Shown in pieces: positions 1-50,272 of a stretch of 50,272 nt of DNA (the stretch's first letter is position 1; every line of letters starts with the position of its first letter). Below the pieces are notes generated by a model that did not search any database, was not told where the DNA came from, and worked only from the letters and a program-made list of their open reading frames with translations. The stretch is taken from the NCBI GenBank assembly GCA_949293185.1, contig CASFCQ010000032.1, positions 1-50,272 of the forward strand, written 5' to 3'. This DNA comes from an uncultured bacterium. GTDB taxonomy: Bacteria > Cyanobacteriota > Vampirovibrionia > Gastranaerophilales > Gastranaerophilaceae. The position numbers and the translations under genes are program-made.

Positions 1-494
1 TCCGTCCACTCTTAAAATGATAAAATCGGTACGGTAAATTTTCATTCCTTCATTTAAAAATCTCTAATCGTATTCCATCAGGGCTTCGCCCCGAACCCCC
101 TACGGCCTACTTTGTAAGCCGTGTATATGAGGCGTTAAAATATTACAATCTTAGACACAAAATTACGTAACATATACAAGAATGACTGCAGTTTTATATC
201 ATCAACAGAGTTCGCTATATAAATTCCGTAATATTTATATTGTCGCTGATAAAAGTTTTATTATATACTGTTTGAAAGAGACCTCGCTTGTAAACTGCCC
301 GCAAATGAGGCTTATCTGTACATTGAGTGAGGCAGCGAGGTCGCATAAGCATAAATTTAACATAAGTGACCCCTTGCACTTGTTGCTGGTGTCTGTGTTA
401 TAACAAAATGATTGAACTTGCTTACTACACCAGTTCAATAAAACAGCGGGCTCAGTTGACTATATGAAATTTATAAAAAAGTTAGGAGGGGTAA
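1..494. other. Intergenic region, 494 bp
   Basis: No convincing gene is visible. Two short overlapping reading frames on opposite strands lack ribosome binding sites and any recognisable composition. The segment holds a GC-rich patch with a small hairpin (81-92, gggc/gccc around ttc) and a second one (102-122, acggc/gccgt), which look like dispersed intergenic repeat material. An 8-bp inverted repeat (attgaact/agttcaat, 411-439) lies upstream of the first gene. A strong Shine-Dalgarno (aggagggg) ends just before the ATG at 495. Confidence 0.6.
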
Positions 495-1847
495 ATGCAC
501 AAATTTTTTAAAGCAGCATTAGTTGGTCTGCTCGGTCTTTTCTTTTTGGTGTCTCCGGCATGCGCTAAAGAAAACAAATTACCTGCAAAGACAAAATCAA
601 TGCTTATTAACAAACTTAAAGACTCATCCCTTGTTATTTACAAGGATAATCAAGTCCAAACTTTTACACAACACGGGATTATACCGCTATTAGTGTATCT
701 GGATAATAACAACTTTAAAGGAAGCTATGCTTTTGATAAAACTGTAGGCAGAGCAGCGGCGTATCTTTATGTATACGGCGACGCAGAGTATGTTTATGCT
801 GATGTAATGTCAAAGCCCGCAATAGAAATATTAAAGCAGCACAACATAAAATATGAAGCCCAAAAGGTTGTGAAAGAAATCCAAAATAAAGACAAAACAG
901 GGCTATGTCCCTTTGAAGAGCTTACTAAAAATGCAACAAGCCCGGCTCAGGCTTACGGCATGATTTATAAAAAAATACACCCTGATACAGCTGTAGTGTA
1001 CTTTACACCTGAAATAAAATCAGAAAAACTCGTAGAAATTTATAAAACTCTGGGTAAAAATTTGTCCGGCAATGTTGCAGTAAAACTCCACTCAGGAGAA
1101 CCCGGCGGACACAACTTTTTACAGCCTGATTTTGTAAAGCCTGTTGTTGACTATCTGAATGCAACCATTGTAGAGTGCAATACCGCTTATGAAGGAAGAA
1201 GAAACACAACAGAAAAACATAAAAAAACAATATCAGAGCACGGCTTTGACAAAATAGCAAAAGTTGACATTATGGACGAAGAAGGACAAATGGAGCTTCC
1301 GGTTGAAAACGGCAAACAAATCAAAGTCAACTATGTCGGCTCACATTTAAAAAATTATGACTCAATGCTCGTATTATCACACTTTAAAGGGCATCAGATG
1401 GGAGGCTTTGGCGGTGCGCTTAAAAACATGTCCATAGGGATTGCGTCTTCATACGGCAAAGCTTATATCCACGGAGCAGGAAACCCTGATAAAATTTGGA
1501 CCTGCGAACAGGATAAATTTTTAGAAGCAATGGCAGATGCTGACAAGTCAGTTATGGATTATATGAAAGGCAATATCACCTTTATAAACGTAATGAGCAG
1601 AATGTCTATAGACTGCGACTGCAACAGCCATCCGGCAGAACCTGGAATTGCGGATATAGGTATACTTGGCTCTGACGACCCTGTTGCTCTTGATCAGGCA
1701 TGTGTTGATTTGATTTATCAATCAAAAGACGAGGGCAAAGCTTCTCTTATCAAAAGGATGGAAGAAAAACACGGCATACATACGGTAGAAGCTGCTGCCG
1801 ACTTAGGTGTAGGCACAAGAAAATACAAATTAATAGAATTAAGATAA
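495..1847 (+). CDS. Exported DUF1893-DUF362 fusion protein
   Basis: The 450-residue protein has a cleavable signal peptide (residues 1-24, ending PACA). Next is a DUF1893-like domain (about 30-140, with GRAAAYLYVYG and the downstream TGLCPFEE). A DUF362 domain follows (about 160-430), recognisable from HSGEPGG, the SHFKGHQMGGFGGALKN segment and CDCNSHPAEPGIADIGILGSDDPVALD. DUF362 proteins are often iron-sulfur-linked, but the biochemical role is unknown. Here the Cys-x-Cys pair near residue 376 could bind a metal. Fusion of the two domains behind a signal peptide implies an extracytoplasmic role. The start is fixed by the strong aggagggg ribosome binding site. The following gene is also exported, about 70 bp downstream. 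Confidence 0.85.
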   Translation: MHKFFKAALVGLLGLFFLVSPACAKENKLPAKTKSMLINKLKDSSLVIYKDNQVQTFTQHGIIPLLVYLDNNNFKGSYAFDKTVGRAAAYLYVYGDAEYVYADVMSKPAIEILKQHNIKYEAQKVVKEIQNKDKTGLCPFEELTKNATSPAQAYGMIYKKIHPDTAVVYFTPEIKSEKLVEIYKTLGKNLSGNVAVKLHSGEPGGHNFLQPDFVKPVVDYLNATIVECNTAYEGRRNTTEKHKKTISEHGFDKIAKVDIMDEEGQMELPVENGKQIKVNYVGSHLKNYDSMLVLSHFKGHQMGGFGGALKNMSIGIASSYGKAYIHGAGNPDKIWTCEQDKFLEAMADADKSVMDYMKGNITFINVMSRMSIDCDCNSHPAEPGIADIGILGSDDPVALDQACVDLIYQSKDEGKASLIKRMEEKHGIHTVEAAADLGVGTRKYKLIELR

Positions 1848-1918
1848 AGTTATTACGGGCACAAGTCATTTGATGCGTGCCCTTTTAGCACATAGAAAGT
1901 ATGTAGAAAGGTTTATTA

Positions 1919-3229
1919 ATGAAAAAGTTATTAACAGCACTGCTTGCGGCAAGTTTGTTTGTATCACTGGCACAGTTTGGTGCAGAGGCAAAGCAAAAAA
2001 CAAAACCTAAAGCAAAGGCAAAACAACAGCAAATAGAATTAAAAGTAGAAAAGCCTCAGAATATAAAAGATTTGGAACAAACAACAAAAGCCGAACCTAA
2101 AAAATTAACCGAAGAAAAACAACAGGAACAACTGCACCTGCAAGAAGCAGAGCTTAAAGCTCAGGAAGCTGCCAGCGCAAAAAGTAATAAAGACAAAAAA
2201 GCCTCAAAAAATAAAAAAGAAACAAAACAAAATAAAGAAATAAAAAAATCCGATAAAGTTTCAATAAACACTGAACCCGGATATATGAAAGAAAAAGTTT
2301 TTTATATCAAACAATGCGACAACATAAAAATAGCCGCAGATATATACGTTCCTAAAGAATTCGACAAAACAAAAGAATATCCGGCAATTGTTGTGGTTCA
2401 TCCTTCCGGAGGGGTAAAAGAACAAACAGCAGGCTTGTATGCACAAAAACTTGCAGAAAAAGGTTTTGTAACCCTTGCTTATGATGCGGCATATCAGGGA
2501 GAAAGCGAAGGAGAACCCAGATACGTTGAAGACCCTGCTTCACGTGTGGAAGATGTCCGCTCAGCAGTCGATTATCTTACTACCCTGCCGTTTGTTGACA
2601 AGGACAACATAGGGGTTTTGGGTATTTGCTCCGGCGGCGGATATGCATTTAATGCCGCAGAAACAGAAATGAGAATAAAAGCTGTTGCAACTGTTTCAGC
2701 TTTTGACCTCGGCAGAGCCAGACGCCAGGGGTTGGGTGATTCCCTAACGGAAGAACAACAAAAACAGAAACTAAAAAGCGTAGCGGATCAAAGAACAAAC
2801 GAAGTTAACGGCAAAGCATACAAATATGCGGAATATGTTCCTGATTCAAAAAGAGAAATTCCGGCAAACGCCTCTGCTATATACAAAGAAGGCTATGAAT
2901 ACTACAAAACTTCCAGAGGCGCACACCCCAGAGCTGTAAACAAATATCTGTACAGCAGTCTGGATAAACAAATGGCTTTCACAGCTTTTGACAAACCGGA
3001 GAGCATTTCACCAAGAGCAGTACTGTTTATAGTAGGCGGAAACGCAGAAACCGCATACTTTAGCAAAGAGGCATACGACAAAGCAAAAGACCCGAAAGAA
3101 TACTTTGTTATCCCCAACGCCTCTCACGTTGCTCTGTATGACAAAACGCAATACGTTGCACCTGCTGTTGAAAAACTTAGTGAATTTTATTCAAAATACC
3201 TGTCTAACCATAAAGAATGGGTATATTAA
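1919..3229 (+). CDS. Exported alpha/beta hydrolase, dienelactone-hydrolase-like
   Basis: The 436-residue protein starts with a signal peptide (1-24, ending GAEA). A long Lys/Gln/Glu-rich low-complexity linker (about 25-120) precedes an alpha/beta-hydrolase domain (about 130-430). The nucleophile elbow reads G-I-C-S-G-G around residues 235-240. This puts Cys237 where dienelactone hydrolases carry their nucleophilic Cys. HPSGG gives the oxyanion region, and a late NASH supplies the likely catalytic His. The charged linker may tether the enzyme to the cell wall or span the periplasm (inference). The substrate cannot be deduced. A hairpin terminator follows directly. Confidence 0.8.
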   Translation: MKKLLTALLAASLFVSLAQFGAEAKQKTKPKAKAKQQQIELKVEKPQNIKDLEQTTKAEPKKLTEEKQQEQLHLQEAELKAQEAASAKSNKDKKASKNKKETKQNKEIKKSDKVSINTEPGYMKEKVFYIKQCDNIKIAADIYVPKEFDKTKEYPAIVVVHPSGGVKEQTAGLYAQKLAEKGFVTLAYDAAYQGESEGEPRYVEDPASRVEDVRSAVDYLTTLPFVDKDNIGVLGICSGGGYAFNAAETEMRIKAVATVSAFDLGRARRQGLGDSLTEEQQKQKLKSVADQRTNEVNGKAYKYAEYVPDSKREIPANASAIYKEGYEYYKTSRGAHPRAVNKYLYSSLDKQMAFTAFDKPESISPRAVLFIVGGNAETAYFSKEAYDKAKDPKEYFVIPNASHVALYDKTQYVAPAVEKLSEFYSKYLSNHKEWVY

Positions 3230-3247
3230 CAAAAAGCATATATAAAC

Positions 3248-3305
3248 AAAAGCTGTTCTCTTAAAATACCGCTAAGAGCGGAAATACAGAGGACAGCTTT
3301 TTTAT
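3248..3305 (+). terminator. Rho-independent terminator after the hydrolase gene
   Basis: An inverted repeat aaagctgttctct / agaggacagcttt, with one G-T wobble, is followed by a run of seven T. It lies 18 bp after the hydrolase stop codon. Confidence 0.8.
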
Positions 3306-3334
3306 TTTCAGTAATAAAAGAAGGTTTTTACAAA

Positions 3335-3364
3335 TTAGCTCAATCTCTTTGTTTGTTGTACAAT
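3335..3364 (+). promoter_or_regulatory. Possible gyrB promoter
   Basis: A good -10 box (TACAAT, 3359-3364) lies 18 bp after a weak -35 candidate (ttagct, 3335-3340). The leader to the gyrB ATG at 3409 would be about 35-40 nt. Only the -10 is convincing. Confidence 0.35.
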
Positions 3365-3402
3365 GTTGTTATGAACAAGTTTATAAGACTAATTGGGGAT
3401 AA

Positions 3403-5850
<2,448 letters not shown>

Positions 5851-5872
5851 TAAGGAAAAACTTATACAAAAG

Positions 5873-5898
5873 AAAGAGGCACTACAGTGCCTCTTTTA
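5873..5898 (+). terminator. Rho-independent terminator of gyrB
   Basis: A perfect 11-bp stem (aaagaggcact / agtgcctcttt) with a 2-nt centre is followed by T residues. It starts 23 bp after the gyrB stop codon. Confidence 0.85.
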
Positions 5899-6008
5899 TG
5901 TTCTGTAAATTAAGTAAAAAAATATTAACCAGAAACGTTTTTATAGCAAAAATTCTTTTTTACAGACTTACATGAAATGAAAATATATAAATCAAGAGAG
6001 GTTTTCAA

Positions 6009-7334
6009 ATGAACATTAACAAAATTAATACACTTGTGCCTGTTTATACCCAAAAAAATGACAACAATAACAGACAATCAATAGCATTCAAAGGCGCAAG
6101 AACAAATGCTTTAAAATATGCACTCAATCTCAAAAAAGACTGCGACACTGCACTGTTTCGAAACAGAATTGCAGCAGTTTTTAACATGAAAAACAGTGAA
6201 ATTACACCTTTAACAAAAGGCTTTAAAAAGCACAAAATGAAACTGCTCTACAGATTAACAGACAAATACAATGCAGATATTTACAACAACACGGAACTTA
6301 ACCCGCAAAAAGCAAAAACTATTGTTTTCAATATTTACAACAAAGTAAAATACCCTAACAACACTCACATAAATCTGATTGATGACACAAATTACTCATT
6401 GGAACAGCTGGACAAAATCTTTGATATAACAGAAAAAGAACCTAAAAAATTAAGTCTGGTTGACAATCTGCTTTCTGTTTATCCTTATAAAACATCCTTT
6501 GTCCAATTGCCGTTTGAAACAATGGAAGAATTTTTAACAACAAAATCATCAAAAAAAATTGCTGAAAATTTTGAAAATTACAAACCATATATTAGTTTAA
6601 ATGCCGGTGATAAGAACATAGTCAAAAATTTGGAACAAGAAATAGAAAAAGGTTATAATAAAAACCTTTATGTAAAAAAACTGAATATTGCAGAACTTTA
6701 TAGAACTCAGGGAGTACTAAACGACATAAATCCTGACTTAATAGAAGTTAACTACAAACCTGAAGGAGTAGAGCTGCTAAAATCTTTGAATAAAGTATAT
6801 TCCACAGACTATAGTTTTAAGACTAAAAATTACCGCAACCAATTTGATATGGCTGCAACTATAATGAATATATACAATTCGACAACAGCACAAAATCTGA
6901 AGGCTCGCAGCAAAGTTTTTGAGTTTGTACAATCACACGTTGATATTAATAAAAAATTTGAAAAAGCACCTCTTGATACAGTAGAAAGAATATTCCAAAA
7001 GATTGATGCAGACCAGGAAGCTAAAAAGCTTATCCATACAACAGTAGGAAAAGAATCAGACTTTGCATCAATAGAGCAAATAGACAACGTTCTCACTAAT
7101 GCAGATTTAAAAAAACTGAATTCCCGTCCTGACTTAGTCCGCTATGCATTATTAAACAGAAAAAATCTCGTTGAATTTTCTAAAGAAGATTTCCAAAACG
7201 TAGACAAGCATATAGAACTTTCAAAACAGCGCGAAAAAAGAGAATTGGAAAAATCCTTTTACTCGCCTAATCCTTTTATAATGGACTTGCACAATCTTAA
7301 GGTAAAAATTAAAAACTTTTTTGAAAGATTTTGA
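6009..7334 (+). CDS. FKG-motif protein of unknown function
   Basis: A 441-residue, Lys/Asn-rich, apparently soluble and mainly helical protein that I do not recognise. The N-terminus is a short polar lead followed by the motif S-I-A-F-K-G-A (about residues 24-30). Similar motifs occur in the proteins starting at 7523 and 12334 and in the PHP protein at 19475-20314. There is no signal peptide or membrane segment. A ribosome binding site (agagagg, 5995-6001) lies just upstream of the ATG. The gene is bounded by its own terminator, so it is probably monocistronic. The shared motif may be a localisation or sorting tag (inference). Confidence 0.75.
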   Translation: MNINKINTLVPVYTQKNDNNNRQSIAFKGARTNALKYALNLKKDCDTALFRNRIAAVFNMKNSEITPLTKGFKKHKMKLLYRLTDKYNADIYNNTELNPQKAKTIVFNIYNKVKYPNNTHINLIDDTNYSLEQLDKIFDITEKEPKKLSLVDNLLSVYPYKTSFVQLPFETMEEFLTTKSSKKIAENFENYKPYISLNAGDKNIVKNLEQEIEKGYNKNLYVKKLNIAELYRTQGVLNDINPDLIEVNYKPEGVELLKSLNKVYSTDYSFKTKNYRNQFDMAATIMNIYNSTTAQNLKARSKVFEFVQSHVDINKKFEKAPLDTVERIFQKIDADQEAKKLIHTTVGKESDFASIEQIDNVLTNADLKKLNSRPDLVRYALLNRKNLVEFSKEDFQNVDKHIELSKQREKRELEKSFYSPNPFIMDLHNLKVKIKNFFERF

Positions 7335-7341
7335 AAATAGT

Positions 7342-7369
7342 AAAAAGGCTGATATTATCAGCCTTTTTT
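7342..7369 (+). terminator. Rho-independent terminator
   Basis: A perfect 12-bp stem (aaaaaggctgat / atcagccttttt) with a 3-nt loop ends in a T run. It lies directly after the FKG-motif gene that ends at 7334. Confidence 0.85.
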
Positions 7370-7522
7370 ATTGTATTAACTTTTGTATAGTTATTCATTG
7401 GAACTAGCAAAAAATATTTTTAGAGGGTTTAAAGCAATTGGACAGATAACTGTCAAAAAAATCCTTTAAATATTTTTTTTATCGGGTTAAGATAATATTC
7501 TCAAAGGTATTAAGCTGAAAAA

Positions 7523-10024
7523 ATGAAAATCGGACAAATTGAAACAAAACATCAATACGGTCTGAAGCGAAAAGAAATCCGTTACCAGTATGCGGAGCAA
7601 GGTTCGCTCCACTCGGGCAAACAAAATACCTTACAGAATAAAAGTATATTATCAAAACCCTTGCAAGAAGGCGTAAATGCGCAAATATCTTTCAAGGGTT
7701 TTAATTTTAATGCGATAAAATCCAAAATAGCGCTTAAACCCATAATAAAAACAGTTCCCCAAAACCTTCAGGACAAGGTTTTTGACTCGCTAAAAAAAAT
7801 TAATAAACAGCAGCTTAAATACTATACAGACATAAAAAACGACTATGTCAAATACATACTTGAACATGAGGATTTTCAAAAACAAAACCATTTGAGCGCT
7901 GAAATGCTCGAAAAAATAAAGCAGGGTCAGCTGATTTATCTACCCAAACAACCGCTTGTGTCAAAATTCTTTACACAGCTTGTTTCTCCATTGACAGCAG
8001 TATACAAATGGGGGGAAAAATTAATATTACCCAAAGACTCAAAAATACTTAAAAGACGCTCGGAAAGAGAAAAGGTTCTTAAAAATTTCAGAGCGCTGGA
8101 AGGTCTTTTAAAATCCCATGAAATATGGGAAAACGGATACAGAAAAAAAAGCGGGCATACAAAATTTAACGATACAAGCAAATTTTTAATCCCTGACGAT
8201 ATCCTGGAAGGCAAAATAAACAGAAGAAGAAACAAAGTTGTAGACCCTAACAAGGGCAAATACTCTTCTAACTCACTAATGATAGGCAACAGGCTAATCT
8301 CAGGTATTGTATACTCATACTTTTTAGGTACTGACGCATACAACACGACAATGAGATACAGCAACAATCATACAGAAGCCGCAAACCAGAGAAAATCCCG
8401 TGTTGCGCAGGAATTTTCCAGAATCGGTATGAACATGTACATCCAGAACCTGCTGTTCGGAACATTTGAAACAGCAGTTAACCGCAGCCTGCTTACCGCT
8501 ATGTTTGTATCAGGTTCAACCGTAGCATTTTCTGAAATTTTAGGCAGAAAACTTGTCGGAAAGCCAATTATGCCGTCAGACAAAGACACTCTGGACAGGC
8601 TCGAACAGGAAATGTACGAGAAAAAAGGTATACTTCCTTCAATAGGCAGGCTTTTGACAACTGTTAAGAAAAAAGAACCGGCTGCCGCAATCAACAACAA
8701 ACCGCAGGTTTCTTTTAATAAAACAAAAGCTAATGAAAAACTGTTCAAAGCTTTTGCCCAAAGCCGACCTGATGCACAAACTCCGGCTTATCAACCCCTA
8801 AAACATAACACGCAGCCCTCTTTTAAGGGATACTACCGTGTAGAAAAGCTGATAGACAAAAACAAACTTTCTCAAATAATAAAAATTCTTGAACAAACTG
8901 ATGAACAAACAGCGGCAACGATTAAAAAAGCTATTTTAAAAGCAGCTCAAAAATCCGATTTTTATAAAACAAACAACATCGCCGCACCGAAAGTATTTAA
9001 TGAGATAATCAGCAGCAATGCATATTCAAAAGTTCCTGTAGGCTCAAAAGATACTATATGGGGCAAATGGACAAAAAGTATACTTGTTCCGGTTAATTTT
9101 GTTAAAAACCTGACCAAAAGGACTCACATATTCCTGCAAAACTGCTACAACATAATACGCGGCAGGAAAAACACTTACTGGCAAGACAGGCTGAATGAAG
9201 CTATGAGCAGCGCAGACAGCAAAAAGGATTTTGAAAACTACCTTGCTCAAAGAATGAAACTTGAGGTTTGGAAAACATCACCTTTGCCGGAAGCAGACAA
9301 AAAACTTGAAATATTCAAAGAGTTTATTTCATCAAAATCAAAAGAACGAGAAGATATAGAAGGTGCAAAAAACATACTTCTCTGGCTGGATAAGCAAATC
9401 AAGCGCGAAAATATAAAAATTCAACCGGACGGCACTCTTAACGAGGCAGATGTCAAAAAGGTTCAAAACATTTTAAAAGAATCCGTAATGCGTGCTGACG
9501 GAGAAAAACAGCTGGAATATGACGGCAATACTCTTGCCCAGACCAATATAAATCTTTCCAGGGCAATAACGACACTATTCCTTGTTACTGACGCATACAA
9601 CCTTACTATGCAATACAGCAACGACAACAGAAAAGATGCCAACAAGAGCGCCAAAAACAGAGCAGCACAAGAAATTTCCAGAATCAGCGTATCGGCTTAC
9701 ATTATGGCGTTTGTTCACAATCTGCTTTCAAAACTCTGCAACTCAAGTCTTGCAGGAGCATTTACACTAACAGCGCTTACATCAACAATTAACGATTCTA
9801 TATCAAGACAGGTTGTCGGAGTTCCTCTGACGGCTAAAAACCAGGAAGAACTGGAAGAAATCGACAGAAAAAATCAAAAATCAAAAAGCCCTATAAAAAA
9901 AGCTCTGGCATATTCTATAGGTAAAAAATCAGCTGTTTCTCAGAAAAAAGCTGTTGATAACACGGCAAAAACAGATATAGATTACTTTTCAAACGACTTT
10001 TTTATAACACCGGAAATTAATTAA
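7523..10024 (+). CDS. Large FKG-motif protein with an internal duplication
   Basis: An 833-residue basic protein that I do not recognise. Two similar halves are visible. Residues about 267-300 (GTDAYNTTMRYSNNH..RVAQEFSRI) match residues about 688-722 (VTDAYNLTMQYSNDN..RAAQEISRI). Each is followed by a moderately hydrophobic stretch and a conserved KLVGKPI / QVVGVPL segment. Each half is preceded by an FKG motif: ISFKGF at 55-60 and PSFKGYY at about 432. This suggests tandem duplication of an ancestral unit, motif included. Hydrophobic segments near 305-345 and 725-770 could insert into a membrane. The downstream rsmH gene starts 31 bp later and may be co-transcribed. Confidence 0.75.
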   Translation: MKIGQIETKHQYGLKRKEIRYQYAEQGSLHSGKQNTLQNKSILSKPLQEGVNAQISFKGFNFNAIKSKIALKPIIKTVPQNLQDKVFDSLKKINKQQLKYYTDIKNDYVKYILEHEDFQKQNHLSAEMLEKIKQGQLIYLPKQPLVSKFFTQLVSPLTAVYKWGEKLILPKDSKILKRRSEREKVLKNFRALEGLLKSHEIWENGYRKKSGHTKFNDTSKFLIPDDILEGKINRRRNKVVDPNKGKYSSNSLMIGNRLISGIVYSYFLGTDAYNTTMRYSNNHTEAANQRKSRVAQEFSRIGMNMYIQNLLFGTFETAVNRSLLTAMFVSGSTVAFSEILGRKLVGKPIMPSDKDTLDRLEQEMYEKKGILPSIGRLLTTVKKKEPAAAINNKPQVSFNKTKANEKLFKAFAQSRPDAQTPAYQPLKHNTQPSFKGYYRVEKLIDKNKLSQIIKILEQTDEQTAATIKKAILKAAQKSDFYKTNNIAAPKVFNEIISSNAYSKVPVGSKDTIWGKWTKSILVPVNFVKNLTKRTHIFLQNCYNIIRGRKNTYWQDRLNEAMSSADSKKDFENYLAQRMKLEVWKTSPLPEADKKLEIFKEFISSKSKEREDIEGAKNILLWLDKQIKRENIKIQPDGTLNEADVKKVQNILKESVMRADGEKQLEYDGNTLAQTNINLSRAITTLFLVTDAYNLTMQYSNDNRKDANKSAKNRAAQEISRISVSAYIMAFVHNLLSKLCNSSLAGAFTLTALTSTINDSISRQVVGVPLTAKNQEELEEIDRKNQKSKSPIKKALAYSIGKKSAVSQKKAVDNTAKTDIDYFSNDFFITPEIN

Positions 10025-10055
10025 CACTCTGTATTTTTTAATATAAAATAATAAA

Positions 10056-11018
10056 ATGGACTCTCAAAATAAAAAACAAGAATTTCAACACTATACAGTT
10101 ATGGCTCACGAGGCAGTAGACGCCATGCACTGCACCCCGGGCAAAATATATGTGGATGCAACACTAGGCGGCGGAGGACACAGCGAGCTGATTTTGCCAA
10201 AAATCCAGCCTGACGGGAGACTAATAGCTTTTGACGTGGACAGTGATGCTATCAACTATGCATCAGAAAGGCTCAAAGATTACAAAAATTTAACAATTGT
10301 ACATGACTCCTACTCCAATATTAAGCAAGTGTTACAAAATTTAGGAATAAATCAAATCACAGGAGGGATTGTATTCGACCTGGGGGCATCGTATCATCAG
10401 CTGACCAAGCAGGAACGCGGCTTCAGTTTTATGAAAGACGCGCCATTAGATATGCGTTTTAACACAGACAGCGATTTTAGCGCATATGATGTTGTTAACG
10501 GATACAGCGAGGATGATTTAATAAGGATTATCAGTGAATACGGCGAAGAAAGGTTCACCAAAAGAATCGTAAAAAGTATTATAAATTACAGAAACACTAA
10601 AAATATAGAAACTACGCTTGAATTAGCAGAAATAATAAAAAATGCAGTCCCTAAAACAAAGGAAAAAATCCACCCTGCAACCCGTACTTTTCAGGCTATC
10701 AGGATAGAAGTTAACAATGAATTACAAAATATTAAAAATACATTAAATGAAGTGCTTACTTTATTATCTGTTGATGCTATAATTAGTGTAATAAGTTTTC
10801 ATTCTCTTGAGGATAGACTTGTAAAACAATGTTTCAAGTATTACGCATCAAAATGCAGATGCAAACCAAATGAGCCAGTTTGTCACTGCAAGCCGCCAAT
10901 GCTTGAGTTGGTCAACAAAAAACCGATATTAGCTTCAGAATCAGAAATTAGAGAAAATCCTCCGTCAAGATCTGCAAAACTGAGGATAGCAAAAAAAATA
11001 ACGTCATGGGAGAACTAA
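10056..11018 (+). CDS. rsmH: 16S rRNA (cytosine(1402)-N(4))-methyltransferase RsmH
   Basis: RsmH (MraW) methylates N4 of C1402 in 16S rRNA using S-adenosylmethionine. The 320-residue length is normal. Signatures are the SAM-binding DATLGGGGHS near the N-terminus, GIVFDLGASYHQL, the family motif RGFSFMKDAPLDMRF, and FHSLEDRLVKQCFK in the C-terminal part. CRCKPNEPVCHCKPP near residue 270 is a Cys-rich loop. The next gene starts one base after the stop codon and encodes an FtsL-like protein. This conserves the usual mraW-ftsL order of the division and cell-wall cluster, although ftsI and the mur genes do not follow. Confidence 0.93.
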   Translation: MDSQNKKQEFQHYTVMAHEAVDAMHCTPGKIYVDATLGGGGHSELILPKIQPDGRLIAFDVDSDAINYASERLKDYKNLTIVHDSYSNIKQVLQNLGINQITGGIVFDLGASYHQLTKQERGFSFMKDAPLDMRFNTDSDFSAYDVVNGYSEDDLIRIISEYGEERFTKRIVKSIINYRNTKNIETTLELAEIIKNAVPKTKEKIHPATRTFQAIRIEVNNELQNIKNTLNEVLTLLSVDAIISVISFHSLEDRLVKQCFKYYASKCRCKPNEPVCHCKPPMLELVNKKPILASESEIRENPPSRSAKLRIAKKITSWEN

Positions 11019-11019
11019 A

Positions 11020-11484
11020 TTGACAAGACCGGTCAGCAATCAAAAGAGCCACTACAACAAATACCGTCAAACTGCAAACAACGGTCAACCTGTTACCCCT
11101 GTTATCAACGGCTACTTTCCCGAAGCTCACAAAACATATAAAGAAATGGCTATATCCAGAGTAAACAAAACTCTTTGCGCTATTCTTATCATGTTTATTA
11201 TGATTTCTGCTGTCAGCTACTACTTTGTTACATCGAGCGAAATTACATTGAACAAATACAGAAAACAGGTTCTTGCTCTTAATGACGAAAATGTTGAACT
11301 TCAGAACAAACTTGATTATCTAAAATCATATTACAACGTTGATAAAGCTATGCAAAAACAACATTTACTGCAAAAAGCAAAAAATGTTATAGAAGTTAAG
11401 GGTTCTCCAGCAACTGCACCCGTTGACAGAACCGCTATGGCTTCAAAACAACAAAAGCAGTTCCAGTGGTCATTAGGCTTTTAA
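11020..11484 (+). CDS. FtsL-like single-pass division protein
   Basis: A 154-residue bitopic protein. A basic N-terminal tail (about 1-50) precedes one transmembrane helix (about 53-73, AILIMFIMISAVSYYFV). A short coiled coil follows outside (about 78-115, including LALNDENVELQNKLDYL). This layout, and the position immediately after rsmH, fit FtsL or a related DivIC-type divisome component. Sequence identity is too low to be certain. Translation starts at TTG (11020), one base after the rsmH stop, which indicates translational coupling. Confidence 0.65.
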   Translation: MTRPVSNQKSHYNKYRQTANNGQPVTPVINGYFPEAHKTYKEMAISRVNKTLCAILIMFIMISAVSYYFVTSSEITLNKYRKQVLALNDENVELQNKLDYLKSYYNVDKAMQKQHLLQKAKNVIEVKGSPATAPVDRTAMASKQQKQFQWSLGF

Positions 11485-11504
11485 AATCAGCATCTTAAAA
11501 AATT

Positions 11505-11843
11505 ATGTCTAAAAAATACACAGATGAAATTAATGCGATAACTGCAGAAATCGAACAAAGAGGAGATAATCAATACACCCTGTGGGAGTTGTATTATCAG
11601 CGCGGTTATTTATATTTTTTAATCAACGAGGATGATAAAGCAAAAACTGACTACAAAAAAGCAGAATCTCTCGGGCTGGATGTTACGGAACTGCCTTATT
11701 ACTGCTTTTCAAACTCAAACAGCAAACGCAGGGAATTTCTTTTGCCTGAAAAAATCCTTGTGTTCTTAATATTGTTGATGGTGTTTGTTGCAATAGGAAT
11801 ACAGATAATCAGCTTTGTGTACAATATAAAATCAGCTCTTTAA
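11505..11843 (+). CDS. Small TPR-like protein with C-terminal membrane anchor
   Basis: A 112-residue protein with one or two TPR-like helical hairpins (about 18-60, including YYQRGYLYFLINEDDKAKTDYKKAESLGL). A C-terminal transmembrane helix follows (about 84-106, ILVFLILLMVFVAIGIQIISF). It lies 20 bp after the FtsL-like gene and probably shares its transcript. A tail-anchored cytoplasmic TPR protein in a division cluster may be an adaptor (inference). The exact function is unknown. Confidence 0.65.
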   Translation: MSKKYTDEINAITAEIEQRGDNQYTLWELYYQRGYLYFLINEDDKAKTDYKKAESLGLDVTELPYYCFSNSNSKRREFLLPEKILVFLILLMVFVAIGIQIISFVYNIKSAL

Positions 11844-12333
11844 ATTGCTCTGCAGGCATGAAAATGCTGTTTTAATTTACCCTGCAGGCACATTTATACC
11901 AACTCAACAGCAAAAAAAAAGCTCTAATTTTCATTAGAGCAATACTTTTAATAGGAAGGGAAGGTTAGGAAGTTAGGTAGGTAGGTTAGTGTTAGTATGA
12001 AAGTCTCATCTTATTTAATATCTTTATTGTTTGTCTCGTTTTATTTATTTAATGCTTACATATATATAAAGTATATACAAACTTTAAAATTTCAGTTTTG
12101 AGTATATACTGTTACAATTCTTTACAATTAGGCAGAAATCCGTATAAAGGGGTAAAAAAAACCTCTAATGCTTTAAAGAGCAAAAGAGGTGAGCACTAAG
12201 TACAAGCAATCAGAAGAGTTGAGGATTTACATAGTCACTATAACGTCACAACAGTACAAAAACATTGCGCAAAATCGCTATGTTTATTTTTACTACTTTA
12301 GGGTAAGATTACTAATAGGCGGCAATTTCTAAT
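11844..12333. other. Intergenic region, 490 bp, with hairpins and a G-rich tract
   Basis: No gene is visible. The segment holds a hairpin (11921-11940), a G-rich stretch with repeated 'ggtta'/'ggta' units (11951-11993), and a second imperfect hairpin around 12161-12193 (cctct/agagg). The last part is AT-rich and precedes the next gene. Some of it may be the 5' untranslated region of that gene. Confidence 0.5.
11912..11940 (-). terminator. Hairpin with A-tract, terminator-like on the minus strand
   Basis: A perfect 8-bp stem (gctctaat/attagagc, 11921-11940) with a 4-nt loop has nine A on its left. Read on the minus strand it is a textbook intrinsic terminator. On the plus strand only a weak T stretch follows. 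The plus-strand rsmH cluster ends just upstream, so it may act in both directions. Confidence 0.5.
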
Positions 12334-13356
12334 ATGAAAATAAACATACACAGACCAACTAGCACACCGAAAACAAATTTTAAAAGCGCTTATAACAACA
12401 AAATGCTTCTCAAAGGGCTGGAATTTGCGGCAAATAACAGCGCGCTTTTTTGCGCAACAACATCTCTTATGTTTTCCACAATCGCAAGACCGGCAGCAAT
12501 ACTCGCCACCCCTAAAACTGACAAAAAAAACAAACGTTATGCCTGCGCAAAATCTCTTGCCTCAAGCGCTGTCGGCTACCTCATTATGTTCGCTGCGTCG
12601 AATCCCGTTGCAAGAGCAATAAAAAAAATAGATACCAATCCGTCAGAATTTTTAAACAAATCTGCCGTCAAAAATTTAAAATCAGGCTCTAAAACACTGG
12701 CAAAATCAAATGTTTATCAGTTTGCAACCCAGTTATTCAAGCTGGGATTAGGTTTTGTTATTGCTGTTCCAAAATCAGCTTTAACCTGTTTTTTAATTCC
12801 GCCGATTATGAGTTTGTTTTTCAAAGACACGAAAAATAACCCGCATTCCAAGCCAAAAACTCACTCATCAGTAATATCTTTTAAAGGCGTATACACTGCC
12901 GCCACAGAAAAAATTGCCAGAGGTATAGGAAAAATACTCAACACAAAACCTCTGCAAAAATTTGCAAAAAAATATGCTGATACAAACTTTGCCCAGCATA
13001 TTATGAATATGACGGATGTTGTTTTGACAGCAGCGTTTATCAACAGTGCCGCAAAAAATAAAAAAATAGAAAATGACCGCAAAAAAGCTCTGATATACAA
13101 TTCCGCAATATCAACAGGGCTAAGTATTGCAGGCGGATATGCAATCCACCACTATACAAAAAAACCGACCGAAAAATTTATACAAAAATTTAAAGAAGCA
13201 AACAAAAACTCGCCTCTGCTTGAAAAATACATAGAAGGTATAAAAATAGCAAAACCCGCACTTATTCTCGGAGGAATTTATTATATATTTATTCCGGTTA
13301 TTTCCACATTTCTTGCGGACAGAGCGGACAAAAAACACAATATAAAGCTTTATTAA
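12334..13356 (+). CDS. Multi-pass membrane protein with FKG motif
   Basis: A 340-residue protein of unknown function. An N-terminal TNFKSAY motif (about residues 14-20) and an internal VISFKGVY motif (about 180-187) each precede a hydrophobic section. Likely membrane segments are near 30-60, 75-95, 130-160, 215-225, 250-270 and 305-325. The linkers are very rich in Lys. The two motif-plus-hydrophobic blocks again suggest a two-unit architecture, as in the 833-residue protein at 7523. There is no cleavable signal peptide and no recognised family. Confidence 0.7.
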   Translation: MKINIHRPTSTPKTNFKSAYNNKMLLKGLEFAANNSALFCATTSLMFSTIARPAAILATPKTDKKNKRYACAKSLASSAVGYLIMFAASNPVARAIKKIDTNPSEFLNKSAVKNLKSGSKTLAKSNVYQFATQLFKLGLGFVIAVPKSALTCFLIPPIMSLFFKDTKNNPHSKPKTHSSVISFKGVYTAATEKIARGIGKILNTKPLQKFAKKYADTNFAQHIMNMTDVVLTAAFINSAAKNKKIENDRKKALIYNSAISTGLSIAGGYAIHHYTKKPTEKFIQKFKEANKNSPLLEKYIEGIKIAKPALILGGIYYIFIPVISTFLADRADKKHNIKLY

Positions 13357-13425
13357 GAAATACTGTAAAATACTATACTACCTGTTATATAATATAAATT
13401 ATCTTAGACTTAGGAGTATCAAAAT

Positions 13426-14190
13426 ATGAAAAAATTATTATCATTGGTTTTATGTTTGTCAGTGCTGTGTGTTACAGGTCTGAGCGCAGATGCCAAAAAA
13501 GCGAAAAAATCCAATCAGGAAGAAACACAGGTAAAGGATGCACAATTCTACTATAACGAAGGACTCAGGTACGAAACACATAACAACAAAGAAGGCGCTA
13601 TTGATGTCTATGCAAAAGCTGTAGAATTAGAGCCGGATTTTGACGCAGCAAGAGCTAAAAAAGCGCAGCTTTCTTATTTTTACGGCAGATACGAAGAAGC
13701 TCTGGCTGATTTTGAGTATCTTGAAAGCAGACCCGGCTACGGCGTAGGCGCTTTTTATGATGACAGAATAGACTGCAGACTTAAACTAGGACAGTACTCA
13801 GAAGCACTGGATGACATGTATGAGGTAATACTTGCTTTCTGCGGACAGGTTAAAGTTTATGAACAGATGAAACAGCTTGCTTCTGAACATCCGGAACTTG
13901 CTTACAAACTAAAACCGGAATCTCATCCTGAATTAAACGAAAAATATAAAGAAAACGCAAAAATCATGAGAGATTATGCAAGAACATTTAAAGATGCAAG
14001 AAACGGAATCAATGAACCTGAACTTTATGATTTCTTTATGAATGTTGCAATTGCACTGAACCCCGAATCCCTGAACACAGAGTGGGACGGCACAGTAGAA
14101 GTCGGTGCAAAAACTATCAGAAAAGGTCCATCAGGTCACGATGAAGTAACAGAAGCTGACATTAACAGCACAACAGAAACAAACGAATAA
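13426..14190 (+). CDS. Exported TPR-repeat protein
   Basis: A 254-residue protein with a signal peptide (about 1-23, LVLCLSVLCVTGLSADA). TPR units follow (about 40-135: FYYNEGLRYETHNNKEGAIDVYAKAVELEPDFDAA, then AKKAQLSYFYGRYEEALADFEYLE). The C-terminal part is polar with no recognised domain. TPR proteins of this kind usually scaffold complexes. Export suggests a periplasmic or envelope partner (inference). A ribosome binding site (taggag) lies 10-15 bp upstream of the ATG. A terminator follows. Confidence 0.75.
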   Translation: MKKLLSLVLCLSVLCVTGLSADAKKAKKSNQEETQVKDAQFYYNEGLRYETHNNKEGAIDVYAKAVELEPDFDAARAKKAQLSYFYGRYEEALADFEYLESRPGYGVGAFYDDRIDCRLKLGQYSEALDDMYEVILAFCGQVKVYEQMKQLASEHPELAYKLKPESHPELNEKYKENAKIMRDYARTFKDARNGINEPELYDFFMNVAIALNPESLNTEWDGTVEVGAKTIRKGPSGHDEVTEADINSTTETNE

Positions 14191-14231
14191 CAAAGTACCT
14201 GCGCTTTTTGCGCAACACTTATAAAATTTGG

Positions 14232-14266
14232 AAAAAGCCTCCTGATATTAAATAAGGAGGTTTTTT
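14232..14266 (+). terminator. Rho-independent terminator
   Basis: The stem aaaaagcctcct / aggaggtttttt closes an 11-nt loop and is followed by T residues. It lies about 40 bp after the TPR gene. Confidence 0.8.
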
Positions 14267-14273
14267 ATATTTT

Positions 14274-14566
14274 GTAATCTAATCTAGTGTCGCAGTTGCT
14301 GCCGGCTGACCGCAGCCAGCACCTGCTCACCTTTGCCTTCTTTTTCGGCTGAACTGTGGTGAAGCCTGAAAAATGGCTTCACTATGTGAACAATGTGCCA
14401 CTCGCCTACACTTAACTTCGTTAAGTTTCGGTGACAGGCTCACAAGTATCGCTTACGCTCTACTGTTCGCTTTGTCAAAAAATTCGTTCACGTCGCTTAC
14501 CTCTCACAAAACCAGCCACCGGCTGCTTTTGTTCGGCAGAGCCTTATCACGAATTTTTTTCGAACA
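14274..14566 (-). repeat. Mosaic intergenic repeat, copy A
   Basis: On the minus strand one end reads gttcgaaaaaaattcgtga and continues taagg. The middle holds gcgacgtgaacgaattttt. The other end reads gcaactgcgacactagatta. These blocks recur in copies B (19336-19456) and C (22141-22274). The block carrying gtgaagccatttttcaggct and ttcagccgaaaaagaaggca is shared only with copy C. The repeat lies between convergent genes and ends 1-2 bp before the stop codon of the gene at 14568. Confidence 0.75.
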
Positions 14567-14567
14567 A

Positions 14568-15419
14568 TTAAAAACCGTAAAAATTCCAGCGCAAGCGCAC
14601 GCCGGTCTCTTTATGATATGTTGAGCCGTAAGCACCTACTGAAAGATAAGAATTATCTTTCAATTTAGACTTGTAGCTTACCTCAAAAGCAGCATCGCTC
14701 TTAAAACAAGAAACATTTGCCCTCAAATATGAGTTTTTGTTAATGCGCTGTGAATATCCGGCAGAAACCCCGGGATTATCTTTATTTAAATATACACGAC
14801 CGTCGACAGAGCTGTTGGGCATGCTGTAGCTCGATGACACTTGCAGGGTATTATCAAAAGGCTCATACTCTAATTCACTTTTGAATGTAGTATAACCTCC
14901 AGGAGATTTATTCTCGTATTTCAGACCTATTGATTTGTCAAAATAGTCTACAACAGTGCCGGCTTCTGCAGTCGGGGTAATTTTTTTCATAGCAGAAAAT
15001 TCATCAACCGACACATCGTATTTTACATCTTTGAAAAATGAAGATTTCTTTTCCACAGACGGGGTCTCAGGACGGAAAACAGCATCAGCTGCGCTGTTGC
15101 CCTTCTTTTTAATCTGATGTTCAACAGCCTCGGGTGTCGTTGTTGGCACTGTGCCTGCAGGGTTTAAATAATCGGGAGCAACTGCCTTTTTCTTGTTAAA
15201 AAGTTTTTTAGCACCTTTTTCAAGCGTGTCTAAAATATCTTTGCCCCGTCTTTCCAATATGCCAATCTCGGTAGAATAACTGTCCACTGCTGCATCAAGA
15301 AGCATATCGTCACCGTCATTGTCCGACATAACTCTAAAAAACATCTTAAAGTTATCACCGTCATCAGGCAGCGATTGTCTATTTTTTGGATTTTCTAAAT
15401 TATTATTGTCATCAGACAT
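14568..15419 (-). CDS. Beta-strand-rich protein, possible surface or outer-membrane protein
   Basis: A 283-residue protein that I do not recognise. Residues 1-150 are polar and disordered-looking, with a KKLFNKKK segment near 70-77. Residues about 165-283 consist of alternating short strands (IGLKYEN, YTTFKSELEYEP, LQVSSSYSMP, AAFEVSYKSKL, YLSVGAYGSTY). It ends in RLRWNFYGF with a terminal Phe, as in outer-membrane beta-strand proteins. There is no signal peptide, so a true barrel role is uncertain. The repeat directly abuts its 3' end. Confidence 0.65.
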   Translation of the reverse strand: MSDDNNNLENPKNRQSLPDDGDNFKMFFRVMSDNDGDDMLLDAAVDSYSTEIGILERRGKDILDTLEKGAKKLFNKKKAVAPDYLNPAGTVPTTTPEAVEHQIKKKGNSAADAVFRPETPSVEKKSSFFKDVKYDVSVDEFSAMKKITPTAEAGTVVDYFDKSIGLKYENKSPGGYTTFKSELEYEPFDNTLQVSSSYSMPNSSVDGRVYLNKDNPGVSAGYSQRINKNSYLRANVSCFKSDAAFEVSYKSKLKDNSYLSVGAYGSTYHKETGVRLRWNFYGF

Positions 15420-15507
15420 AGTATACCCCGTGCTATATATATAAAGTATATTTTTTAGAAAAAATTGCCTTAAAATAAGATTATTTTTATGTTATTATCC
15501 AAAACAA

Positions 15508-16500
15508 ATGCAAAATAATTTATCAAAAAAAATTTTAATAATAAGACTCGGTGCAATAGGGGATGTCGTGCACTCTACAATTATTGCACAGGCAATAAAA
15601 AGTACTTATCCGCAGCATCAAGTGGACTTTATTACAGCCAAAAGCATATGTTCGGTACTTGAAAATAATTCTTATATTGATAACGTAATTCCCTTTGACA
15701 TGAAGCAAAAAGACAATATCTTTTATCTTATAAAAAAGGGGCTAGAGCTGCGAAAGACAAAATACGATTTTATTATAAATCTTACTAATGCGGCAAGAAA
15801 CTTTATAATGATTTATTTTGCTAACCCCAAAACTCTAGTAAAAAGAAATGCACAAAGGGTTCACGCTGTTGATGCTTTTTATAATACAGCGTGTGATGCA
15901 CTGGGAGAGCTAAAAAAACCGGAATATCTTGATTTAGGCATAGATAAAGAAATCCAAAACAAATTTAAACAGGAACTTTCCGCTATGCAGCATCCGCTGG
16001 TAATTCTCAGCCCAGGCGGAGAAAATGACTCTCAACGTCAGGGACGCATCTGGGTAGATGAATACTGGAAACAACTCGGAAATATGCTTGTTGAAAAATA
16101 CGGAGCATCTGTTTTTGTAATAGGTTCACCGGCTGAAGCAAAAAATCACAGCCAATATCAGGACATAAAAAATTCGCATATATATTCAGGCAAACTGTCT
16201 TTAAAAGAAACTGCTGCGCTAATATCACTTTGCGACCTGTTCATTTCCGGCGATTCCGGACCTTTGCATATGGCAGACGCAGTAGGGGCAAAAACAATTG
16301 CTCTGATGGGTTCTACTCACCCGCGCTCAAGCTCGGCTTACAGTAAAAACGGTACATTTATTGAACCGACAATAAGCTGCAGGTACTGCGGACAAAGAAA
16401 ATGCAAAATGTTAGGAGAAGGAGAAAAATTTACCCCCTGCATGTGCTCGATAAAACCGGAAAAAGTAATGGAAGTTGCAGACTCCATTCTTGGGAAATAA
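15508..16500 (+). CDS. Glycosyltransferase family 9 (heptosyltransferase-like)
   Basis: A 330-residue GT-B enzyme of the ADP-heptose:LPS heptosyltransferase superfamily. The N-terminal signature ILIIRLGAIGDVVHST, the nucleotide-sugar region ILSPGGENDSQRQGRIW, and the C-terminal block FISGDSGPLHMADAVGAKTIALMGSTHP are all clear. A Cys-rich tail (CRYCGQRKCKMLGEG..CMC) follows, as in many heptosyltransferases. It probably adds a sugar to a cell-envelope glycan; whether that is LPS cannot be told. The gene is divergent from the beta-strand-rich gene and is not in an obvious operon. Confidence 0.88.
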   Translation: MQNNLSKKILIIRLGAIGDVVHSTIIAQAIKSTYPQHQVDFITAKSICSVLENNSYIDNVIPFDMKQKDNIFYLIKKGLELRKTKYDFIINLTNAARNFIMIYFANPKTLVKRNAQRVHAVDAFYNTACDALGELKKPEYLDLGIDKEIQNKFKQELSAMQHPLVILSPGGENDSQRQGRIWVDEYWKQLGNMLVEKYGASVFVIGSPAEAKNHSQYQDIKNSHIYSGKLSLKETAALISLCDLFISGDSGPLHMADAVGAKTIALMGSTHPRSSSAYSKNGTFIEPTISCRYCGQRKCKMLGEGEKFTPCMCSIKPEKVMEVADSILGK

Positions 16501-16814
16501 ATTTTACCGGTAGAAAATAAAACATTAGTTCTTTTGATTTTCACGTCATTCTTGTATATATTCAGTAATTTGGTGACAAAAATTTTAACATTTAAAGAAT
16601 ATGCAGTTATTTGTATAGCCGCTTACACTGCTTACGCAGTTTTGTTTATTATTGCTTCGGCAGAAAATTTTTATATTATTTATGTTAAGAAAGAATTATT
16701 TCCGTCACCTAATTACGTATCATCTACAAGTATAACGACTGATTTTACAGTACATAAACAACAAAAAAGGAGAATATTTCTATTCTCCTTTTTCGTAAAA
16801 GCTGTTTGTATCAA
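16501..16814. other. Intergenic region between convergent genes
   Basis: The 314 bp hold one terminator hairpin (16764-16793) and otherwise AT-rich sequence. A 94-codon plus-strand frame here runs straight through the terminator and into the antisense of the SLH gene, so it is not accepted as a gene. Confidence 0.6.
16764..16793 (-). terminator. Bidirectional-looking terminator after the SLH gene
   Basis: A perfect 13-bp stem (aaaaaggagaata / tattctccttttt) with a 4-nt loop has A and T tracts on either side. It lies 21 bp beyond the stop codon of the minus-strand SLH gene. Confidence 0.8.
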
Positions 16815-18272
16815 TTAGAATACAATTTTCAACTCTTCGTTAGGATTCAAGCTTGAATCGTTAGAATAAGCAGGTACGATTAAGTATCTTACTTCATCAG
16901 TAAATTCATAAATTACACCGAATGTACCGCTTACAATCAATTTGCAAATATCATAAGTACCGATACCGAGTGTAGCTAATGATTTACCAACGTTGATAAC
17001 ACCTGCACCCGGGTGCAATGTAAATGTATCAACAAAAGCGGTTGACAATTCGTCACCGAATTCTTCGAGGCTGTCGCCTGCAACATCAACGCCTGTGCCT
17101 ACAGTTCTTACAGCTACACCGACAACTCTGCCTGCAGCACTGAACGGAGCACCGAGCAATCTTGCTAAGATATTCGGATTTTTCAAAGCAGCAACCTGTG
17201 CCTGTGAAATTTCTTTCGGGAACTCAGCACATTTATCGCCGTCTTTAATTTTAACGAATTTAACTTTTATGTAACCCGGATTTTTAATACCAGGTCTTAC
17301 AACTTGAACAACTTCGCCTTTTACTTTAGAACCGGCTTTGAAAGTTTGACCGTTTACAGTAACATCAGCAGTTGTTTTAGCTGTAAATCTGTCACCTGCG
17401 TTAGATGTTCTTGCAGAAAGTCTGTCTAAGATTTTTACGTTAAGAACAACAGGTGCGTAGTTTTTGATAGCATCAGGTGCATTTTTGTCTTTTGCGATTG
17501 AATTTTTACCTGTCCAGTTTTCTTTCAATGAGCAAATGAGATATGCAACCTGTTCTTTTGAAAGATATTCGTCAGAGTTTACTCTGTCAGGATTAGGAAT
17601 ATCTTTTAATAAATCAGAAGCAACAACTTCTTTTGTCGGTGCAATAGCCCAGCGAGGAATATTGTTGATATCTTTGTCATTAAATTTAGGAACGATTAAG
17701 CTTCTGTCTGTAGCAACGTCAATAAGCTGTGCTACTGTAGCAAAAACTTCCGCTTTAGTAACAGGCTGGTCAGGTCTGAATTTTTTGTCTGGATAACCAA
17801 TCATAACGCCGCCGTTTAATGCACCGTAAATCCAATCTTTAGCCCAGTAATTTGACGGGATATCTTTGTAGGATTTAGATACTGATTTGTTGTTCAGACC
17901 GAATTCTTCAGCGAGAATAACAGCGAGTTCTGAACGCAAAACAGGCATTTTTGCATTAAAGTTAGATGCATTTTGTTTCTTTTCAAGAAGATTCATCAAT
18001 GCTTCCACTCTTGAGCCGATAACAACATTTTCTTTGTTGGTAATGCCCATGTGATTTTTCTTTTTGTAAACTTTTCCGCCGACAATATAAGTTTCTTTAG
18101 CTGTGTTCAACTGTTGAGCCTGAGAACCAAACATAGTCGGGTGTGCATAAGCTTCCATCTTGTGAGTAGGTTTGTTTTTGTCGCATTGTTTTGCACAATC
18201 TTTAGCCATTGCGCAAGAAGCAGACACCAAAACCACCAATGTAGAAGCAAGCAGAATTTTAAAATTTTTCAT
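16815..18272 (-). CDS. Exported SLH-domain protein
   Basis: A 485-residue protein with a signal peptide (about 1-23, ending SCAMA). S-layer-homology repeats follow: SYKDIPSNYWAKDWIYGALNGGVMIGYPD (about 145-173), then KAEVFATVAQ, and a third unit to about residue 255. The C-terminal half includes a segment DRFTAKTTADVTVNGQTFKAGSKV (about 290-315), similar in type to that of the second SLH protein at 26940. In cyanobacteria and relatives such SLH modules bind peptidoglycan-linked polymer and anchor outer-membrane proteins. An envelope-anchoring role is therefore likely. The gene stands alone, is divergent from the alpha/beta-hydrolase gene, and is followed by a strong terminator. Confidence 0.85.
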   Translation of the reverse strand: MKNFKILLASTLVVLVSASCAMAKDCAKQCDKNKPTHKMEAYAHPTMFGSQAQQLNTAKETYIVGGKVYKKKNHMGITNKENVVIGSRVEALMNLLEKKQNASNFNAKMPVLRSELAVILAEEFGLNNKSVSKSYKDIPSNYWAKDWIYGALNGGVMIGYPDKKFRPDQPVTKAEVFATVAQLIDVATDRSLIVPKFNDKDINNIPRWAIAPTKEVVASDLLKDIPNPDRVNSDEYLSKEQVAYLICSLKENWTGKNSIAKDKNAPDAIKNYAPVVLNVKILDRLSARTSNAGDRFTAKTTADVTVNGQTFKAGSKVKGEVVQVVRPGIKNPGYIKVKFVKIKDGDKCAEFPKEISQAQVAALKNPNILARLLGAPFSAAGRVVGVAVRTVGTGVDVAGDSLEEFGDELSTAFVDTFTLHPGAGVINVGKSLATLGIGTYDICKLIVSGTFGVIYEFTDEVRYLIVPAYSNDSSLNPNEELKIVF

Positions 18273-18441
18273 AGACTTCTCCTAACTATTCTCATTTTCC
18301 TTTTACAGAAAACCACACCTCATTATCTATGTTTTAAACAATTACGTCAAGCCCTAAAGAGTATTTTTTTTATCAATTTTTTATTTAACTGGCAAAATTC
18401 AAAAATTAAGCTAAATTGTTGTATTAAAAAAGGAGATACAA

Positions 18442-19332
18442 ATGTATACGGTTGATTATTCCATAAAGCAGACAGATAAACACAATATTTTTAACAGCAC
18501 AAATGTTTTTAACATTCCGGCGATTTTGAATTCAATAAAAAATTATGAAAAAAATTTTTATGCTGAAAACTCAAAACTTACAAAACAAGCCTCATATCCG
18601 CTAATAAAAGAGCTAAAAAACTGTGTAAAACAAAAAACAATATTAACTAAAGACAATGTAAAAATAGACATATGGGATATAAACCCTTTCCGATGCAAAA
18701 AATACATAATATTTTGCGAAGGAATAAGCAGCGAAAAAAGCAACCCTTTGCAGCAAAAAATTTATCAAAAACTCACCGACTCCGGCTGGGGAGTAATTGC
18801 TTTTGACTATAGAGGCAAGGGCAAAAGCAGCGGATATTTTTCCCAAAACGGCGCACGTGCTGATATGAACGCTGTATTTAACTATTTGATTTTACAAGGG
18901 ATAAATCCGTCAGACATTGGCATAATAGGACACTCTCTGGGCAGTGCGGTAGCTGTTGATTTTGCGATGAGGCACAAAACAGCTTTTACTATCCTTATAA
19001 ATCCTTTTTTCAAGGCGGCGGATATGGCAAAAAAGATTGCCCAAAAAGCAAGCATGCCTGATATTGTAAGAAAAGTTATTCGCAATCTTCCGGCGTTTTT
19101 AATACCGCTTAAAAACAACTTTGACAATGCAAATGCACTAAAGAAAATCAAATCTCCGGTTTATATTATCCACACAAAAGACGACCCTGTCATACCTGTA
19201 GAACATGCCAGAAAGCTTGCATCAATAAATAACTGTAAAAATATTTTATACACGGAACTCAAAGGCAGCGACCACGAGTTGAACGACGAAAAAATCGATT
19301 GCTGTTTAAAATTTATTGAAAGGTATTTATAA
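18442..19332 (+). CDS. Alpha/beta hydrolase, serine-nucleophile type
   Basis: A 296-residue cytoplasmic hydrolase. The fold shows FDYRGKGKSSG, the nucleophile elbow GHSLGS (Ser165), an acid in HTKDDPVIP and a final His in GSDHELND. This completes a Ser-Asp-His triad of the BAAT/serine aminopeptidase S33-like group. The first 80 residues are an N-terminal extension without a recognised domain. The substrate is unknown; an esterase or acyl-hydrolase role is the safest statement. A ribosome binding site (aaggaga) lies 6 bp before the ATG. Repeat copy B begins 4 bp after the stop codon. Confidence 0.82.
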   Translation: MYTVDYSIKQTDKHNIFNSTNVFNIPAILNSIKNYEKNFYAENSKLTKQASYPLIKELKNCVKQKTILTKDNVKIDIWDINPFRCKKYIIFCEGISSEKSNPLQQKIYQKLTDSGWGVIAFDYRGKGKSSGYFSQNGARADMNAVFNYLILQGINPSDIGIIGHSLGSAVAVDFAMRHKTAFTILINPFFKAADMAKKIAQKASMPDIVRKVIRNLPAFLIPLKNNFDNANALKKIKSPVYIIHTKDDPVIPVEHARKLASINNCKNILYTELKGSDHELNDEKIDCCLKFIERYL

Positions 19333-19335
19333 ATT

Positions 19336-19456
19336 GTCCGAGAAAAATTCGTGATAAGGAGCAAAGCGACGTGAACGAATTTTTGGAGTGTCACATTGAA
19401 AAGGTGAGCAGTGACGGCTCGAAGACTCGAGGCGGCAACTGCGACACTAGATTAGA
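19336..19456 (+). repeat. Mosaic intergenic repeat, copy B
   Basis: It starts gtccgagaaaaattcgtgat, contains gcgacgtgaacgaattttt and aaggtgagcagtga, and ends gcaactgcgacactagatta. The first 60 bases are nearly identical to copy C. The inner arms aaaaattcgt / acgaattttt form a hairpin. It lacks the central block shared by copies A and C. Confidence 0.8.
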
Positions 19457-19474
19457 TATAAATGTAAGCTTTAG

Positions 19475-20314
19475 TTAAAATATAGATTTTATATGGCTGT
19501 CTGTTCCGCCGGTTACAAACATTTTGAACTTTTTAATAAGTTTATCTAACAAGGGCTTAACAGCACTGACATATTCTTTATCCCATCTTTTGTATTGATA
19601 ATTTCCTTCAACACCGTCTATACCGTGTTCTTTCAAAAAGGCAAAAAAGTCATCATTAATTTTGTCCGGCGTAACTATCGGATGCGCCCAGGATAAAATA
19701 CCACCGGCTTCTTTTATTTTTTTAACATCCGAAACCTGATTGTTAGAAGCAAACCCTTTCATCATCGGTTCAAGATTTTTATCAAACGGATTAAACCCCA
19801 GTCCTACTGCCTCAAACGCCGGATGCGGTTCTTTATAGCCATGCAGCAGAAATTCACACCCTGTAACAAATTTAAAATTTTTATACTTTTCAGGCTTTTG
19901 CGCAATAAGGGCAATTACTTCCTGAACACTTTTTACTCTGTCATGATCGGTAATAGCTGCACAAAATGCAGGCAGCCCATCATTGGCTTTGCCGGATTGA
20001 AAGATTTTATCAGCCCAACTGCAAGACTTTTCGAGAAACTCTTCAGGAGTCAGACTGCCGTCAGATGCTGTAGTATGCAAGTGGAAATTAGCTCTGAAAT
20101 TATCCCCGACCTCGTAGTGTTTTGGTTTTAGTTTTTTAATAATATTTTTTAATTCAACCGGTCCGGCGACAGCGTTCAAATCTTTGATATTGCACAAAAT
20201 TCCGAAACTCTCCTGTAACCCCTTTTGCAATAACTTTTTATATGCAGCATCTCTAGGATGCAGATATGCACATTTAAAAGAAATTTTATTGTTGGTATTT
20301 AAGTTGACTTTCAT
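19475..20314 (-). CDS. PHP-domain metal-dependent hydrolase
   Basis: A 279-residue protein with the polymerase-and-histidinol-phosphatase fold. Metal-binding motifs are FHLHTTASDGSLTP (about 80-93), ITDHD (about 128), the conserved GCE (about 160), WAHP (about 218) and a C-terminal GTDSH. PHP enzymes hydrolyse phosphoesters using two or three metal ions. The substrate here is unknown. The N-terminus holds K-I-S-F-K-C-A (about 9-15), a variant of the FKG motif of other window genes, followed by about 60 residues outside the PHP domain. It reads toward the hydrolase gene and repeat copy B. Confidence 0.82.
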   Translation of the reverse strand: MKVNLNTNNKISFKCAYLHPRDAAYKKLLQKGLQESFGILCNIKDLNAVAGPVELKNIIKKLKPKHYEVGDNFRANFHLHTTASDGSLTPEEFLEKSCSWADKIFQSGKANDGLPAFCAAITDHDRVKSVQEVIALIAQKPEKYKNFKFVTGCEFLLHGYKEPHPAFEAVGLGFNPFDKNLEPMMKGFASNNQVSDVKKIKEAGGILSWAHPIVTPDKINDDFFAFLKEHGIDGVEGNYQYKRWDKEYVSAVKPLLDKLIKKFKMFVTGGTDSHIKSIF

Positions 20315-20360
20315 ATGAAAAGAATTAAAATCAGGTGTTTTTTAAGAACAGTTTCCGCAA

Positions 20361-21104
20361 TTATATTCCGACATGAACATAAAAAATAATATTGATAATA
20401 AAATCAGCCGCAAGTAAATAGAATGTTGAGAGAATAGCTGATTTTGTCGTTGATTCTCCCACATCTTTTGCACCGCCGTGAGTTTTATAGCCTTGGGTAG
20501 CGCAGACCAGTGTTATTAATATCCCGAAAACAAAAGCTTTCAGAATGCTTATGTAAATATCTTTTGCCTCTAACAGCAGCCATACCGTATTCATAAATCT
20601 ATTCGGATGAAGCCCGATTGCAAAATATGCAACCATCATGCCTCCGACAATACCAATAAATTCTGCCAGAATAACAACCATAGGCACTGTTAATGCAGAT
20701 GCAACAAGCCGTGGTGCAAAGTAATAACCCACAGGGTCAACCCCGAGAGTTTTTATTGCGTCAACCTGCTCTGTTACCTGCATGTTTGCTACTTCCGCAC
20801 AAATAGCAGTACCTGCGCGCGCGCCTATAGCCAGTGCAGCAAAGCCCGGTGCGATTTCTCTTACCAGTGCTACCGCAATAAATCCGCCTACATAGCTTTC
20901 TGCACCGCTCATAAGAAACTGTTTTGATATCTGCAGTGATATAACAGCAGCTGCAATAAATACGATAGTTAAAGATATAGACAGCGAGTCGTAGCTAATC
21001 ATTGCAGCCTGTGATATGACGGCGCTGAATTTTGTACGACCGCTGAAAATATATTTTAATGTCTGTATAAAGTTTTGGACGCAAAGTCCCAGAAAATTAA
21101 TCAT
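20361..21104 (-). CDS. mlaE: MlaE/YrbE-family ABC transporter permease
   Basis: A 247-residue membrane protein of the MlaE family. The family signature is present: LVREIAPGFAALAIGARAG, then AEVANMQVTEQVDAIKTLGVDP, then the PRLVASALTVPM segment. These permeases sit in the inner membrane and, with an MlaF ATPase and an MCE-domain protein, move phospholipid or other lipid across the envelope. Such partners are not in this window. The gene starts 8 bp after the ilvE stop codon, so the two share a transcript, which is unusual company for a lipid permease. Confidence 0.85.
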   Translation of the reverse strand: MINFLGLCVQNFIQTLKYIFSGRTKFSAVISQAAMISYDSLSISLTIVFIAAAVISLQISKQFLMSGAESYVGGFIAVALVREIAPGFAALAIGARAGTAICAEVANMQVTEQVDAIKTLGVDPVGYYFAPRLVASALTVPMVVILAEFIGIVGGMMVAYFAIGLHPNRFMNTVWLLLEAKDIYISILKAFVFGILITLVCATQGYKTHGGAKDVGESTTKSAILSTFYLLAADFIINIIFYVHVGI

Positions 21105-21112
21105 AATCTAAA

Positions 21113-22033
21113 TTAATCGTAAATAGGTGTGCACCATTTTTTATATTTTTCTACCTTGCCTTTAACAACGTCAAAGTAAAGTTTTTGCAGCTCTTTTGTG
21201 TGTTCGCCGACTGCACCCGTACCTATAGGTCTGTGATCAATTGCCGTAATCGGGCTGACCTGTGCGCCTGTACCGCAGTAGAATGCTTCGTCAGCAATAT
21301 AGAGTTCTGTTCTAGATATTTCTCTTTCGCTTACTTTCATTCCAAGAACGTTTTTGCCAAGCTCCAGTATTGTATTTCTTGTTACACCGACTAGGATATT
21401 GTCTGTTGTCTTTGTTGTAACAAGAGTGTCGCCTTCTACGAGGAACAGGTTCATTGCTGAGCCTTCCGTAACTTTGCCTGCCTGATCAAGAACAATTGCA
21501 TCGTCAAAACCGGCAAGTTTTGCATCTGTAACAATTAAGGCAGTATTTGCATAAGAACCTGCAACTTTGGCTCTCGGCGGTATTGCGTTGTCGTCGTTTC
21601 TTCTCCAGTTAGAAACACAAACACTCAAACCTTTTTCCAGATCAATATAGTCTCCCATTGCAAAAGAAAAGATTAAAACTGCATCAGGATTGTCTAAAAG
21701 CCCCGGACCGATTTTTAAAGCGTTTTTGTAGACCTGAGGTCTTATATAAACATCTGTTTTATAATCGTTCTTTTTTAACAGTTCTTTTGTCAAAGTACAA
21801 AACTCTTCGACAGTAAATTTGGGGTTCATATGCATAATTTTGCAGCTGTTGATAAGTCTTTCAAAGTGTTCTTTCATTCTGAATGCGTAGAGCTGGTTTT
21901 CTTCTTTGTTGTAATATGCACGAATCCCTTCAAAAACCGATGTGCCGTATAAAAATGCATGGTTTCTGACAGGTATTGAAGCTGTTTTTGCGTCTACATA
22001 TTCTCCGTTTAAATAAACATATTCTGTTGTCAT
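21113..22033 (-). CDS. ilvE: Branched-chain amino acid aminotransferase
   Basis: A 306-residue class IV PLP aminotransferase that interconverts Val, Leu and Ile with their 2-oxo acids. N-terminal motifs are YLNGEYVDAKTASIPVRNHA and LYGTSVFEGIRAY. The PLP lysine lies in PPRAKVAGSYAN. VTEGSAMNLFLV and GTGAQVSPI form the family C-terminal signature. Length matches bacterial IlvE, and the BCAT reading is favoured over D-amino-acid transaminase by the VFEGIRAY and GSYAN blocks. A ribosome binding site (ggaaggagat) lies directly upstream. The lipid permease gene follows 8 bp later. Confidence 0.9.
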   Translation of the reverse strand: MTTEYVYLNGEYVDAKTASIPVRNHAFLYGTSVFEGIRAYYNKEENQLYAFRMKEHFERLINSCKIMHMNPKFTVEEFCTLTKELLKKNDYKTDVYIRPQVYKNALKIGPGLLDNPDAVLIFSFAMGDYIDLEKGLSVCVSNWRRNDDNAIPPRAKVAGSYANTALIVTDAKLAGFDDAIVLDQAGKVTEGSAMNLFLVEGDTLVTTKTTDNILVGVTRNTILELGKNVLGMKVSEREISRTELYIADEAFYCGTGAQVSPITAIDHRPIGTGAVGEHTKELQKLYFDVVKGKVEKYKKWCTPIYD

Positions 22034-22140
22034 CTTGAATCTCCTTCCGGCTGTGACAGACTATTAGGTTTTAATTATTTTATTATGGCGATTTTTTGCT
22101 TTATTGGCAAGAATTTTTATATTTTTTTATATTTTTATAT

Positions 22141-22274
22141 GTCCGAGAAAAATTCGTGATAAGGAGCAAAGCGAAGTGAACGAATTTTTGGAGTGTCACA
22201 TTGTTCACATAGTGAAGCCATTTTTCAGGCTTCACCACAGTTCAGCCGAAAAAGAAGGCAAAGGTGAGCAGTGA
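22141..22274 (+). repeat. Mosaic intergenic repeat, copy C
   Basis: It starts gtccgagaaaaattcgtgat like copy B. It then carries a central block (22199-22262: a hairpin of gtgaagccattt/ggcttcac plus ttcagccgaaaaagaagg) found inverted in copy A. It ends aaggtgagcagtga. The tail gcaactgcgacac of copies A and B is missing, so the unit is truncated or modular. It lies between ilvE and the MATE gene. Confidence 0.8.
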
Positions 22275-22324
22275 AATCCTTCTTTTTTCATTATTAAAAA
22301 CGTCATTCTATGACAATTTAATCT

Positions 22325-23659
22325 TTAATCGGAATATACACGCTTAAGCTGTTTAAATTTTCGGAAAATTACAATCAGGAATAATGTACACATTGCAAGA
22401 AATGATACAGCCAGCCCTATCCAAAAACCTTTCAAAGACATTTTATAATGGTATGCCAGCATATACCCGAACGGCAGACCAAAAAGCCAGTAACCTGCTA
22501 TAAGTGTCAGCGATGCTATTTTTGTCATTTTAAGACCTTTTAAAATACCGCTCAAACTTACCTGCAAGCCGTCAAACATTAAATAATACGCTGCTATATG
22601 TAAAATCGGGAGTCCTAGCGCGAGTATTTCTTTGTTTTGTGTAAATATTGCGAATATTTGTTTAGGCACTGCGATAAGCAATACTGAACACAGCAGCATA
22701 AACAATACCGACATAGATGTTCCGGAAAGTGAATATCTTCTGATTTCTTTAAGGTTTTTAGCTCCGTTAAAAAATCCGACTTTTATTGCAATAGCAGCGG
22801 AAATAGACATAGGTATCACATACGCGCTGGAGGTAATAGTTACACATATGTTGTGAGTCGCAGCCAGTATGCCGGCTTCGCGTCCGACGAGTATTGTGAT
22901 AAGGTTGAACCCTAAAAACTCCAAAAACATTGCAATGCCTATTGGATATCCTATTTTTAAAAGTTGTTTTATCAAATTTTTGTCGAACGGATTTTTGAAT
23001 TTAATCAGACTGAAACAGTAAACAAGCAGCACAACTCCCATAAGCGTTCTCACAATGAAAGCCGCAAGTGCAAGCCCTATAACCCCAAGCCCCGGCACAG
23101 GACCTGCACCGAAGACAAGAGAATATGCCAGCACATAATTAAGCACAAGTGCGAACACAAGTATAAGGTTTGGGAATCTGACTATTTCATACGCTAGCAA
23201 AAATTCTCTCAAGCACTGATATAAATACATGCCAAAAAGCGAAAATGCACATATAAAAACGTATTCCCTAATCATTGGCACAAGTTCCGCATCAAACCCC
23301 ATACGGGGGATAAGCGGTACCATCATAAGACATATTGCACAAAATATTACTGCAAGAACAATTGAATAATTCAAAACAGTAAAAAGAAATTTTTTAGTAG
23401 GTTTTCTGTTTCCTCTAAGGTTAGACAGCTGTATGGATATGGCTGACATTAACCCCATACCCATAATCAGTATGCAGAATATAATTGAGTTTGCAATGCT
23501 TATAGAGGCAAGTGTGTTTGTTGAATGTTTTGCCGCAATAAAAACATCTGTTGCACCTATCAATGTCTGTCCCAGATTCCCCACAATAAGAGGAACAGAC
23601 AGACTTATAATTTCCGTAAAATATTTTTTATAGGATTGTAATCTTTCGACTAACTGCAT
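22325..23659 (-). CDS. MATE-family efflux transporter
   Basis: A 444-residue polytopic protein with about 12 predicted membrane helices. Family signatures are the N-terminal VPLIVGNLGQTLIGATDVFIAAK and, in the second half, the matching internal repeat (TILVGREAG..A). MATE pumps exchange cations (Na+ or H+) for drugs or metabolites at the inner membrane; the substrate is not predictable. The gene appears monocistronic. On its upstream side lies a 300-bp intergenic region with a REP-like sequence. Confidence 0.88.
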   Translation of the reverse strand: MQLVERLQSYKKYFTEIISLSVPLIVGNLGQTLIGATDVFIAAKHSTNTLASISIANSIIFCILIMGMGLMSAISIQLSNLRGNRKPTKKFLFTVLNYSIVLAVIFCAICLMMVPLIPRMGFDAELVPMIREYVFICAFSLFGMYLYQCLREFLLAYEIVRFPNLILVFALVLNYVLAYSLVFGAGPVPGLGVIGLALAAFIVRTLMGVVLLVYCFSLIKFKNPFDKNLIKQLLKIGYPIGIAMFLEFLGFNLITILVGREAGILAATHNICVTITSSAYVIPMSISAAIAIKVGFFNGAKNLKEIRRYSLSGTSMSVLFMLLCSVLLIAVPKQIFAIFTQNKEILALGLPILHIAAYYLMFDGLQVSLSGILKGLKMTKIASLTLIAGYWLFGLPFGYMLAYHYKMSLKGFWIGLAVSFLAMCTLFLIVIFRKFKQLKRVYSD

Positions 23660-23959
23660 AGTGTACTAAAAAATTAATTAATGCTGTTTATTAAATTTAA
23701 CATAACAAAAATATTAAGCAAATATGTCCCTTAATTGTATGTGTCATTGATTTTCTATTCAAATCCGGACAGCGAATCAGAGTGGAGTAATTTTAGATAA
23801 CTGGATTCTTCGGCTAACTTCTCAGAATGACAGGGAGAACAATAAAATTATAAAAAATTTATTTTGGTTCAACACTTATTATATGTTAGTATATAGAGTA
23901 TCTGAATAAACTTTAGAATCGCGATTAAAACAATAATCTAAGAGGACTTTTTTGTACAT
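23660..23959. other. Divergent intergenic region, 300 bp
   Basis: The region must hold promoters for the leftward MATE gene and the rightward kinase-like gene. I cannot assign clean -35/-10 pairs. It contains one REP-like sequence (23801-23836) and is otherwise AT-rich. Confidence 0.5.
23801..23836. repeat. REP-like intergenic sequence
   Basis: The sequence ggattcttcggctaac followed by ttctcagaatgacaggg resembles the 'ggattcttcgg...cagaatgac' intergenic repeats common in bacterial genomes. The inner ends (attct / agaat) pair. Only one copy is seen in this window, so the assignment rests on resemblance. Confidence 0.45.
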
Positions 23960-25108
23960 ATGAACATTTTATCCTGGTTTTTTAAACCTAAAAAAGAAAA
24001 CAATATTTTAAGCTGTTATCCTGATGCACTGCTTGTGGTTTCAGCATCCGGCGAATTGTTATATGCAAATGAAAATCTTTTGGGGATATTAAATATATCT
24101 TCAGATGAATTGTTTAATCTTGAATTGCTGGATATATTTGACGGCGGGTTCAATCTGGTGAGCAATCTCGTAAACTCCGATGACTCGGCAGTTGTTCGTT
24201 CAAAGGTTAATCAGGATATTGAAGTTTATCTGGATATAAAAGCATCTGAATATGAAGATGATGAAGGTAAAATAATAATCTCAATACGGGATGTAACCAA
24301 TAATAAAAAAATGCTGGACAAGCTTATGTTCGAGCATGAATATGTAACCAAGCTCAATAAGAACAGAAGTACTTTTCTAACAAAGGTGTCAAACGAGATT
24401 ACATCTCCACTTCATTCCATAAACGGTTTTTCGGAAGCCATACTTGAAGGGCTTGGCGGTGATGTAAACGAAAAACAACAAAAATACCTTAAAATAATTA
24501 ACAAAAATTCTGTTCAGCTGCTTGAGCTTGTTGGTGGTATTCTCGAATATTCTAAACTGGAATCGGGGATTTACGATTATGAGTTTAAAAATTTTGATTT
24601 TGTTACAATGATGACAAATCTTTTTAACAAATACAAGGAAATTGCCGATTCTAAAAAACTTATTTTGAATTTTAACCTCAACAGCCTTACCAAAAGGACT
24701 CTTTACTCTGATGAAGCTGTTTTGAAAAAAATACTTGCAATACTTTTGGATAATGCTATTGAAAGAACAGAATCAGGCTCTATTCAGCTGGCTGTAAGCC
24801 ATCCTGACGCAACTTGCCTGCAGGCGGCAGGAATTGATGTAACAAAAGGACTGCCGGCTCAAAGTTATATTATGATGCAAATAACGGACACAAGTAAGGG
24901 GCTGCCTGAAAGTGAGCTGAACAATATATTTGACCCTTATGCGAATATAGACAAATATATTGCTAAAAAGAATGTGGCAAAGAGCCTTGAAATGGGGATT
25001 GTATACATGCTTGTCCGTATTTTAAAAGGCAGAATTCATGTCCAATCAGAGCCGATGCAAGGATGTATTTTTACATTTATAATTCCTGCCGAAAAAATTA
25101 ATTTATAG
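23960..25108 (+). CDS. Degenerate PAS-histidine kinase-like protein
   Basis: A 382-residue protein with a PAS-like sensor (about 15-115), a HisKA-like dimerisation helix pair (about 130-205) and a HATPase-like domain (about 245-380). There is no membrane segment. The H-box reads K-V-S-N-E-I-T-S-P-L, so the usual phospho-accepting His is Asn145. The N-box is partly kept (LLDNAIERTESG). The G1 box is DTSKGLP instead of DxGxG, and the G2 region (AKSLEMGI) lacks glycines. It is therefore probably a non-catalytic sensor or scaffold. No response regulator is adjacent. The ABC ATPase gene follows 15 bp later and is likely co-transcribed. Confidence 0.8.
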   Translation: MNILSWFFKPKKENNILSCYPDALLVVSASGELLYANENLLGILNISSDELFNLELLDIFDGGFNLVSNLVNSDDSAVVRSKVNQDIEVYLDIKASEYEDDEGKIIISIRDVTNNKKMLDKLMFEHEYVTKLNKNRSTFLTKVSNEITSPLHSINGFSEAILEGLGGDVNEKQQKYLKIINKNSVQLLELVGGILEYSKLESGIYDYEFKNFDFVTMMTNLFNKYKEIADSKKLILNFNLNSLTKRTLYSDEAVLKKILAILLDNAIERTESGSIQLAVSHPDATCLQAAGIDVTKGLPAQSYIMMQITDTSKGLPESELNNIFDPYANIDKYIAKKNVAKSLEMGIVYMLVRILKGRIHVQSEPMQGCIFTFIIPAEKINL

Positions 25109-25123
25109 CACACGGAGTTTTCT

Positions 25124-26179
25124 ATGGCAAATGTTTCGCTTAAAAATGTTGTAAAAAAATATGACTCAAAAACAATCATAAATAATATCTCGCTGGAGAT
25201 TAAAGATAAGGAATTTCTTGTTCTTGTCGGTTCTTCAGGCTGCGGAAAGTCTACTATTTTAAGAATGATTGCGGGGCTTGAGGACATAACAGCAGGCGAA
25301 ATATATATTGATGACAAATGCGTAAACAATGTTCATCCAAAAGACCGTGATATTGCTTTTGTTTTTCAAAGCTATGCTCTGTACCCGCATATGACTGTTT
25401 ATGAAAATATTGCATTTCCTCTTAAAATGAGAAAGTTCAAAAAAGACGAAATTGATAAAAAAGTAAAAGAAGCAGCGGAAATTTTGAATCTTACGGAATA
25501 CCTGGGCAGAAAACCAAAACAGCTTTCAGGCGGTCAGCGCCAGAGGGTTGCGCTAGGGCGTGCTATCGTAAGAAATCCGAAAGTATTTTTAATGGATGAG
25601 CCTTTGTCCAACCTCGATGCAAAATTGAGGGTGCAAATGCGTTCTGAGATTAAAAAGCTGCATGAAAAATTGCAAACTACATTCATTTATGTAACCCATG
25701 ACCAGACAGAAGCTTTGACTATGGGGGATAGAATTGTTGTGCTGGATAAAGGGGTTATACAACAGGCAGACAAGCCGGAAGAAATTTACTATAACCCTGC
25801 AAATACATTTGTAGGCGGATTTTTAGGCTCTCCTTCAATGAATTTTATAAAGGTTGAGCTTGATAACGGAAATATCAAATTCAATGATTATGAAATAGCT
25901 CTTTCGGATAACCAAAAAGAAATACTTCACGAAAGAAAAGAGTGTATTGTCGGAATCAGACCGGAAAAAATGGATGTACTAAATTCTAACTATGAATTTA
26001 AAGCTCCCGTAGATATATCAGAAATGCTCGGCAGTGAAAAAATCGTATACTTCAACATAAACGGCTCAAAATGTGCAGCCAAAGTAGATACACAAAAGCA
26101 GTTTGGCAAAGATATTACGCTGAATTTTAATACAAATGACTTTTTGTTCTTTGATTCAGAAAGCTGTTTGCGTATTTAG
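25124..26179 (+). CDS. ABC transporter ATPase, MalK/UgpC type
   Basis: A 351-residue ATPase of the carbohydrate-uptake (CUT1) family. Walker A is GSSGCGKST (36-44), the signature LSGGQRQRVALGRA lies near 135-148, Walker B is VFLMDEPLSNLDAKLR, and the switch His is in YVTHDQTEA. The C-terminal part (about 235-351) forms the regulatory TOBE/OB domain, with the typical GFLGSPSMNF and VGIRPEKMDV. In this family one ATPase may serve several sugar or glycerol-phosphate permeases. No permease or binding protein is in the window. Its 3' end overlaps the convergent phosphatase gene by 4 bp. Confidence 0.9.
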   Translation: MANVSLKNVVKKYDSKTIINNISLEIKDKEFLVLVGSSGCGKSTILRMIAGLEDITAGEIYIDDKCVNNVHPKDRDIAFVFQSYALYPHMTVYENIAFPLKMRKFKKDEIDKKVKEAAEILNLTEYLGRKPKQLSGGQRQRVALGRAIVRNPKVFLMDEPLSNLDAKLRVQMRSEIKKLHEKLQTTFIYVTHDQTEALTMGDRIVVLDKGVIQQADKPEEIYYNPANTFVGGFLGSPSMNFIKVELDNGNIKFNDYEIALSDNQKEILHERKECIVGIRPEKMDVLNSNYEFKAPVDISEMLGSEKIVYFNINGSKCAAKVDTQKQFGKDITLNFNTNDFLFFDSESCLRI

Positions 26180-26802
26180 TACAACGGCACGTGAGCACAA
26201 TACATAAGCATATTCCAGCCCTGGGAATATTTAATTTGTGTGGCACTGCCGGTCGGTACAAAGACTCTGTTTTGATATTCAACAGGCAGCTCGAGCGCAT
26301 TTCTTATTGCTGCTCTTATAAAATTTGAATGTGTAACGATGATAATCCTTTTTGTAAGGTTTTCTTCAATTATTGTGTTGATTATGGATTCAACCCTTGC
26401 CTGAAATTCCAGCAGAGTTTCTCCTCCTTCCGGAGCGTAGCTGGATGTGAACTCATGGTATTTTTGGAGCATTTCCGGATATTTTTTTTCTATTTCTGAG
26501 TAGCTTAATCCCTTCCATATCCCGAATTCCTGATTTTTTAGATCCGGACGTATTATCAAATCTTTGTCATACTCTTTTGATATGTATTTTGCAGTCTGTA
26601 TACAGCTCAATGATTCGCCTGTATAAATTGCATCGACTTGAGGCGAGCGTTTTACTATCCATTTTGCAATTTTTTCAGCTTCTTCCTGACCGCGTTCATT
26701 TAGCGGCGGGTGGCTTTCTATATCGCATATTCTGTTTTCTTCCGTATAAAGTGTTGCACCGTGTGCTATAAAGGTAATTTTACATTTTCTTTTAAATAAC
26801 AT
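26176..26802 (-). CDS. Histidine phosphatase superfamily protein
   Basis: A 208-residue member of the phosphoglycerate-mutase-like superfamily. The phospho-accepting His is in FIAHGAT (His14), where the family normally has R-H-G. Here the first Arg is Ala13. NERGQEEAEKIA, EFGIWKG, APEGGETLLEF and the second catalytic His in VTHSN are conserved. The substrate is unknown. The frame is open upstream to a TTG at 26862, but the ATG at 26802 places the catalytic motif at the usual distance from the N-terminus, so it is preferred. It is convergent with the ABC ATPase gene. Confidence 0.78.
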   Translation of the reverse strand: MLFKRKCKITFIAHGATLYTEENRICDIESHPPLNERGQEEAEKIAKWIVKRSPQVDAIYTGESLSCIQTAKYISKEYDKDLIIRPDLKNQEFGIWKGLSYSEIEKKYPEMLQKYHEFTSSYAPEGGETLLEFQARVESIINTIIEENLTKRIIIVTHSNFIRAAIRNALELPVEYQNRVFVPTGSATQIKYSQGWNMLMYCAHVPLY

Positions 26803-26890
26803 ATGCCGCTCTTTTCGTTTGATATTTTTAATTTTAATAAATAATCGGCAAAAAATATTCAAACTTTAATATATTACACAAAAATAAATT

Positions 26891-26922
26891 AAAAGACCGA
26901 GATTATTAAAATCCCGGTCTTT
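26891..26922 (-). terminator. Rho-independent terminator after the second SLH gene
   Basis: Stem aaagaccgagat / atcccggtcttt with one wobble pair and a 7-nt loop. A T-rich stretch follows on the minus strand. It lies about 18 bp beyond the SLH stop codon. Confidence 0.75.
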
Positions 26923-26939
26923 ATTTGATTTGATTTGAT

Positions 26940-28091
26940 TTATTCAAGTATCATACCGTTAGTAAGGTCAATTTTTACAGGTTTTTGTAACTTGAGGTTG
27001 AGTATATCGCCCTCGTGAATTACAATTCTGTGACCTTTGATAACCTTGAGATACAATGTTTTCCAGAAACCTTCCAGTCTGTATTCGCCTACAGCGTCAC
27101 CCAAAAGCTGTGCTGTCTGGGTTCTGTCGGTTGTAATTGTATGTGTTTGCAGGTTGACCGAACCGTTTCTGACAAAGAGTCGTCCTCTTTTTATATCTGT
27201 GATTTTGCCGTTTAAGCAGTCGCCTTCAACAAGAAGAAGATATTTTTCTTTTGTAACAAGGTTCTTAGGTAGTTTTGACAGAAAATCATCGTTAACATTG
27301 GAGTCTTTGCATGTGATTTTTTTATTAAGCACCATAATCGGAATAACCGTACCTGCAGGAATTGTCGCAATATATCCGTCAACATCAGAATCGATAACAA
27401 TACCTTCACCCATTCTCGGACGCATAGCTTCTCTGAGTTTTTCATTAGGGTTGAGTTTTGCCTGTTCCAGCATTTTTACTACAAATGCTGCAAGCTCTGC
27501 TCTTGTTGCTGGACGGTTTGCGTTAATGTAGTTGTCTTCGCCGGGTTCTTTTACTACCATTCCGAGAATTTCTGCTTTACCGGCTGCTATAATAAGCCAA
27601 TCCGGAAGCTGGTCATAGTCGTCATAGCTGTTTTCAAGAATATCTTTAGCCTTCTGGTTTGAGATAGATTCTGTAGTCAAAGCGTTAACAATTGTAGAAA
27701 TTATATGTCCTCTGGCAACAGTTCCGCGCGGATTAAAGTTGCCGTTAGGGTATCCTTTTAACAGGTCGAACATAACTGCTCTTTGTACAACGCCGTAAAA
27801 CCAGTCTTTTTGGCTTACATCTTTAAATTTTACAGGGTTAGTTATAGGAGCATTTGCCTGATCAAATGCTTTTACAACTATAGAAGAAAATTCAGCTCTT
27901 GTAACCTGCTGGTCAGGACGATACAGCCCGTCAGGATAACCTACTACAACATCAAAATCTGTAAGCATTTGTATTTGTTTGTATGCCCAGTGGTTTTTCG
28001 GTAAATCTTTATACTCTTTTGCAAAAGCAGATGCGCAGGATATACCGAAAATAACAGCAAGCGTAAGCGCTTTTGTTAAAAATTTCTTCAT
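26940..28091 (-). CDS. Exported protein with three SLH domains
   Basis: A 383-residue protein with a signal peptide (about 1-24, ending SAFA). Three SLH domains follow: YKDLPKNHWAYKQIQML (about 27), FKDVSQKDWFYGVVQRA (about 88) and YDQLPDWLIIAAGKA (about 155). Each continues with a G-Y-P-D/N or equivalent and a TRAE-like helix. The C-terminal domain (about 230-383) includes IPAGTVIPIMVLNKKITCKD and a GDCLNGKITDIKRGRLFV segment, similar in plan to the first SLH protein. An envelope-anchored structural role is likely. The ribosome binding site (aaggagaaagat) is strong. Confidence 0.88.
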   Translation of the reverse strand: MKKFLTKALTLAVIFGISCASAFAKEYKDLPKNHWAYKQIQMLTDFDVVVGYPDGLYRPDQQVTRAEFSSIVVKAFDQANAPITNPVKFKDVSQKDWFYGVVQRAVMFDLLKGYPNGNFNPRGTVARGHIISTIVNALTTESISNQKAKDILENSYDDYDQLPDWLIIAAGKAEILGMVVKEPGEDNYINANRPATRAELAAFVVKMLEQAKLNPNEKLREAMRPRMGEGIVIDSDVDGYIATIPAGTVIPIMVLNKKITCKDSNVNDDFLSKLPKNLVTKEKYLLLVEGDCLNGKITDIKRGRLFVRNGSVNLQTHTITTDRTQTAQLLGDAVGEYRLEGFWKTLYLKVIKGHRIVIHEGDILNLKLQKPVKIDLTNGMILE

Positions 28092-28421
28092 ATCTTTCTC
28101 CTTATTGAAACACTCGAATTAGTTTACTTGTCTTAATTACTTGATTCTATCAAAGAAACAAACACTTGTCATTATTTTTCACTACTTAGATTGATACAAA
28201 AGTACACGAAAAGTTTTTTGTGTACTTTTTATTCAAACTTGCTTCTTTATTTTTATTGTATTTGAATTAAAATGTAATAAATTGCTGCTTACAGGGAAAA
28301 TACAGCAGTTTTTATGATGTGACAGTTAAAGAGGCAATTTTTGCTGTAAAAGAAATATTTAAGCCGCTTCTTCTTTGCGTTGCAGAGTATTGTGCGAGCA
28401 TATTTTACAGGGATTTTACAG
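28092..28421. other. Divergent intergenic region with a long hairpin
   Basis: The 330 bp between the leftward SLH gene and the rightward YkgJ-like gene hold no other gene. A perfect 10-bp inverted repeat (aaaagtacac / gtgtactttt, 28198-28229) with a 12-nt loop lies in the middle and may be a terminator or protein-binding site. Promoters are not clear. Confidence 0.5.
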
Positions 28422-29030
28422 ATGTTGGAAAACTATATAAAATATTTAGAATTTTTGAATGAGAAATTGTCTTCATTCTTTCAAAAACAAAAACCATATA
28501 TAAAATGCAAACAGGGCTGCGCTAAGTGCTGCCAAAACGCACAGTTTCCGTTTTCTCAAATAGAAGTTTCTTATTTAATGATAGGCGTAAGCAAGCTGGA
28601 TATGGAAACCAAAAATATTATTGCCGATAATGTCAAAAAAATAAAAAAAGAAATGAGAAGCTATAAAGGGGAAGAGCCTTTTTTATATGACTGCCCGTTT
28701 TTGATAAATGACCAGTGCTGTGTATATGAACACAGAGGGATAATTTGCAGAATTTTTGGTCTGCTGTATATAGGTTCTAACGGAAAAACCCAGGTGCCTT
28801 TTTGCTGTTTTCAGGGGTTGAATTATTCAAACGTGCTGGCTGATGATAAGAGTACAATCTCTGCTGAAAAATACAAAGCCTCGGGCATTGAAGAAGAACC
28901 TGTTGCTTTTAATATCAAGTACAGCTTTTTAACAAGTTCAGGTTTTGAACAAAAATTCAACTTTGCTTTCGGAGAGAAAAAACCGCTTATTGATTGGTTT
29001 GTAGAAGTTGGAGAAAATAAAGAGCAGTAG
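28422..29030 (+). CDS. YkgJ-type cysteine-cluster protein
   Basis: A roughly 202-residue protein of the YkgJ/CxxCxxCC family, thought to bind zinc or an iron-sulfur cluster. The family cysteines appear as KCKQGCAKCCQ (near residue 26), YDCPFLINDQCCVYEHRGIICRIF and VPFCCFQG. The function is unproven; a metal-related or maturation role is commonly suggested. The frame is open upstream to a TTG at 28380. The ATG at 28422 is preferred because cagggatt lies 7-14 bp before it and because family proteins start near this position. It is the last gene of clearly chromosomal character. Confidence 0.78.
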   Translation: MLENYIKYLEFLNEKLSSFFQKQKPYIKCKQGCAKCCQNAQFPFSQIEVSYLMIGVSKLDMETKNIIADNVKKIKKEMRSYKGEEPFLYDCPFLINDQCCVYEHRGIICRIFGLLYIGSNGKTQVPFCCFQGLNYSNVLADDKSTISAEKYKASGIEEEPVAFNIKYSFLTSSGFEQKFNFAFGEKKPLIDWFVEVGENKEQ

Positions 29031-29076
29031 AATCCGGCTTTGGAGAATGTTGATTTAAAGCCAATCTGTTTGTTTT

Positions 29077-30123
29077 TTAAAAATATTTCTCTACTGCAAA
29101 CTTAAATTGTTCTACAAACAGTTTTTTAAAATAATCCAGACTATTGTTTTCATAAAAAATGATTACAGCTTTCTTATAATCACTTTCATTTATACTTCTG
29201 TATGACAACGGACAATAGCCATTTGCAAACAAAATTGCATTGGCTAAAATTCTTCCCGTTCTCTTGTTACCATCTTCAAACGGTTGAATATAAGAAATCA
29301 TTAAAACCGCAATTAATGCCTTTTCGATAATATTTTCAGTATCATTTATTGTATTAATTAAGTTGTCAACCGCTTCTTTAATTTGTAATTGGTTTGATAA
29401 AGGCTTGTAATTTGTTCCTACAATACCAACCGGAGATTTTCTCAAGCCTTTGTCTACACCTAAATCACTTATTAACAGGGCATGTAATTCTTCTAACTTT
29501 TTTAATGTAATAATTTTGAAATAATTCTTATTTTCGAATATAAATTCCAAAGCCTTTTTATGATTTAAAATCATAATGGATTCTTCTTTTCTGTGACCTT
29601 TAGCTTCTATATTTTCTTTAATTAACATCTCAGTATCGAGTAAAGAATAAGTGTTTCCTTCAATTTGTGAAGATTTCCAACTTAATTCTATGAGCAATCT
29701 TTCATATTCTTTTTTTAATATCGTAAAAGAAAGGGAATTTACTTTATTTGTGTAAATCTTATTTATATTTTCTAATTTTTTAATTTCTTCAACAGAAAAT
29801 AAATTCTTTAAATTACCATATACATTAAAGTTAAATTGAGGATATTTTATTTCTCTATTATCAACATCTGTTTTAAAATAATTATCAACATCATATTTCA
29901 TTAAAAGTTCATTCGATTCAGCAGGCAAATATTTTATGCTTCTAGCAGAACCTATTTTATTAATATAATTATTTTTTAACAGTACATCTAAATCTCTTAT
30001 AATAGTATTTTTAGACGCTTTATCATCGACAGTTTCAACATAGATTTCAAGTTCTAATCTGCTCGAACCATTGTGTTTGTTGATATAATCTAATATTAAA
30101 CTTTGCCTTTTGTTTAACTCCAT
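29077..30123 (-). CDS. HTH-Fic protein with substituted catalytic His
   Basis: A 348-residue protein. Residues 1-70 form a winged-HTH-like domain (RQSLILDYINKHNGSSRLELE..IIRDLDVLLKNNYI). Residues 100-340 are the Fic fold. Fic proteins transfer AMP or similar groups to target hydroxyls. The inhibitory motif (S/T)xxxE(G/N) is present (S151-SQI-E155-G156), N-terminal to the core as in class II. The core motif reads I-Q-P-F-E-D-G-N-K-R-T-G-R (279-291), so the usual catalytic His is Gln280 and the second Gly of GNGR is Lys. Activity may be lost or altered. Its operator and promoter overlap (30147-30179), which suggests autoregulation by the HTH. Confidence 0.82.
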   Translation of the reverse strand: MELNKRQSLILDYINKHNGSSRLELEIYVETVDDKASKNTIIRDLDVLLKNNYINKIGSARSIKYLPAESNELLMKYDVDNYFKTDVDNREIKYPQFNFNVYGNLKNLFSVEEIKKLENINKIYTNKVNSLSFTILKKEYERLLIELSWKSSQIEGNTYSLLDTEMLIKENIEAKGHRKEESIMILNHKKALEFIFENKNYFKIITLKKLEELHALLISDLGVDKGLRKSPVGIVGTNYKPLSNQLQIKEAVDNLINTINDTENIIEKALIAVLMISYIQPFEDGNKRTGRILANAILFANGYCPLSYRSINESDYKKAVIIFYENNSLDYFKKLFVEQFKFAVEKYF

Positions 30124-30146
30124 GATTTATCGCACCATAAATTTAT

Positions 30147-30179
30147 AAATATCGTACCATATTGGGACGATATTTACAA
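30147..30179 (-). promoter_or_regulatory. Fic-gene promoter overlapped by an inverted-repeat operator
   Basis: On the minus strand a -35 box TTGTAA (30179-30174) and a -10 box TACGAT (30156-30151) are separated by exactly 17 bp. A perfect 9-bp inverted repeat (aaatatcgt / acgatattt, 30147-30155 and 30167-30175) covers both. The spacer holds ACCATATTG on the plus strand. This is a typical repressor layout. The 11-mer GTACCATATTG (30154-30164) recurs near other genes of the window. Confidence 0.6.
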
Positions 30180-30196
30180 GAGTTATAATAAACAAA

Positions 30197-30234
30197 AATA
30201 AAAATAGATAGGTTTATTCCTATCTATTTTTATT
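30197..30234. terminator. Perfect 16-bp AT-rich hairpin
   Basis: The arms aataaaaatagatagg / cctatctatttttatt are perfectly complementary around a 6-nt loop. A and T tracts lie on both sides, so it can act as a bidirectional terminator. It sits between the divergent Fic and HEPN genes, where it would insulate them. Confidence 0.6.
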
Positions 30235-30242
30235 AAAATACC

Positions 30243-30289
30243 ACAGAATTTACGAGTTCAGAACTTGGCTATTAGAAAATGTGGCATAA
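30243..30289 (+). repeat. Left imperfect direct repeat flanking the HEPN gene
   Basis: The sequence begins acagaatttacgagttcag and ends atgtggcata. By eye about three quarters of its positions match the repeat at 31352-31396 with one gap. The two copies bracket the HEPN gene. Confidence 0.5.
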
Positions 30290-30339
30290 ATTCGAATACT
30301 TTTGAACTATAATGAATTAGTAATTATGGAGTACCATTA

Positions 30340-31335
30340 ATGAAAGCATATATTGTTTTGCCTATTTATAATGTTTCAGTTGATAGCGAAGTCCTTAATA
30401 CCGAACTTCTTGATGGTTATAAAATAATTTCTAACAAAATATTTTTTGAAGAGTATAAGTCTAAAGTAATAACTAATGAACATACTGCTTTTGTTCGTTG
30501 GCTTGAAGAAGATATTGAAATTCCTAAGGCTAGTATGATGGTAACACGTCCATTAGCTCAATATCTAATTATCAAAGAATATGAAATAGAACATGATTAT
30601 GACAATACGGTCTTCAGCAATTTTCAGAATTTAGAAAGAGGATTATTGAATCATTTGTTATTAGCATTAAGATTAACTCAAAAGGGAAGATGTCAAGTTT
30701 ACCGTTGTTATCAATTTACCCAAAATACGCAAGGTACTATCTCTATTGATTTTTCAACAAATCTTGAGTGTATGTATAGTTGGTTATCCGCTAATGAAGC
30801 ACTATATGAGGATATTTATGAATTTACCTCTGAAACCATCAAAAAATTAAAAGAAACTTGCCTTATAGTTCGTCCTTATTCTACAGAAGCTATTGTACCT
30901 ATTGGTTATTTTATGCAGTACTACAATACTACAAGCACTTATGATAGAATTGTAAAATTAGCCATCGTACTTGAAAGTTCTGTGCTTGCAGGGCTTGAAC
31001 AAGAGTTAAACTATAGATTGAAATTAAGAGCTTCAGCCTTCTTGAAACACGATTACAGAAAAATGTTAGATATTCTTTATCAGTTAAGAAGTTGCATTGT
31101 CCATAATGGATACATTAAAAAAGATTGTTTTGATACGTTAAAGAAATTTCTAAAGTATAAAGATTGTTCTGATACTAAAGCTCTTTTTGTGTTTATAAAG
31201 GATTATATAGAACCTTTGGTAAGAGAAATCTTATATAAAGCTTTTGAAGAATTTGCACGGAACGAAAAAGTCAACAATTTTAATCAACTTTTTTCTAACA
31301 TTGACAATAAAATATTTGAGCATTTGACTAATTAA
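30340..31335 (+). CDS. Apea-like HEPN-domain protein
   Basis: A 331-residue protein. The N-terminal 200 residues are of unknown fold (starting MKAYIVLPIYNVSVD). The C-terminal part resembles Apea-like HEPN domains: KLAIVLESSVLAGLEQELNYRLKLRASAFL, then LYQLRSCIVHNGYI with the R-x4-H motif (Arg250, His255). RxxxxH is the catalytic signature of HEPN ribonucleases, which often act in anti-phage or toxin systems. No antitoxin is adjacent. A ribosome binding site (tggagt) precedes the ATG and a TATAAT (30308-30313) lies upstream. Imperfect 45-bp direct repeats flank the gene. Confidence 0.65.
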   Translation: MKAYIVLPIYNVSVDSEVLNTELLDGYKIISNKIFFEEYKSKVITNEHTAFVRWLEEDIEIPKASMMVTRPLAQYLIIKEYEIEHDYDNTVFSNFQNLERGLLNHLLLALRLTQKGRCQVYRCYQFTQNTQGTISIDFSTNLECMYSWLSANEALYEDIYEFTSETIKKLKETCLIVRPYSTEAIVPIGYFMQYYNTTSTYDRIVKLAIVLESSVLAGLEQELNYRLKLRASAFLKHDYRKMLDILYQLRSCIVHNGYIKKDCFDTLKKFLKYKDCSDTKALFVFIKDYIEPLVREILYKAFEEFARNEKVNNFNQLFSNIDNKIFEHLTN

Positions 31336-31351
31336 CATAAGGTAAAATTTT

Positions 31352-31396
31352 ACAGAAATTACAAGTTCAGGAATTCTCTACTATAAATGTGGTATA
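31352..31396 (+). repeat. Right imperfect direct repeat flanking the HEPN gene
   Basis: The sequence begins acagaaattacaagttcag and ends atgtggtata. It is the partner of the repeat at 30243-30289. It lies just after the HEPN gene and in front of the convergent AlbA_2 gene's stop codon. Confidence 0.5.
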
Positions 31397-31404
31397 GCGA
31401 GTTT

Positions 31405-32562
31405 TTAACTGTAGAATTTTTGTAAATTTTTAAACTCTGTCTTTAGCCTTTTTGCAATATTTTCATTTGGTTCTATCAAATATATTTTTTCTGGACAAGT
31501 TATACCTTTATTTTCTTCATAATTAGAGGCACCAATATATGAGAATAGGTAGTTATTGTAGAGATTGTATGAAGAATTTTGATTCAAAATTTTTTGAACA
31601 TAGTATTCAAAAGAATTTTTAATGTTATAAAAAAATGTTACCTGTCGATGTTTGCCACCTTGTTTAGCAGAAAAATCTATTTCATCAATAGACTTACCCC
31701 TATCGGACTTTCGTGCATTTCCAATAAAAACATGTAAATCGTCATAATTTTCAGGGTCATAATATAACCAATCTGTGTGTGGATGAAGCAAATAATATCT
31801 AGCCTTATCACAAATATATAAACTTTCGCTTTTCAATGTCGTCGTATGATATTTATATCTAAGAGAAGTTTCATATGAATTTCCTATCGAATTAGCAAAA
31901 ATAGCATTTGCATGATGTCTAGGATTATAATCAGACATATTATCAGGTAATGTGTATTCAAAAGTAAATTCTGGAAAGGGAATATAATGCCACACACACG
32001 ATTTCCATTCCTCATCGTAATTACAACTCCAATTACCATAGTCTTGAACATATATCTCTAGTCGTTCTCTTGGGGATAGTAGTAGACCGAAACGTTCTCT
32101 CCACATTTCTGCAATTTGAGCTTCTGTTGCTGATTGGTCAACAGGAGTATTTACAGAACCATTTCGAGTGTATATTACTCCTGCCCTTATTATTTGATGT
32201 TTAGTCTTTATTTGTTTATCTTTCAGTAAAAAATATGGACGATAATTAGTCTTTTTAATTACTAAAATATCAATTATCTTGCCTGCAACATTTAATGTTT
32301 TTATATAAACTTGTGGAATTCTATTAAAATTAGATGTGCTTAATAAATTACATAAGTTATCTTGATTTAGCCTATTTGAGGAGATATCAGAAAATATTTT
32401 TTCTGCCTCATTATATCCAATTACTATATATCTATCCGACTTTGCATCTGAATTTGCCATACATAATACATCAAGAATAAGACACCCTGTATCTTTATAC
32501 CATTCTTGCTTAAAATCCAAAAAATCATTTTCAGTTAAATTTAAAAGGTCTAATAACTCCAT
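31405..32562 (-). CDS. AlbA_2 / Schlafen-type domain protein
   Basis: A 385-residue protein. The N-terminal 150 residues show the AlbA_2 (putative DNA/RNA-binding, Schlafen-core-like) pattern: TENDFLDFKQEWY, VLCMANSDAKSDRYIVIGYNE, then the domain end IIRAGVIYTRNGSVNTPVDQSATEAQIAEMW. The remaining 230 residues (from about 155) match no domain I know and are rich in aromatic and charged residues. Such proteins occur as regulators and in phage-defence contexts, where the AlbA_2 domain may bind or cut nucleic acid. The start ATG at 32562 places the domain at the N-terminus. It is convergent with the HEPN gene. Confidence 0.7.
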   Translation of the reverse strand: MELLDLLNLTENDFLDFKQEWYKDTGCLILDVLCMANSDAKSDRYIVIGYNEAEKIFSDISSNRLNQDNLCNLLSTSNFNRIPQVYIKTLNVAGKIIDILVIKKTNYRPYFLLKDKQIKTKHQIIRAGVIYTRNGSVNTPVDQSATEAQIAEMWRERFGLLLSPRERLEIYVQDYGNWSCNYDEEWKSCVWHYIPFPEFTFEYTLPDNMSDYNPRHHANAIFANSIGNSYETSLRYKYHTTTLKSESLYICDKARYYLLHPHTDWLYYDPENYDDLHVFIGNARKSDRGKSIDEIDFSAKQGGKHRQVTFFYNIKNSFEYYVQKILNQNSSYNLYNNYLFSYIGASNYEENKGITCPEKIYLIEPNENIAKRLKTEFKNLQKFYS

Positions 32563-32616
32563 AAGGTTATAATAGCATAAATATTGTGCTTAAATTCATT
32601 GCGGTTAAAAAAAGAG

Positions 32617-32644
32617 TTGACAAATTTTAAAATTTGCATAAAAT
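32617..32644 (+). promoter_or_regulatory. Sigma70-type promoter P1
   Basis: TTGACA (32617-32622), 16-bp spacer, TAAAAT (32639-32644). The -35 is a perfect consensus and sits in the context gagTTGACAaa, which P2 repeats 70 bp downstream. Confidence 0.6.
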
Positions 32645-32686
32645 AGTATCTTTGCCTCAAACTCGCTTGTAGCAAGGGTTTAAGAG

Positions 32687-32715
32687 TTGACAAAATCGAA
32701 AAATTGTGATACAAT
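32687..32715 (+). promoter_or_regulatory. Sigma70-type promoter P2
   Basis: TTGACA (32687-32692), exact 17-bp spacer, TACAAT (32710-32715). This is among the best consensus promoters in the window. Transcription would start near 32722, giving a leader of about 155 nt to the first ATG at 32879. Confidence 0.75.
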
Positions 32716-32778
32716 TAGTTCATAAACAACCCGCAGGCGGTTGTCATAATAAACACTTATATATGACTACGTCTGCCA

Positions 32779-32857
32779 CATAACAAAATTCTCACCAGCC
32801 TATAGTATGGGTCTAGTTCCTATGCTTGAAGCCTTTTAAAATGGGGGCGTTTTGTTA
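32779..32857 (+). ncRNA. Structured 5' leader RNA element (putative)
   Basis: The ends cataacaaaa (32779-32788) and ttttgttatg (32848-32857) are perfectly complementary. Inside, agtatggg and cctatgct can pair with two G-U wobbles around a 7-nt loop; G-U pairs hint at RNA-level rather than DNA-level function. It lies between P2 and the first ORF and ends about 20 nt before the ATG, so it could control expression of the replication region. I cannot assign it to a known riboswitch or antisense-RNA class. Confidence 0.45.
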
Positions 32858-32878
32858 TGCAAAAAATTGAGGAAAATA

Positions 32879-33055
32879 ATGAAGCAAGTAAAAACCTACA
32901 ACTTCATAGACATAACAAAGAGAGAGTTTCAGCAGTACCAAGCGACGCCGATTACGAATGCGCAGGCTGTTGAAATTCAGAACAATCTCTTTGGGGTTGT
33001 AGATTTACTACTTCAATGGAGCTCTAAAGAAAATATTATTACAGAGTGTGCCTAG
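32879..33055 (+). CDS. Small protein, first gene of the mobile-element operon
   Basis: A 58-residue protein (MKQVKTYNFIDITKREFQQY...). No family is recognised. The ATG at 32879 follows a good ribosome binding site (gagga, 6 bp upstream). A longer frame from a TTG at 32852 would begin inside the leader hairpin and is less likely. It shares the P1/P2 transcript with the genes that follow. Confidence 0.55.
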   Translation: MKQVKTYNFIDITKREFQQYQATPITNAQAVEIQNNLFGVVDLLLQWSSKENIITECA

Positions 33056-33073
33056 GGCGCAGAAAGGAGTAAA

Positions 33074-33457
33074 ATGAGTTCTTATTTTAAAGAATTACAG
33101 CAAAAACTGACTACAAAAGAAGTCACTTTAGACTTACCAAGCTCTATGACAAATCTTCTGGCAGACTATGCGTCGAGAGGAGATATTGAGCTTGAACCGT
33201 TTGTTTCTAATTCCGTGAAACAATATCTACTATTGGACATAAATCCTACAGTATATCCAAATAGTAATACAGTCGGTTTAATCATACGGTTGCCTTATTC
33301 ATTACTCTTAAAATTATGGTGGAAAGCGAAAAAGAACAGTTGCACTATTTCACAGATTGCAACTGAAGCTCTTATCTTTTCAATATTTATTCTATTAGGA
33401 GAAATGCAGGCACAGGAAGATTACAGCATAGAACTAGCAGCACAGGAGGATGATTAG
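33074..33457 (+). CDS. Small protein of unknown function
   Basis: A 127-residue protein. The N-terminal half is amphipathic (LDLPSSMTNLLADYASRG), and a later segment (SQIATEALIFSIFILLGEM, about 93-111) is hydrophobic enough for one membrane helix. The C-terminus is acidic. No family is recognised. A ribosome binding site (gaaaggag) lies 6 bp before the ATG. The next small ORF begins one base after its stop, so translation is probably coupled. Confidence 0.6.
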   Translation: MSSYFKELQQKLTTKEVTLDLPSSMTNLLADYASRGDIELEPFVSNSVKQYLLLDINPTVYPNSNTVGLIIRLPYSLLLKLWWKAKKNSCTISQIATEALIFSIFILLGEMQAQEDYSIELAAQEDD

Positions 33458-33458
33458 A

Positions 33459-33587
33459 ATGAACACACTTACCACCTTAATAATTTATGTATCTTATCCA
33501 ATTCCCTCAAATAAGATATTTTACACACACCCTTACATACATTTTTTTACAGATGGTATTCATTCAACAATAAGGAGAACATCATAG
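33459..33587 (+). CDS. 42-residue leader-type ORF
   Basis: ATG at 33459, one base after the previous stop codon and with aggagg 10-15 bp upstream; TAG at 33585-33587. The peptide begins MNTLTTLIIYVSYPIPSNKI and has no recognised domain. Its stop overlaps an ATA codon (33584-33586) that opens the next long frame. A ribosome binding site (aaggag, 33572-33577) sits 6 bp before that ATA. It looks like a translational leader that controls the next gene. Confidence 0.5.
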   Translation: MNTLTTLIIYVSYPIPSNKIFYTHPYIHFFTDGIHSTIRRTS

Positions 33588-35005
33588 TAAACAACAACAT
33601 TCCACTGGTACTACAAGGTATTCATGAGATAGAGTCTTCATACAATAATCTCTCTTGTGTATTATCTTCATATAATATCAAACAGGTAATAAGACCGTAT
33701 CTATTATCTGAGAATATTACAGATGAAGATATAAATAACAGATTGGACTCTTTCTTAACTAACATCTGGCAGAGCAATATTACCCTAAATGATGAAATAA
33801 TAAGTATTGTAACAGACTATTATAAAAGGTACTTAGGATTTGGTGACTTTATCGTAGAAGATTTCATCAACTTCACAGTAAGAGAAGATATAAATAGACT
33901 TGTAGAGTTAAGATATATCGGTTCAAACAAAGGAAGAAAGAAAGTTCCATTATCAAACTCTTACAGTTACAAAAATCTTGTCTTTAACTTTAACGGTAAA
34001 GAACTATTTAAACTACAAAAAGAACAGAATAGAAAACATACTCCTGATGATATATTAGAGTATTACTGTACTTTCTTCCTATTAACAATGCTTGTAATAC
34101 TATATAATATTGTATCTTCCGGCTCTTTTGTTACTGCTGAATTTGCAGGGTATAAAGAATATTCTATTGATAATGAAGGTAACTTAACAGTGATAACGCA
34201 AGATATCGATATAGAAGAATTCTATGTATTATTTCATAGATTCATCTCCTTAAATATAACAACAGGAGTAGAAATGTATGCAGAGTTTCAGTTGGACTGT
34301 AATGCTGGTGAGTTAATTGAAGAGATAAAGCAGTTATCACCTGTAAATAAAATGGAATTAGGTATAGGGGTAAATGATGAAAAAGAAGCGATTTCTATTA
34401 GGGTTAAAAACAGTTTCTTATTAAATGACGGATTTATAAAAGAAGGGTATTTTAAAACAACTCAAGAATACGATAAAATCCTAGATAGCAAGTCACAATC
34501 AACTTTTAGGGTAACAAGAGGTTCTAACCCTTGCCGTATCTTATTCACAGCAAAAATAACAGGCATGAGGACAATAAGCAGGCTCTTAAGCACAAATGCA
34601 AACCCCTCAAAGAAAATATATATATGGACAATGTTTAATAGTGGTGCAATAGGTGTTGCACATATCCTTAGTTTCTTCTTTCGCTCTGTCGTTAATCATT
34701 GTGAGAGTACCGAAAGGATTAATAAATCCTATTACACAGCCTTTGATAAGTTCGTATTAAGCTACAATGCAGAACAACGTTCCGTACCGTTAAAAACAGC
34801 CTTAGTATTCATGCTATCTAGACAAACACCTGAAAATCGTAAGGTTATCATTGACAAATACCTAGATGAGAAGAAATGTTCGAAGCAAAGAACAGAGCTA
34901 AGAAAAGGATTGAAGGTCTTTGATAGCCTTGTTCAGGAAGATATTAAATACGGAAAGAGTATAGACAGATTTATTAAAACATTGGAGAAATATTATGAGT
35001 GGTAA
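33584..35005 (+). CDS. Mobile-element protein of unknown function, probable ATA start
   Basis: From the ATA at 33584 the frame encodes 473 residues. The first standard start is a TTG at 33743 with no ribosome binding site, which gives 420 residues. The 53 codons between them are open, and the ATA lies 6 bp after a perfect aaggag while overlapping the upstream TAG as ATAG. That is why I favour it. The protein has a hydrophobic stretch (YYCTFFLLTMLVILYNIV, about 160-177 of the long form) and a charged helical C-terminus. No family is recognised. It overlaps the next gene (ATG 34995) by 11 bp, so the two proteins probably work together. Confidence 0.6.
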   Translation: MVNNNIPLVLQGIHEIESSYNNLSCVLSSYNIKQVIRPYLLSENITDEDINNRLDSFLTNIWQSNITLNDEIISIVTDYYKRYLGFGDFIVEDFINFTVREDINRLVELRYIGSNKGRKKVPLSNSYSYKNLVFNFNGKELFKLQKEQNRKHTPDDILEYYCTFFLLTMLVILYNIVSSGSFVTAEFAGYKEYSIDNEGNLTVITQDIDIEEFYVLFHRFISLNITTGVEMYAEFQLDCNAGELIEEIKQLSPVNKMELGIGVNDEKEAISIRVKNSFLLNDGFIKEGYFKTTQEYDKILDSKSQSTFRVTRGSNPCRILFTAKITGMRTISRLLSTNANPSKKIYIWTMFNSGAIGVAHILSFFFRSVVNHCESTERINKSYYTAFDKFVLSYNAEQRSVPLKTALVFMLSRQTPENRKVIIDKYLDEKKCSKQRTELRKGLKVFDSLVQEDIKYGKSIDRFIKTLEKYYEW

Positions 35006-36077
35006 CTTATTAATTGATAAACTGGGCTTTTATGCTCCTATACCGGATTTGACGGATTTAGGAGTTGATGTTGATTTTCAATTAAATCACGTGAATAAAT
35101 GTATGGAAATGTTTTTCCCACAAAAAGCGTACACTATAAAAACAAGCAGGCAGAAGCTAAGCCTTTGCTTTACTCCTACCCGATATCTAAAGAATGATGA
35201 AAAATATACAGATACAAACCTTGAAATGCTAACAGAAGATGAATTATATGAACTGCTTAACAGCCTTGGTTTATATAGTTTACCAGATAATGTAATTGAT
35301 AAGTATAGGGTATCTGTCTTGCACCTCACAAAAAATAATTATATGAATAAGCCGCCTATAGAGTATATAAACTTCCTGTCTAATAGACAGTATAAAAAGA
35401 GATTTAAGGCATTACTGCACCATTCCAGTGATACAAACAAAACCTTATACGTAACTACTCTTGCAAAACACTTCACTGAAAAAGATAAAGTAGGAGATAG
35501 GCAGTACCTGTTTTATGATAAAGCACAAGAATTGCAAGACAAAGCTAATATTGAAAAAGTTGTATTAAGACTTGGATTGAATAAAGAAGAACGGGCGCTT
35601 ATACCTTCTGAGGCTTACAATTCTGAAACAAAGACACTTTACCTTGATAAGGTTAATATACTAAGATGTGAGTTGCAATACAGATATAAACCGAAATTGC
35701 AGAATATCTCTAATTTTATCACCGGCAAAAAAGGTAAAGACGGATTGAAACTGAAAACCTTGTTAGATTTACTGGAAGAGAGAAAACTATATGAAACTCT
35801 TGAGGGATATTACATAAATGCCTTACAGGATGTGATATTCTATCAAGAACCTGTAATAAAAGAGAAGATTAAGTTAAATAATTATGAGCAAATGTTTGCA
35901 GAGCTTATTAATGAAAAACCATTACCGCCTTCATTAATGAAAATATTTAAAGACAATGGTTTCGGCGATTCATTCTCTAACCTTTTAAAGAAAGTACAAT
36001 CTTCTGATATAAGCCCTCTGTACACAGAACTTTACAATAAACTCGGTATCGCTGAAACCGTTACAGTTCCTGCATAA
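34995..36077 (+). CDS. Putative replication initiator (filamentous-phage/RCR type)
   Basis: A 360-residue protein. Two segments recall the gpII/RstA-like phage replication initiators: QYLFYDKAQELQ (about residue 175) resembles their YDK..E motif, and NILRCELQYRYKPKL (about 222-236) resembles their conserved LR.E.R.K strand. No nicking Tyr can be named with certainty. The position after a strong promoter, overlapping the preceding gene and upstream of recombinase genes, fits a replication role. The alternative is an unrelated structural or regulatory protein. Confidence 0.45.
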   Translation: MSGNLLIDKLGFYAPIPDLTDLGVDVDFQLNHVNKCMEMFFPQKAYTIKTSRQKLSLCFTPTRYLKNDEKYTDTNLEMLTEDELYELLNSLGLYSLPDNVIDKYRVSVLHLTKNNYMNKPPIEYINFLSNRQYKKRFKALLHHSSDTNKTLYVTTLAKHFTEKDKVGDRQYLFYDKAQELQDKANIEKVVLRLGLNKEERALIPSEAYNSETKTLYLDKVNILRCELQYRYKPKLQNISNFITGKKGKDGLKLKTLLDLLEERKLYETLEGYYINALQDVIFYQEPVIKEKIKLNNYEQMFAELINEKPLPPSLMKIFKDNGFGDSFSNLLKKVQSSDISPLYTELYNKLGIAETVTVPA

Positions 36078-36204
36078 AAGCACCCAAACGTTAAAAACGG
36101 GTATAACTTCATACCACGCAGGACACTAAAATCGCTTCTGGGGCTTCCTAGAGGGCTTAGAATGAGGATTTCTGTTTGTGTTAGAATAAGAATAAGGAGT
36201 TGAC

Positions 36205-37059
36205 ATGAAAAAGACTGAAAAAGACATTAAAACATCAATTAAACTGTTTGAGGATTTTAAGGTGAGAACATCGTGGGATAGAGAGAAAGAAACTTGGTAT
36301 TTCTCTGTTGTCGATATTGTCGGTATATTGTCAGATAGTAAAAATCCTAATAATTATTGGAAAGTGTTAAAAAACAGGCTACGCAAGGAAGGTAGTCAGT
36401 TGGTTACAAGTTGTAACCAACTGAAAATGCAATCTTCTGATGGAAAGTATTATAAAACCGATGTTCTTGATACAGAAGGTGTTTTACGACTTGTTCAGTC
36501 TATACCAAGCCCTAAAGCTGAACCTTTTAAGTTGTGGCTTGCAAAAGTCGGCAGAGAAAGGCTTGACGAAATTCAAGACCCAGAAATCGCTATTAATAGG
36601 GCATTACAATATTATTTAGCTAAAGGCTATTCTCCGGAATGGGTAAACCAACGCTTAAAGTCCATTGAAATCAGAAAAGCATTAACTGATGAATGGAAAA
36701 GAAGCGGTGTTGCAGATAATCAATACGGCATTCTTACTGATATATTAACGCAGGAATGGTCAGGCATGAAAACTCGGGAGTATAAAGATTTTAAAGGCTT
36801 AAAGAAGGAAAGCCTAAGGGATAATATGTCTAACATGGAACTTGTTTTAAATATGTTAGCGGAAGTTTCAACAACTGAAATTTCTAAAGAAAAGAACCCG
36901 AAAACGTTAGAAGAGAATAAATCTGTAGCAAAACAGGGTGGAAGCGTTGCTAAAGAAGCACGAAAACAAATTGAATTACAGACAGGAAAGCCTGTTATTA
37001 CTGATGACAACTTTTTGCCAAAGAGCAGAAAACTAAGGCAGATAGAGAATAAGCAATGA
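36205..37059 (+). CDS. BRO-N domain (phage antirepressor / DinD-like) protein
   Basis: A 284-residue protein with a BRO-N domain at about 10-115 (IKLFEDFKVRTSWDREKETWYFSVVDIVGILSDS, VLDTEGVLRLVQSIPSPKAEPFKLWLAKVGRERL). The tail has AKQGGSVAKEARKQIELQTGKPVIT, typical of the DinD-like branch. BRO-N proteins bind DNA and are common in phages and mobile elements as antirepressors or damage-response factors. It is preceded by a ribosome binding site (aaggag). Its stop overlaps the ATG of a small membrane peptide (ATGA). Confidence 0.75.
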   Translation: MKKTEKDIKTSIKLFEDFKVRTSWDREKETWYFSVVDIVGILSDSKNPNNYWKVLKNRLRKEGSQLVTSCNQLKMQSSDGKYYKTDVLDTEGVLRLVQSIPSPKAEPFKLWLAKVGRERLDEIQDPEIAINRALQYYLAKGYSPEWVNQRLKSIEIRKALTDEWKRSGVADNQYGILTDILTQEWSGMKTREYKDFKGLKKESLRDNMSNMELVLNMLAEVSTTEISKEKNPKTLEENKSVAKQGGSVAKEARKQIELQTGKPVITDDNFLPKSRKLRQIENKQ

Positions 37060-37181
37060 GAAAAGTCATACAAATAGCACTTGGCATTCTATTAGCAATA
37101 ATCTTAATTCCTGTTCTCGGATTTTTGGGAGAGTTGCTATTGCTTGCTTTTCTAAATATCGGTGCAATGCTTACGCATTAA
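37056..37181 (+). CDS. 41-residue single-pass membrane peptide
   Basis: ATG (37056) overlaps the upstream TGA by the coupling motif ATGA. The peptide (MRKVIQIALGILLAIILIPV...) is one hydrophobic helix after a short basic N-terminus. No family is recognised. A small-toxin, lysis or membrane-modulator role is possible, but nothing proves it. Confidence 0.5.
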   Translation: MRKVIQIALGILLAIILIPVLGFLGELLLLAFLNIGAMLTH

Positions 37182-37212
37182 TACTATCTTGCTTATATAA
37201 CTTGTGTTTACT

Positions 37213-37262
37213 TACATTCTATCTTGCAACGAAACGATTTTAATGTTGCAGGAAGGAATGTA
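37213..37262 (+). promoter_or_regulatory. Inverted repeat over the recombinase ribosome binding site
   Basis: The outer arms tacattc / gaatgta (37213-37219, 37256-37262) and inner arms tgcaac / gttgca (37225-37230, 37245-37250) are perfect. The 3' arms and the internal loop cover the aggaagg ribosome binding site and end two bases before the ATG at 37264. It could be an RNA hairpin that blocks translation or a recombinase binding site. Confidence 0.5.
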
Positions 37263-37263
37263 G

Positions 37264-37809
37264 ATGAATAAGAAAGCTGAACCGATAAAGAACAGAAAAG
37301 ATATTGAGAAGATTGAACAATACTTGAAATTACATAACAAAAGAGATTATGTAATATGGGTACTTGGAATGAACTCCGGTTTACGAGTTTCGGATATTGT
37401 AGGGTTAAATGTTTCGGATGTTGTTAATAAAACCCATATTACAATCGTTGAGAAAAAGACCCAGAAATTGAAAAGTTTTTACATTAACGACAAATTAAAA
37501 CGAGTTTTGAAAGATTTTACAAAGGGTAAAAACCTTGAAGAACCTTTATTTCTCGGCAAGCAAGGTAAGCGATTAGACAGGTCACAGGTCTATCGGTTCA
37601 TTGTCAGAGCCTGTAAAGAAAACGGAATAACCGCCCACGTTTCAACTCATACGATGCGAAAATCTTTCGGTTATCATCACTATCAGAAATTTAAAGACCC
37701 TATTGTATTGCAGAAAATATTTAATCATTCAAGTCAGAGAATAACTCTCATGTACATTGGGGTTGAACAGGACGAAATAGATTTCAGTTACAAAAATTTT
37801 GAACTTTAA
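37264..37809 (+). CDS. Minimal tyrosine recombinase
   Basis: A 181-residue site-specific recombinase with only the catalytic domain. The complete active-site set can be read: Arg41 (GLRVSD), Lys65 or 64 (VEKKT), His129 and Arg132 (HTMRKSFG), His155 (NHSS) and Tyr164 (MYIG). The usual N-terminal core-binding domain is missing, as in short integrases of plasmids and integrative elements. It may resolve dimers or invert or excise a segment. Perfect repeats lie immediately upstream (37213-37262) and downstream (37844-38035), either of which could be its site. Confidence 0.85.
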   Translation: MNKKAEPIKNRKDIEKIEQYLKLHNKRDYVIWVLGMNSGLRVSDIVGLNVSDVVNKTHITIVEKKTQKLKSFYINDKLKRVLKDFTKGKNLEEPLFLGKQGKRLDRSQVYRFIVRACKENGITAHVSTHTMRKSFGYHHYQKFKDPIVLQKIFNHSSQRITLMYIGVEQDEIDFSYKNFEL

Positions 37810-37843
37810 AAGTTCTTAATACCTAAACAGCCCCAGAATGTAG

Positions 37844-38035
37844 TGCCCCATTTTGTACCATATTGATACAATTTACCCTATGATAGCAAATATACGCAAA
37901 ACACAGGCTTTTGTCAAACCGTAAACAGCCCTCATTTTGTTGCAATTTAATAATATTTCTCTGTTCTTTATATGTTAGGACTTTTTTATATCAGTCATTT
38001 TCAGAGTTTGCCCCAATATGGTACAAAATGGGGCA
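37844..38035. repeat. 22-bp perfect inverted repeat pair upstream of the vWA operon
   Basis: Left arm 37844-37865 begins tgccccattttgtacc and ends atattg; right arm 38014-38035 is its exact reverse complement. The arms lie 148 bp apart, between the recombinase and the vWA gene. Each arm contains GTACCATATTG (or its complement), which also occurs at 30154-30164 and, with one change, at 47079-47089. The right arm ends 24 bp before the ATG at 38060. The pair may be paired operators, recombination sites or termini of a small insertion. Confidence 0.7.
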
Positions 38036-38059
38036 AAATTAAGAAAGGAATTATAGAGT

Positions 38060-38749
38060 ATGAATGAACAAACACCTTATGGAATTGAAGAACAAGATAT
38101 TAAGTTTGATGTTATCGAATTTGCTGAAAATCCAGAGCCGAGGTGTCCTTGTATATTGTTGTTAGATTGTTCTGGTTCTATGAATGGTGCGCCTATACAG
38201 GAATTAAATAATGGATTAAGAACATTTCAACAGCAACTTAGCAATGATGACTTAGCATCAAAACGTGTTGAGGTTACTGTATTAACATTTGATACCGATG
38301 TCAGAGTAATAAATGAATTTGAAGTTGCAGAAAATTTTGAGCCTAAAGAATTAATAGCAGGTGGTCTGACAAGTATGGGTAGAGCCATTGAACGTGCTAT
38401 AAATATGTTAGAACAAAGAAAAGCTGTTTATAAAGCTAATGGGATTTCATATTACAGACCTTGGATATTCTTATTAACAGATGGTGAACCTACTGATGAT
38501 TATTTTAATGCAATGAATGCTGTTCATGAGGGAGAGAAGAAAAAGCAATTTGCATTTTTTGCAGTAGGTATTCAAGGTGCTAATATGGAAATTTTAAAAC
38601 AGATTTCAGTAAGAGAGCCATTGCCGTTAAAAGGATTAAACTTTACATCCTTGTTCCAATGGTTATCAAACTCTATGTCATCTGTTTCAAGGTCATCACT
38701 GGATGCTGAAGTTGCATTAGAATCTCCAAGTGGATGGGCTAAGATATAA
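38060..38749 (+). CDS. TerY-like von Willebrand A domain protein
   Basis: A 229-residue cytoplasmic vWA protein. The MIDAS metal site is complete: DCSGS (Asp36, Ser38, Ser40), Thr in GGLTSMG and Asp in LTDGEPTDD. Similarity is to TerY/YegL proteins, which form a triad with a PP2C phosphatase and a kinase (the 'TerY-P' triad; E. coli yegL, pphC and yegI are related). Metal-dependent protein binding is the expected role. It is the first gene of a six-gene operon. Its stop overlaps the next start (TAATG), and a ribosome binding site (aaaggaat) precedes it. Confidence 0.85.
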   Translation: MNEQTPYGIEEQDIKFDVIEFAENPEPRCPCILLLDCSGSMNGAPIQELNNGLRTFQQQLSNDDLASKRVEVTVLTFDTDVRVINEFEVAENFEPKELIAGGLTSMGRAIERAINMLEQRKAVYKANGISYYRPWIFLLTDGEPTDDYFNAMNAVHEGEKKKQFAFFAVGIQGANMEILKQISVREPLPLKGLNFTSLFQWLSNSMSSVSRSSLDAEVALESPSGWAKI

Positions 38750-39546
38750 TGAATTGGAAATATTTATGTTCATCGGTTAGAGGTACCTCTCATGAGTCAA
38801 TGGACTTACCAAAACAAGATAATTATCGAATCATTGAGTTGTTGGTAAATGATAAAAATTATCTTATTTCTGCTGTAGCTGATGGGGCAGGAAGTGCGAA
38901 ATATTCAGATTTATCATCGGATTTTATTTGTAAGTTATTCCTTAAAAAAACAAAACAGTGGCTTAAATCTGACAATAGCCTTGAAGATTTAACTAGAGAG
39001 ATAATTATAGATTGGTTTACTAGATTCCGGTCAGTTCTTGAAAGGGCTGTCAAAATATACAGACTAAATTCCACAAGAGATTTTGCAACGACATTGTTGT
39101 TTTCTGTATTAAGTAAGGATTGTAATATTTTTGTTCAAATAGGTGATGGTATTATTGCAATAAACAATGATAGTGCTTTAGAATGTGTCTTTTTACCACA
39201 AAATGGAGAATTTATTAACACCACACACTTTGCAACTGAAGCTGTTGCAACAAGTATTTTTATGTTTAAGACAACAAAAGAACCTGTAAAGTATTTAATA
39301 ATGCATACAGACGGCATTGAGCATATTGCATTTAACTTTGCTGAACAAAAGCCTTTTTTACCATTTTTCACCCCATTTCTTAAAGCTTTAAACAATAGTA
39401 CAAATACCGGACACATAGAAACTTTATCAAAACAATTAAGTGTTTTCCTTCAATCTGACAGAGTAAACAAAAGAACAGATGATGATAAGACCTTATTAGT
39501 AGTTCTTACCTGTGGGGAATTAAAGGGGGCTTATCAAAATGAATAG
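38749..39546 (+). CDS. PP2C-type protein phosphatase of the TerY-P triad
   Basis: A 265-residue PP2C_2 phosphatase that removes phosphate from Ser/Thr. Metal-binding and catalytic blocks are KQDNYRI, VADGAGSAKYSD, FVQIGDG, MHTDGIE and TDDDKT. The start is fused to the vWA stop codon (TAATG), and its end overlaps the TPR gene by 8 bp. It probably opposes the kinase encoded two genes downstream, on shared substrates in the same complex (inference from the known triad). Confidence 0.85.
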   Translation: MNWKYLCSSVRGTSHESMDLPKQDNYRIIELLVNDKNYLISAVADGAGSAKYSDLSSDFICKLFLKKTKQWLKSDNSLEDLTREIIIDWFTRFRSVLERAVKIYRLNSTRDFATTLLFSVLSKDCNIFVQIGDGIIAINNDSALECVFLPQNGEFINTTHFATEAVATSIFMFKTTKEPVKYLIMHTDGIEHIAFNFAEQKPFLPFFTPFLKALNNSTNTGHIETLSKQLSVFLQSDRVNKRTDDDKTLLVVLTCGELKGAYQNE

Positions 39547-40714
39547 CAACCAGTATGTAGATAAAGCAATATACTTGCTAAATAATACATTATACACAGA
39601 AGCCTTAAGAGAATGTTCAAAAGCTATTGAATTAGACCCTAATAATGCGGAAGTTTATGAGATAAAAGGAATAGCTTATTATTCAGTTGAAGAGATTAAT
39701 AAAGCCTTAGATTGTTTTAATAAAGCAATATCTCTAAACAGTAAAAGCTCCAGGGCATTTTGTTACAGAGGAATTTGTTATAGTACATCGTTGAAGGCAA
39801 CATTGAAAGATATAATTTCCTTTAATAAGCCTTCTTCTTTTACTCTCAAAGGTTTTGACTTAGATAAATCAGTGATTGAAGCATTTACTCAATGTATTAA
39901 TGACGAAACAATGGCAATACAACTTGATAGTGATAATTTACAAGCATATCAAGCGAGGGGAATTGCTTATTTTTGGTTAGAGAAATATGAATATGCATTA
40001 ATTGATTTAAATAAAGTTATTAATCTTTGTCCTAATAATGATGGATTTGAAACAAGAGCCCAGATTCACTTCTTGTTCAATAATTACAACGAAGCAATAA
40101 ATGATATAAATTATGTCATTAAAAATAATCCTGAGAAACCCATTGCTTATGATATCCGTGGGCGTTCTTATTACTTACAAAAGGAATATGATAAATCTGT
40201 AGCCGATTTATCAAAAGCAATTCAGTTAAATCCTAGTAATGATATGGCATATTATTATCGAGGCTGTTCTTATTATTTCAAAGACAGTTACAACGAAGCA
40301 ATAACAGATTTTGAAAAATGCATAAAGTACAATCCAGCTAATTACAGTGCTTATGATTATAAAGCTCGTTGTCATTGGTTTAAAAAAGAGTTTTTGCAAG
40401 CAGTACAAGATGAAACAATTTCTATATCAATAAATCCAAATAATGGCAGTGCCTACGATTTTCGTGGTCGGGCATTTTATTTCTTAAAGGATTATGATAA
40501 TGCAATTTCAGATACAAGTAAAGCTATCGCATTAGGTATCAATAACTATAGTGTTTTTGACTGTAGAGGTCGTTCTTACTTTTATATGCAACAGTATAAA
40601 AAAGCGATTGATGATTTCAAAACTGCTCTTCAAAGAAAACCTAATAATAGAGAACTTACTGAATTTCTTAAAATAGTTTACTCAGAAATGCAAGCAGAAG
40701 GATTGGTGAAATAA
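39539..40714 (+). CDS. TPR-repeat protein in the vWA-phosphatase-kinase operon
   Basis: A 391-residue cytoplasmic protein made of about nine TPR units (e.g. YLLNNTLYTEALRECSKAIELDPNNAEVYEIKG, DYDNAISDTSKAIALG), covering nearly the whole length. An irregular insertion lies near 88-115 (LKATLKDIISFNKPSSFTLKG). It lies between the phosphatase and the kinase, overlapping the former by 8 bp and leaving 1 bp to the latter. TPR proteins commonly hold such partners together, so it may be the scaffold or sensor of the system. Confidence 0.82.
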   Translation: MNSNQYVDKAIYLLNNTLYTEALRECSKAIELDPNNAEVYEIKGIAYYSVEEINKALDCFNKAISLNSKSSRAFCYRGICYSTSLKATLKDIISFNKPSSFTLKGFDLDKSVIEAFTQCINDETMAIQLDSDNLQAYQARGIAYFWLEKYEYALIDLNKVINLCPNNDGFETRAQIHFLFNNYNEAINDINYVIKNNPEKPIAYDIRGRSYYLQKEYDKSVADLSKAIQLNPSNDMAYYYRGCSYYFKDSYNEAITDFEKCIKYNPANYSAYDYKARCHWFKKEFLQAVQDETISISINPNNGSAYDFRGRAFYFLKDYDNAISDTSKAIALGINNYSVFDCRGRSYFYMQQYKKAIDDFKTALQRKPNNRELTEFLKIVYSEMQAEGLVK

Positions 40715-40715
40715 T

Positions 40716-42524
40716 ATGACAACTTCTGCAAGAAAATATCAAGACGACTTAGGTAATACTATTATTTTAGGACGAGAACTTGCCAGAGGGGGAGAAGGAA
40801 TTGTTTGTCTTGTAGAAGGTAGACCTGATATAGTAGCTAAACTGTATTCAGATAAAGCATTAAAGAAACACGATAAAGCTAATAAAATTATTGCAATGTG
40901 TAAATTATTTGATAAAAATATTGCCAAATTTTCTGCACTGCCTCAAAGAGTCCTATATGACAATAGAGGGAGAGTCGCAGGTTTTCTTATGGAAAAGATT
41001 AACGGATTTGAAGAAATACATAAGCTTTATAATATATCTAACAAAAGGAAATACTTTAGTTTTGCTGACTGGGGATTTATGGTACACGCTGCTAAAAATT
41101 TAGCCTGTGCTATTGAAACCTTACATAGTAAGGATATTGTTATTGGTGATATAAATCAAGGGAACATTTTAGTTGATAATCAAGCAATGATTAAACTTAT
41201 TGATTGCGATTCATATCAAGTCGAATATAATGGCAAGTGTTATTTATGTGAAGTTGGTGTTCCTGAATATACTTCACCGGAACTTCAAGGACAATCTTTT
41301 GCAGGGATTCATAGAACAAAAAATCATGATGCATTTGGTTTAGCAGTCATGATATTTAAAATTATAATGTTTGGAAAACATCCATATAGTGGAGTCGGTG
41401 CACCCTCCGAAATAGAAAATGCTATTCAACAGGGATACTATAGTTTTGCTTCTGGAGCATTACAACCACCCCCTGGTTCAGCTCAAAGTTATTATTCTCA
41501 AATTTTTTCTACATTAAACAATGATATTAAAGATATGTTTGAACGAGCTTTTAGTTCCCAAAGCAATGTTCAACGTCCTACGGCACAGGAATGGATAACA
41601 GAGCTTGATAAATTAGAAAAAGAATTAATAACTTGTCCGAAAAAGCACAAATATATTGGTAATAGCAAGAATTGTATTTGGTGTATGCTTGAAAAACAAT
41701 GTTTTGCCCCTTTTGAAAATAAATCACCTAAGCCAAGTTTTAATCCCATTCCAACTCCGGTGCAAACACCTTATAGGCAACAGCAATATAATACCTCCAA
41801 TAATTTTTCTTCAACCAACATAATAATGTTTTTAAAGCAGCATATACAAGCGGTTGTCGGGGTTATCTTTGTTGTATTGATAGTTGCTATTTTAGCGAAT
41901 CTTGATGAACAATCATCAACAACATATACTCCTAATGTTACCACGGAACAAGAACAACAAACTTATACACATCAAGATAGAACATATACAACAACTTCAC
42001 AAAATCCCACTTCTGAAACAAAGCCTAAAGAAGTAAGCGAGGTAAGCAACACTGTAAAGAGCAAGAATATTGATGAATTTAAAAGCCTTTTCTTAAAAAC
42101 CATACAAAACAACTGGAAACAAGACCCTAACCAAGGTGAAATTGCTATAGAAGTAACATTAAATAAAAATGGTTCTATTGCTAGTATTGAATCACTCGAT
42201 GAAATAAGTACCAACCCTGAACATCCTGACTACAATTTCATACGTGCTAAGAATGCAATCAAAAAAAATGTTTCATGGGGTAGTTTACCAAGTAATTATT
42301 CCCCTAATTCTTTAACTTTACAATTACAATTTTCTCTGAACAAGGTAGAAATTATTAATAATCCACGACGTACAAATTATTCAGTTTCCAAAGGTGTGGA
42401 AAAACAGGAAAATACTCCTAATGTACAGAATAATACCGGTTCAAAGGTTCAAACGGCAAAACGAGAAGTACCTAGAAGTACCAAAACTGATTTACAGAAG
42501 TCGCAGGATTGGTTCTTTGAATAG
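40716..42524 (+). CDS. Transmembrane protein kinase with a C-terminal TonB-C-like domain
   Basis: A 602-residue protein. The kinase domain (about 15-300) has the Gly-rich loop ARGGEGIV (23-30), Lys42 (VAKLYS), catalytic Asp145 and Asn150 (IGDINQGN), metal Asp163 (LIDCDSYQ) and the activation segment GVPEYTSPEL. It belongs to the YegI-like group found with TerY-type vWA and PP2C genes. A Cys/His cluster (C307, H311, C320, C323) may be a zinc ribbon. One membrane helix follows (about 378-395). Residues about 455-545 resemble the C-terminal domain of TonB and would lie outside the cytoplasm. Such a domain on this kinase type is unusual to my knowledge. Confidence 0.82.
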   Translation: MTTSARKYQDDLGNTIILGRELARGGEGIVCLVEGRPDIVAKLYSDKALKKHDKANKIIAMCKLFDKNIAKFSALPQRVLYDNRGRVAGFLMEKINGFEEIHKLYNISNKRKYFSFADWGFMVHAAKNLACAIETLHSKDIVIGDINQGNILVDNQAMIKLIDCDSYQVEYNGKCYLCEVGVPEYTSPELQGQSFAGIHRTKNHDAFGLAVMIFKIIMFGKHPYSGVGAPSEIENAIQQGYYSFASGALQPPPGSAQSYYSQIFSTLNNDIKDMFERAFSSQSNVQRPTAQEWITELDKLEKELITCPKKHKYIGNSKNCIWCMLEKQCFAPFENKSPKPSFNPIPTPVQTPYRQQQYNTSNNFSSTNIIMFLKQHIQAVVGVIFVVLIVAILANLDEQSSTTYTPNVTTEQEQQTYTHQDRTYTTTSQNPTSETKPKEVSEVSNTVKSKNIDEFKSLFLKTIQNNWKQDPNQGEIAIEVTLNKNGSIASIESLDEISTNPEHPDYNFIRAKNAIKKNVSWGSLPSNYSPNSLTLQLQFSLNKVEIINNPRRTNYSVSKGVEKQENTPNVQNNTGSKVQTAKREVPRSTKTDLQKSQDWFFE

Positions 42525-42535
42525 AGGGAAGGTGT

Positions 42536-43408
42536 ATGAGAATTAAAATAAAGATATTTATAACCGTTTTAATAATTTCTGTTATCAGCTTGATGAATAA
42601 AGCTATAGCTGCGAATTGGATGCCTGTAAAGGCTGATAATGGCAGAGTAGCAGAAATCAATATTAGCAGTTTCAAGAAAAATGGTAGTTTGATTGAATAT
42701 GAGATTAAACAAAACAGGCTTGATGATGAAATAATTTACAAAATGATTACAGATTATGACAGTAAATCAACTGCCATTTTAAACATGTCAATATACAACG
42801 ATGGTAAACAAGTTGGTTTTGAGGATTTTTCTAAACACATTAAATATAATCGAATTAAAGAAGGAACGCTAAACGATTCAGTATATCAAGTTTTACTATT
42901 AGCAAAAGAAGCTCTGGCACTTAGTATTGACTCCAAAGTCTGGGATAAATATTTTAATAAATACCAAAGCAAGCTGCAAAGGAATTGGCACCCAAATACA
43001 ATGCAGTGCAGTCATTATCCGAAAGAAAGGGCAGTTGCTTATGTAACACTTGTTATTGATAAAGATGGAAATATTGTTTACAAAGATTATCAGAATATTA
43101 CAAACACAGCCTCCAAATATAACAATTTCAATGAAAGACTGGAAAAAGAGATTGAAAAAGCTTTTAATAAAATTCCTGAATTTCAACCACTTCCAAAGGA
43201 ATATAAAGGGGATAAAATCATAGTAATTATAAAGTTTGAATATTCTTATAAAGGTGACGCAAAGAAACAATCCATCAGTTTTAATAATACTGGTATAGGT
43301 TATTTAGAATGCGGAAAGAACTACTCGACATTATCAGCCCTCGGACAATTGATAATTTTCCCCCTGAAAATACCTTACTACATATTTGTTGAACCATTTA
43401 TTAAATAA
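42536..43408 (+). CDS. Exported protein with a TonB-C-like domain
   Basis: A 290-residue protein with a signal peptide or N-terminal anchor (about 1-25, ending AIAA). The middle part is of unknown fold. A TonB-C-like region (about 145-245) has YQSKLQRNWHPN, VAYVTLVIDKDGNIVY and IPEFQPLPKEYKGDKIIVIIKFEY. Its plan matches the outer domain of the kinase encoded just upstream (QNNWKQDP, IEVTLNKNGSI, SWGSLPSNYSP, LTLQLQFSL). The two probably meet in the periplasm. The C-terminus is hydrophobic (LIIFPLKIPYYIFV). It lies 11 bp after the kinase gene. Confidence 0.7.
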   Translation: MRIKIKIFITVLIISVISLMNKAIAANWMPVKADNGRVAEINISSFKKNGSLIEYEIKQNRLDDEIIYKMITDYDSKSTAILNMSIYNDGKQVGFEDFSKHIKYNRIKEGTLNDSVYQVLLLAKEALALSIDSKVWDKYFNKYQSKLQRNWHPNTMQCSHYPKERAVAYVTLVIDKDGNIVYKDYQNITNTASKYNNFNERLEKEIEKAFNKIPEFQPLPKEYKGDKIIVIIKFEYSYKGDAKKQSISFNNTGIGYLECGKNYSTLSALGQLIIFPLKIPYYIFVEPFIK

Positions 43409-43422
43409 TAAGGATTGTTAAA

Positions 43423-44238
43423 ATGGAAGTATTACTCTTAATAGTTATTGTAGCATTCATTATAACACTTTTATTCATTAGAAATAAACAACTTGAATTT
43501 GTTATAAATAACAGCCAGTGCTTAAAACTCATAAAAAGCTGCAACCAGAAACAATGTTTCAGAGATATACAAGAAGCAATATGCTATTATAAACAATGCA
43601 ACTCTAAGAAACAACTGGACAATTTTAATGTAAATTCATACATGTTATCGCTCATAGAAGATAACCCTCCATATTTTACAAAATTGCTTGAAGATATTAA
43701 GTACAATCAAATCAATTTTACAAGGTATGAAGCCGAATATAACCGCCTTCTTATGCAAACACCTTATGATTATGAAAAGTTGACACGAAATTCTATTGTT
43801 ACAGCAAAAGATTTTAGAAAAATTGAGTATAAAGAGTGTGAAAAGATTAAATTAAAACCTGTCTGTAGGATTTTAGTTAAAGTTAATGCAAGATATGTTA
43901 GTCCGCAAGGCAGAAATTCTTATACAAGAACTTTTACATTCAAAACCGGTGATATAGTAAGTTTTTTTAACGATTATACTAATGCACAGAAATATAAGCA
44001 ATCAAAACAATACCAACGCTCTTTAATGACAGACAAATTAAGATATAAGATTATGAAACGGGATAATTTCAGGTGTGTAATATGTGGCGCATCCCAAAAG
44101 GATGGAGTAAAATTACATGTTGACCATATTATACCAGTTTCAAAAGGTGGTAAAACTATTGAGTCGAATTTAAGAACATTATGTGATAGATGTAATTTAG
44201 GTAAAGGTGCTTCTTATGACCCTAATGGAGTTAATTAG
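43423..44238 (+). CDS. Membrane-anchored HNH endonuclease
   Basis: A 271-residue protein. One N-terminal membrane helix (about 2-20, VLLLIVIVAFIITLLFI) is followed by about 180 residues of unknown fold. A C-terminal HNH nuclease follows (about 200-268): YKIMKRDNFRCVICGAS, the catalytic HVDHIIPVSKGG, N in SNLRTLCDRCN, with two CxxC zinc pairs. The nuclease would face the cytoplasm. It is the last gene of the operon that starts with the vWA gene, 14 bp after the exported TonB-C-like gene. It may be the DNA-cutting effector of the system (inference). Confidence 0.82.
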   Translation: MEVLLLIVIVAFIITLLFIRNKQLEFVINNSQCLKLIKSCNQKQCFRDIQEAICYYKQCNSKKQLDNFNVNSYMLSLIEDNPPYFTKLLEDIKYNQINFTRYEAEYNRLLMQTPYDYEKLTRNSIVTAKDFRKIEYKECEKIKLKPVCRILVKVNARYVSPQGRNSYTRTFTFKTGDIVSFFNDYTNAQKYKQSKQYQRSLMTDKLRYKIMKRDNFRCVICGASQKDGVKLHVDHIIPVSKGGKTIESNLRTLCDRCNLGKGASYDPNGVN

Positions 44239-44267
44239 TAAATATAGTGGGAAGCTTAATTAATAAA

Positions 44268-44705
44268 TCAATACTCTGACGGCAGTAACAAAGTAAACTG
44301 TATAGGCTCATAATTACTTAAAGTTAGATAAAATTTGTAAGCGGTTACCTCTTCATCAGATTTAACAGGCAAATCTATATACTGAATATCCTGTTTTATA
44401 ACCGTTATATGCTTGTTATATTCATTATTAACATAGCCTTCATGGAATACTTCCATGTACCCCTTATGCTCTTTATTCAAGCAAATTTTCACTACATAAA
44501 ACGTATCTTCTGTTTCTTTAAAGCATTTAAGGACTTTCGGCATGTAACTGATAACATTATCTACTACCCAATACGCATTTAAAGTCTGTTGAAAATCCAC
44601 AACTCCTTCTGTATATACAAGCTGATTAAAGAATGGTCGTTTAAATAATTGCATACTGCCGTGATTCCTGCTATAAATCTGTTGTACTGTATTATAGTTA
44701 ATCAT
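44268..44705 (-). CDS. DUF6876-family protein
   Basis: A 145-residue protein resembling the DUF6876 family of mobile elements, whose members share the plan 'YTEGV...AYWVVDNV...LPSEY'. Here the matching segments are LVYTEGVVDFQQTLNAYWVVDNVIS (about 29-53), IDLPVKSDEEVTAYKFYLTL and the C-terminal LLLPSEY. The function is unknown. It is convergent with the HNH gene and codirectional with the resolvase cassette upstream. Confidence 0.6.
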   Translation of the reverse strand: MINYNTVQQIYSRNHGSMQLFKRPFFNQLVYTEGVVDFQQTLNAYWVVDNVISYMPKVLKCFKETEDTFYVVKICLNKEHKGYMEVFHEGYVNNEYNKHITVIKQDIQYIDLPVKSDEEVTAYKFYLTLSNYEPIQFTLLLPSEY

Positions 44706-44821
44706 TTTTCACCTCATTTATCTTTCTATGAAAAGTGTACTTTTCGTGGACTGTTTTCTGTTTGCTTAAATCATTAATTTTTCGTAAGGTATTTTCAGTC
44801 AAAAAGGTACACAAAACACAC

Positions 44822-45415
44822 TTAACTTTTTATAGACTCGGCATATTTATAAAACGTACTTTTAGCGATGTTACACATTGACATTACATCCTTTACTTTA
44901 ATCAATCCTTGTGAATAAAGTTCATACGCTCTTAGAAAATCTTTCGGAATTTCAGCTTTAGGACGACCAAACTTAACCCCTCTTTGTTTTGCGGATGCAA
45001 TACCTTCTGATTGTCTGGTTTTAATATTTAATCTCTCACGTTCTGCTACGTATCCAAGTAATTTAAGAATAATATCTGTAATTAATCTGCCTGTTAATCC
45101 ATTTTGATTATCACGTGTATTGAGTACAGGCATGTCAAGCACTTGTATATCAACTCCCATATTAATAATGGCTTCCCATTCATTACATATCTGTTTATAA
45201 TTTCTGCCAAATCTATCTATTGAATGTACTATAACAAGGTCTCCGGCTCTTAATTTAGCCTTCATCTGTTGATACTTTTCACGACCCACAAAGTTTTTAC
45301 CCGAAGCCTTTTCAATTATAATTTCATCAACTTTTAAACCTTTAAGGCTGTCTATTTGTCTATCTTCTTTTTGTTCTCTTGTTGAAACTCTTATATATGC
45401 AAATGTTTTACCCAT
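44822..45415 (-). CDS. Serine recombinase (resolvase/invertase family)
   Basis: A roughly 197-residue small serine recombinase. The catalytic Ser is in AYIRVSTREQ near the N-terminus. Conserved Arg residues follow in KLRAGDLVIVHSIDRFGRN, then the E-helix region and a C-terminal helix-turn-helix (LIKVKDVMSMCNIAKSTFYKY). It probably resolves dimers or inverts DNA inside the element. The frame is open to a TTG at 45421, but the ATG at 45415 gives the usual 'MGKTFAYIRVST' start. It is the last gene of a leftward phage-like cassette. Confidence 0.85.
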   Translation of the reverse strand: MGKTFAYIRVSTREQKEDRQIDSLKGLKVDEIIIEKASGKNFVGREKYQQMKAKLRAGDLVIVHSIDRFGRNYKQICNEWEAIINMGVDIQVLDMPVLNTRDNQNGLTGRLITDIILKLLGYVAERERLNIKTRQSEGIASAKQRGVKFGRPKAEIPKDFLRAYELYSQGLIKVKDVMSMCNIAKSTFYKYAESIKS

Positions 45416-45433
45416 AATCAACTTACCTTCTTT

Positions 45434-45622
45434 TTACATGCATTCAAGCGATACCTTTATGTTATAGATATTTTGTTCAAGCGTATCTACTAACGCTAAT
45501 ATGCCGGTAAATTTCCGCTGATTGTCTTTGCCAATTCCTTCAAACTTCCAGATGGTATCTTTTAAAACAACCATAAGTCCGTATGTTGTTTCAGTTAATT
45601 CCTTTATTTCATGTTCTTCCAT
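45434..45622 (-). CDS. Small helical protein upstream of the resolvase
   Basis: A 62-residue, probably all-helical protein (MEEHEIKELTETTYGLMVVL...). No family is recognised. A clear ribosome binding site (aaagagg) lies 6 bp before the ATG, which is the main support. It sits 18 bp upstream of the resolvase in the same direction. Confidence 0.55.
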   Translation of the reverse strand: MEEHEIKELTETTYGLMVVLKDTIWKFEGIGKDNQRKFTGILALVDTLEQNIYNIKVSLECM

Positions 45623-45665
45623 TTTTTACCTCTTTACCTGTTATTTGTTATGTGCATGGATACCA

Positions 45666-46274
45666 CTATGCAACTAAATCATTATTTATCTGCTTGCTGT
45701 CTGCAACTTCTTCAATTTCATACTGTCGAATAAATCCATTCCACATGCTGATAAACTCCGGATAAGCATACTCACCACCGCATGATATTCTTACGTACCC
45801 TTCCCCTGTATATAGTCTTTCAAAGGGTTTTTCACCTATGTACTTGCCTAAATCATAGTTATAATTGCATTCTTCATCACCAACAACAAAACCTATCTTT
45901 AAATCCTCAATCTTTAATGTGTATGGCTCTTTGTCGGATTGTTTTTCTTTAATGTCTATAATCATCCCGCCGTTATTATTATCTGTTTTTGAAAAGTATC
46001 TTTTAATTACCTTCTTTTCAAATATGTCGGGTATTCTCTTACTTCCTTTTCTAAAATTCTGCTCTTTGTATAGTGAATGCTCATCATCAATGATTGTCAT
46101 AAAGTCTTTAAGTGTTTTAGCCGGATAATAATTATTAGTTATCATTTCAAAAAAGGCTTTAATAAAATGATTGTGCATAACTCTGCCTATACCCCATTGA
46201 TGATGAACTAATCTTACATTTACTTTGCCGTTCCAGTATGTTCTTTTAATTAAAAATGCTGTTCGTTGTCCCAT
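45666..46274 (-). CDS. Phage-like hypothetical protein
   Basis: A 202-residue protein with the compact N-terminal segment LVHHQWGIGRVMHNHFIKAFFE. The rest is charged, with a GGEYAYPEF segment near the end. No family is recognised with confidence. A ribosome binding site (gaaaggacgt) precedes the ATG. It lies in the leftward cassette between the frameshifted gene and the 62-residue gene, a layout typical of small phage or satellite operons. Confidence 0.6.
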   Translation of the reverse strand: MGQRTAFLIKRTYWNGKVNVRLVHHQWGIGRVMHNHFIKAFFEMITNNYYPAKTLKDFMTIIDDEHSLYKEQNFRKGSKRIPDIFEKKVIKRYFSKTDNNNGGMIIDIKEKQSDKEPYTLKIEDLKIGFVVGDEECNYNYDLGKYIGEKPFERLYTGEGYVRISCGGEYAYPEFISMWNGFIRQYEIEEVADSKQINNDLVA

Positions 46275-46329
46275 TGTTTTACGTCCTTTCGTTTAGCTGC
46301 TTTCATTGTTGATAGTGTAGGGATAAACC

Positions 46330-46606
46330 CTACACGATATCGAATTTCATATAGCTGGAAACTTTTAAAAGTGCCTTGTATAACTCTGCATACTTTGTTT
46401 TTAAGGTCTTTGTATCAACATTGTTCCTTGTAATTTCTGTTAGTTTAAAAGTAAATGCACCTGCTTGAAGCTCCATAACATTTGCCTTGTTCATAATGTC
46501 TTTAACTTCTGCAACTTTTTCATCTCTAAGCTCTTTAAGTTCAGCAATTTTTGCTTCAATAGATTTGATAACTCTTGCGTTATCTTCTAATTACTTGTGC
46601 TGTCAT
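46330..46606 (-). pseudogene. Frameshifted small phage-like gene
   Basis: The ATG at 46606 follows a ribosome binding site (gaaaggac), but the frame (MTAQVIRR) stops after 8 codons. Removing one base around the GTAATTAGAAG segment joins MTAQV to a long open frame (LEDNARVIKSIEAKIAELKELRDEKVAE... to FDIV, stop at 46332-46330). From ATG to stop the span is 277 nt, one base more than a multiple of three. The intact product would be about 91 residues and strongly helical. It is either a fresh pseudogene, a sequencing error or a programmed frameshift. It heads the leftward cassette. Confidence 0.6.
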
Positions 46607-46756
46607 CGTTTTCGTCCTTTCTTTTATCTATGTCACTCTTTCATGATGTATCACTATTCCATGAAAGTCAATAGGTCAATTCTCGTTACGACACAAATAT
46701 TTACAAAAGAGTGATATATTCCAAAATAGTGTTATAATAAATAATGAGGTGATATA

Positions 46757-47038
46757 ATGACAGAAGTATATAAAGTATCAGAAGAACAAAAAGAACGTAT
46801 TAGAAACCTTGTAAAGGATTTTTTAAAAGAACAGAATATATCAGTATATAAACTTGCTAGAATGCTTAATGAAAGATATGGGCGTTCGGGTTCTGTATCT
46901 AATATCTTAAATAAACTATCCAGAGCAACTTTTAAAATATCTGAATTAATGGACATTGCGGAATTATTCGACTATGAAATAAAATTTGTTCCTAAAACCT
47001 CGATAGAGGGGCATGAAGATAACAAACCAAAGTTTTAA
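46757..47038 (+). CDS. Cro/CI-type HTH regulator
   Basis: A 93-residue protein with a helix-turn-helix of the XRE/Cro-CI type (about 25-65: QNISVYKLARMLNERYGRSGSVSNILN..ATFKISELMDIAELFDYEI). It has a short acidic tail. A ribosome binding site (gaggtg) and a TATAAT (46733-46738) lie upstream. It is divergent from the leftward resolvase cassette, the usual arrangement of a phage-like switch regulator that represses the opposite operon. Confidence 0.78.
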   Translation: MTEVYKVSEEQKERIRNLVKDFLKEQNISVYKLARMLNERYGRSGSVSNILNKLSRATFKISELMDIAELFDYEIKFVPKTSIEGHEDNKPKF

Positions 47039-47125
47039 ATATGAAAGATACGCTGGGCTAGCCTTTTACAGGAGTTTTGCACCATATTGATTATAAAGTG
47101 TCTTTTCCAAAGAACTTGACTTTCC

Positions 47126-47174
47126 GGCAAGAATATGGCAAAATAATGGCAAGAGTGCGGCAAATTTATGGCAA
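47126..47174 (+). repeat. Five GGCA(A) repeats with an 11-bp period
   Basis: GGCA occurs at 47126, 47137, 47148, 47159 and 47170, always exactly 11 bp apart, with related 6-bp spacers (gaatat, aataat, gagtgc, atttat after ggcaa). The last copy overlaps the ATG (47168) of the Fic gene. The spacing puts every copy on one face of the helix, as in a cooperative operator array. Confidence 0.7.
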
Positions 47175-48250
47175 AGTTTAATCCAAAATACTCAATCACT
47201 AATTCCATTGCAAATAACCTTCTTGAAATTGAACGAGTTAAAGAAGGGATTAAGACTCTGCCGATTAACCCTAAACTTTTAAGTTCATTAAGAGAAACCG
47301 CTAAGGTTGCAACTATTCATTATTCGACCCAGATTGAAGGAAACAGGCTTTCCAGAGAAGAAGTTTTTGAGGTCATTAAGAAAAATAAGGTTATTTCTAA
47401 TACAGGAAGAATACGTGATGAGAAGGAAATCAGAGGCTACTATGCAGCCCTTGATTACATTGAAAAACTTGCTAAGAATAAGTCGCCTATAACAGAGGAT
47501 AATATTAAACTTATCCATGCCTATGTAACTGGAAGTGGAAGCACAAAAGTAAAACCTAATGAATATAGAGAAGGGCAGAATGTAATTACGGACTCATTAA
47601 CCGGTAATATTGTCTATATGCCTCCTGAAGCAAATGACGTACCGGAATTAATGAAAGAATTTGTTAAATGGATTAATAATACTAATGATATTCCGATACC
47701 GATAAAAGCAGGAATTATTCATTATCAGTTTGTAACAATACACCCTTACTTTGACGGTAATGGAAGAACAGCAAGACTTTTAACCACTCTTGCTCTGCAT
47801 AAAGAAGGGTATGACCTTAAATGCATTTACTCTCTGGAAGAATACTATGCAAAGGATTTGCTGGGATATTATGACGCAATAACTATCGGTGATTCACACA
47901 ATTACTATATGGGACGTGCTGAAGCGGATATTACAAAGTGGGTAGAATACTTTGTTGAAGGAATGGGAGTTGCATTTAAATCAGTCTATAAAAAGGCTAA
48001 GGACAATGAAAGTTCTAAGGATGAAGTTAAAGTATTAAGAGAACTTGACTCTAAACAAAGGCAAATACTCAACCTGTTTGAAACACAAAAGTATGTTACG
48101 GCAAAAGAAATTGCAGACTTCTTTAAATTTGCACCACGTACAGCAAGACTGCTTGCTTCCGAGTGGGTAGAAGCAGGGTTTATTATTGCCCAAGGAGAAG
48201 GAAGAAAACGAAAATACAGATTGAATGATAAATACGAGGCTATTTTGTAA
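47168..48250 (+). CDS. Fic-family protein with C-terminal winged HTH
   Basis: A 360-residue class II Fic protein. The inhibitory motif is S53-TQI-E57-G58. The core motif is intact: H192-P-Y-F-D-G-N-G-R-T-A-R (192-203), with the catalytic His and anion-binding loop. It should transfer AMP (or another nucleotide-derived group) to target hydroxyls once inhibition is relieved. The C-terminal part (about 290-360) is a winged HTH (RQILNLFETQKYVTAKEIADFF...RTARLLASEWVEAGFI) that may bind DNA. Its start codon is embedded in the 11-bp-period repeat array, which suggests autoregulation. It contrasts with the His-to-Gln Fic protein at 29,077. Confidence 0.88.
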   Translation: MAKFNPKYSITNSIANNLLEIERVKEGIKTLPINPKLLSSLRETAKVATIHYSTQIEGNRLSREEVFEVIKKNKVISNTGRIRDEKEIRGYYAALDYIEKLAKNKSPITEDNIKLIHAYVTGSGSTKVKPNEYREGQNVITDSLTGNIVYMPPEANDVPELMKEFVKWINNTNDIPIPIKAGIIHYQFVTIHPYFDGNGRTARLLTTLALHKEGYDLKCIYSLEEYYAKDLLGYYDAITIGDSHNYYMGRAEADITKWVEYFVEGMGVAFKSVYKKAKDNESSKDEVKVLRELDSKQRQILNLFETQKYVTAKEIADFFKFAPRTARLLASEWVEAGFIIAQGEGRKRKYRLNDKYEAIL

Positions 48251-48280
48251 GTCTGTCAAAATGTAAAATATATACCTGTC

Positions 48281-48361
48281 ATTTTGTAAAATATAGGAGT
48301 GCAATTTTGTAAAATACAGGTCTTAATTTATCCATTTTATGTCTTAATTTATCCATTTTAT
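48281..48361. repeat. Tandem short repeats between convergent genes
   Basis: Two 17-bp copies of attttgtaaaata(t/c)agg lie at 48281-48297 and 48304-48320. They are followed by two perfect tandem 21-bp copies (48320-48340 and 48341-48361), each containing tcttaatttatccatttt. The second 21-bp copy overlaps the 3' end of the methyltransferase-like gene, so the first is a duplicate of the last codons and stop of that gene. ATTTTGTAA also occurs at the Fic stop (48242-48250). Confidence 0.7.
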
Positions 48362-48916
48362 AAGCGTTTCGCCTTTATATCCTTTTAGCCACACAAACCA
48401 CGCATAAGCAATTGCACTACTGTTGTATGTCTTAAAATCCCCATTCTTAGCACAATTTATACGACTACTTGATATATAAATAATCTTAGGCGGATATTGT
48501 ACAAATAGTTGCTTTCTGGATTGACTTTCGAGAAACAGGACTTTTAGGAACATACAAACCTTTCTGCCTACATCTACTTTACTCAATGCGTGTTCAACAA
48601 ATTCCTGTGCGTACTTGTATGGCGGATTAGTAACAATATCACCGTTATGATATGGCTCATCATTGGATAAGAAATCTTCTATACTTCCATAACCTCTATC
48701 TATAAGGTCTGTGGCTTTATATAGTTTTCCTGCTTCATCAAAGACTTTTGCAAGGTGTCCTTCACCGCAGGCACACTCCCAGATGTTGTTTAAATCTGGT
48801 TCAACTTCAAGAAGTAACTTTCCTGCTATAGGGTCAGTTGCGTAATAGTCGTGTTCTTCTCTTATTTCTCTCGCATGGTTAGTTGCTCCAAGATTAATAA
48901 ATGTACTCTCTTTCAT
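48344..48916 (-). CDS. DNA adenine-methyltransferase-like protein
   Basis: A 190-residue protein with a Rossmann-type SAM pocket (WECACGEGHLAKVF, about 46-59) and the N6-adenine-type catalytic motif N97-P-P-Y. It lacks an obvious target-recognition domain and is shorter than typical Dam-like enzymes. It may modify the element's own DNA or have another target. The N-terminus EEHDYYATDP resembles phage-encoded methyltransferases. It is divergent from the serine integrase, and tandem repeats mark its 3' end. Confidence 0.72.
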   Translation of the reverse strand: MKESTFINLGATNHAREIREEHDYYATDPIAGKLLLEVEPDLNNIWECACGEGHLAKVFDEAGKLYKATDLIDRGYGSIEDFLSNDEPYHNGDIVTNPPYKYAQEFVEHALSKVDVGRKVCMFLKVLFLESQSRKQLFVQYPPKIIYISSSRINCAKNGDFKTYNSSAIAYAWFVWLKGYKGETLIKWIN

Positions 48917-48986
48917 GTATTCTCCTCTGAAATATCCATGAGAGAATTTAGTCCACTATTTTCGCTGTAAAGAGCTGGACACATTC

Positions 48987-49021
48987 TATATTGTCAAGCA
49001 CTTAGTGTGTTTGACAATATA
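48987..49021. promoter_or_regulatory. 11-bp perfect inverted repeat upstream of the integrase
   Basis: TATATTGTCAA (48987-48997) and TTGACAATATA (49011-49021) are perfect complements 13 bp apart, each containing a -35-like TTGACA. They lie between the divergent methyltransferase-like and integrase genes and probably form a two-sided operator. A further hairpin (atagaaa/tttctat, 49046-49064) and ggaac/gttcc arms follow before the integrase ATG. Confidence 0.5.
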
Positions 49022-49131
49022 AGGGGATTTTATTAACGCCCTTATATAGAAAGATATTTTCTATCAGCGATTTTGGAACGGTATGATACAGAGTTCCGAC
49101 CATTTCTGGAAATTGATGCTATAATTAACCT

Positions 49132-50272
49132 ATGGAACAAAGAATTAAAGCTGTTATCTATGCTCGTGTAAGTTCAGAAGAACAAAAGAAAGAAGGTTTC
49201 TCAATCCCTGCTCAACTTGATTTGTTGCGTTCATTTGCTAAACAACATAACATTGATGTTGTAAGGGAATTTGAAGAAGCTGAAACTGCTAAACAAGCAG
49301 GACGACATCAGTTTAATGAGATGTTGAAATTTCTAAAAAAGAGTAAAGATGTAAAAACTGTTCTTTGTGAAAAAACAGACCGTTTATACAGAAACTTTAA
49401 AGATTATGTAGATTTAGATGTTGATACAACCGGTTATACGGTTTATCTGGTTAAGGAAGGTGTTGTATTAAGCCCTTCATCGACTTCACATGAAAAACTT
49501 GTTCATGGATTAAAAGTATTATTATCCAAAAACTTTATTGATAACCTTAGAGAAGAAACGCAAAAAGGTCGGCTAAAGAAAGCAAGTGAGGGGTACTTTA
49601 TCGGTCAAGTTCCTTATGGATATAAAAAATTAGACCCTCGAACAACTGTTATAGATGAAGAAAAAGCCCCTTTTGTAAGGCGTGCTTTTGAGTTGTATGC
49701 AACAGGTATATCTTTAGAAAGAGTGAAAGAACAGTTGTGTGAAGAAGGGTTTATTTATCAATCTGCCCACAAAAAGATTTCAAAAGGTCAGCTTGGAAAA
49801 ATGCTTCAGAACGTCAATTATCTTGGAGTTTTAAAGTTTAAGGATAATATATATCCAGGACAACATCCACCTATCATATCCCAAGAGTTATTTGATAAAG
49901 CACAGTTATCATTTAGAAAGGACAACAAACCTTTATATAGAGATGACCATAATTTTGCACTGGCAGGCATGATGACCTGTGCAAAATGTGGATGTGCTAT
50001 TACCGCTGAAATTAAGAAGGGTAAATATGTATATTACCACTGTACCGGCGGTAAGGGAAAATGTGAACAGAAGAAAATTTACATTAATGAACTTGATTTA
50101 ATGCCACAGTTTGATGAAGCTGTTAAAGCTGTAAGCCTTGCACAAAAGCATATTGATTACATTAAACAAGGTTTAAAAGAAAGTTTAGCAGACAAAAAAG
50201 AATTTTCTGAACAAATGCGCAGCAATCTTAAAGCAGAAGAAAGCAGGATAAGACACAGAATTGATAAAATCA
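49132..50272 (+). CDS. Large serine recombinase (integrase), 3' end beyond window
   Basis: The frame starts at ATG 49132 and is open to the window edge (380 codons visible). The N-terminal catalytic domain has YARVSSEEQKKEGFSIPAQL with the nucleophile Ser, and EKTDRLYRN. The recombinase domain begins near GYFIGQVPYGYKKLDP. A zinc-ribbon follows (CAKCGC...YYHCTGGKGKC), then a coiled coil that is cut. Enzymes of this type integrate and excise phages and conjugative or mobilisable elements at attP/attB sites without needing host factors. Its presence near the edge suggests that an end of the element is close. Confidence 0.9.
   Translation, partial: MEQRIKAVIYARVSSEEQKKEGFSIPAQLDLLRSFAKQHNIDVVREFEEAETAKQAGRHQFNEMLKFLKKSKDVKTVLCEKTDRLYRNFKDYVDLDVDTTGYTVYLVKEGVVLSPSSTSHEKLVHGLKVLLSKNFIDNLREETQKGRLKKASEGYFIGQVPYGYKKLDPRTTVIDEEKAPFVRRAFELYATGISLERVKEQLCEEGFIYQSAHKKISKGQLGKMLQNVNYLGVLKFKDNIYPGQHPPIISQELFDKAQLSFRKDNKPLYRDDHNFALAGMMTCAKCGCAITAEIKKGKYVYYHCTGGKGKCEQKKIYINELDLMPQFDEAVKAVSLAQKHIDYIKQGLKESLADKKEFSEQMRSNLKAEESRIRHRIDKI

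What the first reader, a model, noticed from the sequence alone, without database searches (positions are those of the whole stretch)
37844..38035. 22-bp perfect inverted repeat between the tyrosine recombinase and the vWA operon
Seen: the two arms are exact complements, 148 bp apart, directly after the recombinase gene and ending 24 bp before the vWA start. A recombinase acting on inverted sites would flip the 148-bp segment between them, which could turn the operon on or off (phase variation). The alternative is a looped repressor site, since the arms carry the shared motif.
Basis: partly seen in the sequence, partly recalled or inferred. Interest (0 to 1): 0.65.

Follow-up and report, generated by a model that had tools for sequence, protein, structure and literature searches.

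The report
Mobile flip-flop promoter controlling vWA operon
A gut bacterium related to cyanobacteria carries a short DNA switch, next to its own recombinase gene, whose promoter is found flipped in close relatives, so it probably turns the neighbouring operon on and off at random; the same kind of switch sits before phage-defence and cell-surface genes in many related species.

Summary
In L043 (recombinase 99% identical) the segment between the arms is reversed at 97% identity while flanks stay collinear. Four other independent pairs of relatives show the same, one with a 195-bp reversed segment at 100% identity. The segment holds a TTGACA-17-TATATT promoter that faces away from the vWA operon here (OFF) and towards the cargo in L043 and L008 (ON).

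Among Gastranaerophilales relatives of the recombinase, a repeat with a spacer of about 142 bp follows the gene in 57 of 120 loci, against 0 of 600 shuffles. Cargo varies: vWA/PP2C/TPR/kinase, AAA+radical SAM, R-M systems, glycosyltransferase loci, putative adhesins. Similar backbones carry different cargo; homology ends 13 bp past the right arm.

So: a local tyrosine-recombinase invertible promoter (works like fimS / Tsr19), apparently undescribed in this lineage and spread between genera. Not shown: inversion in this strain, recombinase dependence, expression.

The parts
37264..37809 (+). compact tyrosine recombinase (181 aa, catalytic domain only), presumed invertase
   Evidence: PF00589 E=1e-24; R41, K65, H129, R132, H155, Y164 kept in 128-129 of 129 aligned relatives
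37844..37865 (+). recombinase-side recombination site (left arm)
   Evidence: exact inverted repeat
37866..38013 (.). invertible segment (148 bp between the arms)
   Evidence: reversed at 97% identity in L043
37889..37917 (-). promoter TTGACA-17-TATATT, facing the recombinase gene (OFF); after inversion it would lie at 37962-37990 on the + strand (arithmetic)
   Evidence: 11 of 12 consensus bases; kept in relatives, 13 of 22 vs 4 of 880 shuffles
38014..38035 (-). cargo-side recombination site (right arm)
   Evidence: exact inverted repeat
37830..37835 (+). extra GCCCCA copy 15 bp before the one in the left arm; possible accessory site (speculative)
38060..38749 (+). vWA protein, first cargo gene
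   Evidence: PF00092 E=1e-12
38749..39546 (+). PP2C-type phosphatase, cargo
   Evidence: PF13672 E=5e-40
39539..40714 (+). TPR-like protein, cargo (TPR read by eye from the translation)
   Evidence: translation; no family scan for TPR was run
40716..42524 (+). protein kinase, cargo
   Evidence: PF00069 E=1e-15

Best explanation
It is a self-contained invertible-promoter switch. The 181-aa tyrosine recombinase encoded next door most likely recombines the two 22-bp sites and reverses the segment between them. One orientation points a TTGACA-17-TATATT promoter at the vWA/PP2C/TPR/kinase operon (ON); the other points it back at the recombinase gene (OFF). The assembled window is in the OFF orientation. 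The switch and its recombinase travel on a horizontally spread backbone and precede exchangeable cargo, such as R-M and other defence-like genes, polysaccharide loci and putative adhesins. Shown by sequence: the repeat, the promoter, reversed orientation in relatives, association with this recombinase family, varied cargo. Inferred: that this recombinase does it, that it still flips in this strain, that expression follows orientation, and that the result is bet-hedging.
For: Reversed segment with collinear flanks in five independent sets of relatives: window/L003/L004 vs L043, L007/L008, L160/L164, L118/L121, L083/L084. Repeat of score >=15 after the recombinase in 57 of 120 loci vs 0 of 600 shuffles and 2 of 114 control stretches further downstream, spacer mostly 138-146 bp although arm sequences differ. 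Promoter with at most one mismatch in 13 of 22 near relatives vs 4 of 880 shuffles. Catalytic residues kept. No other copy of the site in the genome. Contig ends lie within 250 bp after the recombinase in 7 of 72 loci vs 2 of 72 before it, a weak hint of mixed orientation in samples.
Against: No reads, so no proof of both forms in one population. 63 of 120 loci have no repeat at that score, and in the large clade around L021 the near relatives are collinear, without a reversed pair. Promoters are ambiguous in 40 of 68 loci with a repeat, and the number of promoter-like sites in the window region does not exceed shuffles. L043, the nearest reversed relative, has its recombinase gene split by one extra base. 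A serine invertase-like gene also lies in the window (44822-45421).
Confidence: 0.88

Rival explanations
1. The arms are operator sites for a repressor that loops the DNA; no inversion takes place.
For: Perfect arms with a shared GCCCCA motif next to a promoter.
Against: Segments bounded by such arms are reversed in five independent sets of relatives; the repeat follows the recombinase family.
Confidence: 0.04
2. It is an invertible promoter, but another recombinase flips it, for instance the serine invertase-like protein at 44822-45421 or a distant tyrosine recombinase.
For: phrog_125 'DNA invertase' match, E=3.5e-48; fimS can be flipped by distant recombinases FimX and IpuA (PMC6083910, passages).
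Against: Only L113 and L040 of the loci held encode a relative of it, at 32% (flanks of 5 kb at most, so absence elsewhere in those genomes is not shown). The repeat lies at a fixed place after the tyrosine recombinase and its arm sequence varies between subfamilies.
Confidence: 0.06
3. The switch is a fossil: it flipped in the past but is locked OFF in this genome.
For: Most clearly scored near relatives are OFF: 14 of 17 with promoter score <=2.
Against: Arms are perfect and the recombinase frame is open with the catalytic residues in place; decay would be expected in a dead switch.
Confidence: 0.12
4. The recombinase is chiefly the integrase or cargo-exchange enzyme of the mobile backbone and the arms are its attachment sites; inversion is a side reaction.
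For: Homology between window and L003 stops 13 bp past the right arm, where cargo differs; PHROG integrase match, E=3e-58.
Against: A promoter kept at a near-constant distance from the arm and a narrow spacer length point to selection on the switch. Element ends were not mapped.
Confidence: 0.1

Closest known systems
Tsr19 / BF2766 invertible promoter of Bacteroides fragilis (PMC4747536, passages read)
   Same: Tyrosine recombinase gene, then an invertible promoter immediately downstream, then a surface polysaccharide operon
   Different: Tsr19 also flips a distant promoter; here no second site was found in the genome. Different phylum, and the cargo includes R-M and conflict genes. Kinship with Tsr proteins not tested.
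fimS with FimB/FimE, ipuS with IpuA/IpuB of E. coli (PMC6083910, passages read)
   Same: Compact tyrosine recombinase of about 200 aa beside a promoter segment of a few hundred bp (ipuS 260 bp) bounded by short inverted repeats (7-16 bp)
   Different: Longer arms (22 bp) and shorter segment here; recombinase far below the NCBIfam cut-offs of the FimB/FimE-type models
Invertible hsdS and other phase-variable R-M systems (PMC11892184, passages read)
   Same: R-M systems under DNA inversion by tyrosine recombinases on mobile DNA
   Different: There inversion changes specificity inside the coding sequence; here a promoter before a whole R-M operon is flipped
XerC / XerA / XerH recombinases
   Same: Homologous catalytic domain
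   Different: Protein here is 181 aa and lacks the N-terminal domain; scores are far below the NCBIfam cut-offs

Membership tests
Tyrosine-recombinase invertible promoter (fimS/Tsr type) | Tyrosine recombinase gene beside the switch with catalytic residues | tested here: met
   PF00589; R41 K65 H129 R132 H155 Y164 conserved
Tyrosine-recombinase invertible promoter (fimS/Tsr type) | Inverted repeats around a segment of about 0.1-0.3 kb | tested here: met
Tyrosine-recombinase invertible promoter (fimS/Tsr type) | Outward promoter in the segment whose direction flips | tested here: met
   (sequence only)
Tyrosine-recombinase invertible promoter (fimS/Tsr type) | Both orientations found | tested here: met
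   in relatives, five independent sets; not in this strain
Tyrosine-recombinase invertible promoter (fimS/Tsr type) | Inversion depends on the recombinase and controls expression | not testable with these tools
   needs an experiment or reads
FimB/FimE protein family (NCBIfam PRK09870/PRK09871) | Score above the curated cut-off | tested here: not met
   43.6 and 45.3 bits against 221 and 222
XerC/XerD/XerA dimer-resolution recombinases | Full-length protein above the curated cut-off | tested here: not met
   96.1 bits against 220 for XerA, lower relative to cut-off for XerC/XerD; only the C-terminal part is matched
Bacteroides Tsr proteins | Recombinase groups with Tsr proteins in a tree | not tested
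   no Tsr sequence was fetched
Integrating element using this recombinase as integrase | Direct-repeat att sites at the element ends, empty site in relatives | not tested
TerY-P triad (recalled name) for the cargo | vWA, PP2C and kinase genes together | tested here: met
   domains by Pfam; the link to the triad is from memory and Ter proteins were not looked for

The most novel reading that the evidence does not exclude
A lineage of plug-in phase-variation cassettes, made of a catalytic-domain-only tyrosine recombinase plus an invertible promoter of about 190 bp, has spread between genera of Gastranaerophilales. It is placed before whole defence systems and defence-like conflict operons as well as surface loci. 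The cargo is exchanged just past the cargo-side repeat and is kept OFF in most genomes, so phage defence on mobile DNA is a bet-hedged trait in this non-photosynthetic sister lineage of cyanobacteria.
Probability: 0.5. Interest if true: 0.72.

Novelty: new variant of a known kind. Interest (0 to 1): 0.6.

Why it matters
The mechanism class is known, but my searches found no report of phase variation in Gastranaerophilales: 0 papers, and for Melainabacteria one flagellin paper seen only as a listing. If true, it explains how these uncultured gut bacteria could vary surface and phage defence, and it offers a ready read-out: the orientation of a 190-bp segment can be counted in any metagenome. 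It also puts whole R-M systems behind an invertible promoter on DNA shared between genera, which makes the cost-of-defence idea testable.

Tried and rejected
Looping operator without inversion: rejected because of reversed segments in relatives. Chance repeat: rejected. Assembly artefact as the source of the reversed orientation: unlikely, since arms of about 20 bp are shorter than usual reads (inference), and L007 and L008 differ by an exact reversal at 100% identity with shared flanks. A general property of this recombinase superfamily: not supported, 0 of 8 Bacillota plasmid relatives have a repeat at score >=15 (one, L178, scores 13). Those eight I chose from the 20 listed of 1,996 records.

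Dead ends: phage collection, one 138-base match in a Streptococcus phage. Degenerate promoter pattern in viral contigs, no match. Terminator in the switch region, none found. Jiang et al. 2019 not held. No structure was predicted. The repeat scan (300 bp, spacer up to about 260) gave 54 of 139 at >=15 vs 1 of 417 shuffles and 5 of 133 upstream stretches; it could not see the 319-bp element of L118/L121, so widened it. Rows dropped: one search leaves out loci under 50% identity or with less than 397 bp downstream (120 kept of 152 distinct); one search used 141 of 152; the contig-end count used 72 distinct loci from L003-L103 only. From the hits I fetched 60 further stretches in the order of the listing, leaving out those at contig ends and the tail of the list.

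Full report
Observation. The two arms are real and exact: 37844-37865 and 38014-38035, 22 nt, 100% complementary, 148 nt apart. Shuffles of the window gave no match with up to 3 mismatches, and the core 17-mer with up to 2 mismatches has no other copy in the 2.2-Mb genome. The left arm starts 34 bp after the stop codon of a 181-aa tyrosine recombinase (37264-37809), and the right arm ends 24 bp before the vWA start at 38060.

Origin. Most relatives of the recombinase lie in records titled Candidatus Gastranaerophilales, Melainabacteria or Galligastranaerophilus; a few are labelled Clostridium, Fusobacterium or uncultured bacterium. In the family of the window's genome 247 of 383 genomes have a match at E <= 1e-40, in 34 of 41 genera. 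In its genus 9 of 23 genomes, itself included, match at E <= 1e-20.

Reversed orientation. In L043, whose recombinase is 99% identical (read in two frames, see below), the segment between the arms is reversed relative to the window, L003 and L004 at 97.3-97.9% identity over 187-190 bp, while the DNA before the switch, and for L003 also after it, stays collinear. L007 and L008 share 7.5 kb at 98.8% identity except that 195 bp, arms included, are exactly reversed, 100% identical. Three more independent pairs behave the same way: L160/L164 (176 bp, 97.7%), L118/L121 (319 bp, 98.7%) and L083/L084 (148 bp, 87.2%) (141 of 152 distinct loci searched). This is what site-specific inversion leaves behind.

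Promoter. On the minus strand at 37917-37889 lies TTGACA-17-TATATT, 11 of 12 consensus bases. In the window it faces the recombinase gene, hence OFF for the vWA operon; in L043 and L008 it faces the cargo. Among 22 relatives with at least 70% identity and 235 bp downstream, 13 have such a promoter with at most one mismatch, against 4 of 880 shuffled stretches; where arms are defined the -10 is mostly 16-26 bp from the nearer arm, with L054 (48) and L083/L084 (36) as exceptions. Of the 17 with score 2 or better, 3 are ON (L008, L043, L084) and 14 OFF; L084 is nearly tied with the other direction (2 vs 2.5). Over all 68 loci with a repeat of score >=12, 8 were called ON, 20 OFF and 40 could not be called. 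The count of promoter-like sites in the window region as a whole is not above shuffles.

Family-wide association. In 120 distinct loci (>=50% identity, >=397 bp downstream) a repeat of score >=15 lies within 400 bp after the recombinase in 57, against 0 of 600 shuffles and 2 of 114 control stretches 600-1000 bp further on; the spacer is 138-146 bp in the middle half, and the first arm starts 24-45 bp after the stop in the middle half. Arm sequences differ between subfamilies, so position and spacing are kept while sequence changes, as expected of a recombinase that carries its own sites. Relatives under 50% identity lack it (0 of 14 at >=12), and so do eight Bacillota plasmid relatives (0 of 8 at >=15). 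63 of the 120 loci also lack a clear repeat; one of the near relatives, L005, is collinear with the window's switch but has imperfect arms. In the large clade around L021 relatives are collinear, with no reversed pair.

Recombinase. Phage_integrase PF00589, E=1e-24. R41, K65, H129, R132, H155 and Y164, which I read as the catalytic set, are kept in 128-129 of 129 aligned relatives. It has no N-terminal domain; the best solved relatives are Xer proteins, and FimB/FimE-type models match far below their cut-offs. In L043 the gene reads in two frames and is 1 bp longer: either a sequencing error or a recombinase lost after the flip to ON.

Cargo and spread. Window and L004, and L005 and L054 with related sequences, have vWA, PP2C, TPR-like and kinase genes (Pfam was run on the window's only); this combination recalls the TerY-P triad, a name from memory. 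L003 has a CBS-domain protein and a radical SAM protein, L043 an AAA ATPase in the same set. L008 has a PLD/SNF2 helicase followed by a type IIG-like gene; L010 an Eco57I-type R-M set; L013 begins an EcoRI-type methylase. L015, L082, L026, L042 and L052 start with glycosyltransferases and L028 has a nucleotidyltransferase. Others start with large proteins that I read as adhesin-like; of three scanned, only L064 gave a Pfam match (Chlam_PMP, borderline). PADLOC matches of the window's kinase to PD-T4-6 and mad6 are weak and cover mainly the kinase domain, so defence by the window's own operon is a guess. Window and L003 share 4955 bp at 89% up to 38048, 13 bp past the right arm, and no alignment follows; L003 and L043 share the other cargo. 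So the switch appears to move horizontally with its cargo, and the cargo can be replaced.

Mechanism proposed. The recombinase pairs the two arms, exchanges strands within them and reverses the segment. ON: transcription crosses the cargo-side arm into the operon, whose start has an AGAAAGGA ribosome-site-like stretch (seen). OFF: transcription runs towards the 3' end of the recombinase gene. The extra GCCCCA outside the left arm (37830) could make the two sites unequal and so bias the switch; that is speculation. Contig ends fall within 250 bp after the recombinase in 7 of 72 loci and within 250 bp before it in 2 of 72, a weak hint that both orientations coexist in samples and break assemblies.

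Comparison. It works like the Tsr19 promoter of B. fragilis (PMC4747536, passages) and like fimS/ipuS (PMC6083910, passages). Membership in the FimB/FimE protein family was tested and not met. R-M switching in the passages I read is by inversion within hsdS (PMC11892184); invertible promoters before methyltransferases are mentioned as a suggestion in PMC10333322 (passages). A serine recombinase acting by inversion in a phage-adsorption context is reported in PMC12529663 (start of abstract in the listing only). Searches for phase variation with Gastranaerophilales or Melainabacteria found 0 and 1 papers, the one being on flagellins (listing only); a third search combining Melainabacteria with invertible or inverted repeats listed 15 of 95 papers, none of those 15 with Melainabacteria. 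Subscription papers are mostly not held, so absence here is weak evidence.

Verdict. Observation confirmed; inversion hypothesis well supported by natural variants; orientation of the window OFF. The mechanism is a known kind; its place in this lineage, its spread across genera and its use before whole defence-like cassettes are the new part.

Noticed in passing
L118/L121, 19-337 bp after the recombinase stop: A larger reversed element of 319 bp (98.7% identity) between two genomes, before a putative secreted or adhesin-like gene.
   Followed up: partly
L043 1430-1973: Recombinase gene reads in two frames with one extra base; the switch is ON there, so it may be locked ON, or this is a sequencing error.
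   Followed up: no
window 44822-45421 (-): Serine recombinase with a 'DNA invertase' PHROG match; its own target was not sought.
   Followed up: partly
window 31405-32562 (-) and 36205-37059 (+): Strong PADLOC matches to phage-defence candidates PDC-S50 (E=8e-66) and PDC-S13 (Bro-N, E=2.5e-131): the area looks like a defence-rich mobile island.
   Followed up: no
L003, L043, L145, L153, L159: Recurrent cargo of an AAA ATPase with IetA-like matches and a radical SAM protein with weak viperin (pVip) matches (only L003 and L043 were scanned); possibly an unnamed conflict system.
   Followed up: no
L030 and L032, downstream of the recombinase: L032 has the arm sequence at more than two places and an L030-like stretch displaced by about 158 bp, as if the switch had multiple sites, like the several repeats described for Tsr19.
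   Followed up: no
L028 5798-6340, L034 5807-6337, L016: Second small recombinase-like genes right behind or near the first, so some polysaccharide loci may carry tandem switches.
   Followed up: no
L178, L179, L180: Bacillota relatives of the recombinase sit beside HNH genes, two of the three also beside P27 terminase genes, on phage-like plasmids, hinting at a phage origin of the invertase.
   Followed up: no

What the first reader, a model, noticed from the sequence alone, without database searches (positions are those of the whole stretch)
47126..47174. Five GGCA(A) repeats phased at exactly 11 bp, running into the Fic start codon
Seen: GGCA at 47126, 47137, 47148, 47159, 47170; four equal intervals of 11 bp; the last copy forms ATGGCAAAG, the start of the gene. 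Such an array on one DNA face suggests cooperative binding of a protein with a short recognition unit, likely the Fic winged HTH or a multimer. It differs from usual palindromic operators.
Basis: partly seen in the sequence, partly recalled or inferred. Interest (0 to 1): 0.65.

Follow-up and report, generated by a model that had tools for sequence, protein, structure and literature searches.

The report
Self-switch DNA array of Fic enzyme
Five short DNA words set exactly one helical turn (11 bp) apart sit on the promoter and start codon of a Fic (AMP-transferring, possibly anti-phage) enzyme gene; the same arrangement recurs upstream of relatives of this gene in roughly ten bacterial phyla, so it is most likely the site where the Fic protein binds to switch off its own gene.

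Summary
It is not chance. The array lies on a sigma-70-type promoter (TTGACT-17-CAAAAT, 47116-47144); the -10 box is part of unit 2. A second copy in this genome precedes a 97% identical fic, and nothing else in the genome matches. Of 85 distinct upstream regions of relatives (45-100% identity, roughly ten phyla), 78 hold at least two units phased at 11 bp (shuffles: 1 of 1700). Units are GGCAA-type here, TTATCGGCA or TTAACGGCA elsewhere, GGAA-type in one clade; some loci carry two direct plus three inverted units. A more distant Fic subfamily has an unrelated unit (TAATCGTCTAA), again every 11 bp. In genomes searched blind, most exact two-unit hits lie at fic or a decayed fic. The conserved cassette is exactly promoter plus fic (47113-48250). 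Unit base -2 covaries best, of all Fic residues, with recognition-helix residue 327. Best explanation: an autorepression operator bound cooperatively by the Fic winged helix. Autorepressing Fic (CccR) and 11-bp tandem operators (CarH) are known; I found no report of this combination. Binding and repression are inferred, not shown.

The parts
47113..48250 (+). conserved transferable cassette: promoter/operator plus fic, nothing else
   Evidence: blastn of the window against 94-97% relatives in other contexts begins at 47113 and ends at 48249/48250 in most loci
47116..47121 (+). -35 hexamer TTGACT
   Evidence: conserved as TTGACT/TTGACA with a 17-bp spacer in 25 of 26 close relatives
47124..47134 (+). 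operator unit 1 (ccGGCAAgaat), in the promoter spacer
47135..47145 (+). operator unit 2 (atGGCAAAATA), contains the -10
47139..47144 (+). -10 hexamer CAAAAT (TG before it), embedded in unit 2
   Evidence: a -10 lies within a unit in this register in 74 of 85 loci
47146..47156 (+). operator unit 3 (atGGCAAgagt), around the expected transcription start
   Evidence: the start site is inferred from the -10
47157..47167 (+). operator unit 4 (gcGGCAAattt)
47168..47178 (+). operator unit 5 (ATGGCAAagtt), overlaps the start codon
47168..48250 (+). fic: class II Fic AMP-transferase with C-terminal winged helix, 360 aa
   Evidence: Pfam Fic E 7.7e-20; PADLOC SoFic model E 2.2e-59; AlphaFold model pLDDT 86, aligned over nearly its full length to SoFic 3eqx
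47324..47344 (+). inhibitory-helix motif S53-T-Q-I-E57-G58-N59
   Evidence: S53, T54, E57, G58, N59 invariant in 60 relatives
47741..47776 (+). catalytic motif H192-PYFDGNGRTA-R203
   Evidence: H192, P193, Y194, D196, G197, N198, G199, R200, R203 invariant in 60 relatives
48050..48223 (+). C-terminal winged helix-turn-helix (residues 295-352)
   Evidence: helices 295-306, 312-319, 323-335 and strands 339-342, 349-352 in the model; residues 280-347 match a transcriptional regulator, 2d1h, E 2e-4
48134..48172 (+). predicted recognition helix (residues 323-335), with R324 and R327
   Evidence: R324 at least 90% conserved; R327 covaries with unit position -2

Best explanation
The array is the operator of the fic gene itself. 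Fic subunits bind through their C-terminal winged helix to successive 11-bp units, all on nearly one face of the DNA, and pack against each other so that binding is cooperative. Because unit 1 fills the promoter spacer, unit 2 contains the -10 box and units 3-5 run over the transcription start to the start codon, occupancy excludes RNA polymerase and fic represses its own transcription, keeping a potentially harmful AMP-transferase low and self-limiting. Shown here: the array, its promoter overlap, its conservation and 11-bp phase, its strong tie to fic, the cassette limits, the winged-helix prediction. Inferred: that Fic is the binder, that binding represses, and that a trigger (for example phage infection or a change in AMP-transferase state) releases it.
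For: (a) Conservation of phase, not of sequence: lag-11 z of 21.4 and 22.7; 78 of 85 distinct upstream regions have at least 2 units in 11-bp phase, against 1 of 1700 shuffled ones; units differ between clades: ATGGCAAnA, TTATCGGCA or TTAACGGCA, TTTATTGGAAG. (b) A Fic subfamily about 30% identical has the unrelated unit TAATCGTCTAA, again every 11 bp before its -10. (c) Promoter overlap in fixed register: 74 of 85 loci have a -10 inside a unit; 49 also have a -35 of at least 4/6, 46 of them with a 17-bp spacer. (d) Specificity: only two places in the own genome, both at fic; in 47 relatives' genomes, of 38 exact two-unit hits 28 lie just 5' of this fic and 3 at decayed fic copies. (e) The conserved cassette is promoter plus fic only, and the flanking genes differ, so the cognate binder should be fic-encoded. 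(f) Recognition-helix residue 327 is the best of 360 columns for unit base -2 (R: 81% purine; not R: 81% T); 71 of 73 classifiable loci agree. (g) Precedent: CccR, a Fic with the same domain layout, represses its own promoter through its C-terminal HTH (PMC9755527).
Against: No binding or expression data. The covariation rests on few independent switches (at least 4 changes; only 1 supported independent pair, sign test not significant). Two distant genomes hold arrays with no fic beside them (G471:C39, G473:C822), which leaves room for other targets or another binder. Seven relatives lack two adjacent clear units, although their units stay on the 11-bp grid at wider intervals or are of the GGAA type. 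Some wHTH-type Fic proteins have no such array. CbFic2 binds random DNA (PMC10628234).
Confidence: 0.83

Rival explanations
1. The array is bound by another protein, a host regulator or a protein of the surrounding mobile element (for example the upstream DUF6471 gene 46757-47038), which controls fic.
For: The DUF6471 protein is a plausible small DNA-binding protein by family and lies just upstream; its region also matches in one relative (L063, from window 46768). Orphan arrays without fic exist.
Against: Most relatives with the same array have other upstream genes; the conserved block begins at the -35 box. The array follows fic across distant phyla, and its unit covaries with the Fic recognition helix. 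Few hits elsewhere in the genomes.
Confidence: 0.1
2. Fic binds the array, but as an activator or as a docking site that stimulates AMP-transfer rather than as a repressor.
For: DNA binding stimulates CbFic2 AMP-transfer more than 20-fold (PMC10628234).
Against: Units overlap spacer, -10, start region and start codon, not an upstream activator position; CccR, bound near -35/-10, represses. DNA stimulation of the enzyme may coexist with repression.
Confidence: 0.08
3. A neutral tandem duplication of an 11-bp word, without function.
For: Units within one locus resemble each other; the sister copy has a separate 12-bp tandem expansion just after the start codon.
Against: Phase kept while the sequence is replaced, in 78 of 85 loci; fixed register to the promoter; inverted-unit variants.
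Confidence: 0.01
4. An RNA-level control element of the fic mRNA leader.
For: The last units lie in the leader and over the start codon.
Against: Units 1 and 2 lie upstream of the expected transcription start; relatives use inverted units, which would be different RNA words; no Rfam match in the window.
Confidence: 0.02

Closest known systems
CccR of Yersinia pseudotuberculosis (PMC9755527)
   Same: Fic domain with C-terminal HTH; represses its own promoter; sites near the -35/-10 boxes; needs dimerisation.
   Different: CccR's footprint is two 10-bp inverted repeats (AGATAATCAT) 26 bp apart; here three to five short units in tandem at 11 bp, with an unrelated core (GGCA). No secretion is claimed here.
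CarH/CarA repressors (PMC9304148)
   Same: Winged-helix repressor oligomers that bind three to four tandem 11-bp direct repeats on one DNA face, overlapping the promoter; operator design varies between species.
   Different: CarH has a MerR-type winged helix and a B12 light-sensing domain; here the partner domain is a Fic AMP-transferase, the unit differs, and some relatives use mixed direct and inverted units.
SoFic-type Fic proteins (Shewanella SO_4266; SoFic defence genes, PMC12249575, PMC11514479)
   Same: Same domain order and fold; PADLOC SoFic model E 2e-59; class II inhibitory motif.
   Different: PMC10628234 states that DNA binding had not been shown for SoFic; no operator found described; no conserved small antitoxin-like ORF downstream here.
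CbFic2 of Coxiella burnetii (PMC10628234)
   Same: Class II Fic with winged HTH that binds DNA.
   Different: Assayed on random DNA sequences; no own-promoter operator reported there.
ParR/parC and MraZ boxes (from memory, not tested)
   Same: Promoter-overlapping tandem direct repeats of about 10-11 bp bound by the product of the regulated gene.
   Different: Unrelated DNA-binding folds and functions.

Membership tests
Class II Fic AMP-transferase | Fic motif of the type HxFx(D/E)GNGRxxR | tested here: met
   H192-PYFDGNGRTA-R203 (Tyr at the Phe position), core residues invariant in 60 relatives; Pfam Fic E 7.7e-20
Class II Fic AMP-transferase | inhibitory motif (S/T)xxxE(G/N) N-terminal to the Fic core | tested here: met
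   S53-TQI-E57-G58, invariant
Class II Fic AMP-transferase | AMP-transfer activity | not testable with these tools
   needs purified protein
SoFic anti-phage system | match to the SoFic family model and SoFic-like fold including C-terminal winged helix | tested here: met
   PADLOC SoFic E 2.2e-59, bits 199.6, residues 21-358 (no curated cut-off given); model aligned to 3eqx over residues 1-353, Z 24.3, rmsd 7.9, 310 aligned
SoFic anti-phage system | downstream small antitoxin like EcAS1 (described for EcSofic only) | tested here: not met
   of 89 small ORFs just downstream of fic in 80 loci, only four from one close group resemble each other; the search would miss very divergent short proteins
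SoFic anti-phage system | protection against phage | not testable with these tools
   needs plaque assays
CccR-type self-repressing Fic | operator within the gene's own promoter | tested here: met
   units overlap -35/-10 region
CccR-type self-repressing Fic | two inverted 10-bp half sites 26 bp apart | tested here: not met
   the window has five direct units at 11 bp; no inverted unit (TGCC) before fic in the window
CarH-type operator | three or more tandem 11-bp direct repeats overlapping the promoter | tested here: met
CarH-type operator | bound by a MerR-type winged helix with a cobalamin domain | tested here: not met
   the linked gene is a Fic protein

The most novel reading that the evidence does not exclude
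A broad branch of Fic-winged-helix enzymes (SoFic type), spread over many phyla by horizontal transfer, are self-contained single-gene toxin-plus-repressor modules: each carries an 11-bp-phased operator on which Fic subunits assemble a cooperative filament, and assembly couples transcriptional shut-off to control of AMP-transfer, so that the gene needs no separate antitoxin.
Probability: 0.35. Interest if true: 0.8.

Novelty: new variant of a known kind. Interest (0 to 1): 0.6.

Why it matters
Fic proteins with winged helices are common and include the SoFic anti-phage enzymes, but the target of the winged helix is known for very few (CccR) and was stated not to be shown for SoFic. The arrays give the likely target sites directly from sequence for dozens of proteins, predict the helical-phase rule (11 bp) and specificity residues (324, 327), and suggest how a mobile single-gene AMP-transferase can be tolerated by new hosts: it brings its own repressor and operator. 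All of this is testable with purified protein and short DNA.

Tried and rejected
Neutral tandem repeat: rejected, since phase outlives sequence. Recombination/attachment site: the conserved block starts at the -35 box and ends at the stop codon, and the array is a promoter in fixed register; no sign of a crossover site was found, though none was specifically searched. RNA element: no Rfam hit in the window. Viral origin: two degenerate array patterns gave no hit in viral contigs; protein searches gave 2 viral-contig loci, 9 phage records, all under 60% identity, and 2 plasmid records. Phylogenetic test of covariation: concordant but too few independent switches to reach significance. Other unit positions gave no clear single winged-helix column, and several top columns lie outside the winged helix, as expected from shared ancestry. 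Orphan arrays: some proved to be decayed fic copies (L142 at 6177, L143 at 8783, L144), two did not (L141 at 2540, L146 at 683). Hits in G468 lie in or at other genes and look like chance. Other Fic paralogues and the second Fic of the window have no such array, except the L023 subfamily. The pdb_via search covered mainly residues 4-285, so it says little about the winged helix by itself.

Full report
Observation. All five read GGCAA. Within the window a four-word, 11-bp pattern occurs only here; in the 2.2-Mb genome a three-word pattern occurs at two places only, the second being an equal five-unit array in front of another fic, 97% identical in protein, on contig C19.

What it sits on. A sigma-70-type promoter TTGACT-17 bp-CAAAAT (47116-47144) lies on the array. 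Unit 1 is in the spacer, the -10 box is the end of unit 2, units 3-4 cover the expected start and leader, and unit 5 starts exactly at the ATG (47168).

Conservation. Orthologues were taken from relatives' genomes, from 80 GTDB genome loci and from one viral contig. In all 26 upstream regions of the close group (70-100% identity, Gastranaerophilales-like genomes by record title) the units stay at -42, -31, -20, -9 and +2 relative to the ATG, or shifted by whole units or by a small N-terminal insertion. The 59 distant ones (45-60% identity; record titles name Acidobacteria, Proteobacteria, Chlamydiae, Bdellovibrionales, Verrucomicrobia, Elusimicrobia, Planctomycetes and others) carry the unit TTATCGGCA or TTAACGGCA. 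Layouts include 3-4 direct units, and a striking 2 direct + 3 inverted set (-58>, -47>, -24<, -13<, -2<) in which the start codon again lies in the last unit. One clade uses GGAA instead of GGCA (L020, L021, L121, L132 and kin). Self-match at lag 11 is 21-23 SD above shuffles in both groups, with peaks at 22 and 33. 78 of 85 regions contain at least two units in phase, against 1 of 1700 shuffled ones; the seven others keep units on the 11-bp grid at wider intervals or are of the GGAA type. The -10 is inside a unit in 74 of 85; a -35 of at least 4/6 is found in 49, with a 17-bp spacer in 46.

Reverse test. A two-unit pattern was searched in 47 relatives' genomes without reference to fic and compared with all fic places. 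Of 38 exact hits, 28 lie immediately 5' of the orthologous fic, 3 at decayed copies of it (L142, L144), 4 in two arrays without a recognisable fic (L141, L146), and 3 elsewhere (by my count). A further one-mismatch hit (L143) is also at a decayed fic. So the array predicts fic nearly as well as fic predicts the array.

A second case. Fic proteins only about 30% identical to the window's (L023, L026, L152-L155) have an unrelated unit, TAATCGTCTAA, three times at exactly 11 bp just before TATAAT (lag-11 z 3.3-5.9 each). Spacing is thus conserved where the sequence word has been replaced, as expected if the geometry of the bound protein sets the 11 bp and its recognition helix sets the word. A plasmid fic of Paenibacillus larvae has two GCGGC words 11 bp apart before TATAAT, too little to be significant alone (z 1.4).

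Who binds. The block shared between close relatives in different surroundings is 47113-48250 in most of them, that is, promoter and fic only; no conserved small downstream partner was found. The protein has a Fic domain, invariant class II inhibitory and catalytic motifs and a C-terminal winged helix in a confident model, the arrangement of SoFic and CbFic2. Among 360 columns, residue 327 in the predicted recognition helix best explains the base at unit position -2 (R gives A/G, other residues give T). 71 of 73 classifiable loci agree, and the one relative that has lost R324 (L119) has lost the normal GG core. This is suggestive only: on a tree built without the winged helix the trait changes few times and the independent-pairs test cannot reach significance.

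Mechanism. Fic subunits probably bind side by side on one face of the DNA and cover the promoter, giving steep self-repression. CccR is a direct precedent for Fic self-repression (PMC9755527) and CarH for winged-helix oligomers on promoter-overlapping 11-bp tandem repeats (PMC9304148). What is new, as far as the searched open-access library shows, is the combination and its breadth. The likely biological role, by family, is SoFic-type defence (PMC12249575, PMC11514479), which is not tested here. What releases repression is unknown.

Limits. No binding, transcription or phage data. The literature search covered open-access papers only. The organism groups of distant loci come from record titles, many of them metagenome bins. 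The unit counts depend on score thresholds chosen here, with motifs trained on the same sequences.

Noticed in passing
window 48262-48361: Directly 3' of the fic stop there are TGTAAAAT-containing repeats (2.4 x 23 bp) and a perfect 2 x 21 bp repeat; they resemble the multiple terminal repeats of IS21-like elements, but no transposase is adjacent. Not verified.
   Followed up: no
window 29077-30123 (-): A second Fic-family gene, 348 aa, with an N-terminal HTH-like region; its upstream region has no 11-bp array.
   Followed up: partly
window 44822-50272: A resolvase (44822-45421, -) and a large serine recombinase (49132 to the window's end) suggest that fic is cargo of an integrative element; one relative (L063) shares the upstream DUF6471 region and the recombinase region as well.
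   Followed up: partly
L007 5059-6165: The sister fic copy (G000 C19) has a 12-bp coding tandem repeat (AAATTTAATCCA, FNPK three times) right after the operator, a length change absent from the window copy.
   Followed up: no
L141 2540-2596 and L146 683-701: Arrays of the fic type with no recognisable fic beside them; either relics or other targets of the regulator.
   Followed up: partly
L142 6177-6260, L143 8435-8830, L144 1400-1790: Decayed fic copies that still carry clear operator units, a few kb from an intact fic in L142 and L143.
   Followed up: partly
L023, L026, L152, L153, L154, L155: Another Fic subfamily with an 11-bp-phased array of an unrelated unit (TAATCGTCTAA) just before its -10.
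   Followed up: yes
L015 upstream region; L127 and L137 coding regions: fic sits in varied contexts: downstream of what looks like a tRNA 3' end in L015 (by eye); in L127 and L137 the fic frame holds an in-frame TAA.
   Followed up: no
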